Below are positions 1-31,167 of a stretch of 31,167 nt of DNA, in pieces (within the stretch, counting starts at the first letter, position 1; each line of letters opens with the position of its first letter). The translations under genes were made by a program, and so were the position numbers. This DNA comes from a virus. Where the stretch lies: the IMG/VR virus record IMGVR_UViG_3300032053_018295, positions 1 to 31,167 of that record. One strand, given 5' to 3'. The notes under the pieces are model-generated. The model saw only the letters and a program-made list of their open reading frames with translations, did not search any database and was not told the DNA's origin.

Positions 1-1206
1 TTAAGCCACTTTAATTTGAAATACTTTTTTCAAATATGTTGAAAATTCAGCATCTTCACACATTTCTTTTCCATTACTATCTGCAATTTTAGCAACAGGA
101 TTCCATACTCCATCTAATTTAACCCATACAAGTTTCATAACTAATTGAAGAGCGTCTACACCAAGATCATTTGATAGATTGGTGCCTATTCCAAATCCAG
201 TGTTAATTCTTCCACGGAAATGTTCAGCTAAATCAAATGCCTTTTCAAAATTTAAGCCATCACTAAAAACAGCTATTTTAGTAGATGGATTAATTCCTAA
301 AGAGGTATAATGAGCAATAAGTTTTTCGCACCAAGCATATGGGTCGCCACTATCATGACGGCACCCGTCAAACAATTTGGCAAAGTATTTATCAAAGTCT
401 CTTAAAAAAGCATCAAAACCAACAACATCAGATAGTGCAATTCCAAGATCACCACGATATTCTTGAGACCATTTTTCAAGCATAAATTTTTGACTATCAC
501 ATAAGCGTGGTCCAATTGCTTGACCAAGTTGAAGATATTCATGTGCCATTGTACCAAAAACTTTAATGTTAAAATCTTTAGCAAATAAAACATTGCTAGT
601 TCCTACAAAAATTCGATGGTTCATATTTTTTGTAAGAGTTTCAACAACTTCTTTATGCCAAGCATAATTAAATCGACGACGAGTACCCATTTCCGTAATT
701 GTACACGGAAATTGTTTCCCACGACAATTAGCATAGTCAATTTTTGCATTTAAGCGTTCACGAGCTATTGTAAGATCCATATTTGGATATACATTGTGCG
801 TATATATTTCTTGTACTATGGAAAGTACATATATTTCAAACCAACTTACTTCAGTTATAGGACCTTCAGCCCATATTTCCAATTCACCATTATCATTTAC
901 AAAGCAGGATATATATTGGCGTTCTAATTGAAAGCGTTTGAGAAAATCAATAAAATCATCTTTTAACCAAGAAATAGTCCGAAGATATTCAATTTCATCT
1001 TTTTTGAATCGGAGTTGGCATAAAAGGTCAAGTTGTAGATTGATATCATCTACATATGTTGCCAGATTAACTTTTTCAGTTCTATTTTTAAATTTGAATT
1101 TGACCCAAGGTCTTTTAGCACTAAATTGATGGAAGTAAGTTTGTATCATAGAAAATTTATATAAATCGGTATCCAACAATGATTTAATAATAGGGACTAT
1201 AGACAT
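1..1206 (-). CDS. pncB: Nicotinate phosphoribosyltransferase
   Basis: Joins nicotinate to PRPP to give nicotinate mononucleotide, the entry step of the Preiss-Handler NAD salvage pathway; a soluble enzyme. The 401-residue length is that of the bacterial PncB family. Visible family signatures are TEMGTRRRF (about 171-179), GTMAHEYLQ (about 218-226, with the probable catalytic His222), HDSGDP (about residues 285-290), VFSDGLNFEKA and GFGIGTNLSND near the C terminus. The gene is intact; its stop lies at the window edge. A sigma70-like promoter (TTGACA, 17-nt spacer, TATATT) precedes it, suggesting early expression. Phage NAD salvage is known to replenish NAD during infection or after defence-driven depletion; that use here is inferred, supported by other NAD/ADP-ribose genes in the window. 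Confidence 0.93.
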   Translation of the reverse strand: MSIVPIIKSLLDTDLYKFSMIQTYFHQFSAKRPWVKFKFKNRTEKVNLATYVDDINLQLDLLCQLRFKKDEIEYLRTISWLKDDFIDFLKRFQLERQYISCFVNDNGELEIWAEGPITEVSWFEIYVLSIVQEIYTHNVYPNMDLTIARERLNAKIDYANCRGKQFPCTITEMGTRRRFNYAWHKEVVETLTKNMNHRIFVGTSNVLFAKDFNIKVFGTMAHEYLQLGQAIGPRLCDSQKFMLEKWSQEYRGDLGIALSDVVGFDAFLRDFDKYFAKLFDGCRHDSGDPYAWCEKLIAHYTSLGINPSTKIAVFSDGLNFEKAFDLAEHFRGRINTGFGIGTNLSNDLGVDALQLVMKLVWVKLDGVWNPVAKIADSNGKEMCEDAEFSTYLKKVFQIKVA

Positions 1207-1237
1207 ATTACAGCTTTCTTTTTGTTGTTATGTTGCT

Positions 1238-1266
1238 AATATATCTGCATGGATATTATTTGTCAA
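1238..1266 (-). promoter_or_regulatory. sigma70-like promoter of pncB
   Basis: On the minus strand, TTGACA (1266-1261) is followed by a 17-nt spacer and TATATT (1243-1238), with the pncB start at 1206. Similar TTGACA/TATATT pairs precede the tRNA leader (12488-12517) and the HAD/2H operon (24491-24518), so this looks like the phage's early promoter type read by host sigma70. Confidence 0.65.
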
Positions 1267-1283
1267 TCAAATAAAAATAAAAA

Positions 1284-1309
1284 AGCTCTATCTTCCATAA
1301 GATAGAGCT
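1284..1309 (-). terminator. Rho-independent terminator after the ribonucleotide reductase gene
   Basis: Perfect 11-bp stem AGCTCTATCTT/AAGATAGAGCT with a 4-nt loop. The minus-strand RNA ends in a U run (complement of the As at 1280-1284). It lies 17 nt after the nrdJ stop and before the pncB promoter. Confidence 0.85.
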
Positions 1310-1325
1310 TTTTATCATCGCCAAA

Positions 1326-3554
1326 TTACATTCTAACTAATTCACATGCACCACCGGCACACGCTGTAGCAGCATCATCAGATGCATTTTTAGATTCAGA
1401 TACATCTTCAAACATTTCATCCCAAGGAACAGATGTGTATTCTCGTGACAAATCACACCAATCTTTCCAGGAATGCACTTCTTTGAGGCAATATGCCATC
1501 TTTTTAATATCATTATCAAAATAGTTAACTGCAAATTTTTTAGCACGACGAATCCAGTCTTTTTGTGCGTCATTTTGGATAGCATCAGATATACCATAGC
1601 CATTAACAGCATCACAAGCAAGCCATAAATTATTATCAAATACTCGCAAACCATCTACAATTAGACCTGAAGCCATTAATGATCCATTACCATATATTTT
1701 AGCTATTTCAAGTGGTGTATGAACTGCTTGGAATGGTGCCTGTGGATAATCCAAATCACCACTCATGGATAAAAGAGAAATACCGGCAAACCATTTACGA
1801 TTTAGGTAAATATATTCTTCAACATCATCCCATTCTTTTTCATCAATTATGTTACAGGTATTAGATACATTATGTGTAATATTTTTCAATCTAGAGCGTT
1901 CTACTCTAGTACCATAAGTCACCCAATTTTCTTGTACTAATTTTACATCCTCTAATAGTCGTAATGCACTATGATCATTTTTAACACGAGCTCCTTCAGG
2001 AACTTCACATAAAAAACTTATTGAATCATCAGTTCCATTATTTGACCATACAGATTTAACAACAGCTGATTTATTAAAGAGTTTAAAAAACTTTAATGTT
2101 TCTTCATTAATATTAGCTTGTACTCTACGAAAATATCGGCGTGAATGATGTGGATGGATACCGGATGCAGTTCCTAATAACAAACTTGTAGTACCTGCAG
2201 GTTTAACTGCTGTTGTACGAGCTGCTGTATTGATTCCAATGATTGCAGCAACTTCCTCATTTACTTTTTTAATAATATCAACGCCATTGCGCAAAATTTG
2301 AGGATTTAATAAAATTTCAGGAGAATCTTGTATTCCTGTTATTGAGCATCCCAATAATGCCTCTTCTTTTATAACAGCTTCTGTTACATTATATCCAATT
2401 CTCGAATCAAACATATATGGCATTTCAGTATATGCTGCTTGTAATGTACCTATAATAGCAGATGAACGACACACATCATAGAATCCAAGTTCTGTTTTAC
2501 ATTTTCTACCATTAATTTCAGTCAGATTACAAAATGAAAATCCTGTATTTCCTCTTGAATCAATGCAATTTAAACCTATTTCCACACATGGATTAAATCC
2601 AATCTCTAAATCATCAGTCCAAATAAATCCAGGCTCTCCAAAAGACTTAACTGATTTCATAATATGCGCCCACTCTTCTCTGGTGGTGCTATCTCTCAAT
2701 AACATTACACTATTATTTGATCTGCCTCTCTGTGGATTTTCGTAAAACCAATTTCCGGTTTTTGCATTAAGCATTAATTCATCATCTTTTGAAAATAAGG
2801 TAATACAAGCACTGCGTCTAACACCACCAGATAGAACGGCATCAGATGTATGCATTATAATATCATATGCATCAATTGATCGTAGTCTATTTGCGCCAGT
2901 ATCTAATAACTTTTCAATAAGACTTTCTATTTTATTAATAGAATTTATAAGTCCATTTGGACCAGGTGCTTTATGTCCACTTGATTTGATTAATGCGCCT
3001 TCAGGTCTAATTAGTGAATAATCAAATTCTATTTTATAACCATTATATTCTTTAAATTCATTAACTGGATTTTCAAAATATGAATTCATTATTACACCAA
3101 TTGCATCTGCCCATCCCTCTATAGAATCAGGAATAACAAAAGTTTTAACACCTTTAGTTCTTCTAGAAATATTAGAAAGTTTTTCAATATGTTGAGCCTG
3201 AACTGAACTACCTACACCACAACCACAAAGCAATAAATACATACATTCTTGGAATACACGCTCACGATTAATGTGAGAATATGAGCAATTATACATCTTA
3301 GCATTTTGATTGATAATTGCTTGTCCACCAAATTGTAGAGCTCTCTGCGAACCTAAAACTAATTTTCTTTTTACTGCTGTTTTAGCTTCATCAAAATAAG
3401 GTTTAAGTCTATCCATTACTGATTCAAATTTATTTTCGTGCATTTCAAAAACACGCTCTACTTGTTCATCCCATGTCTCGCGTCTTCTTTTTGATGGGTT
3501 ATATCTTGCATATTTTGCTATCCGGGTATACTCTTGGAGTGCCTTAATTGACAT
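1326..3554 (-). CDS. nrdJ: Adenosylcobalamin-dependent (class II) ribonucleoside-triphosphate reductase, monomeric
   Basis: Reduces ribonucleoside triphosphates to deoxy forms using a cobalamin-generated thiyl radical, supplying dNTPs for phage replication. At 742 residues it matches the monomeric Lactobacillus-type enzyme (about 740). Visible residues: Cys90 (MYNCSYS) and Cys342 (FSFCNLTEI) as the active-site disulfide pair, Cys323 in NPCVE as the thiyl-radical cysteine, the TSLLLGTASGIHPHHSRRY motif, and a C-terminal CxxxxC pair (Cys732, Cys737) that would shuttle electrons to the active site. No nrdA/nrdB or nrdD is in the window, so this may be the main phage reductase. It needs host vitamin B12 and a thioredoxin-like reductant. 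The start has a GGAAAA-type ribosome site, and terminators bound the gene on both sides. Confidence 0.92.
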   Translation of the reverse strand: MSIKALQEYTRIAKYARYNPSKRRRETWDEQVERVFEMHENKFESVMDRLKPYFDEAKTAVKRKLVLGSQRALQFGGQAIINQNAKMYNCSYSHINRERVFQECMYLLLCGCGVGSSVQAQHIEKLSNISRRTKGVKTFVIPDSIEGWADAIGVIMNSYFENPVNEFKEYNGYKIEFDYSLIRPEGALIKSSGHKAPGPNGLINSINKIESLIEKLLDTGANRLRSIDAYDIIMHTSDAVLSGGVRRSACITLFSKDDELMLNAKTGNWFYENPQRGRSNNSVMLLRDSTTREEWAHIMKSVKSFGEPGFIWTDDLEIGFNPCVEIGLNCIDSRGNTGFSFCNLTEINGRKCKTELGFYDVCRSSAIIGTLQAAYTEMPYMFDSRIGYNVTEAVIKEEALLGCSITGIQDSPEILLNPQILRNGVDIIKKVNEEVAAIIGINTAARTTAVKPAGTTSLLLGTASGIHPHHSRRYFRRVQANINEETLKFFKLFNKSAVVKSVWSNNGTDDSISFLCEVPEGARVKNDHSALRLLEDVKLVQENWVTYGTRVERSRLKNITHNVSNTCNIIDEKEWDDVEEYIYLNRKWFAGISLLSMSGDLDYPQAPFQAVHTPLEIAKIYGNGSLMASGLIVDGLRVFDNNLWLACDAVNGYGISDAIQNDAQKDWIRRAKKFAVNYFDNDIKKMAYCLKEVHSWKDWCDLSREYTSVPWDEMFEDVSESKNASDDAATACAGGACELVRM

Positions 3555-3585
3555 AAAATTTTCCTTATTTGTTTTTTACCAAAAA

Positions 3586-3625
3586 AAACACACTAATATT
3601 GACTTGAGTCAACAATAGTGTGTTT
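3586..3625 (-). terminator. Terminator after the methyltransferase operon
   Basis: Two 19-nt arms (3586-3604 and 3607-3625) are complementary apart from a 3-nt internal mismatch; on the minus strand they are followed by eight Us (complement of the As at 3581-3588). It closes the 6901-to-3779 operon just upstream of nrdJ. Confidence 0.7.
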
Positions 3626-3642
3626 GCTCATTTATTTATTAA

Positions 3643-3692
3643 ATCACTATAATTTGTATTCTTCAAATGAAGAATATACAAGATATAGTGAT
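3643..3692. other. Long imperfect hairpin between the methyltransferase and nrdJ genes
   Basis: ATCACTATA...TTGTAT...TCTTC at 3643-3664 pairs with 3669-3692 around an AAAT loop, with two small bulges. There is no U tract, so it is not an obvious terminator; it may be an mRNA processing or protective hairpin. The rest of the 3555-3778 gap shows no ORF or RNA gene. Confidence 0.4.
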
Positions 3693-3778
3693 ATTCAATA
3701 AAATATATCCTATCTACAGCAAATAAAATAGAATGTTATTATTCTACTTTAATGCCAAATACTAGGAGTTTGAGTTTA

Positions 3779-4957
3779 TCAATCAAATGAAATTCTATTA
3801 AATAAAATAGACTCTACGATAAGCTCTACGACTCCAATAACTAATGCATTTCCCATTAAAAAACCACGCTTGACATCTGTACAGCCTTCAGTATGATTAT
3901 CAGGAAATCCATTCAATCTTTCTAGTTCAATTGGAGTGAGCCTCCTATAGCGACCACTAGGGCATTTAATGAGGTGAGTTGTCCTAGATGGAGATGAGCC
4001 ACCCTCACTTGTTATTATCGTCCTAGCGGGCTTGTTAGGGCTATCTGGGAACGCCATAGCACCTTCTTTATACAAATAAGAATATCCTGTCTTTGGATCT
4101 ATGCGCTGTTCACTTTTTGATCCCTTTAAATAAGCCCATCGAGAAACAATATCTTCATCAATAAAAAATTTGGATGGCACATCTTCTTCATTCTGAAGAT
4201 AATCGCCAAGTGTTTTAAATGGTCCATTATATTCAGGTACAACATCCCTAGTAACACCTTTTCGATTACTAAAAAATCCACTATTTCTAAAGTCAAATGA
4301 AAAATCTTGTGTTATTTCATGTAATTCACCTATAATATCAAATTCTTTTTCTTTAGTATTTACTTTTTGAATAGATGGAAAGGCTGTTTCAAATACACTT
4401 GCAACCATATCTACTTTAGGTTTCAAATAAGCAAAAATAAATGTTCTTTTCCTTTTTTGAGGAAATCCATATTCAGCTGCATTAATGACTCGCCATTCAA
4501 CTGAATAACCTAAATCACTCAAACATGCTAAAATAATTGCAAAATCTCTACCAGATTGGTTCGCAGGAGATTTTAATAATCTATCTACATTTTCAAGTAA
4601 AATATATGATGGCAATTTAGCAGATAAAATCCTATGGATATCCCACCAAAGAACCCCTTTTTTACCCATAATACCATGTGACCTAACCAAAGGTACCGCT
4701 ACGCTGTAGTTTTGACAAGGAAACCCTCCTACCAACATATTAAAATCAGGTAATGAAGATTCATCAACTTTTGATATATCTTCATTAGAATGGTCGGTAG
4801 ATCCAAATTGCTTTACATAAATATCAGAAGCATGTTGAACCTTAGTAGATGGCTCCCATTGATTACTCCATACAACTTCATAATCACCTGTATTTTCAAG
4901 TGCTACTCTAAATCCACCAACTCCAGCAAATAACTCAATTACTTTTATATTTGACAT
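3779..4957 (-). CDS. DNA (cytosine-5-)-methyltransferase
   Basis: Transfers a methyl group from SAM to C5 of cytosine in DNA. All main C5-MTase motifs are in order in 392 residues: motif I FAGVGGF (about 9-16), motif IV GGFPCQNYS with the nucleophile Cys81, motif VI ENV (122-124), motif VIII QKRKR (167-171), the target-recognition region (about 200-320), motif IX RRLTPIELERLNGFPDNH and motif X GNALVIGVV. It is the last gene of a minus-strand operon and starts 1 nt after the stop of the deoxyribosyltransferase-like gene. No restriction endonuclease is adjacent, so it is probably an orphan methylase protecting phage DNA from host restriction or changing base identity. Target site unknown. Confidence 0.93.
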   Translation of the reverse strand: MSNIKVIELFAGVGGFRVALENTGDYEVVWSNQWEPSTKVQHASDIYVKQFGSTDHSNEDISKVDESSLPDFNMLVGGFPCQNYSVAVPLVRSHGIMGKKGVLWWDIHRILSAKLPSYILLENVDRLLKSPANQSGRDFAIILACLSDLGYSVEWRVINAAEYGFPQKRKRTFIFAYLKPKVDMVASVFETAFPSIQKVNTKEKEFDIIGELHEITQDFSFDFRNSGFFSNRKGVTRDVVPEYNGPFKTLGDYLQNEEDVPSKFFIDEDIVSRWAYLKGSKSEQRIDPKTGYSYLYKEGAMAFPDSPNKPARTIITSEGGSSPSRTTHLIKCPSGRYRRLTPIELERLNGFPDNHTEGCTDVKRGFLMGNALVIGVVELIVESILFNRISFD

Positions 4958-4958
4958 A

Positions 4959-5444
4959 TTATAGACTTGCTAACATACTTGATACATTATTAAAAAAATC
5001 AGATGATGACATATCACTCTCACATACAAACAATGGAACATTTGTTAAAAATGCTAGATTGGTTTGATGTATCACATCTTCTTTTCTTTCATATCCATCT
5101 TCAATGAAAACATAAAATTTCTTTTTTGGATACTGACCACTTAAACAATATTTACCATACTCTAGTAAAACAATAGGTTGTATTGTATCAGAGCTAAAAT
5201 AAAATATAATATGTTCACTTTCTTTTAATCGATTAACTTCCCACTCAATTTGCTCTTTTAAATCTATAAAAGCATTCCATATTTTTCGACGTGGATTGAA
5301 AACAACCCAATCATTGGCTAATGAATCTTTTAATGACTCGGTAATAACTGTTTGCCAATTCCAACAATTTTGTATACCACCAGCCAAAAATATACGACGG
5401 GATTTTTTAAATAATATTTCAGATGGCGCTTCACAATAAATCAT
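4959..5444 (-). CDS. Nucleoside 2-deoxyribosyltransferase-like protein
   Basis: A 161-residue protein resembling the Nuc_deoxyrib_tr2 family, which cleaves or exchanges the base of (deoxy)nucleosides or nucleotides. Visible: RRIFLAGGIQNCWNWQ (about 16-31) as the substrate-binding start, FNPRR (49-53), QIEWE (65-69), HIIFYFSSDTIQPIVLLEYG with Glu95 in the position of the catalytic glutamate. It sits between two cytosine methyltransferases in the same operon, 1 nt before one and 11 nt after the other, which hints at a role in base modification or in processing modified nucleotides. That role is inference; plain nucleotide salvage is the alternative. Confidence 0.75.
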   Translation of the reverse strand: MIYCEAPSEILFKKSRRIFLAGGIQNCWNWQTVITESLKDSLANDWVVFNPRRKIWNAFIDLKEQIEWEVNRLKESEHIIFYFSSDTIQPIVLLEYGKYCLSGQYPKKKFYVFIEDGYERKEDVIHQTNLAFLTNVPLFVCESDMSSSDFFNNVSSMLASL

Positions 5445-5455
5445 AATTTTCTCCT

Positions 5456-6592
5456 TTAGATGAATATATCATCCCATATTTCATTCAATCTGTTTGCAAT
5501 ATGCCAAGCTAATAATGGAGGCACTGCATTTCCTATAATTTTATACCCTTGACTTGGGCTTAATTTAATACTAGAACTATTGATAACAAATTCATAATCA
5601 TCAGGAAATGTTTGTATCATCGCACATTCTCGAACACTTAAACGGCGTTCAGGTAACCCTAACAATAATTCAATGATATTTTTCCCACCATTTTCTAATG
5701 AAAGCCTACGATATTCAATATTACCATGATGCTCTGCTCGGATAGTTGGACCAGGGCCATTAAGATTAATCTCTCTATTGCCTTGTTTTCCTTTTAAAAA
5801 TTTAGCTTTGCTATAAAATTTATGCGATAAATCAGTTGATGAATTTGGTTCATCTATATGTGTAAATAGATTGCCAGTTGTCGCCATTTGGCGTAACGAA
5901 TGGCAATGTGTTTTCATAGGATATGGATCTATATTACATAGCCCATCTTTTTTCATATGACTAATACTGAAGCCAATAAATATGATACGCTCTCTAGTTT
6001 GAGGTACTCCATATTCAATAGCTTTCATAATTTTAGCAGGTACTACAATATAGCCATCACCAATACAACGAAAATCATTTTCTATAATTGATTTGATGTC
6101 TCCAAGACTAGCTAAACCTTTTACATTCTCTGCAATAAATACTTTTGGCTTTACAATACCAATAACTTCACGCAACCAATAGTAAAGCATTCCCCTATTT
6201 TCAATTGATGGTGCATCATCATTTTTGATAGAGCCTGTATGACTTTTAGCTGAATTTAAACCTTGACGCTTACCAGCATAACTAAAATCATTACAGGGAA
6301 ATCCACCGGTAACCACATCAGCTTCTGGAAAAATTGATTCACCCGCTTTATGTCGCTTTACTAAATCAATAACACTATCTAAATGGTAAATACCATCAAT
6401 GTTTCGACGCTTACTAAAATAATTCTCCCATGCTATTTTTGCAGAGGGAAGAATGTCATTCGCAAATATGGTCTCGAATCCGGTTTTCGGAACGAAACCT
6501 CCATCGAAACTTTGTTGATTGATTGAGAATCCACCTTCAAATCCAAGATCCATCCCTCCGCAACCAGTAAATATTGAAACTACTTTACGCAT
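5456..6592 (-). CDS. DNA (cytosine-5-)-methyltransferase (second copy type)
   Basis: SAM-dependent C5-cytosine DNA methyltransferase of 378 residues. Motifs: I IFTGCGGMDLGFEGG (about 7-21), IV GGFPCNDFS with catalytic Cys100, VI ENVKGL (155-160), VIII PQTRERIIF, IX RRLSVRECAMIQTFPDDYEF and X GYKIIGNAVPPLLAWHIANR. Its sequence and its target-recognition region are clearly different from the 3779-4957 enzyme, so it is not a recent duplicate and probably recognises another site. It starts 6 nt after the small unknown gene at 6599 and is co-transcribed with it. No matching restriction enzyme is present. Confidence 0.93.
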   Translation of the reverse strand: MRKVVSIFTGCGGMDLGFEGGFSINQQSFDGGFVPKTGFETIFANDILPSAKIAWENYFSKRRNIDGIYHLDSVIDLVKRHKAGESIFPEADVVTGGFPCNDFSYAGKRQGLNSAKSHTGSIKNDDAPSIENRGMLYYWLREVIGIVKPKVFIAENVKGLASLGDIKSIIENDFRCIGDGYIVVPAKIMKAIEYGVPQTRERIIFIGFSISHMKKDGLCNIDPYPMKTHCHSLRQMATTGNLFTHIDEPNSSTDLSHKFYSKAKFLKGKQGNREINLNGPGPTIRAEHHGNIEYRRLSLENGGKNIIELLLGLPERRLSVRECAMIQTFPDDYEFVINSSSIKLSPSQGYKIIGNAVPPLLAWHIANRLNEIWDDIFI

Positions 6593-6598
6593 TAATGT

Positions 6599-6901
6599 TC
6601 ACTTTTTTATATATGTTGATACATTTTTAATAGTTAATGGTTCCCAATCCGGCATTATAAGAAATCGACTACTAGGAAGCCAATCTTTTACTTGTTCATG
6701 ACAAAATGTTTGTTTTTCAAATCCGATTGAAATTAAATCAACAAGCGCCCATGCATCAATATCAGTTTCTGCTTCAATTACAGCATTTATTGATATGAAT
6801 TTATCTCCCTTAGCATTAACTTTTTCACCGTTCTTCCATCCATATACTAGAGAACCTTTTTGCCACCAAGAAAGCCAAAACCGTTTATTGTGACTTGACA
6901 T
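6599..6901 (-). CDS. Unknown protein, first gene of the methyltransferase operon
   Basis: 100 residues, not recognised. It begins with an aromatic-rich stretch (RFWLSWWQKGSLVYGW) and a central ETDIDAWALVDL segment; no membrane helix or metal motif is seen. A GAGGT ribosome site lies 6 nt before the ATG. It leads the four-gene operon with the two cytosine methyltransferases, so a supporting role in DNA modification or protection is possible but not shown. Confidence 0.7.
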   Translation of the reverse strand: MSSHNKRFWLSWWQKGSLVYGWKNGEKVNAKGDKFISINAVIEAETDIDAWALVDLISIGFEKQTFCHEQVKDWLPSSRFLIMPDWEPLTIKNVSTYIKK

Positions 6902-6968
6902 TTATACCTCGTAATTATCTAATTAGAGTCTAGAAAAAAAATGGTTCTGCGTTAGATTGGCGTTATCT

Positions 6969-6976
6969 TATAAATA
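6969..6976 (+). promoter_or_regulatory. T4-type late promoter box TATAAATA
   Basis: An exact match to the T4 late-promoter octamer, 19 nt before the start codon at 6996, with a ribosome site AAAGAGG in between. It lies in the divergent spacer between the methyltransferase operon (minus) and the 6996 gene (plus). Confidence 0.5.
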
Positions 6977-6995
6977 AGAATAAAAGAGGTTATAT

Positions 6996-7580
6996 ATGGG
7001 TACATGTAGTAGTTTTTTCAATGGAAAAAATTTAGCGGGAATAATCAATCAATATAATATTAAAAATTTCGTAGAAACCGGTACTGGTATGGGGGCAAGT
7101 GTTGAATGGGCTACACAGCAACCTTTTCATAATATATGGTCAGTAGAAATACATCAACCTACATTTGAAATTGTAAGTAAAAAATTTATTAATAACTCAA
7201 AAGTTAAAATATGGAATTGTCCATCAGTAGAGTTTTTGGAGAATGCATGTACTTTAGATGGTGGTATTTTGTTTTTTCTTGATGCACATTTCCCTGGTAG
7301 TTATTATCATGGCATTGAACTATCAACCGGTACTGATGATATTATGTGGCCTTTGGAATTAGAACTACCTTTGATTAGTAAAATGAGACCTATAGGTAAA
7401 GACTTGATACTATTAGATGACCTTAGAATATATGAAAATGGGCCATATGGAAGTGGATTATGCCCACCTCAATATATGAGAAATACATCTATGGATATTA
7501 TGGGGACAACTTTACTGACTACACATACATTAACGAAGCATTATCTCGATGAAGGATATGCACTTTTTACACCAAAATAA
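6996..7580 (+). CDS. Class I SAM-dependent methyltransferase-like protein
   Basis: 194 residues. FVETGTGMGAS (about 25-35) resembles the glycine-rich SAM-binding loop, followed by IWSVEIH at the position of the acidic ribose-binding strand and ILFFLDAHFPG, like the motif II/acid strand of FkbM/TylF-type methyltransferases. Substrate is unknown; surface sugar or protein modification is plausible. It is a lone plus-strand gene with a TATAAATA late box, facing the 7623 gene across a shared bidirectional terminator. The fold call is from motifs only. Confidence 0.5.
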   Translation: MGTCSSFFNGKNLAGIINQYNIKNFVETGTGMGASVEWATQQPFHNIWSVEIHQPTFEIVSKKFINNSKVKIWNCPSVEFLENACTLDGGILFFLDAHFPGSYYHGIELSTGTDDIMWPLELELPLISKMRPIGKDLILLDDLRIYENGPYGSGLCPPQYMRNTSMDIMGTTLLTTHTLTKHYLDEGYALFTPK

Positions 7581-7581
7581 A

Positions 7582-7607
7582 AAAAGGCATCCATTTGGAT
7601 GCCTTTT
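7582..7607. terminator. Bidirectional terminator between convergent genes
   Basis: Perfect 11-bp stem AAAAGGCATCC/GGATGCCTTTT with an ATTT loop and A/T runs on both sides, so it can stop transcription from both 6996-7580 (plus) and 8066-7623 (minus). Confidence 0.85.
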
Positions 7608-7622
7608 CTTTATCATATTCAA

Positions 7623-8066
7623 TTAACGTTTAAATTTGCCTTGCTCATTAAATTTTTGTGGGTTTGGCATACTACGTCCAGGTGCTTCTTTCCCTATGGC
7701 CGTTTTAACATCTTCAGCTCTTCTTTTAGCAACTTGGCTTAATAGTCCTGCATTTTCACTATTATTGGCACCAGCACTATTGGCATTTCGTATATTTTTT
7801 TCTCTTGATTTTCCAAGTAAATCAACATTACTACCTTTAGCTGGTGCTGTTTGTCTTTGCACTTGTGCGCTTTGGCGCCTTGAACTACGATCAAAATCAG
7901 TTTCAGGAGCTTGTCCATTTTTTGCTGCTTGTGCATCATTATATTGTTCAATACGATTTGCTTCAGTGATAGTTGTAAATCCTCTAAAAATAGCCTCAAT
8001 AAGATGTGTATTTTCTTTAGTCATTAAAGACTCTAGAAACGCAGCAAATTTTTTATTCTTATCCAT
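7623..8066 (-). CDS. Probable virion-packaged protein with capsid-targeting-like N terminus
   Basis: 147 residues, basic, and Ala/Gln/Asn/Arg-rich after residue 40, probably disordered. The N terminus FAAFLESL...HLIEAI.RGF..ITEA shares the pattern FxAFLxSL...NxxLIExIxxGFxxxxE with the protein at 12576-13115. In T4, packaged internal proteins carry a short N-terminal capsid-targeting sequence removed by the prohead protease after (L/I)xE; LIE and ITE here fit that rule. The gene has a TATAAACT late box 28 nt before its start, identical to the one before 13115. Function inside the capsid is unknown; the packaging assignment is inference. Confidence 0.6.
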   Translation of the reverse strand: MDKNKKFAAFLESLMTKENTHLIEAIFRGFTTITEANRIEQYNDAQAAKNGQAPETDFDRSSRRQSAQVQRQTAPAKGSNVDLLGKSREKNIRNANSAGANNSENAGLLSQVAKRRAEDVKTAIGKEAPGRSMPNPQKFNEQGKFKR

Positions 8067-8094
8067 AATAAAATCCTTTTGTCATTATGGAAAT

Positions 8095-8102
8095 AGTTTA
8101 TA
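8095..8102 (-). promoter_or_regulatory. Late-promoter box TATAAACT
   Basis: TATAAACT on the minus strand 28 nt before the start at 8066. The same octamer lies 25 nt before 13115 (minus) and 27 nt before 28542 (plus), and TATAAACC 26 nt before 24553, a spacing and sequence like T4 late promoters. Confidence 0.55.
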
Positions 8103-8111
8103 GAGAAAAAA

Positions 8112-8139
8112 AAAATCCACTACATTAATAGTGGATTTT
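8112..8139 (-). terminator. Terminator after the NADAR-like gene
   Basis: 11-bp perfect stem AAAATCCACTA/TAGTGGATTTT with a 6-nt loop, followed on the minus strand by a long U run (As at 8106-8115). It ends the transcript of the 8150-8617 gene. Confidence 0.8.
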
Positions 8140-8149
8140 GATGGGATAA

Positions 8150-8617
8150 TTAAGTAAAAATATACTCATCCCCACAAGTACCTAAATCTCTTAACAATGT
8201 TAATCGTGAGCAGAATTCTTTTTCAGTCAATACTGTTTGACTTTCCTTTTTTTTACCAAGGCTATGTGTAAGTATTTCATTTTCTGTAGAAAGTATATCG
8301 CGCTTAAAATTTTCATTTTTGAATAATGAATTGTATGCGCTATTTAGTAATAATTGATATTCTTTAGATTGTCTTTGAAATGAAACTCCGTTCCAATATA
8401 AAAACTGATCTTTTCTCCAATTAGATTTCTGTCCACCTTTATTGGCAGATGCACCAATTCTTGTACACATTTCAAGTTGAACTGTTTTTTGATTAAACTT
8501 AAATGATTGAAGCAACCCTTCCATAGAGTAGCATTCTACATTATCAAATATAAATCGCCGAGCAGTATAATTACTTAACCTACAACCAAGTCCAATATTA
8601 TTTCCACCAATATCCAT
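8150..8617 (-). CDS. NADAR-like (DUF1768/YbiA-type) protein
   Basis: 155 residues. RLSNYTARRFIFDNVECYSMEGLLQSFKF (about 13-41) follows the NADAR pattern LSN..F..dg..y.s.E...q..K, and QRQSKEYQLLLNSAYNSLF..ENFKRDILST.NEILTHSLG fits the family's C-terminal half. NADAR enzymes are N-glycosidases or hydrolases acting on ADP-ribose-related substrates, including reversal of DNA ADP-ribosylation in some systems. The gene follows tRNA-Arg(ACG) directly, with an AGGT ribosome site. A PARP-type ADP-ribosyltransferase lies elsewhere in the window, so a role in ADP-ribose metabolism or counter-defence is plausible. Family assignment is by motif reading only. Confidence 0.6.
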   Translation of the reverse strand: MDIGGNNIGLGCRLSNYTARRFIFDNVECYSMEGLLQSFKFNQKTVQLEMCTRIGASANKGGQKSNWRKDQFLYWNGVSFQRQSKEYQLLLNSAYNSLFKNENFKRDILSTENEILTHSLGKKKESQTVLTEKEFCSRLTLLRDLGTCGDEYIFT

Positions 8618-8634
8618 AATTTATACCTGTAAAG

Positions 8635-8708
8635 TGTTCTCGGATGGCTTCGAACCATCAATCTTTTCATTCGTAGTGAAACGCTTTATCCATTTAAGCC
8701 ACGAGAAC
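8635..8708 (-). tRNA. tRNA-Arg(ACG)
   Basis: 74 nt. Acceptor GTTCTCG/CGAGAAC (perfect), D stem GCTT/AAGC, anticodon stem TTTCA/TGAAA with loop CTACGAA, T arm GATGG-TTCGAAG-CCATC, discriminator A; CCA not encoded. It reads CGN Arg codons after deamination. It lies between the 8715-9065 gene and the NADAR-like gene, apart from the main array. Confidence 0.93.
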
Positions 8709-8714
8709 ATAGTT

Positions 8715-9065
8715 TTATAATCCATTTACCGAACCGGTTATTTGATAAGTAGGTATGTTGTTGTCTATTTTAGTTGGATTATTAACAGCAACCCACATAT
8801 TATGAAAAATTTCTTTATGTGATTCTTCAGTTATTAATAATAATACTGACCTTAATCCTAACCAAGAAACAATACGATCTGAATAACATTCCGCTTGATT
8901 TATGGATATATGATCAGAATATATTCTAGTAAACGCACCCATAATCCTATTTACATATTTAGGTGCATTTCGTGGTTTAAAATCACAAAATACATGACTC
9001 CAAGCTTCTTCTTTGCCAAGTTCAAATAATTCATTTGATACTAAATCTGCAATATAATAGGACAT
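8715..9065 (-). CDS. Unknown protein downstream of the tRNA array
   Basis: 116 residues, not recognised. It is a mixed soluble sequence with an N-terminal MSYYIADLVSNELFELGKEEAWSHVF segment; no membrane helix or catalytic motif is seen. GGAGA precedes the ATG. It lies between tRNA-Val(TAC) and tRNA-Arg(ACG) and is probably co-transcribed with the array. Confidence 0.65.
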   Translation of the reverse strand: MSYYIADLVSNELFELGKEEAWSHVFCDFKPRNAPKYVNRIMGAFTRIYSDHISINQAECYSDRIVSWLGLRSVLLLITEESHKEIFHNMWVAVNNPTKIDNNIPTYQITGSVNGL

Positions 9066-9102
9066 ATCTATCTCCAGTTAATCTAACAAGTAGGTAATAT
9101 AA

Positions 9103-9176
9103 TAGGCGGTATAGGAATCGAACCTATGACCCTCTTCGTGTAAAAAAGACGCTCTACCAGTCTGAGCTAACCACCT
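9103..9176 (-). tRNA. tRNA-Val(TAC)
   Basis: 74 nt. Acceptor AGGTGGT/ACCGCCT with one G-U, D stem GCTC/GAGC, anticodon stem TCTTT/GAAGA, loop TTTACAC, T arm ATAGG-TTCGATT-CCTAT, discriminator A. Last tRNA of the contiguous array. Confidence 0.93.
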
Positions 9177-9185
9177 AAAAAAATA

Positions 9186-9257
9186 TCGGTATGGGGTGAG
9201 TCGAACACCCTTGTTCTTGTTCCCAAAACAAGCGACTGACCGTTAGCCTACACACCG
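9186..9257 (-). tRNA. tRNA-Pro(TGG)
   Basis: 72 nt. Acceptor CGGTGTG/CATACCG, D stem GGCT/AGTC, anticodon stem CTTGT/ACAAG, loop TTTGGGA with G37 typical of proline tRNAs, T arm GGGTG-TTCGACT-CACCC, discriminator A. Confidence 0.92.
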
Positions 9258-9266
9258 TTAAAAAAA

Positions 9267-9339
9267 TCTATCTATCCGGATTCGAACCGAAACCTCCTGC
9301 GCCCAAAGCAGGTATGCCACCGGGTAACACTTTAAATAG
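9267..9339 (-). tRNA. tRNA-Pro(TGG), second and more divergent copy
   Basis: 73 nt. Acceptor CTATTTA/TAGATAG with one G-U, D stem GTGT/GCAT (G-U rich), anticodon stem CCTGC/GCAGG, loop TTTGGGC, T arm TTCGG-TTCGAAT-CCGGA with one T-G pair, discriminator A. The same anticodon as the neighbour but an unrelated acceptor; the weak acceptor and D stem make it less standard. Proline identity rests on the anticodon only. Confidence 0.75.
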
Positions 9340-9346
9340 TAAAAAT

Positions 9347-9480
9347 AAAGAGATGCAATCTTAGTATTAAGGAGTGACCTCCACCATACAAATATTCATT
9401 TCACCAAAATGAAATTACTGGACGCTTTTCCCTTGATTGCTAGGGCTAGATGGTTAGTCCATTTTCTCTACAATCTCTTT
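9347..9480 (-). ncRNA. Structured RNA of unknown family
   Basis: 134 nt directly abutting the 9481-9655 unit. Outer stem AAAGAGAT/ATCTCTTT (8 bp); inner hairpins TGGAC...GTCCA, ATTTCA-TTTTGG-TGAAAT and GGAG-GTCA-CTCC would give a multibranch fold. It has no tRNA T-loop and no ORF. Being packed exactly between RNA genes suggests a processed RNA. No known family recognised. Confidence 0.45.
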
Positions 9481-9655
9481 AGATATCAATAGGATTCAAA
9501 CCTATATTTCCTTAATAACCATAAATGATTTTTAGGAGCCTTTATCGCTATTACATATATGTATAATAGTACTTAACGTCTTTTTCAAGAAATTAATGAA
9601 AATTATAGAGACATATAACTTGCCGCTATTCATTCACGGTTAGCTGATGATATCT
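9481..9655 (-). ncRNA. tRNA-like RNA with a roughly 100-nt expanded body
   Basis: 175 nt. Ends pair as AGATATCA/TGATATCT (8 bp), and the 3' part is a proper T arm (ATAGG-TTTGAAT-CCTAT) plus acceptor strand. The body between is about 100 nt longer than a tRNA and holds a hairpin CTATTA...TAATAG; no clear D arm with GG or anticodon arm was found. It could be a tRNA with an insertion, a decayed tRNA, or a distinct tRNA-like RNA. Confidence 0.45.
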
Positions 9656-9664
9656 TTAAAAATA

Positions 9665-9749
9665 AAATCGAAGTAAAATTGTACACAGTCTTTTTTGTCA
9701 AATTTGAGGTTTGTTATTTAGAAGTATCTGTATACTGCACTATCGATTT
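9665..9749 (-). ncRNA. Array RNA element, copy 1 (P1-P2 family)
   Basis: 85 nt. Outer stem P1 AAATCGA/TCGATTT; conserved TAGTGCAG; P2 TATACAG/CTGTGTA; then ATACTTC, an AT-rich terminal region and CAATTTTACT before the P1 3' strand. It shares layout and motifs with 11903-11974 and 11524-11660, and stem differences among copies are compensatory. It lies 3 nt after tRNA-Gly(TCC). Confidence 0.6.
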
Positions 9750-9751
9750 AA

Positions 9752-9824
9752 AGCACCAAGTGGGATACGATCCCACAACCTTCACTTTGGAAGAGTGACG
9801 CTCTACCAATTGAGCTATTGGTGC
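9752..9824 (-). tRNA. tRNA-Gly(TCC)
   Basis: 73 nt. Acceptor GCACCAA/TTGGTGC, D stem GCTC/GAGC, anticodon stem TCACT/AGTGA, loop CTTCCAA, T arm GTGGG-ATCGTAT-CCCAC (variant T loop), discriminator T. Downstream of it the array switches to non-canonical RNAs. Confidence 0.92.
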
Positions 9825-9953
9825 ATTATTATGTTTCTAATTTAGAAACTTTTTCCTTCAGCGTATCGTTGCCTTCTGTAAAATCTGCCATTAACTTTAT
9901 TTAAGGCACAATATGTTGGTGTTAATGAATAACAATTAGGACATAGTAATATA
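9825..9953. other. Spacer in the array with no assignable RNA
   Basis: 129 nt between tRNA-Gly and the Thr-like tRNA. It holds a short palindrome GTTTCTAA/TTTAGAAAC and a 20-codon minus-strand ORF (9829-9891) without a convincing ribosome site. Nothing else was recognised. Confidence 0.4.
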
Positions 9954-10039
9954 AGCTGGCGGAGGGATTCGAACCCACGTAAACCAAAAAGGCATTCGGA
10001 CTACAAAACCGCTGCTCTGACCAACTGAGCTACACCAGC
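9954..10039 (-). tRNA. tRNA with anticodon TGT (probable Thr), atypical
   Basis: 86 nt. Acceptor GCTGGTG/CGCCAGC and D arm GCTC/GAGC are good. The anticodon stem keeps only CGG/CCG, flanked by T-T and G-A mismatches around loop TTTGTAG; the variable region is about 17 nt (GCC-TTTTT-GGT); the T stem has one mismatch around TTCGAAT. Discriminator T matches the phage's tRNA-Thr(GGT). The long variable region would suit Tyr, Leu or Ser, but the stems do not support those anticodons. Confidence 0.6.
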
Positions 10040-10057
10040 AAATCTTATTTAAAAATA

Positions 10058-10410
10058 TGGAAATGGGGGGATTCGAACCCCCGTCCAAAACTAATTCCAA
10101 TCTCACTCATACACGCTTTTCCTCTGTTATGAAATCTCGAACCATATACCCATAGAGGCTAGTACATTAGTTCACTCTCCCTTTTATCTTAATAGTTATT
10201 CGTTAGGGATACAAATAATTAAGCAGTCCCTGTGTGCGACCGCCTCAAACTTACTAGGACATCTCAGTAATTGGCGGAATGACTACTAAGCAGCCATCAA
10301 GTAAGCAGTGTCTTCGACATCTGTTTGTTAATCGATTTTTTAAGAGGCCAACGATCATCCTCTGCGTGCAACTCAATCTTCTTTAATTCTGTCGAAACCT
10401 AGTCATCCCC
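10058..10410 (-). ncRNA. ssrA: Transfer-messenger RNA (tmRNA)
   Basis: 353 nt. The RNA starts GGGGATGACTAGGTTTCGACA, the tmRNA 5' signature, and ends GGACGGGGG-TTCGAAT-CCCCC-CATTTCC-A. The acceptor GGGGATG/CATTTCC pairs with two G-U; CCA is not encoded. A tag reading frame at 10324-10286 would add TDVEDTAYLMAA before TAG TAG; the resume codon is uncertain (ACA or the preceding CAA). The ending LMAA is like proteolysis tags. It would rescue stalled ribosomes in the infected cell. It lies between the Thr-like tRNA and the 10446 unit, in the same direction. Confidence 0.93.
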
Positions 10411-10445
10411 AAGAAAAATAGAAGAGAAACAACATATAGAGTACA

Positions 10446-10573
10446 TTTTTAAGACGGATTTGAACCGAAATCTCCACCTTTTCACGGATGGCGCATTAAC
10501 CGATTATGCTATAAAGCCAAGTTTTTGGCGGCTTCGAAGTAACTCTGTATTACAGTTCTTCTATAGTTAAAAA
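10446..10573 (-). ncRNA. Composite tRNA-like RNA with displaced acceptor strands
   Basis: 128 nt abutting the initiator tRNA. Contains GGCTTTA-TA-GCAT..ATGC (acceptor strand and D arm), an anticodon-like arm CCATC/GGTGG with an 8-nt loop CGTGAAAA (GAA, Phe?) and a T loop TTCAAAT. The following strand TTAAAAA does not pair with GGCTTTA but with TTTTTAA at the far 5' end, whereas GGCTTTA can pair with CGAAGCC upstream of it. The 5' part also holds AATACAGAGTTACTTC, similar to the P1-P2 family. It may be a decayed or rearranged (permuted) tRNA. Confidence 0.4.
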
Positions 10574-10647
10574 TTGCGGGAGTTGGATTTGAACCAACGA
10601 TCTTTAGGTTATGAGCCTAACGAGCTACCAGACTGCTCCATCCCGCG
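10574..10647 (-). tRNA. Initiator tRNA-fMet(CAT)
   Basis: 74 nt. The acceptor CGCGGGA/TCCCGCA leaves C1 opposite A72 unpaired, the bacterial initiator hallmark; D stem GAGC/GCTC has the initiator A11-U24 pair; anticodon stem TTAGG/CCTAA, loop CTCATAA; T arm GTTGG-TTCAAAT-CCAAC; discriminator A. Only two of the usual three G-C pairs next to the anticodon loop are present. Confidence 0.92.
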
Positions 10648-10696
10648 TTGTTATTACAATATATATTTTCTTTTAATTTATTTCAATAGTTAGTTA

Positions 10697-10769
10697 AGTT
10701 GTAAATAGGGATTGAACCTATATCCTTTTCCATACCAAGGAAATGCTCCACCAATTGAGCTATTACAAC
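10697..10769 (-). tRNA. tRNA-Thr(GGT)
   Basis: 73 nt. Acceptor GTTGTAA/TTACAAC, D stem GCTC/GAGC, anticodon stem TTTCC/GGAAA, loop TTGGTAT, T arm ATAGG-TTCAATC-CCTAT, discriminator T. Its 5' acceptor strand contains the TAA stop codon of the upstream 10763-11041 gene. Confidence 0.92.
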
Positions 10770-11041
10770 ATATTCAACTCAAATAATTTCTCAAATTGAT
10801 CCATTTTTTTCATACCAAATACATCACCATAAGCAGTAATCACTCGTGTTCTGATTGTTCTATCTGACCATCCATGTTTACGAGCATCACCAATAAATTC
10901 CTTCCAATCGACAATCCAATCTTCATTTTTAATTCTCTCAAAGATAATTTCTAATGGAAGACCAACAGTGTCAAATAATCGGAAAACACCGGCAACTACT
11001 TTTTTACCATCTTCACTTACACCAACTATATTGATTTTCAT
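10763..11041 (-). CDS. Unknown small protein inside the tRNA array
   Basis: 92 residues, not recognised. It starts as a beta strand (MKINIVGVSEDGKKVVAGVF) and has a helical C terminus with DWKEFIGDARKHGWSDRTIRTRV; no known motif. Its TAA stop is embedded in the first 7 nt of tRNA-Thr(GGT), so cutting out the tRNA 5' end would sever the mRNA at its stop codon. Composition is like its neighbours. Confidence 0.7.
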   Translation of the reverse strand: MKINIVGVSEDGKKVVAGVFRLFDTVGLPLEIIFERIKNEDWIVDWKEFIGDARKHGWSDRTIRTRVITAYGDVFGMKKMDQFEKLFELNML

Positions 11042-11062
11042 ATTTCCTCATTTTTTTTATTA

Positions 11063-11125
11063 TGGACTAAGTGGAAATCGAATCCACCACAGAAAAATCC
11101 CTGCGTATACAGGGAGAAGCCGCCC
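11063..11125 (-). pseudogene. tRNA remnant lacking a D arm
   Basis: About 63 nt. The 3' part is a good T arm (GTGGA-TTCGATT-TCCAC) with acceptor strand TTAGTCC-A, but the 5' strand GGGCGGC pairs only partly. A hairpin CCCTG-TATACG-CAGGG has a 6-nt loop instead of a 7-nt anticodon loop, and no D arm is present. It is probably a decayed tRNA; a reduced tRNA-like RNA is the alternative. Confidence 0.45.
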
Positions 11126-11133
11126 ATTGATAA

Positions 11134-11421
11134 TTATCGAGAAAGTGAACCATCAATACTACTACGTTTTGTAGCATCGCCAGTTGCTTCTCTATGACCT
11201 TTTATTAATTGTTCAACCGTTTTAAATTCAGTTTTATCCATTTCTTTAGTAGAAACTGATGTAACCGTCCAAACATGTCCCCATTGATCATTTTCTTTTA
11301 ATTGCACATTTTTACCCAATATAGCTAATGAAGATGGAATCCAAGCAACTGTAGTGTAAATACCAAGCCGCTCTTGTTCTCTTCGTAATGTACATTGTTT
11401 GTATAACTCTTTTTTAGCCAT
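11134..11421 (-). CDS. Conserved phage protein of unknown function (WIPxxLAxxGK type)
   Basis: 95 residues. The pattern QCTLRR...TTVAWIPSSLAILGKNVQLKEN..WGHVWTVTSVS resembles small beta-rich proteins common in large phages, with a C-xLR start, WIP, GK and a final WxV strand; their function is not known. A strong AGGAGG ribosome site precedes the ATG. It lies between a tRNA remnant and tRNA-Ala inside the array. Confidence 0.7.
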   Translation of the reverse strand: MAKKELYKQCTLRREQERLGIYTTVAWIPSSLAILGKNVQLKENDQWGHVWTVTSVSTKEMDKTEFKTVEQLIKGHREATGDATKRSSIDGSLSR

Positions 11422-11445
11422 TATAGACCTCCTAAAATATTTAGT

Positions 11446-11518
11446 GGATACACTTGGGGGTCGAACCCAAAACCTTCCGCTTGCAAGGCGGATGCTCTAC
11501 CAATTGAGCTAGTGACCC
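11446..11518 (-). tRNA. tRNA-Ala(TGC) with a mispaired acceptor stem
   Basis: 73 nt. D stem GCTC/GAGC, anticodon stem TCCGC/GCGGA, loop CTTGCAA, T arm TTGGG-TTCGACC-CCCAA are perfect. The acceptor GGGTCAC/GTGTATC has mismatches G3-A70 and T4-T69 and lacks the alanine G3-U70 pair; discriminator C. It may be non-functional, altered in identity, or edited. Confidence 0.72.
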
Positions 11519-11523
11519 ATAAT

Positions 11524-11660
11524 AAAACCGAGAAAATTCAAATAGAAAAGTTTTTCAGTGCTCTACCGTTGAGCTATCGGTCGTCGTATCGACCGAGTTG
11601 GAGTCGAACCAACATCCCAGGCACCCAATGCGAAGTAATTCTATTCTACACTACGGTTTT
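11524..11660 (-). ncRNA. Array RNA element, copy 3, enclosing a permuted tRNA
   Basis: 137 nt. Outer stem P1 AAAACCG/CGGTTTT, conserved TAGTGTAG, P2 AATAGAA/TTCTATT, then TTACTTC on the 5' side and GAA on the 3' side closing around the permuted tRNA core (11554-11634). Relative to the copies at 9665 and 11903, P2 contains a C-G to G-C swap and P1 differs at several compensated pairs. Confidence 0.65.
11554..11634 (-). tRNA. Circularly permuted tRNA (anticodon not assignable)
   Basis: In transcript order the 3' half comes first: T arm GTTGG-TTCGACT-CCAAC and acceptor strand TCGGTCG, then linker ATACGA (6 nt, first A as discriminator), then the 5' half: acceptor CGACCGA, TA, D arm GCTC-AACGGTA-GAGC. 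Acceptor, D and T stems are perfect. The anticodon stem would be TGAA/TTCG across the breakpoint, so the anticodon loop lies at the junction with the flanking element and cannot be read directly. The 16-nt stretch between this stem and the T arm would be a long variable region. It is either a real permuted tRNA needing end-joining or a rearranged remnant. Confidence 0.55.
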
Positions 11661-11668
11661 TTTCTTTA

Positions 11669-11740
11669 TACTCGTATTGGGAGTTGAACCCACTTATCGA
11701 CCTTATAAGAGCCGCTCGAATACCCATCCGACCTACGAGT
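11669..11740 (-). tRNA. tRNA-Ile(TAT)
   Basis: 72 nt. Acceptor ACTCGTA/TACGAGT, D stem TCGG/TCGA, anticodon stem CGGCT/GGTCG with G-U pairs, loop CTTATAA, T arm with TGGG/CCCA core and TTCAACT loop, discriminator A. Reads ATA, a frequent codon in AT-rich genomes. Confidence 0.85.
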
Positions 11741-11746
11741 TAATAG

Positions 11747-11818
11747 TACACGGCGTTGGTATTGAACCAACCACATCTTCCTTATCAGAGAAAATAGCCC
11801 ACCTGGAACTAGCCGTGT
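11747..11818 (-). tRNA. tRNA-Ile(GAT)
   Basis: 72 nt. Acceptor ACACGGC/GCCGTGT, short D arm GTTC-CAGGT-GGGC, anticodon stem TTTCT/GGAAG, loop CTGATAA, T arm GTTGG-TTCAATA-CCAAC, discriminator A. Confidence 0.85.
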
Positions 11819-11824
11819 AAATAG

Positions 11825-11896
11825 TCTCGATAGGTGGACTTGAACCACCATCCTTTGCCTTATGAAAGCACTGCTCCACCATTGAGCTATATCGAG
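11825..11896 (-). tRNA. tRNA with anticodon CAT (elongator Met, or Ile2)
   Basis: 72 nt. Acceptor CTCGATA/TATCGAG, D stem GCTC/GAGC, anticodon stem GTGCT/GGCAA with one end mismatch, loop TTCATAA, T arm GGTGG-TTCAAGT-CCACC, discriminator A. It has a paired 1-72 end, so it is not an initiator. Lysidine-modified Ile2 cannot be excluded. Confidence 0.88.
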
Positions 11897-11902
11897 AAAA
11901 TA

Positions 11903-11974
11903 AAAATCAAGGAAAAACGAACACAGTAGTTTTTTCGTTTGCAATGAAGTAACTGTATTCTGCACTATGATTTT
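11903..11974 (-). ncRNA. Array RNA element, copy 2 (P1-P2 family)
   Basis: 72 nt. P1 AAAATCA/TGATTTT, TAGTGCAG, P2 AATACAG/CTGTGTT, TTACTTC, a 9-nt apical loop ATTGCAAAC closed by TTC/GAA, and CGTTTTTCCT before the P1 3' strand. The size and the TTGCAAA loop recall a tRNA-Cys(GCA), but D and T stems do not form. Confidence 0.6.
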
Positions 11975-11979
11975 TTTAG

Positions 11980-12051
11980 CGGAGAAGATGGGAATTGAAC
12001 CCACGACCTTAGCGCTGACAACGCTCTGCTCTTCCTCTGAGCTACATCTCC
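11980..12051 (-). tRNA. tRNA-Asp(GTC)
   Basis: 72 nt. Acceptor GGAGATG/CTTCTCC with one T-T mismatch, D stem GCTC/GAGC, anticodon stem GAGCG/CGCTA, loop TTGTCAG, T arm GTGGG-TTCAATT-CCCAT, discriminator G as expected for Asp. Confidence 0.9.
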
Positions 12052-12055
12052 ATAA

Positions 12056-12128
12056 TAGTTCCAATGGGACTTGAACCCATGTCGTTGCCGTGAAAGGGCA
12101 GTGTCCTAACCATCTAGACGATGGAACC
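12056..12128 (-). tRNA. tRNA-Glu(TTC)
   Basis: 73 nt. Acceptor GGTTCCA/TGGAACT with a terminal G-U, D stem GTCT/GGAC, anticodon stem TGCC/GGCA core, loop CTTTCAC, T arm ATGGG-TTCAAGT-CCCAT, discriminator A. Close to the usual bacterial tRNA-Glu in the D and anticodon arms. Confidence 0.92.
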
Positions 12129-12188
12129 AAAAATTATTACCTACTTGTCAAACCACTCTTACCATTCTATGATGATAAGTTTTTATTA

Positions 12189-12260
12189 CTGACTAGAAAG
12201 GACTCGAACCTCCAACCACCTCGTTAACAGCGAGACGCACTACCATTGTGCTACTAGTCA
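12189..12260 (-). tRNA. tRNA-Asn(GTT)
   Basis: 72 nt, first tRNA of the array. Acceptor TGACTAG/CTAGTCA, D stem GCAC/GTGC, anticodon stem TCTCG/CGAGG, loop CTGTTAA, T arm GGAGG-TTCGAGT-CCTTT with two G-U pairs, discriminator G. It follows the attenuator-like terminator by 17 nt. Confidence 0.92.
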
Positions 12261-12277
12261 AAAAATTTAAAACAAAA

Positions 12278-12305
12278 AACCCTATAGATTTGAATCTATA
12301 GGGTT
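12278..12305 (-). terminator. Attenuator-like terminator before the tRNA array
   Basis: Perfect 13-bp inverted repeat AACCCTATAGATT/AATCTATAGGGTT, with a U run on the minus strand (As at 12274-12279). The upstream arm region 12297-12309 can instead pair perfectly (13 bp) with 12338-12350, which lies in the last codons of the leader ORF, so the terminator and an antiterminator are mutually exclusive. Confidence 0.75.
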
Positions 12306-12329
12306 CCTAGTATTTCTACTTAATTAGAC

Positions 12330-12446
12330 TTATCGATTAGGAACCCTATAAAGGAAATCGCGTCCAGCAACTACAATGATCTCATTATCACAGCCATTAA
12401 TTGGCGCAACATTCGTCATTGTTATATTTGCGGGCATACGGTTCAT
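12330..12446 (-). CDS. 38-residue leader peptide of the tRNA array
   Basis: ATG at 12446 with an AAGGA ribosome site, stop TAA at 12332-12330; the product starts MNRMPANITM and ends RDFLYRVPNR. It lies about 35 nt after a sigma70-like promoter and ends 25 nt before the terminator. The last codons (TAT AGG GTT CCT A) form the antiterminator arm, so a ribosome at the stop codon would mask it and favour termination. The peptide contains every amino acid served by the assignable tRNAs here (N, E, D, M, I, A, T, G, P, V, R), including an AGG codon, but no K, S, Q, H or W. A regulatory leader is inferred; a plain small protein is possible. Confidence 0.6.
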   Translation of the reverse strand: MNRMPANITMTNVAPINGCDNEIIVVAGRDFLYRVPNR

Positions 12447-12487
12447 TTTAAAATCCTTAATTATGAATCTAACTTGATTCTGAATAT

Positions 12488-12517
12488 AATATAGTTTATT
12501 ACAATATCAAATGTCAA
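12488..12517 (-). promoter_or_regulatory. sigma70-like promoter of the leader and tRNA array
   Basis: TTGACA (12517-12512), 18-nt spacer, TATATT (12493-12488) on the minus strand. Transcription would start near 12481, giving an about 35-nt 5' region before the leader ATG. Confidence 0.7.
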
Positions 12518-12575
12518 GCATTTTTATCATTTATTTTAAAAAAGTTTATTTTTATTGAAAATAGTGCTTTTTTAG

Positions 12576-13115
12576 TTAATCTAGGTTAGCCAAAACCTCT
12601 TCTACATCACCATAAACTTGATTTTCCAATTTTTTAATAACTAAAGCTGGATCAACATCTGGATAGAAATGGTTGACAAGTTGTGTTACAAAATATTTTC
12701 CTTCATCATTTAATGTAGCATCAAAATCAAGTTCTAGTCCTTCTTCGTGTTGAACACCTGCACGACCGCCATATTCATAATCAAATGATTCATCTGTTAT
12801 TGTTCTAGTTCCATCCACATCAAATACTAGATACATCTCCTCATCATCAATATCTTCAGCATCGAATTCTTTTGGTAAGTCCCAAATAAATCCAATTTGA
12901 CCACTAACTTCATCACCTCTTTCATCAAGATTAATATCGTCGTTATTAATAGTCAATGTTCCAACATCAGGTACAGCAGGTGGAGTTCTTCCTAATCGTA
13001 TATCGTCAAATCCTTCATTCAATGCTACGAATCCTTTTTCTATAGATTCAATTAATGAACTATTTCTATCATTTTTTAATGAATTAAGAAACGCCAAAAA
13101 TAAATTTGTTTGCAT
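12576..13115 (-). CDS. Acidic protein with capsid-targeting-like N terminus
   Basis: 179 residues, strongly acidic (many D/E), not recognised. The first 36 residues (LAFLNSLKNDRNSSLIESIEK.. GFVALNEG) follow the same pattern as the 7623-8066 protein, with LIE and LNE as possible prohead-protease (L/I)xE cut sites. A middle segment is Asp/Glu-rich (NNDDINLDERGDE, DAEDIDDEE). TATAAACT lies 25 nt before the start and GAGG provides the ribosome site. It is probably a late, packaged protein; its function in the capsid is unknown. Confidence 0.6.
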   Translation of the reverse strand: MQTNLFLAFLNSLKNDRNSSLIESIEKGFVALNEGFDDIRLGRTPPAVPDVGTLTINNDDINLDERGDEVSGQIGFIWDLPKEFDAEDIDDEEMYLVFDVDGTRTITDESFDYEYGGRAGVQHEEGLELDFDATLNDEGKYFVTQLVNHFYPDVDPALVIKKLENQVYGDVEEVLANLD

Positions 13116-13140
13116 ATAAGCCTCATTTTTATATGTAATA

Positions 13141-13148
13141 AGTTTATA
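13141..13148 (-). promoter_or_regulatory. Late-promoter box TATAAACT
   Basis: Minus-strand TATAAACT 25 nt before the start codon at 13115, identical to the boxes at 8095-8102 and 28507-28514. Confidence 0.55.
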
Positions 13149-13157
13149 ACAAAAAAA

Positions 13158-13177
13158 GCTTCATATAAATATGAAGC
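13158..13177 (-). terminator. Terminator after the DUF4236 gene
   Basis: 9-bp perfect stem GCTTCATAT/ATATGAAGC with A runs before and T runs after, placed just downstream (minus strand) of the 13189-13371 stop. Confidence 0.75.
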
Positions 13178-13188
13178 GTTTTTATTTG

Positions 13189-13371
13189 TTAGATTATTTT
13201 TTTCCGATATGATAATCCTGTACCAGGAGCACCAACACTACCAGTTACACCTTTTTTTCCAACATTAACACAGGCACCTTTTACACCTAAGGTGAAACTA
13301 ATGCCACCTAGACTAAGGTTCATTTTTACGCCAGGAAATATGCTAATGCTTTTATTGAATCTTAGTCCCAT
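13189..13371 (-). CDS. DUF4236 family protein
   Basis: 60 residues matching the DUF4236 pattern: MGLRFNKSISIFPGVKMNLSLGGISFTLGVKG..VNVGKKG..GSVGAPGTGLSY. The family is a short beta-rich, glycine-rich domain common in bacteria and phages; function unknown, often near membrane proteins. Its ATG overlaps the stop of the upstream membrane protein (TAATG), so the two are translationally coupled. Confidence 0.85.
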   Translation of the reverse strand: MGLRFNKSISIFPGVKMNLSLGGISFTLGVKGACVNVGKKGVTGSVGAPGTGLSYRKKII

Positions 13372-13598
13372 TATTCATCCTCAGTTTCATCATAATCTTT
13401 TTTATTATCTGAAATGTATTTATGTATCCAAATTCCTAGGAAAACTGGCCATAATACAATTCGTGCAAGTGCAAGTCCACAGGCAAAAAAGTTATTAAAT
13501 CTAGATTGTTCAATTAGATTTGGAAGATTGATTGCACACCAGGTTAATCCTGTGATTATATAGTATGCAATGAATTTCTTTTTAAATTCAGGTGACAT
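13371..13598 (-). CDS. Small membrane protein
   Basis: 75 residues. Two hydrophobic segments are visible (about 10-28, IAYYIITGLTWCAINLP, and about 37-58, FACGLALARIVLWPVFLGIWI), followed by a charged tail KKDYDETEDE. Not recognised. It is coupled by TAATG to the DUF4236 gene and lies 11 nt after the 13610 membrane protein gene. Confidence 0.75.
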   Translation of the reverse strand: MSPEFKKKFIAYYIITGLTWCAINLPNLIEQSRFNNFFACGLALARIVLWPVFLGIWIHKYISDNKKDYDETEDE

Positions 13599-13609
13599 AT
13601 ATGTCCTTT

Positions 13610-13783
13610 CTATTTAGATATATTTTTTATCAATTTATAGGCACCATATCCGATGCCACCAATTAATACGAATGGCGCTACCATTATTACTAATGAAAAT
13701 AATCCGCCTAAAACCAATTTTAACAAAAAAATCCCCATAATAATTGCAAATATTATTATTACTACATTTATAAAAGTTCCCAT
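13610..13783 (-). CDS. Small membrane protein
   Basis: 57 residues from the ATG at 13783 (MGTFINVVII), chosen because AAGGAGAAAAT sits directly before it; an upstream in-frame ATG at 13807 has no such site. Two hydrophobic helices (about 4-24 and 29-49) form a hairpin-like protein with a short basic end. Unknown role; part of a run of small membrane and DUF4236 genes. Confidence 0.7.
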   Translation of the reverse strand: MGTFINVVIIIFAIIMGIFLLKLVLGGLFSLVIMVAPFVLIGGIGYGAYKLIKNISK

Positions 13784-13808
13784 ATTTTCTCCTTGTACAT
13801 TGTACATT

Positions 13809-14318
13809 TTAAATAAGTGGCATTCTCGTTACATCAATGCCTTGTTTTAAACAAAAAATCATATCTAATATGATGGAATGTCCTTCTGCTTTCGCCAGAT
13901 TATATACCGGTATATTATTAGCTCGTGCAATTTTTATACCTAATGCTGTTCCGCCATTTTTTTCATCAACGGCATAGCAAACTAAAAAGCTTACCTTGGT
14001 TTTCAGATCGGGTCCAAGTATAATCATTGCATTTCTTCCATGCAATTGTTTAACGAATGGCGTGCATGCGTCCCAAGCAGGATGGAAATGAGAGGCATAT
14101 TCAATAGAATCACTGGTAGCCTGTTTGGCTTTATATATTTCTATTGTGCCACCTGTTTCCAATGCTGCTGATTCAAATGCTAGGTCGCAACCAATAGCGC
14201 CTCCACTACGGAGAACATATCCAACAGATGCGATTACGGTTGCGAATTCCTTCATCAACTCAATCATATCCATTGGAACGCCATATCTATTTCCGACACC
14301 AGCATAAAATAATGCCAT
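13809..14318 (-). CDS. SLOG-fold (DprA/YAGIGSR-like) nucleotide-binding protein
   Basis: 169 residues. FYAGVGNRYGVP..MIELMKEFATVIASVGYVLRSGGAIGCDLAFESAA fits the SLOG superfamily pattern YAGIGSR..P......LA..G..LRSGGA.GaD.aFE.gA seen in many phage 'DNA processing-like' proteins; the C terminus has NNIPVYNL. SLOG domains bind nucleotide-derived ligands and appear in NAD- and cytokinin-related enzymes. No separate effector domain is present, so the ligand is unknown. Coupled by TAATG to the 14318-15004 gene upstream. Confidence 0.7.
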   Translation of the reverse strand: MALFYAGVGNRYGVPMDMIELMKEFATVIASVGYVLRSGGAIGCDLAFESAALETGGTIEIYKAKQATSDSIEYASHFHPAWDACTPFVKQLHGRNAMIILGPDLKTKVSFLVCYAVDEKNGGTALGIKIARANNIPVYNLAKAEGHSIILDMIFCLKQGIDVTRMPLI

Positions 14319-15004
14319 TATGATACCTTTGTAATAACAATTGCCGGATCAGCTAGATGTGTTATAATTTCAACTTTAGCGACATTTGGTATAACATTGA
14401 ATGCATCTAAATAATCACATTTACGCAATCGAATTACATTATGTTTCCCAATAGTAACTCTTTTTCCTGTTGTTTTTCTACTAATATATAATTTATTATT
14501 AATAGAATTGATGTATACAACATCACCTTCATTAAATCCGGCAGTACGTGTTATTTGCGTTTTAAGGGTCATTCTAGACCGACTGCCAAATTGTGGTGTA
14601 AACGTACCATCAGCAGCAATAAAAACCTTCCCTGCTTTCGTATTGTTCGTTTGTTTGGTATTTTGTTGTTGTGTAACAAAATTAGTATGAAGTTTTACTG
14701 TTGTTGGTTGTGCTGTTAAGCCTTCTTGTTCAACCCAATATGGATTATAATCGATGGGATCATTTCCGATTTTATGAAAAATAGTAGCTTGTGTTCCTGC
14801 CGGAGCACCTTTAATTAATTGTTGTGTTGTGTTATAATGCGTAGGCATTGTATACGAGTGTACCGTTGTACGAACTACATCATGCTTGATATAAAAATTT
14901 CGTTTCCGTAACATTTGAGTAATGTCATATGCGGTAAAAGTTCTATTGAGGCGAATGACGGCTTCAATTTGATTTTCGATGTTTTGTTTGTCAGGTGTAT
15001 TCAT
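14318..15004 (-). CDS. Unknown protein, possible N-terminal winged helix
   Basis: 228 residues, not recognised. Residues 1-60 (IEAVIRLNRTFTAYDITQMLRKRNFYIKHDVVRTTVHSYTM) look like a helix-turn-helix or winged-helix fold. A Gln/Asn/Thr-rich linker (about 108-124) precedes a beta-rich C-terminal domain (FNEGDVVYINSINNKLYISRK) like a small barrel. AGGA precedes the ATG. The gene starts 16 nt after the end of structured element copy R1, the only annotated feature in the otherwise CDS-free stretch before it. Confidence 0.65.
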   Translation of the reverse strand: MNTPDKQNIENQIEAVIRLNRTFTAYDITQMLRKRNFYIKHDVVRTTVHSYTMPTHYNTTQQLIKGAPAGTQATIFHKIGNDPIDYNPYWVEQEGLTAQPTTVKLHTNFVTQQQNTKQTNNTKAGKVFIAADGTFTPQFGSRSRMTLKTQITRTAGFNEGDVVYINSINNKLYISRKTTGKRVTIGKHNVIRLRKCDYLDAFNVIPNVAKVEIITHLADPAIVITKVS

Positions 15005-15020
15005 ATTAATGTCCTGGAAA

Positions 15021-15384
15021 CCATTCGCTTTTAGCGGATGGGATAAAAATAGTTAAAATAGGCAGTTTAACAAGATACCTAGCTTGTTGTTCCGTTAGGA
15101 ACTTAGTTAGTGCTTACGCACAACTCTCACCTTTCGGTGGTATATGGAGCTTACGCTCCGTGTACATCCTCGCCACTGGCGAACATCGCTATCCCAAACT
15201 GGACGAGCATTCGGGACGACTTCAACCTGCTACGGTTAGTTCACTCAGTTTGTCATTTTATTGCACCTTGCGGTGCAAAAGGCTGACATCGGCTAGTCAA
15301 CAGCTTTGAATCTCGTAGTACTACCTCGTAGCAACTCGTTTCGCACTACAAGCCTATCGGTCTTTAGCTGATGGGTAGTTGACT
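15021..15384 (-). ncRNA. Repeated structured element, copy R1
   Basis: 364 nt between the 37-codon ORF (15404-15517) and the 15004 gene's ribosome site. Minus-strand features: 5' hairpin CCCATCAGCTAAAGACCGAT; long-range stem AGTCAAC/GTTGACT; GTAGTG..TACTAC enclosing GCTACGAGGTAG; TTGCACC-GCAA-GGTGCAA; AACC-GTAGCA-GGTT; TCCC..GGGA; GGAGC-GTAA-GCTCC; CCACC-GAAA-GGTG; GTGC-GTAA-GCAC; GTTCC-TAAC-GGAAC; 3' hairpin CCATCCGC-TAAAA-GCG. GNRA loops form on the minus strand only, giving the RNA sense. About 90% alike to R3, less to R2. No ORF inside. Confidence 0.8.
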
Positions 15385-15403
15385 TATAGTCCTTTACTTA
15401 AAA

Positions 15404-15517
15404 TCATATTATTTGTGTTCTTCGTCCAGTTTTTTTATATTTCCATTTATATTGCTCATATAGCCACTCTTTATCATTAAGGAGTGGGTATTTTCTAGAA
15501 ATTGATTTTCGTTTCAT
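15404..15517 (-). CDS. 37-residue basic protein coupled to the PARP gene
   Basis: ATG at 15517 overlaps the TGA stop of the PARP gene (ATGA), so translation is probably coupled. The product (MKRKSISRKYPLLNDKEWLY..., ending TGRRTQII) is strongly basic. YPLLNDKEWLYEQY resembles the first helix of helix-turn-helix segments found in phage homing endonucleases, after which the sequence departs and stops. It could be a truncated remnant of such a gene, possibly left by or associated with element R1 just downstream, or a small DNA- or RNA-binding partner of the PARP. Confidence 0.55.
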   Translation of the reverse strand: MKRKSISRKYPLLNDKEWLYEQYKWKYKKTGRRTQII

Positions 15518-16821
15518 TTATCTGAAAACTCTACTAAGTATTTTAGATTACATTGGCCTAGTCGATATACTATCATCTCATTATTCATCACACCAGATTG
15601 ACCACCTTTAGCAAAGGTTGAATCAAAGCCTGGTTTTGGTAAATTATTAGATGTACCGGTTGGTACAAAATATTTACCCATAGCAACATCAGCAAGAAAC
15701 ATAAAGCAATTATTATCTTTAGCATTTCTATCCCAATAACCTTGTGCATAATTAAGACTTTTGGTGCTCTGATCACTGAAGTATGCACCATCACCAAAAA
15801 GTCTTCCACATACATGAGGTGCATTAGATTTAGGAATCATTAGACCAGATTTAAGAATTGATAACACATTAGATACTCGTGTACCATGCCAAAGTTCCAT
15901 CACACCGCCAACATTTAAACCATCTTTAGTATAGCCTTCTACCATATCAGCGATTTCTACACTAAATACACGTTTAACTTTAAGTATACTAGAAGTATGC
16001 ATAGTTTGTCTAGTTTTATTAAAGAATGCGATAATATAATCGATGATAGATTGATCTGTAACCAATTCAAGTGATGTTTTAAACACAACAGGAATATCTT
16101 TTGGTTTTTTATCGGCATCATCATCAGTTGTTACTGGCACAGTAAGGACTTGTTGTAGGGATGCATCTAAAGAATCAAGAATTTGTATTTCTTGTTCAAA
16201 TGACTTTACATTAGGGAAAATATCTTTTGGATCTAATTTTCTACCAACTTTTCTAGGTATTAATTGGATATAAGTTTGTAATTTTTTGATAAAATCTTTA
16301 TCAATATAATCATTTTTTTCAACATATGGCAATAGTTCATCGAGTAAAACACGAGCCTCATCAATACCTTCTTGTGTTACAATGCCACAAGGTGTTGAAA
16401 ATGTTCCTTTTTTAGCATCATATGTCATTGTAGTAGAGCTAACAATATTATGAACATTTGCTTTTATAAGGTAGCGAATCAAATCAGCAGATTCTTTTGA
16501 TGAGTTTGAGATTTGGTTTAATGCAATATCGAGTAAATTGTCGGATTGCGTTTTAACTTCAACATTAGTAGAAGCAATAACTTTTAGTTTCGTGTAACCT
16601 TTAGTGGTGCCTTCTTTTTCTTTACATTTTTTTTCAAAAAAAGAATTTGCAGCATATTCACTTGAAAAATTTTTATTATCTGTTTGAGCATTTTCATTGC
16701 CCACACGACCATATTTGACTTCAATAGAATGGTCGTCATATTGAGCTATATACCAAAATTTATTATTATTTTTTGCAACATCTGACTTGATGTATTTTGC
16801 TTCACGAACTAGATTTGCCAT
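15514..16821 (-). CDS. WGR-domain PARP-type ADP-ribosyltransferase
   Basis: 435 residues with eukaryote-like PARP architecture. Residues 1-83 form a WGR-type domain (FWYIAQYDD..IEVKYGRVG), about 95-225 a helical regulatory domain, and 245-435 the catalytic domain. The H-Y-E triad is complete: LWHGTR (His312), GDGAYFSD (Tyr347), NNEMIVY (Glu415). It should move ADP-ribose from NAD to protein or nucleic acid; the WGR domain in PARPs binds DNA ends and RNA. T4 uses unrelated ADP-ribosyltransferases (Alt, ModA/B). The gene follows tRNA-Arg(CCT), has AGGAGA before the ATG, and overlaps a 37-codon gene. Target unknown: host takeover or DNA protection are possible. Confidence 0.9.
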   Translation of the reverse strand: MANLVREAKYIKSDVAKNNNKFWYIAQYDDHSIEVKYGRVGNENAQTDNKNFSSEYAANSFFEKKCKEKEGTTKGYTKLKVIASTNVEVKTQSDNLLDIALNQISNSSKESADLIRYLIKANVHNIVSSTTMTYDAKKGTFSTPCGIVTQEGIDEARVLLDELLPYVEKNDYIDKDFIKKLQTYIQLIPRKVGRKLDPKDIFPNVKSFEQEIQILDSLDASLQQVLTVPVTTDDDADKKPKDIPVVFKTSLELVTDQSIIDYIIAFFNKTRQTMHTSSILKVKRVFSVEIADMVEGYTKDGLNVGGVMELWHGTRVSNVLSILKSGLMIPKSNAPHVCGRLFGDGAYFSDQSTKSLNYAQGYWDRNAKDNNCFMFLADVAMGKYFVPTGTSNNLPKPGFDSTFAKGGQSGVMNNEMIVYRLGQCNLKYLVEFSDK

Positions 16822-16847
16822 TATATCTCCTATAGAGTTCTTAATTA

Positions 16848-16920
16848 AGCCCTTACTCCGACTTGAACGGAGATCTAACCTTTAGGAAAAGTGTGCTCTC
16901 TCCAGTTGAGCTATAAGGAC
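16848..16920 (-). tRNA. tRNA-Arg(CCT)
   Basis: 73 nt, outside the main array. Acceptor GTCCTTA/TAAGGGC with one G-U, D stem GCTC/GAGC, anticodon loop TTCCTAA with a 4-bp stem (one end mismatch), T arm CTCCG-TTCAAGT-CGGAG, discriminator T. It reads AGG and precedes the PARP gene on the same transcript. Confidence 0.85.
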
Positions 16921-16927
16921 GTAGATT

Positions 16928-16955
16928 AATATAGCATTATTCATATAAAATGTAA
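16928..16955 (-). promoter_or_regulatory. Probable promoter of tRNA-Arg(CCT) and the PARP operon
   Basis: TTACAT (16955-16950), 16-nt spacer, TATATT (16933-16928) on the minus strand, just before tRNA-Arg(CCT). The -10 matches the other putative early promoters; the -35 is weaker. Confidence 0.45.
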
Positions 16956-16971
16956 TACAAAATTATGGAAA

Positions 16972-17361
16972 TTATTTATTTTTTATTGTCGCAAATAAGC
17001 TTTTTATCACCTCAACATATGCACTCATCATTATGGTGTCATTATCATTTATTAGCTGATTGATAGTTTTATTTTCGCCATCTTTAAACAAATATTCACA
17101 TATAAATGTTATTTCAGCAATACCTTGTGACTCATCCATAGGCATTTCATATGAAATGCGACCAAATACTAATGAAGTTGTTGATATATTTGGTTCTTCA
17201 TCCCAATCATGCATAAGTTCTTTAGCAATTGTATTATATGATAATTTTAAATCATTGTCTATCCATTCATATTTACATAGTACTTTAGAGCCATCATCAT
17301 CAATATAAAATGAACAATTTGGTAAGCAGTTATTCATCTGCATCATCTCTTGCATATTCAT
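16972..17361 (-). CDS. Unknown protein
   Basis: 129 residues from the ATG at 17361 (MNMQEMMQ), chosen because TTGAGGA lies before it; longer in-frame starts run into the upstream gene. Mixed alpha/beta, acidic, with no recognised motif. It is the last of three consecutive small genes (18147 to 16972) of unknown function. Confidence 0.6.
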   Translation of the reverse strand: MNMQEMMQMNNCLPNCSFYIDDDGSKVLCKYEWIDNDLKLSYNTIAKELMHDWDEEPNISTTSLVFGRISYEMPMDESQGIAEITFICEYLFKDGENKTINQLINDNDTIMMSAYVEVIKSLFATIKNK

Positions 17362-17371
17362 AAAAAAATCC

Positions 17372-17686
17372 TCAATCATAAACCCATTGTCTAATAGGAG
17401 TGGTGTCACCAAGTAATTCGGTAATAACTCCATTTGTGATAACGATTATCAATGGATAATCGTATGCTTCACATATTAATTTAACTTTTTTTGTATCATT
17501 ATATGTTATTTTACATCGCTCTAGAGATAATGACCTACCATCAATTATCAATCTTACCGTACAACAGGTTCCAATTGGGAATAAATGCAAATCTTTATTA
17601 TTTATAGGAAAATTTATGCTTAATGTATCAAATATAATGTTGATACATTTATCAAAAATTATTGTTCTAATTAATATCTGTATCAT
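17372..17686 (-). CDS. Unknown protein, paralogue of the next gene upstream
   Basis: 104 residues. Its N terminus (IFDKCINIIFDTLSINF...LFPIGTCCTVRLIID) matches the 17683-18147 product (VIDFCINILFDKFNSNL...KVGQFFTRISHVID), pointing to tandem duplication. Start ATG overlaps the upstream TGA (ATGA). Function unknown. Confidence 0.65.
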   Translation of the reverse strand: MIQILIRTIIFDKCINIIFDTLSINFPINNKDLHLFPIGTCCTVRLIIDGRSLSLERCKITYNDTKKVKLICEAYDYPLIIVITNGVITELLGDTTPIRQWVYD

Positions 17687-18147
17687 GGAATGAAAGAATA
17701 ATAATATGAATTCACACCAACTTGATCTTCATATTGATACAATTCAATCTCATCATCATCGTCAATTTCAACCTCACCTATATCAATACCTACCTCTTCT
17801 AGATATTCTATATCGTCTTCACTTAATTCACCACTTTCATATGAATTATTAATTCGCTCGATTTCTTCCATTTCTTCAAGCCAATCTTGTAAATCATCTC
17901 CATCAGATGTTTGGTATGTGAAATATATGATATAATATTCTGCACCTTGTTCATTGCTTCTATGCTCAACATCAGTTATATAGCATCCATAATAGTGCTC
18001 TGAATCAATCACATGACTTATACGCGTAAAAAACTGCCCTACTTTTGGCAAACCATTATCACTTAACATAAGATTTGAATTGAATTTATCAAATAAAATA
18101 TTAATACAAAAATCTATCACATAATGACGAACGGCTAAATCAATCAT
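17683..18147 (-). CDS. Unknown acidic protein
   Basis: 154 residues. The N-terminal half is paralogous to the 17372 gene; the C-terminal half is very acidic (DDLQDWLEEMEEI, DDIEYLEEV, EVEIDDDDEIE). No known motif. GAGGT precedes the ATG. First gene of a three-gene set. Confidence 0.65.
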   Translation of the reverse strand: MIDLAVRHYVIDFCINILFDKFNSNLMLSDNGLPKVGQFFTRISHVIDSEHYYGCYITDVEHRSNEQGAEYYIIYFTYQTSDGDDLQDWLEEMEEIERINNSYESGELSEDDIEYLEEVGIDIGEVEIDDDDEIELYQYEDQVGVNSYYYSFIP

Positions 18148-18207
18148 AAATTACCTCATATAATATAATATAGCTGTTGCGTGACTATATATGTTAATAC
18201 AGTTTGT

Positions 18208-18471
18208 TTAGACTTTTTTCTTTATTTCAGAAATATCTGAACCTATTGTTTGAAATATTTTAGTAATAGTTTTAAAATCATCTGCAATAGATTTTATAGA
18301 AGTGGATATCAATTTGATTTCTTCAATCATCTTATCCATTTTTTGTGTTTCTTCTCTTTTACGAGTATCTGCACCGCGTGAATATTCTTTCATCTGTTTT
18401 GATATTTCTTCAGCACTTTTTGATAAGCGTTCTAATTCTCTAAATTCTGTTTGATTTAATGCAGCAGTCAT
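18208..18471 (-). CDS. Coiled-coil protein
   Basis: 87 residues from the ATG at 18471 (MTAALNQTEF), chosen for the strong GAGGGAAG site and the ATGA overlap with the HNH gene stop. Almost wholly helical and charged, with heptad-like hydrophobics from about residue 12 on (LERLSKSAEEISKQMKEY, IEEIKLISTSIKSIADDF). Likely oligomeric; role unknown. Confidence 0.65.
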   Translation of the reverse strand: MTAALNQTEFRELERLSKSAEEISKQMKEYSRGADTRKREETQKMDKMIEEIKLISTSIKSIADDFKTITKIFQTIGSDISEIKKKV

Positions 18472-19097
18472 TCTTCCCTCACTTTTTCGGTTGTACTTAC
18501 AACCCAATATATATATGGTCGCCAGGATTCATGTGGAATCCTCCCACCTATTTTATTTATAACACTCTTAGGTACAGATTTATCTAATGTAGGAATACCA
18601 ACCCTAGTTCTAAGCTTCCAACCTAAATCTGATATTAGCTTATCACTTTTTATATTATTACAACTTAAACAAGATGCCCTTACATTACACCAATCATCTA
18701 GACCACCTTTTGATAATGGATATACATGATCAATCGTCATAGTAGTGATAGTTAATGGAATTCCACAATATACACATTTTGATTTATCTCTATCAAGTAT
18801 ATTTCTTTTTGTTAATGGCAATACTTTTACCATTATAGTTGATTTTGCTTTTGCATGTGGTTTACGAATAATAGATGGACAATCCATTTCTATTGTTCGA
18901 TTTCCTTTTTTATCAAAAGCACTTCTTAATGTAAAATCATCATATGAACTTACAATTTCAGCTCGTCCAGCAAAATAATCTGAAATAGCTTCTTCCCATG
19001 AAACAACATCTGTTGGAGAATATGCAGCATTTAATACTAAAACTTTAGGTATTGCACTATCCAATAAATTTCTTTCATTTTTTTGTTTAGACCGCAT
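18468..19097 (-). CDS. HNH endonuclease
   Basis: 209 residues from the ATG at 19097, which has AAGGTGG 5 nt upstream. The N terminus (VLVLNAAYSPTDVVSWEEAISDYFAGRAEIV) is typical of a widespread HNH family; the nuclease core is CVYCGIPL (zinc CxxC), TIDHVYPLSKGG (DH catalytic pair), CLSCNN (second CxxC and Asn). Metal-dependent DNA nuclease; it could be a free-standing homing enzyme or take part in host DNA breakdown. It is coupled to the downstream coiled-coil gene. Confidence 0.88.
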   Translation of the reverse strand: MRSKQKNERNLLDSAIPKVLVLNAAYSPTDVVSWEEAISDYFAGRAEIVSSYDDFTLRSAFDKKGNRTIEMDCPSIIRKPHAKAKSTIMVKVLPLTKRNILDRDKSKCVYCGIPLTITTMTIDHVYPLSKGGLDDWCNVRASCLSCNNIKSDKLISDLGWKLRTRVGIPTLDKSVPKSVINKIGGRIPHESWRPYIYWVVSTTEKVREE

Positions 19098-19144
19098 AAT
19101 AACCACCTTTTTTTTAAATCTATTTTATTTTTTTGCTATAAAAC

Positions 19145-19174
19145 AAAAAAGGATGTGTTTCCACATCCTTTTTT
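19145..19174 (-). terminator. Terminator after the 19190 gene
   Basis: 13-bp perfect stem AAAAAAGGATGTG/CACATCCTTTTTT with a 4-nt loop; A/T tails on both sides. It ends the 21622-to-19190 operon. Confidence 0.85.
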
Positions 19175-19189
19175 AAAAATGATATGTAT

Positions 19190-19597
19190 CTATTGAACTG
19201 ATCCAAATCCATTCCAATTTTCAGTTGGTGGTACTCTTCCACCAAGACCGCCGTTAAATCGAGCTGAAGCCATTTCATCATGTGACATATTGTTTTGATG
19301 TGGATTTGGGCTTGATTGGCGTTGTCCAAGAGAAGCATCGCCATAAGCCGAGCCTTTCATTGGTGTGCTATATGGTTGATTTGCAATTTTTTGATTGCTA
19401 CTTGATGCATATTGATCAGTATTTGATACTGTTAATTTTGGTTTACGACCACGAAATTTATATACAGTTTCTTCTAAAGCATAAATTAAGTGCTTATCAT
19501 CATATTTGATAATTTCACCTGCATCTGTTTTTAGTGTAAATGTTCCATTTTCTTCGTGTGTAATAACGACTTCATTGACTTTTGTTGATTCATTCAT
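19190..19597 (-). CDS. Unknown protein with disordered C terminus
   Basis: 135 residues. The first 60 are beta-rich (VVITHEENGTFTLKTDAGEIIKYDD); the rest is Ser/Asn/Gly/Pro-rich and probably disordered. Its ATG overlaps the end of the upstream gene by 8 nt (ATGAATGA). Last gene of the AAA+ operon; unrecognised. Confidence 0.6.
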   Translation of the reverse strand: MNESTKVNEVVITHEENGTFTLKTDAGEIIKYDDKHLIYALEETVYKFRGRKPKLTVSNTDQYASSSNQKIANQPYSTPMKGSAYGDASLGQRQSSPNPHQNNMSHDEMASARFNGGLGGRVPPTENWNGFGSVQ

Positions 19598-20024
19598 TTA
19601 GATATCCTTTAGTGTTCCAGACACTGATTATATCTAACATAACTTTTTCAACATAAAATAACCACTTTTTTGCTACCAAAATCGAATCATCAGATAATCC
19701 AGATGATATATTTTTTAATTTTATAAGTATAGGATATTTTTCATATAACATAATAACTTCTTTCAATTCCTCATATGTTATATATTTCATAAAAACCGAT
19801 TGAAAATCTGCTTCCATTTGTTCAACACATAAAGATTTTTTGAATAAAGTCCACTCTTCATCTGGTATCAATGGCCATTTTTCTTTCATTTCTGCTATAC
19901 TAGTATCATACGCATCAAGCATACTACTTGTATCACTGACTAATCCCCAATACTTATATATTTCAGCAATAAAATTGAAGTGGTTGTTCTCCACTTCATT
20001 TAAAATATCATCAATACTTTCCAT
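19590..20024 (-). CDS. Unknown helical protein
   Basis: 144 residues, acidic and mostly helical, with many aromatic residues (FNFIAEIYKYWG, DEEWTLFKKSL). Not recognised. ATG overlaps the AAA+ ATPase stop (TAATG), so it is probably made in step with the ATPase and may be its partner. Confidence 0.65.
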   Translation of the reverse strand: MESIDDILNEVENNHFNFIAEIYKYWGLVSDTSSMLDAYDTSIAEMKEKWPLIPDEEWTLFKKSLCVEQMEADFQSVFMKYITYEELKEVIMLYEKYPILIKLKNISSGLSDDSILVAKKWLFYVEKVMLDIISVWNTKGYLNE

Positions 20025-21622
20025 TATCGCTTCCTATTAAGATTTGCTTTAGCTTCCTCTGAAATCTCATCCATATCAATTTTCAATCGACCTTTTTTAG
20101 ATACCATATTAGCTGTATCAATACTACGAAGACGACTTTCAACTGCATCTTTAAGCAAATCCAATGTAATGTTACCATCAGTTGTAAATGTATGGCAATC
20201 ACTGACTAATCCGGCAACCATAACTTGAGTAAAATGATTGGCAATTACAGTATCTGCAATATCAACAAATTCTTTAGAATTTTTGGTAAACATCACTTTT
20301 CCTTTAGGGGAAAATGCTTTTTTAAATTCTGCCGTAGGATAATAGCCACGCTCACGTGCTTTATTAAAAAATATAGATGATACTTCATCAATTGATTTTG
20401 GATTTTCTACAAGCATAACATCATCAAATCGTTCAGGACGATTAATGACTGTCATATGAAGTTTGCTTGGGTCATTTACTGTAGCAATGTAAAATCCGGT
20501 CAAATCACGATTATTTTTACCATCTAAATGTTTTAAAAATTCATTAGTAATTTCGTCTTTACTTGTGAATGGAGCACTATCTAAATCATCAAAAATAACT
20601 ATAGAGTTTTTAAACATTTTGAATATTTTAAATGTACTACGAATTCCATGTACTGAATTAATACTATCTGGACTAACCCAAAATACCAATCTGTCACTAA
20701 ATTCATTGATAATTTTATGAAGACTTATAGTTTTACCAACACCTGGCTCACCAACAAATACCATACCTCTACGCGTACCTTCATTTAATACACGAGTAAT
20801 TGCTGTTACAATTTTTGGTATTGGTAGATTGGTAATTTCTTCTGTAATTGGTACTCTATTTTGAATTTCAAGTTTAGTTCCATTAATTATGATAAAATTC
20901 TTTTTAGTATCTACTTTTTCAATGTAAAGTTCTAACATAATTTGCGTAATTTTGTCACGCAACTCATCTGGATGTAATTTCATTCCTGTTACAGAATGGA
21001 ATAAGCGACAATTAGTACTTGATGTTGTATCTTCACCTTCACTCATACCAACCATTGTTTTAACAGTCATTCCCCATTTAATTTCTTTATCTAATGATCC
21101 AGCAAGTTTAAATGTTTTTGAAATTGGTGATTCAACTGAATCTTCTTTTTTTGATGAATCATCTACAACATGTTCAATGACTATATTATATTTTTCTCTA
21201 TGATAATCACTCATTTCAATGAAGCACTCTATCATAGCATGCGTCACATCCATATTCATTTCGTCAATATAATTACCATTTGGAAACCCCATCAATTTGG
21301 CGATTTCATTGTTTTTTGTGTTTTTGTATTTTTGTTTGGCTTTAAATACATTTCCAACAGCGGCGGACACAGCAATTAAATTTGTGGATTGCTCCATAAT
21401 ATCTAAATAGCCTATTATCTCTTTATTTTTGATAAAAGCCCGACCAACTTTTACAGTTGTTCCCATAATATAATTGATCATATTGATACGATTTCCAAAA
21501 TCTTTTTCTTGGAATACTAATCTCATCAAATATTTCATTCTTTCTTGGGCTGATAAGGTTTTCCAATATTCAGTATCTATTTCAATTGAAGGAAACTTAT
21601 CGCCAAAATTCCAGTCATTCAT
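20024..21622 (-). CDS. AAA+ ATPase
   Basis: 532 residues from the ATG at 21622 (MNDWNFGDKF), preceded by GAGGA; upstream in-frame starts lie in or beside element R2. An unrecognised N-terminal half (about 1-280) precedes the AAA+ module: Walker A GEPGVGKT (about 291-298), Walker B SIVIFDDLD (about 340-348), sensor-1-like ATVND, and NRPERFDDV as a probable arginine-finger region. Such ATPases remodel proteins or nucleoprotein complexes; the substrate is unknown. Two coupled small genes follow. Element R2 ends immediately before its ribosome site, so R2 may shape its expression. Confidence 0.85.
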   Translation of the reverse strand: MNDWNFGDKFPSIEIDTEYWKTLSAQERMKYLMRLVFQEKDFGNRINMINYIMGTTVKVGRAFIKNKEIIGYLDIMEQSTNLIAVSAAVGNVFKAKQKYKNTKNNEIAKLMGFPNGNYIDEMNMDVTHAMIECFIEMSDYHREKYNIVIEHVVDDSSKKEDSVESPISKTFKLAGSLDKEIKWGMTVKTMVGMSEGEDTTSSTNCRLFHSVTGMKLHPDELRDKITQIMLELYIEKVDTKKNFIIINGTKLEIQNRVPITEEITNLPIPKIVTAITRVLNEGTRRGMVFVGEPGVGKTISLHKIINEFSDRLVFWVSPDSINSVHGIRSTFKIFKMFKNSIVIFDDLDSAPFTSKDEITNEFLKHLDGKNNRDLTGFYIATVNDPSKLHMTVINRPERFDDVMLVENPKSIDEVSSIFFNKARERGYYPTAEFKKAFSPKGKVMFTKNSKEFVDIADTVIANHFTQVMVAGLVSDCHTFTTDGNITLDLLKDAVESRLRSIDTANMVSKKGRLKIDMDEISEEAKANLNRKR

Positions 21623-21638
21623 ATGAGTCCTCATAAAA

Positions 21639-21984
21639 CCCACCCGTCTTTAGCGAGTTGGATAATGTTAAAGTTAAAATAGACAGTTTTGAAAGATGTC
21701 TAGCTTTTGTCCGTTAGGACATAGCCCTTACGAGCCATCTCCACCTTGCGGTGGGTATTTGTACATCATCGCCACTGACCAACACGATTATCTCAGACTT
21801 GACGAGCATCCGAGGTCGTTCCGACCTGCCACGGTCAGTTGATTCAGTTTGTCATTTTATTGCATCTTGCGATGCGAAGGGCTGACATTGGCTAGTAAAC
21901 TGCTTTAAATCTCGTAGTGCTACCTCGTAGCAACTCGTTTCACACTACAAGCCCACTCCTCTTTAGGGGATGGGTAGTTTACTA
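21639..21984 (-). ncRNA. Repeated structured element, copy R2
   Basis: 346 nt filling the gap between the 57-codon gene stop (21982-21984) and the AAA+ gene's ribosome site. Same architecture as R1 and R3 but most diverged, with compensatory changes: long-range stem AGTAAACT/AGTTTACT, GACC-GTGGCA-GGTC, CTCGGA/TCTGAG, GCATC-GCAA-GATGC, CCACC-GCAA-GGTGG, GTCC-TAAC-GGAC. Terminal hairpins CCCATCCCC-TAAA-GAGGAGTGGG and TCG-CTAAAGA-CGGGTGGG resemble each other. Confidence 0.8.
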
Positions 21985-22155
21985 TTCGTCCTCGTCAAAA
22001 GAGTTTTCATCCGTAGTAGCATCTGTGTTATCTTTATTAAAAGTTCTTTTTCCACCATAGATTATCACTTCGCGCAATCTATATACGATAGAACCTATAA
22101 ATATCATAATACCAATTGTCTTAATAGTAGCCCTAATTTTATTGTGATTTATCAT
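21982..22155 (-). CDS. Small single-pass membrane protein
   Basis: 57 residues, ATG at 22155 with GGAG 6 nt before it, stop TAG at 21984. One transmembrane helix (about 9-24, ATIKTIGIMIFIGSIVY), then a basic turn and an acidic tail (DENSFDEDE). It sits exactly between elements R3 (upstream) and R2 (downstream), R2 beginning at its stop codon. Function unknown. Confidence 0.65.
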   Translation of the reverse strand: MINHNKIRATIKTIGIMIFIGSIVYRLREVIIYGGKRTFNKDNTDATTDENSFDEDE

Positions 22156-22170
22156 ATGGTCTCCATAAAA

Positions 22171-22518
22171 CCCACTCCGTCTTTAGCGGATGGGAGTAAA
22201 CTGTTTAAAATAGGCAGTTTTTCAAGATACCTAGCTTGTTGTTCGTTAAGAACTTAGTGGCAATTACTCGCCAACCTCACCTTTCGGTGGTATTTGTACA
22301 TCCTCGCCACTGGCGAACATCGCTATCCCAAACTGGACGAGCATTCGGGACGATTTCAACCTGCTATGGTTAGTTCACTCAGTTTGTCATTTTATTGCAC
22401 CTTGCAGTGCAAAAGGCTGACATCGGCTAGTCAACAGCTTTGAATCTCGTAGTGCTACCTCGTAGCAACTCGTTTCACACTACAAGCCCACTAATATTTA
22501 ATCAGTGGATAGTTGACC
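22171..22518 (-). ncRNA. Repeated structured element, copy R3
   Basis: 348 nt. Its 5' strand (minus) overlaps the last codons of the 22498-22728 gene and its 3' hairpin (CCCATCCG-CTAAAGA-CGGA-GTGGG) ends just before the GGAG of the 57-codon gene. Stems match R1 with changes such as TTGCACT-GCAA-GGTGCAA, AACC-ATAGCA-GGTT, GGCGA-GTAA-TTGCC, and a redesigned 5' hairpin CCACTGAT/ATTAGTGG. Confidence 0.8.
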
Positions 22519-22728
22519 ATTTGAGTCCTCTTGAATAATTTTCTTGTCTTCAACTTCTTTCTTTTTTTTGTCAAGAAATTCTTTCTTTTTATGCTCTAAA
22601 TTATTAGTAACACCTAATAACATTCGTGTTTTAATAACAAGACTCATTGTTAGACTCAGAAATGAACCAATTTTTGCTATAACTAGCATTCCCTCTATAA
22701 GCTTATCAACTTTTGATTTATCTGACAT
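22498..22728 (-). CDS. Small membrane-associated protein with coiled tail
   Basis: 76 residues. A hydrophobic stretch (about 13-33, GMLVIAKIGSFLSLTMSLVI) followed by a lysine/glutamate-rich coiled coil (EHKKKEFLDKKKKEVEDKK). AAGGA precedes the ATG. Its final codons (GQLSTD, stop) are also the 5' strand of element R3, so the C terminus may have been changed by the element's arrival. Confidence 0.65.
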   Translation of the reverse strand: MSDKSKVDKLIEGMLVIAKIGSFLSLTMSLVIKTRMLLGVTNNLEHKKKEFLDKKKKEVEDKKIIQEDSNGQLSTD

Positions 22729-22730
22729 TT

Positions 22731-22952
22731 TTATTCCTTTTCGAGTATTTGATGATTTCCTATAGTCATATCTATAATTTTAATAGGAGTAATCACTTTT
22801 AAACCATCTGGCATTATAATAACCATAGATTCACGACCATCTTGCTTTGCTTTGAAAATATCATGAAATAGTTTCATTGAATCTTCATCATTATCAGCAA
22901 TAATAGTGAAAACTAATGGCATGTCTGCATATGTATAATTAATGGCTTTCAT
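22731..22952 (-). CDS. Unknown small protein
   Basis: 73 residues, alpha/beta, not recognised (LVFTIIADNDEDSMKLFHDIFKAK, then VIIMPDGLKVITPIKIIDM). It ends 2 nt before the 22728 start, so the two are co-transcribed. The ribosome site is weak. Confidence 0.55.
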   Translation of the reverse strand: MKAINYTYADMPLVFTIIADNDEDSMKLFHDIFKAKQDGRESMVIIMPDGLKVITPIKIIDMTIGNHQILEKE

Positions 22953-22998
22953 GTTTCATTATATAGAAATAGCAATATAAGATGTGTTAGTTGATTTT

Positions 22999-23412
22999 TT
23001 AAAAATCAAAAATAGTTGAGATTTTTTTTAATACTCTTTGATCAGATAATATGTTTTTTAGTCCAAAATGAAGATTCTCTGGAAGAGAGTCTAATTTGAA
23101 CCATTCATATTGGTAATGCTCATAATTGAGAATTGGTATATATTCTATATCTGATGTAGCTAAATAGCATTTATAAATAAAATGGTTGTATTGAGATACA
23201 TTTATAGGACGATTTGAAATAATATTGTAATGTGTTTCTTCTAAAAATCCAGCTTCTTCTAATACTTCACGTTTAGCTGCTTGTAATGGAGATTCACATT
23301 TTTCTATGGTGCCACCAAAATTTGCCCATGTCGGTTCAACATCATTCCTCAATGCAAGAAGAATAGTTTTTTTTGTAGGACATATGATGATAAATCCGGC
23401 ACCATGTTTCAT
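22999..23412 (-). CDS. Nudix hydrolase
   Basis: 137 residues with a complete Nudix box G-x5-E-x7-REVLEEAGF (Gly34, Glu40, Arg48, Glu49, Glu52, Glu53), the Mg-binding and catalytic signature for splitting nucleoside diphosphates linked to another moiety. Substrate is not readable from the box; candidates are damaged (d)NTPs, ADP-ribose, NAD or capped RNA ends. AGGTGG lies upstream of the ATG. It is in the same direction as the 2H/HAD pair. Confidence 0.9.
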   Translation of the reverse strand: MKHGAGFIIICPTKKTILLALRNDVEPTWANFGGTIEKCESPLQAAKREVLEEAGFLEETHYNIISNRPINVSQYNHFIYKCYLATSDIEYIPILNYEHYQYEWFKLDSLPENLHFGLKNILSDQRVLKKISTIFDF

Positions 23413-23462
23413 ATAAAATAACCACCTAATGAAAATATATCATTAAAAATGGTTTATCGTAT

Positions 23463-23876
23463 CTATTTATGTATTGAACCAACTATTCCAATTAGATTAA
23501 TAGGAGCTTCTAGAGGAGTCCATATAGAAATAGCACGACTAGCACTTGCACTACATTTTGGTGCAACGGCTATAGTTAAATGTGGATTGCCACTTAAACA
23601 AGGAAATGATGGCATATCTATTTTTAATGCGATTGCCTTTTCTGTAAAACCAATAGCTGTTGCTTTTAAAACAACTGATTGATTAATATTTTGCTGCATC
23701 CAATTTTCAAAATATGTTTTAGTCCACGCCGATGAACTATCCAAATCAGTATGAAATGCAATAGTTGTATGATGGCATTTCATATTCCATTCATTAGGAA
23801 TATGACTACTCATCAAACTAGAAAGATAGTATTTATCTTCACTAGTTAAAAATATGGCGTGATAGAATAAATTCAC
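23463..23876 (-). CDS. 2H phosphoesterase (LigT/tRNA-ligase CPD-like)
   Basis: 137 residues with the two-histidine signature: HHTTIAF (about 35-41) and PHLTIAV (about 98-104). The opening YHAIFLTSEDKYYLSSLMSSHIPNEW is like the cyclic-phosphodiesterase domain of yeast-type tRNA ligase. 2H enzymes open 2',3'-cyclic phosphates or cut cyclic or 2'-5' nucleotides; some phage members (Acb1) destroy CBASS messengers. The start is GTG in a GTGA overlap with the HAD gene, so the pair is translated together. RNA-end healing is favoured because of that partner; anti-CBASS activity is the alternative. Confidence 0.72.
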   Translation of the reverse strand: MNLFYHAIFLTSEDKYYLSSLMSSHIPNEWNMKCHHTTIAFHTDLDSSSAWTKTYFENWMQQNINQSVVLKATAIGFTEKAIALKIDMPSFPCLSGNPHLTIAVAPKCSASASRAISIWTPLEAPINLIGIVGSIHK

Positions 23877-24484
23877 TTCAATGAAAACCTAGAGTCTGCT
23901 TTTAATACATCTAATATATCTTTTTCATCATTTATTGGTAAATGATAAATAGGATATTTTACATGCTTTATATTGACCAACAAAGGGCGCTGTGTTTTTG
24001 AATATGTTTCAGCCCATTTTGTAAAATATTTAATATGAGAATCTCGATCATCCCATATAGTTACTTCTAAAATGTTAGGATTGTCTTTAAGAATTTTTTC
24101 AATTACACCTATTTTATAATTGAATGTAGTATAGTCTTCACTTGGTTTAAGTAAAATTCTATCAAAAAACAATTCTTTTTCAATCAAAAGCTTCTCAATT
24201 AATGGTCTAAATTCTTCCAATCGTCCTGTCATCATAATAGTCATTGTATCTTTATCATGAATTGCATTTTTTGCTGCATCTACAGTCGGTTGAATGAAGT
24301 TATTCACTGTTGCATACTTTGGATTTAATGTAATGACATTATGATGCCATCCATACCCATTTCCATTGTATGAATTCGTTATTTTACCAAAGGTCTTATT
24401 GTCATATAACACTGGGTTTGGTTGTGGATTTCGATACAATGTTCCATCAAAATCAAATACTTGTAGTTTTTTTATATTATTCAT
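23873..24484 (-). CDS. HAD-superfamily 'Swiss Army Knife' RNA-repair-like phosphatase
   Basis: 203 residues. LQVFDFDGTLYRNPQPNPVLYD (about 8-29) holds the HAD motif I DxDGT, followed by the family-specific PxPN; GYGWHHNVITLNP, MMTGRLEEF (motif II Thr) and VTIWDDRDSH (motif IV acidic pair) complete the active site. This matches the HAD_SAK_1 family, linked to 2H phosphoesterase and RNA-repair domains. With the overlapping 2H gene it could heal cleaved RNA ends. An early-type promoter precedes it. No RNA ligase is seen in the window. Confidence 0.75.
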   Translation of the reverse strand: MNNIKKLQVFDFDGTLYRNPQPNPVLYDNKTFGKITNSYNGNGYGWHHNVITLNPKYATVNNFIQPTVDAAKNAIHDKDTMTIMMTGRLEEFRPLIEKLLIEKELFFDRILLKPSEDYTTFNYKIGVIEKILKDNPNILEVTIWDDRDSHIKYFTKWAETYSKTQRPLLVNIKHVKYPIYHLPINDEKDILDVLKADSRFSLK

Positions 24485-24490
24485 ACCAGA

Positions 24491-24518
24491 AATATATCAA
24501 TTAATTAACATATGTCAA
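24491..24518 (-). promoter_or_regulatory. sigma70-like promoter of the HAD/2H/Nudix genes
   Basis: TTGACA (24518-24513), 16-nt spacer, TATATT (24496-24491) on the minus strand, 7 nt before the HAD start. It is back to back with the plus-strand late box at 24519-24526, marking the early/late divergence. Confidence 0.6.
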
Positions 24519-24526
24519 TATAAACC
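24519..24526 (+). promoter_or_regulatory. Late-promoter box TATAAACC
   Basis: TATAAACC 26 nt before the ATG at 24553, the same spacing as the TATAAACT boxes of other virion-type genes. Confidence 0.5.
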
Positions 24527-24552
24527 ATAATTTACTATACACAAGGTGAATT

Positions 24553-25428
24553 ATGAGAAGAATTAACATACACATTGATGAAGAAACGGATGATTCCGTT
24601 GATTTATTAGCTGAAATATTAGGAGTAAGTCGTTCTGAAGTTTTTAGAAAAGCAGTTGCATTGTTTTCTAAATCAAATAAAACTTCTATTGAAGAACATT
24701 TATCTTCATTTTCATTACCTGTAAATGATGTCGTTGCCGAAGAAGATTCCCTTCGGGAAATTATGTCGGCGGCGTTTCCATTTCAATCTATAATAATGTT
24801 TCCCTGGCAATATGATTTATTTAACAAGATTAAAGATTTTCAATTAACAGTTATTGCAACATCTAGACAACTAGGAATGACAACTTTTATGTTGGCTTAT
24901 TGTGTACTTGAAGCTGCTTTAAAAAAAGATAGCAATGTTATATTCGTTACCAGCAATCATAATTTTATACAACTAAAATCATATGTTAAACGTATGATGG
25001 ATAAAGCATCAGAGATTTTTGGTTTAACAAATATTAATCGAGCATCAACTTTTTCAAATGGATCTAGAGTAGACATTATAACATCCTCAAAACTTGAAGA
25101 TGTACATTCATGTAATGCTACGCCATCTTTTATTTACTTTGATGATTATGCATTTTTAAAGAAACACAACCATACATTTATTTCTGATGTAATGCTATCT
25201 AGATTATTAGAAAGCAATTGTAAAATAGTATTTGGTTCGGTGCCAAATGGATTTAATCATTTTTTTCATCTTTACGATGAAGCCAATATTAAAGAAGGAT
25301 GGCAATCTATCAAATTAGATATCAATCATAATTTATTAATAGATAAAGAAAGGATTGAAAAATTAAAACTATCACTGAATCAATTTGATTGGATGCAAGA
25401 ATTCAACTGCATATTTATGGAGTCATAA
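24553..25428 (+). CDS. Ribbon-helix-helix / terminase-ATPase-like fusion
   Basis: 291 residues. The first 50 (RINIHIDEETDDSVDLLAEILGVSRSEVFRKAVALF) are a ribbon-helix-helix DNA-binding domain. Residues about 85-285 resemble the ATPase half of T4-type TerL: FPWQYDLF, TSRQLGMTT at the Walker A (the usual Lys is Met), FIYFDDYAF at Walker B, FGSVPNGFNHFFHLYD (coupling motif) and a C-terminal QEFNCIF matching the TerL linker. No nuclease domain follows. It directly precedes TerL, 1 nt apart, in the place of a small terminase. A DNA-recognition subunit derived from a duplicated TerL ATPase is inferred. AAGGTG precedes the ATG. Confidence 0.75.
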   Translation: MRRINIHIDEETDDSVDLLAEILGVSRSEVFRKAVALFSKSNKTSIEEHLSSFSLPVNDVVAEEDSLREIMSAAFPFQSIIMFPWQYDLFNKIKDFQLTVIATSRQLGMTTFMLAYCVLEAALKKDSNVIFVTSNHNFIQLKSYVKRMMDKASEIFGLTNINRASTFSNGSRVDIITSSKLEDVHSCNATPSFIYFDDYAFLKKHNHTFISDVMLSRLLESNCKIVFGSVPNGFNHFFHLYDEANIKEGWQSIKLDINHNLLIDKERIEKLKLSLNQFDWMQEFNCIFMES

Positions 25429-25429
25429 A

Positions 25430-27217
25430 ATGGCATTCAGTGGCATAATGAATTTAAGAGGTGATGAGCGTGTAAAAATGCTTCCTTGGCAACTTGAGGA
25501 GCTTAGAAAATGCGCATTAGATCCTATATATTTTATAAAAACCTATGTATATATCACAACAAAAGATGAGGGAACTCAATTATTTAAGATGTGGGATTTC
25601 CAGGAAGATTTAGTAAGAAAGTTTGACCAACATCGATTTAATATTGTAAAATTCCCACGTCAATGTGGAAAAAGTTCTACAACTCGTGCTTATTTACTAT
25701 GGTATGCAATATTCAGTGAAAACAAATTGATTGCAATGTTAGGTAATAAGCTTGCATTAGCTAAAGAACAATTACAATTACTGCGTGAATCATATCTACA
25801 TCTTCCTTATTGGCTACAACCTGGTGTAAAATCTTGGAGTAAACTTAGTGTAGAGTTTTCACATGGAACACGAATAATTGTATCAGCAACATCACCAGAT
25901 AATATTCGTGGTCTTGCAATTAATACTATTTTTCTAGATGAGTTTGCGTTCGTAAAACCGCATATCGCTGATGATTTTATAGCATCTGTATTTCCTACCG
26001 TTTCATCTGGTAAAACTACAAAAGTTATTATAACAAGTACGCCATGTGGGATGAATCAATTTTATAGAATGTGGCAAGAATCCGTTCCTGAACCTGAAGT
26101 AGGAACGACTGATGATTTTATTCGTTCTGAAATTACATGGGATAGCGTACCGGGTAGGGATGAAGAGTGGGCAAGAGTTGAACAGAAAAGAATAGGTGAA
26201 ATACGTTTTAATCAGGAATATAAATGTATTGGTTATGATGAAACAATAACCGTTAGAAATAAAAATACAGGTATAATTGAAACTTATAAAATTGGAGATT
26301 TTTATGAAAAAATTAAAAAATCCAATTTAGCGAGTGAACGAGCAAAAAAACGCTTTTCCGATCCTATTAAAAAAGCTGAAATACTTGAAAAAAGAAAAAT
26401 TACAAATCTAAAACGTTATGGTTGTGCATACGCTTCTCAAAATATTGAGATTAAGCAAAAAGTTAAAGATACAGTTTTTAAAAAATTTGGTGTTGCTTGC
26501 TCTACAAAAATAGAATCAGTTAAACAAGCTAGAATAAATGCACTTGAAAATAATAAAGAAAAAATAAACCAAAAACGAAAAAACTATTGGACGGATGAAG
26601 CTAAAGCTAATGCATTAGAAAAAAGAATAAATTCCAATTTGTTAAAATATGGCGTTAAAAGTGTTGTTGAACTACCTTATATTAAAGATAAGATTAGTAA
26701 AAAAGCATTGGAAAGATTTTCAGATCCAAGTGAAAAATTGCGTTTTAAAGCATTCATTTTTTCCAAATATGGTGTTGAAAATATAATGCAAGTTCCTTGG
26801 GTAAAGGATAAAGCAAAAGAATCATGTATAAAAAAATTTAAATCATATACATATTTAGGTTCTGACAATCGTAGAAGTAAAATGGAGTTAAAAAAAATAT
26901 GGACTCCTATATCACGATTTTCAGAATTTAAACGCTATAAAATACAATGTGCTAAAGAAACTCGAAAACACATCAAAGAATTGTTTTCTTTATGGAATGG
27001 TCGATGTTATTATACTGATGCTGAACTGATAATAGATCAAAATAAATATAATCATCCTCTATATCGAACAATAGATCATATAATCCCAATACAATATGGT
27101 TTTGTAAATCAAATTCCACCTTGGGAAATAGGTGACATCAAAAATATGGTAATATGTAGTCGATCTTACAATTCTTTTAAAGGTAATAGAATATTGGAGG
27201 GAGTAAATGTTAATTAA
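25430..27217 (+). CDS. terL: Terminase large subunit, N-extein, with split-intein N fragment and HNH homing endonuclease
   Basis: 595 residues from the ATG at 25430 (MAFSGIMNLR), after GGAG. Residues 1-265 are the TerL ATPase: Walker A KFPRQCGKSS (Lys81), Walker B TIFLDEFAF (Asp170, Glu171), ITSTPCGMNQFYRMW. At Cys266 (codon 26225-26227) an intein starts (CIGYDETITV...IGDFYEKI), only about 35 residues of it. The rest is a homing endonuclease: four or more repeats of the type KRYGC..SQNIEIKQKV / KYGVENIMQVPWVKDKA, then an HNH core TIDHIIPI...VICSRSYNSFKGNR. The ORF then stops; the second half is at 27207. Packaging motor function returns only after protein trans-splicing. Confidence 0.88.
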   Translation: MAFSGIMNLRGDERVKMLPWQLEELRKCALDPIYFIKTYVYITTKDEGTQLFKMWDFQEDLVRKFDQHRFNIVKFPRQCGKSSTTRAYLLWYAIFSENKLIAMLGNKLALAKEQLQLLRESYLHLPYWLQPGVKSWSKLSVEFSHGTRIIVSATSPDNIRGLAINTIFLDEFAFVKPHIADDFIASVFPTVSSGKTTKVIITSTPCGMNQFYRMWQESVPEPEVGTTDDFIRSEITWDSVPGRDEEWARVEQKRIGEIRFNQEYKCIGYDETITVRNKNTGIIETYKIGDFYEKIKKSNLASERAKKRFSDPIKKAEILEKRKITNLKRYGCAYASQNIEIKQKVKDTVFKKFGVACSTKIESVKQARINALENNKEKINQKRKNYWTDEAKANALEKRINSNLLKYGVKSVVELPYIKDKISKKALERFSDPSEKLRFKAFIFSKYGVENIMQVPWVKDKAKESCIKKFKSYTYLGSDNRRSKMELKKIWTPISRFSEFKRYKIQCAKETRKHIKELFSLWNGRCYYTDAELIIDQNKYNHPLYRTIDHIIPIQYGFVNQIPPWEIGDIKNMVICSRSYNSFKGNRILEGVNVN

Positions 27218-27527
27218 AAATGATAAATATGAAATCTTAACTCCATTTGGATTTAAATCATTTGATGGTATTTCAAAAACACCTGCTCAAGCAGGCGTTA
27301 TTTTACATTTAAGTAATGGACATAAATTTAAATGCGCATGTAATCATTTATTAATGACAGATGTTGGCTTTAAACCTGCGGTAGATTTATATAAAAAAAC
27401 AGTTCTTTTTACTGGCTTAAATGTAACAGTTGATTTAATCGAAAATACTTATGATGAATTTTATGATGCAATTCAAGTTGATACAACTGATCATTCCTAT
27501 GTCTCATCAAACCTAATCTCTCATAAT
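26225..27527 (+). mobile_element. Atypically split intein (AceL-TerL type) with embedded HNH endonuclease
   Basis: The inserted DNA runs from the Cys1 codon to the Asn codon before Cys+1 (HN/C at 27522-27530). The N fragment is about 35 residues (block A only), the C fragment 107 residues holding the NGF-like FGFKSFDGI, block B CACNH, and the C-terminal SSNLISHN. Removal restores QEYK-CEFIGS, a normal TerL sequence. The HNH domain lies at the split site, as in fractured genes with homing endonucleases. Confidence 0.85.
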
Positions 27528-28433
27528 TGTGAATTTATAGGCAGTATATCAACATTAATTGACCACACATTTCTTAAAGAAATGAAAGCTGTCACACCTT
27601 TAGTTATTAGCCGATTACCAAGTTATATCAAAGTATGGCAACTTCCCTTACCAAAAGAACGATTAGAGCGTGAGAATTGGGAATATGTTGCTAGTTTGGA
27701 TACTGGATATGGTGTGCATATGGATAGTACCGTTCTTCAACTATGTCTTGTTAAATCAAATATCACAATACATCAAGTTGCTAAAATGTATAGTAATTCT
27801 ATGGATGTTGAGTTGTTTTGTAAAAGGGCAAGAGAATTATTAAAAAGCTACCATGATCCTAGTTTAATTATTGAACAAAATGGTCCAGGCGCAGTAGCAA
27901 CTACTTGGTTTCACTCAACCGCTGAATATGAAGGTCTTTTACATTTTGATGGTGGTGTTAGGCATATGGGTCTATGGGCTACGGATAAGATGAAAGAAAA
28001 TGCTGTAATCCTTATTAAGGCATATATTCAACGTGGGTTTCTAAAAATATCAGATATCGATACTATGGATGAATTGAAAAGTTTTGGTCGCGTTGGTGTT
28101 AATAAATGGGGTGCAATGGGTGGAAATCATGATGACCATGTGACTTCATTATATTGGATTCCTTATTATCTTAATACACAATTATTCTATGGAAATATCA
28201 TTGATGTAAACTTACAACAGCTTATGGATGATGAAATTATTCTTGGTGTACATAAAGATGAGGAAGATGATAAAAGACTTCATACTGAACGGAATGGACC
28301 TATAAGTAATATGTCCAAAATAATGGAAGATGCAACTAAATATATGGATAGAAATCGATTTTATAATGTTCCATCACCATTTGATAAGTATGGAAATGAT
28401 AATGATTCTAGTGTATCAGTTTTTAAATTATAA
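27207..28433 (+). CDS. terL: Split-intein C fragment and terminase large subunit, C-extein (nuclease)
   Basis: 408 residues. The ATG at 27207 has a strong GGAGGGAG site placed inside the end of the previous ORF (11-nt overlap), so the C half is made separately. Residues 1-107 are the intein C fragment (YEILTPFGFKSFDGI, CACNHLL, ISHN). From Cys108 the TerL C-extein continues: CEFIGSISTLI, then the RNase H-like nuclease with SLDTGYG (Asp), LIIEQNGPG (Glu) and GGNHDDHVTSL (Asp). Joined exteins total 566 residues, the normal T4-type TerL size. Confidence 0.9.
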   Translation: MLIKNDKYEILTPFGFKSFDGISKTPAQAGVILHLSNGHKFKCACNHLLMTDVGFKPAVDLYKKTVLFTGLNVTVDLIENTYDEFYDAIQVDTTDHSYVSSNLISHNCEFIGSISTLIDHTFLKEMKAVTPLVISRLPSYIKVWQLPLPKERLERENWEYVASLDTGYGVHMDSTVLQLCLVKSNITIHQVAKMYSNSMDVELFCKRARELLKSYHDPSLIIEQNGPGAVATTWFHSTAEYEGLLHFDGGVRHMGLWATDKMKENAVILIKAYIQRGFLKISDIDTMDELKSFGRVGVNKWGAMGGNHDDHVTSLYWIPYYLNTQLFYGNIIDVNLQQLMDDEIILGVHKDEEDDKRLHTERNGPISNMSKIMEDATKYMDRNRFYNVPSPFDKYGNDNDSSVSVFKL

Positions 28434-28447
28434 TTAGGTTATTATTT

Positions 28448-28488
28448 GGTTGGCAATCATTTGTTCGATGGACAAATCAGTGCCAACC
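28448..28488. other. Two-tier hairpin after terL
   Basis: GGTTGGCA/TGCCAACC (8 bp) encloses ATTTGT/ACAAAT (6 bp) around a TCGATGG loop. There is no T run, so it is not a standard terminator; it could protect or process the terL mRNA. Confidence 0.45.
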
Positions 28489-28506
28489 ATATTACTATAT
28501 CAAACC

Positions 28507-28514
28507 TATAAACT
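28507..28514 (+). promoter_or_regulatory. Late-promoter box TATAAACT
   Basis: TATAAACT 27 nt before the ATG at 28542, matching the boxes at 8095 and 13141. Confidence 0.55.
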
Positions 28515-28541
28515 TATAAAATATGACTAGAGGCTATTTTT

Positions 28542-29192
28542 ATGAAAGGATTCGGTTACTTCAACAACTTTGATGACCTCCAAAAATTAACAGCAAAATT
28601 TGAACATGCTGATCTTATTCCTATGGAAGATGAAGACCCAGAGGATTTTGACAATGTAGAGGTTCCGTTGCTTGATAAGGGAGATTTTATTAAATCAACA
28701 ACTACTAAAGATGAGAAAAAACCCAAAGGAAGCGCAGCTTCTCCAAATCCAAATGATGGTGAAGGTGAAGATGATGATTCTATTTTTGGAAATTATGAAA
28801 GTTTAGGTGGAATGGGACTGAACTTGGATAAAGAATTAGCAACAATGGAAGCATTTCAACCAGGTCAATCAGTAGATGATTCAGGTGAAGCGACAGCTCA
28901 TGATAGAACTGATTTAGCTAAACGTGATAAGTTAGATACATCTGATGTAAAAAAATTATTTGATGAAATGTTCAGTAAAAATTATACAGGACCGGGTGCA
29001 GGTAAATATACATATGACCAATGGGCTGGAAATCAAAATACTATAATTGATTTAGGTGTTAAAAAAACATTTGATTCAAGACCTGTTACTAATATACAGA
29101 CTACTAGTATTCCAATGGCAAGAATTCCAAATAACCAAGCAAATAGTCAAGCAAATAAGCTTAATAAGAATAGTAAAAATACGAGATTATAA
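28542..29192 (+). CDS. Unknown, largely disordered late protein
   Basis: 216 residues, acidic in the first half (DEDPEDFDNVEVP, DGEGEDDDSIFG) and Asn/Gln/Lys-rich at the end. Not recognised. It has a late box, lies after terL and is coupled by TAATG to the next gene, so a structural or assembly role is likely but unproven. A short predicted helix lies at about 130-150 (SDVKKLFDEMFSKNY). Confidence 0.6.
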   Translation: MKGFGYFNNFDDLQKLTAKFEHADLIPMEDEDPEDFDNVEVPLLDKGDFIKSTTTKDEKKPKGSAASPNPNDGEGEDDDSIFGNYESLGGMGLNLDKELATMEAFQPGQSVDDSGEATAHDRTDLAKRDKLDTSDVKKLFDEMFSKNYTGPGAGKYTYDQWAGNQNTIIDLGVKKTFDSRPVTNIQTTSIPMARIPNNQANSQANKLNKNSKNTRL

Positions 29193-29497
29193 TGCCAAAG
29201 TTCAATCGTATATTAAGTGCTCTTGAAGCAGTTCACTCTATTGCACCTCCTGTGGTAGAGAATGTAGATCCATTATATGTATCTGACTTCATTCATTATG
29301 CATTTGAAAACGCATCTGATTTTGGTATTAATGGATTTGAAAAAGATTGGTTTTGTGAATATAATGCTAAATTACCAAAAAAAGCAATATCTTTTATAGG
29401 AGGATTGCTTGAAGAGAGGGGGCATATTATTTCACGCAAATCTTTAACTGAAGGAATTCACATATTTTCTAAGGAGGAAATCGATGAGCCTACCTAA
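29192..29497 (+). CDS. Unknown small protein
   Basis: 101 residues, not recognised; an amphipathic start (MPKFNRILSALEAV) and a helical body. ATG overlaps the previous stop (TAATG) and its end overlaps the next gene by 14 nt. It is part of the late plus-strand transcription unit. Confidence 0.6.
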   Translation: MPKFNRILSALEAVHSIAPPVVENVDPLYVSDFIHYAFENASDFGINGFEKDWFCEYNAKLPKKAISFIGGLLEERGHIISRKSLTEGIHIFSKEEIDEPT

Positions 29498-29822
29498 ACT
29501 TGTTTACGATCAAAATTGTCCTATTTGTGTCAATTATGTCAGAATGATTAGAAATAAAATTGGCGCAGACCAACTAGAAATGACACCTGGTGGTACAGAA
29601 GCTGAAGATTTTACTTATATTGCTAAGGATACATTGACATATAAAGGTGGCGTTGGTATTGATAAATTTGCTGAAGATTTTCCGGATGTGCTTTCTTATT
29701 TTTGGATGTTACCGGCTAAATTCAAATCAAAAGCTCTCCAGGCTGCATATAAAGTTGGATCGGCGGCTCGCAACTATCTTCGCCGTGGCGGATGTGGATG
29801 CGGTGGTGGTAATAAAAAATAG
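29484..29822 (+). CDS. DCC-type (DUF393-like) thiol protein
   Basis: 112 residues. LVYDQNCPICVNYVRMI (about 6-22) fits the DCC family start, D-x2-CPxC, a thioredoxin-like redox site. Unusually the C terminus is Gly/Cys-rich (GGCGCGGG), which could bind metal or form extra disulfides. AAGGAGG precedes the ATG inside the previous gene. A redox or structural role in the virion is possible. Confidence 0.65.
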   Translation: MSLPKLVYDQNCPICVNYVRMIRNKIGADQLEMTPGGTEAEDFTYIAKDTLTYKGGVGIDKFAEDFPDVLSYFWMLPAKFKSKALQAAYKVGSAARNYLRRGGCGCGGGNKK

Positions 29823-29832
29823 ATACTCACTA

Positions 29833-29860
29833 AAAAAAGATTCTGATAAGAATCTTTTTT
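29833..29860 (+). terminator. Rho-independent terminator
   Basis: 11-bp perfect stem AAAAAAGATTC/GAATCTTTTTT with a TGATAA loop and a T9 run, 11 nt after the DCC gene stop. Confidence 0.85.
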
Positions 29861-29907
29861 TTTCATTTTGATGATTTACCTTTTAAAATAAATATAAAAG
29901 GTCATTT

Positions 29908-31167
29908 ATGCGCTTCACTGAATATAAATTAAGTTTAATAACCCCCACACATGGCACACCATATTTAACTGAATTGTATATCAGTATAAAAAATCAAACA
30001 TATGATAATTGGGAATGGATATTGTTACTCAATGGTGATTTTAAAATGGCAAATATTCCTATTGATATTTTAGATGATATTAGAGTAAAAATATATGAAG
30101 ACAATACTGGAAATAGCAATATTGGATATCTAAAAAATAAAGCATTTAGTTTTGCTACTGGAGATATTGTTGTTGAAATGGATCATGACGACCTAATTCT
30201 TGAGAATTGTCTTGAAGAATTAAATAAAGCATATCAATATGAAGATGTTGGCTTTGTATGGTCTGATAATATCATATACAATATGAAAAATGATTTTGTT
30301 CCATATAATAGTGCATGTGGATGGACATATAAGATGTTTGATTGGAATGGAAAATCAATGTATTGTATGGATGGTTTTAAACATAATTCACGAAGTTTAG
30401 CTTTTATATGGTATGCGCCAGATCATATTAGAAGTTGGCGTAAATCAGTATATGATTCTATTGGCGGACATGATGAAACATTAAGTGTATTAGATGACCA
30501 AGATATAATGGCACGGACATATTTGGTTACTCGATTTTTTCACATTGAAAAACCATTGTATGTATATCGAGTAACCGGTGAAAATACTTGGATTCAAAGA
30601 AATCAAAGTATTCAATTGGGTACACACGATATATTTAAAAAATATGCATACGCATTAGCTGAGCGTGATGCTGATTTATCTGGATTACTTAAAGTAGATC
30701 TTGGAGGTGGTTTATTTCCTCGTCCTGGATATATAACAATAGACCTAGAAGATGCAGATATAGTTTGCGACCTAAATGAGGGTATTCCTTTGCCAGATAA
30801 TAGTGTTAGCGTAATAAATGCCCATCATGTATTAGAACACCTTAAAGACCCCTTAAAATCGATGTCTGAGATTCATAGGGTATTAGCTGATGGAGGGTGG
30901 GCGATGATTGATGTACCGAGTACAGATGGTCGTGGCGCATGGATGGATCCATCTCATGTTTCTTTTTGGAATGAAAACTCTTTTTTATATTATACGAAAA
31001 AAGACCAAGCTCAATATATACGAAATAAAACCATTAGATTTCAATCATTTAGATGTGAAACACATTTTCCAAATCAATGGTATAAAGAAAAGGATATTCC
31101 TGTAGTAACTGCATGGTTGGTAGCAATTAAAAATGACAATAGACGACCACATCCAATAGAAATTTAA
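29908..31167 (+). CDS. Glycosyltransferase family 2 / SAM-methyltransferase fusion
   Basis: 419 residues, complete to the TAA at the window end. Residues 1-240 are a GT-A glycosyltransferase: KLSLITPTHGTPYLTELYISI (nucleotide-sugar start), EMDHDD (metal-binding DxD), VLDDQDIMARTYL. Residues about 255-400 are a methyltransferase: DLGGGLFPRPGYITIDLED (SAM loop and acidic strand), HHVLEHLKDP, MIDVPS. It would add and cap a sugar on a virion protein, DNA or surface glycan; the acceptor is unknown. AAAAGG precedes the ATG, and a terminator lies upstream, so it has its own promoter (an AATAAATA box at about 29887 is possible). Confidence 0.82.
   Translation: MRFTEYKLSLITPTHGTPYLTELYISIKNQTYDNWEWILLLNGDFKMANIPIDILDDIRVKIYEDNTGNSNIGYLKNKAFSFATGDIVVEMDHDDLILENCLEELNKAYQYEDVGFVWSDNIIYNMKNDFVPYNSACGWTYKMFDWNGKSMYCMDGFKHNSRSLAFIWYAPDHIRSWRKSVYDSIGGHDETLSVLDDQDIMARTYLVTRFFHIEKPLYVYRVTGENTWIQRNQSIQLGTHDIFKKYAYALAERDADLSGLLKVDLGGGLFPRPGYITIDLEDADIVCDLNEGIPLPDNSVSVINAHHVLEHLKDPLKSMSEIHRVLADGGWAMIDVPSTDGRGAWMDPSHVSFWNENSFLYYTKKDQAQYIRNKTIRFQSFRCETHFPNQWYKEKDIPVVTAWLVAIKNDNRRPHPIEI

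What the first reader, a model, noticed from the sequence alone, without database searches (positions are those of the whole stretch)
25430..28433. Terminase large subunit split by an atypical intein carrying an HNH domain
The intein N fragment is only about 35 residues and the C fragment 107, like AceL-TerL, and the HNH endonuclease is fused in frame behind the N fragment instead of being free-standing. The second half has its own strong ribosome site overlapping the first ORF. Splicing restores QEYK-CEFIGS.
Basis: partly seen in the sequence, partly recalled or inferred. Interest (0 to 1): 0.72.

Follow-up and report, generated by a model that had tools for sequence, protein, structure and literature searches.

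The report
Phage split intein carrying a nuclease
A phage's DNA-packaging motor gene is broken in two by a self-splicing protein element whose DNA-cutting enzyme is fused to the first half; the type of element is known and widespread, but this nuclease in this position was not seen in any of about 125 relatives examined.

Summary
ORF 25430-27217 is a T4-type terminase ATPase domain, a ~30-35-residue intein N-fragment, and an HNH nuclease with DUF7487 repeats. ORF 27207-28433 is a 107-residue intein C-fragment plus the terminase nuclease domain. Removing the intein gives a 566-residue TerL that aligns gap-free at QEYK|CEFIGS with the intein-less TerLs of close relatives. A leave-one-out IntC profile hits the second ORF at E 4e-19; the splicing residues are present, with a few unusual substitutions nearby.

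The kind is known: atypically split TerL inteins (AceL-TerL, GOS-TerL, PX29). In 125 distinct junctions at this site, 82 have a free-standing ORF (mostly GIY-YIG, HNH or Vsr-like endonucleases) between the halves, 25 are split without one, 7 are contiguous mini-inteins, 4 fuse a nuclease to IntC and 5 fuse one to IntN. Four of those five are GIY-YIG; the window is the only HNH. The same HNH family occurs at this split free-standing (5 loci) and fused to IntC (L219). The window's copy lacks the ~100-residue N-terminal Zn-finger-like region, so a single frameshift artefact is unlikely. The nuclease follows block A, not the canonical site. Splicing and cleavage are inferred, not shown.

The parts
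25430..26224 (+). N-extein: T4 gp17-type TerL ATPase domain (265 aa), ends QEYK
   Evidence: Pfam Terminase_6N E 2.8e-12; PDB T4 gp17 E 6e-38; 62-69% identity to intein-less TerLs L136-L142
26225..26329 (+). Intein N-fragment (Cys1 at 26225; profile match to about residue 30, then start of linker)
   Evidence: IntN profile built without the window matches residues 268-295 of ORF1
26381..27214 (+). DUF7487-repeat + HNH homing-type endonuclease fused in frame behind IntN
   Evidence: DUF7487 E 1e-15; leave-out profile of homologues E 2.3e-62; homology starts near intein residue 53
27005..27190 (+). HNH (beta-beta-alpha metal) catalytic region, DH...N...N
   Evidence: HNH_4 E 0.0084 on the isolated domain, below cut-off; D249, H250, N272, N281 invariant in 9 homologues; structural second look led by an HNH nicking endonuclease, Z 5.9
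27196..27200 (+). Shine-Dalgarno GGAGG, 6 nt before the ATG of the second ORF
   Evidence: sequence
27207..27217 (+). 11-nt overlap of ORF1 stop and ORF2 start
   Evidence: 11 nt is the second commonest nuclease/IntC overlap in relatives
27207..27527 (+). Intein C-fragment, 107 aa, ends SHN
   Evidence: leave-one-out profile E 3.9e-19; 6dsl CatC E 3.3e-6
27528..28430 (+). C-extein: TerL nuclease (RNase H-like) domain, starts CEFIGS (+1 Cys)
   Evidence: PDB gp17 / TerL nuclease E 1e-8 to 3e-8; 48-62% identity to intein-less TerLs

Best explanation
This is a naturally split, class 1 intein in a T4-type terminase large subunit, of the atypical kind with a very short N-fragment, in which an HNH homing-type endonuclease has become fused to the N-fragment. 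One mRNA probably gives two polypeptides by coupled translation: ATPase-IntN-HNH (595 aa) and IntC-nuclease (408 aa). IntN docks into IntC, trans-splicing joins QEYK to CEFIGS, and a 566-residue TerL results. This frees a 330-residue IntN-HNH protein and the 107-residue IntC. The HNH protein then probably cuts the conserved TerL site of intein-less phages in mixed infections, so that repair copies the intein into them. Shown here by sequence: the domains, the exact empty site, the conserved splicing residues, the family membership and the arrangement. Inferred: coupled translation, splicing, release of the nuclease, DNA cleavage and homing.
For: Empty-site relatives align gap-free across the junction. 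IntN and IntC profiles built without the window match. Cys1, the block B His (79 of 79), the block F Asp (75 of 79), the penultimate His and terminal Asn (79 of 79) and +1 Cys are present. At this site 117 of 125 distinct junctions are split, most with an ORF exactly in the gap. The nuclease family of the window was found independently, by its own homology, at the same intein in six other loci: five free-standing (L060, L222, L223, L224, L227) and one fused to IntC (L219). The 11-nt overlap and the strong ribosome site match the conserved nuclease/IntC junction. In-frame start codons inside the HNH part begin about 400 nt after Cys1, and none of the first six has a Shine-Dalgarno-like motif, so an intact nuclease can probably only be made as the fusion.
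Against: The window departs from the family at four otherwise well-kept positions: Thr6 is Glu (68 Thr, 8 Ser, 3 Ala of 79), Gly4 is Tyr (4 of 79 relatives share it), the block B Ser/Thr is Ala (two relatives, L053 and L079, share it) and the block G Asn is Ser (unique). Splicing could be slow. No close relative carries the same insertion, so selection on it cannot be measured. The HNH call rests on motif, homologues and a weak structural match. No experiment was done.
Confidence: 0.8

Rival explanations
1. Splicing works, but the HNH part is no longer an active homing endonuclease; it is a decaying passenger on IntN.
For: Loss of the N-terminal ~100-residue Zn-finger-like region present in the free-standing homologues; the same nuclease is frameshifted in L227 and L228; 25 of 125 junctions are split without a nuclease.
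Against: The ORF is open over about 290 codons and the HNH signature residues are intact in the window; L219 also lacks the N-terminal region.
Confidence: 0.3
2. No splicing: a two-piece terminase (genes in pieces) in which the ATPase and nuclease polypeptides work side by side, as in the nrdA gene of phage Aeh1 split by a homing endonuclease (PMC2988022).
For: The break falls after T4-type residue 353, near the ATPase/nuclease domain border (border from own knowledge); several intein positions are unusual.
Against: A complete set of splicing residues and a full IntC are kept; the Aeh1 type of split gene has no intein halves (own knowledge).
Confidence: 0.1
3. Sequencing or assembly artefact: the true state is a free-standing nuclease, or a continuous intein, disturbed by a frame error.
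For: Single metagenomic contig; free-standing is the usual arrangement.
Against: A frame error cannot remove about 100 residues at the nuclease N terminus; the second junction has a proper ribosome site and the usual overlap; four other loci show IntN-GIY-YIG fusions.
Confidence: 0.04
4. One long polypeptide made by programmed frameshifting at the overlap, so that the intein splices in cis.
For: The ORFs overlap by 11 nt in different frames.
Against: Own start codon and GGAGG at the second ORF; relatives have the same overlap between free-standing nuclease genes and IntC.
Confidence: 0.04

Closest known systems
AceL-TerL and GOS-TerL atypical split inteins (and the consensus CatTerL, PDB 6dsl)
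   Same: Host protein TerL, short IntN (25 and 37 aa in the literature) and ~104-aa IntC; the window's IntC matches 6dsl over nearly its whole length
   Different: The window adds an HNH domain in frame behind IntN; the literature available here describes no such fusion
Split gene 17 of Aeromonas phage PX29 (17A 'putative N-intein', 17B 'putative GIY-YIG endonuclease and C-intein')
   Same: Same insertion site and split; nuclease between the intein halves
   Different: GIY-YIG nuclease fused to IntC, not HNH fused to IntN
Vibriophages K469, 1.244.A and VP-1 and IMG/VR locus L292
   Same: Nuclease fused in frame behind IntN at the same site, IntC on a second overlapping ORF
   Different: GIY-YIG nuclease; the phage genes are deposited only as terminase, coil-containing or hypothetical protein
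DUF7487-HNH nucleases at the same intein (L060, L222, L223, L224, L227 free-standing; L219 fused to IntC)
   Same: Same nuclease family, same split site
   Different: Free-standing copies have a start codon and an N-terminal Zn-finger-like region; L219 is fused on the other side
'Fractured genes' of Dassa et al. 2009 (known to me from citations and memory; the paper is not held)
   Same: Split intein interrupted by a homing endonuclease gene
   Different: From own knowledge those are split at the canonical site with a free-standing Vsr-like nuclease

Membership tests
Atypically split TerL intein (AceL-TerL type) | Host gene is TerL and the intein sits at the shared site | tested here: met
   Gap-free empty-site alignment; same site in 125 distinct junctions
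Atypically split TerL intein (AceL-TerL type) | Short IntN (about 25-37 aa) and IntC of about 105 aa on separate ORFs | tested here: met
   IntN match to about residue 30; IntC 107 aa on its own ORF
Atypically split TerL intein (AceL-TerL type) | IntC homology to the family | tested here: met
   Leave-one-out E 3.9e-19; 6dsl E 3.3e-6
Class 1 intein | Cys1/Ser1, block B His, block F Asp, penultimate His, terminal Asn, +1 nucleophile | tested here: met
   All present; block B Ser/Thr replaced by Ala and block A Thr6 by Glu
Class 1 intein | Splicing activity | not testable with these tools
   Needs co-expression
HNH nuclease with DUF7487 repeats | DUF7487 repeats | tested here: met
   PF24308 E 1e-15, above cut-off
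HNH nuclease with DUF7487 repeats | Homology to phage nucleases of this architecture | tested here: met
   Leave-out profile E 2.3e-62
HNH nuclease with DUF7487 repeats | Pfam HNH model above cut-off | tested here: inconclusive
   HNH_4 16.5 bits against a cut-off of 22; signature residues invariant; structural second look led by an HNH nicking endonuclease at Z 5.9, a middling value
Full-length intein with canonical endonuclease insertion | Nuclease inserted at the conserved site between the block B and block F regions (C35) | tested here: not met
   Nuclease follows block A; IntC carries no insert; canonical-site rule from PMC6801210
Group I or II intron in TerL | Intron RNA in the insert | tested here: not met
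   No Rfam match up to E 1 in 24400-28700
T4 gp17-type terminase large subunit | ATPase and RNase H-like domains of gp17 type | tested here: met

The most novel reading that the evidence does not exclude
The nuclease has invaded the intein at a site other than the canonical one, and the break in the chain right after it is what lets the intein tolerate it. Trans-splicing then doubles as the release step for an IntN-HNH homing enzyme that cannot be made in any other way, so the nuclease is freed from the packaging motor only when the second half is present.
Probability: 0.25. Interest if true: 0.68.

Novelty: new variant of a known kind. Interest (0 to 1): 0.52.

Why it matters
A published structural study states that all endonuclease domains inside inteins sit at one conserved site and argues that other sites are sterically blocked (PMC6801210). 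Here, and across a large TerL family, nucleases of several types sit after block A instead, nearly always together with a chain break. One nuclease family occurs at this break in three states: free-standing, fused to IntC and fused to IntN. That series makes the questions of how split inteins arise and why the endonuclease site is conserved directly testable. It also offers a natural split intein whose N-fragment tolerates a ~295-residue C-terminal fusion, if splicing is confirmed.

Tried and rejected
RNA-level splicing: no Rfam match up to E 1 in 24400-28700. Close relatives of the nuclease by single-sequence search of IMG/VR: none; an alignment was needed. Relatives of the second ORF in GTDB genomes: none. 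Placing the window's intein in a tree: unresolved. The free search put it weakly with the contiguous mini-intein L127 (82/89), but a tree holding it with the other DUF7487-HNH inteins scored better by 8 log units (p-AU 0.64), so neither order of events is favoured. Foldseek on the nuclease model: nothing significant (best E 1.2, an HNH nuclease). L069's 157-residue IntN tail was first counted as a fusion but shows no recognisable nuclease, so it is left out of the five. L308's long contiguous frame, and L067's similar frame at the P-loop site, look like out-of-frame reading and were not counted as intein-nuclease fusions. Dassa et al. 2009 could not be read.

Full report
What is there. The window is a 31,167-base IMG/VR virus record. 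ORF1 (25430-27217, 595 aa) and ORF2 (27207-28433, 408 aa) overlap by 11 nt in different frames. ORF1 begins with the ATPase domain of a T4 gp17-type terminase (Pfam Terminase_6N E 2.8e-12; T4 gp17 in the PDB E 6e-38). ORF2 ends with the gp17 nuclease domain (E about 1e-8).

The intein. A profile of intein C-fragments from relatives, built without the window, matches ORF2 residues 1-107 at 74.7 bits, and the solved consensus atypical intein CatC matches at E 3.3e-6. The N-fragment profile, also built without the window, finds residues 268-295 of ORF1. Cys1, the block B His, block F Asp, penultimate His, terminal Asn and +1 Cys are present. Four positions are unusual: block A Thr6 is Glu, Gly4 is Tyr, the block B Ser/Thr is Ala and the block G Asn is Ser.

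The empty site. Six close relatives (L136, L137, L139, L140, L141, L142; 62-69% identical in the ATPase part and 48-62% in the nuclease part) have continuous, intein-less TerLs. The window's sequence with the intein taken out aligns to them without a gap across the junction: QEYK|CEFIGS against QEYK|CDFIGS (L139) and QEYK|CEFVGS (L141). This fixes both boundaries and shows that the insertion is absent from those relatives. The corresponding point in phage RB51 gp17 is after residue 353.

The nuclease. The last ~280 residues of ORF1 hold DUF7487 repeats (E 1e-15) and an HNH domain. The HNH Pfam model is below its cut-off, but a profile of homologous phage nucleases without the window hits ORF1 at E 2.3e-62, the D-H, N and N residues are invariant in nine homologues, and the predicted structure (mean pLDDT 80) matches an HNH nicking endonuclease best in a structural second look (Z 5.9); Foldseek alone was not significant.

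How it compares. A pattern for the IntC/C-extein junction was scanned through IMG/VR three times, and phage records were added. Among 125 distinct junctions at this site, 82 have a free-standing ORF between IntN and IntC, 25 are split with no nuclease, 7 are contiguous mini-inteins, 1 is a long contiguous frame of doubtful meaning, 4 fuse a nuclease to IntC and 6 carry a long tail on IntN, of which 5 are nucleases (L069 is not recognisable). Of the five, four are GIY-YIG (vibriophages K469, 1.244.A and VP-1, and IMG/VR L292); the window alone is HNH. The free-standing ORFs examined are mainly GIY-YIG, with HNH and Vsr-like ones; this typing was by motif and by a few Pfam checks, and the free-standing ORFs added by the later scans were counted but not typed, except that all loci were searched with the DUF7487-HNH profile.

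The same nuclease in three states. Searching with the nuclease alone, not with the intein, brought up the same intein again. The DUF7487-HNH nuclease is free-standing between IntN and IntC in L060, L222, L223, L224 and L227 (frameshifted in the last) and fused in frame to IntC in L219. L222 and L223 are near-identical. In L222 the nuclease starts 6 nt after the IntN stop codon and overlaps the IntC start by 4 nt. The window's copy joins IntN directly to the repeats and lacks the ~100-residue Zn-finger-like N terminus of the free-standing copies. A fusion by deletion explains this better than a frame error. The intein tree cannot say whether the window's copy descends from the free-standing ones.

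Expression. ORF2 has GGAGG 6 nt before its ATG. Overlaps of 4-29 nt between the nuclease stop and the IntC start are the rule in relatives, and 11 nt is the second commonest value. In-frame start codons inside the nuclease part begin about 400 nt after Cys1 and the first six have no Shine-Dalgarno-like motif. An intact nuclease is therefore probably made only as part of the 595-residue precursor and would be released by splicing. These are inferences from sequence.

Position of the nuclease. A review and a structural study state that endonuclease domains in inteins sit between the splicing blocks at one conserved site. In the window the nuclease follows block A, and the IntC has no insert. The exact correspondence to the alternative site discussed in that paper was not worked out here.

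Verdict. It is a new variant of a known, widespread kind. The arrangement is rare but not unique in form; the HNH-to-IntN fusion was found only here.

Noticed in passing
window 24553-25428 (+): Directly upstream of TerL lies a ribbon-helix-helix domain fused to a TerL-ATPase-like domain that lacks the Walker A lysine and has no nuclease domain. The same gene precedes TerL in L136, L137, L139, L140, L141, L142 and L144, with the lysine lost in all; a second, shorter copy occurs in L136 and L137. It could act as a small terminase or a regulator.
   Followed up: partly
window 15514-16821 (-): WGR domain plus poly(ADP-ribose) polymerase catalytic domain (Pfam PARP E 5e-27) in a phage contig.
   Followed up: no
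window 1-6592 (-): NAPRTase, a class II-like ribonucleotide reductase and two C5-cytosine methylases close together.
   Followed up: no
window 18468-19106 (-): A second HNH endonuclease gene, of another Pfam HNH family and well above the cut-off.
   Followed up: no
L126 (minus strand, ORF from 2126, 528 aa): At the TerL Walker B site a contiguous intein appears to hold a GIY-YIG-like segment after block A rather than at the canonical site, with no chain break; judged by eye only.
   Followed up: partly
L227 3126-3965 and L228 191-1030: The DUF7487-HNH nuclease between intact intein halves is frameshifted: the intein seems to outlive its nuclease.
   Followed up: partly
L004, L224, L227, L060, L109, L118: Several TerLs carry two inteins, one at the P-loop and one at the window's site.
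   Followed up: no
L003 (Escherichia phage phiS): Gene 17 is split after Walker B by IntN fused to a TnsA/endonuclease I-like nuclease, with IntC on a second ORF; annotated only as DNA packaging enzyme and terminase large subunit.
   Followed up: partly
L098 1810-4109 and L061: L098 has the start of the C-extein twice, once joined to the N-extein and once behind an IntC; in L061 the ATPase half and the IntC half lie on opposite strands.
   Followed up: no
L143 5884 onward: A close relative of the window has a contiguous intein with a long, LAGLIDADG-like insert (by eye) at a different TerL site, after ITS and before TPSG.
   Followed up: no
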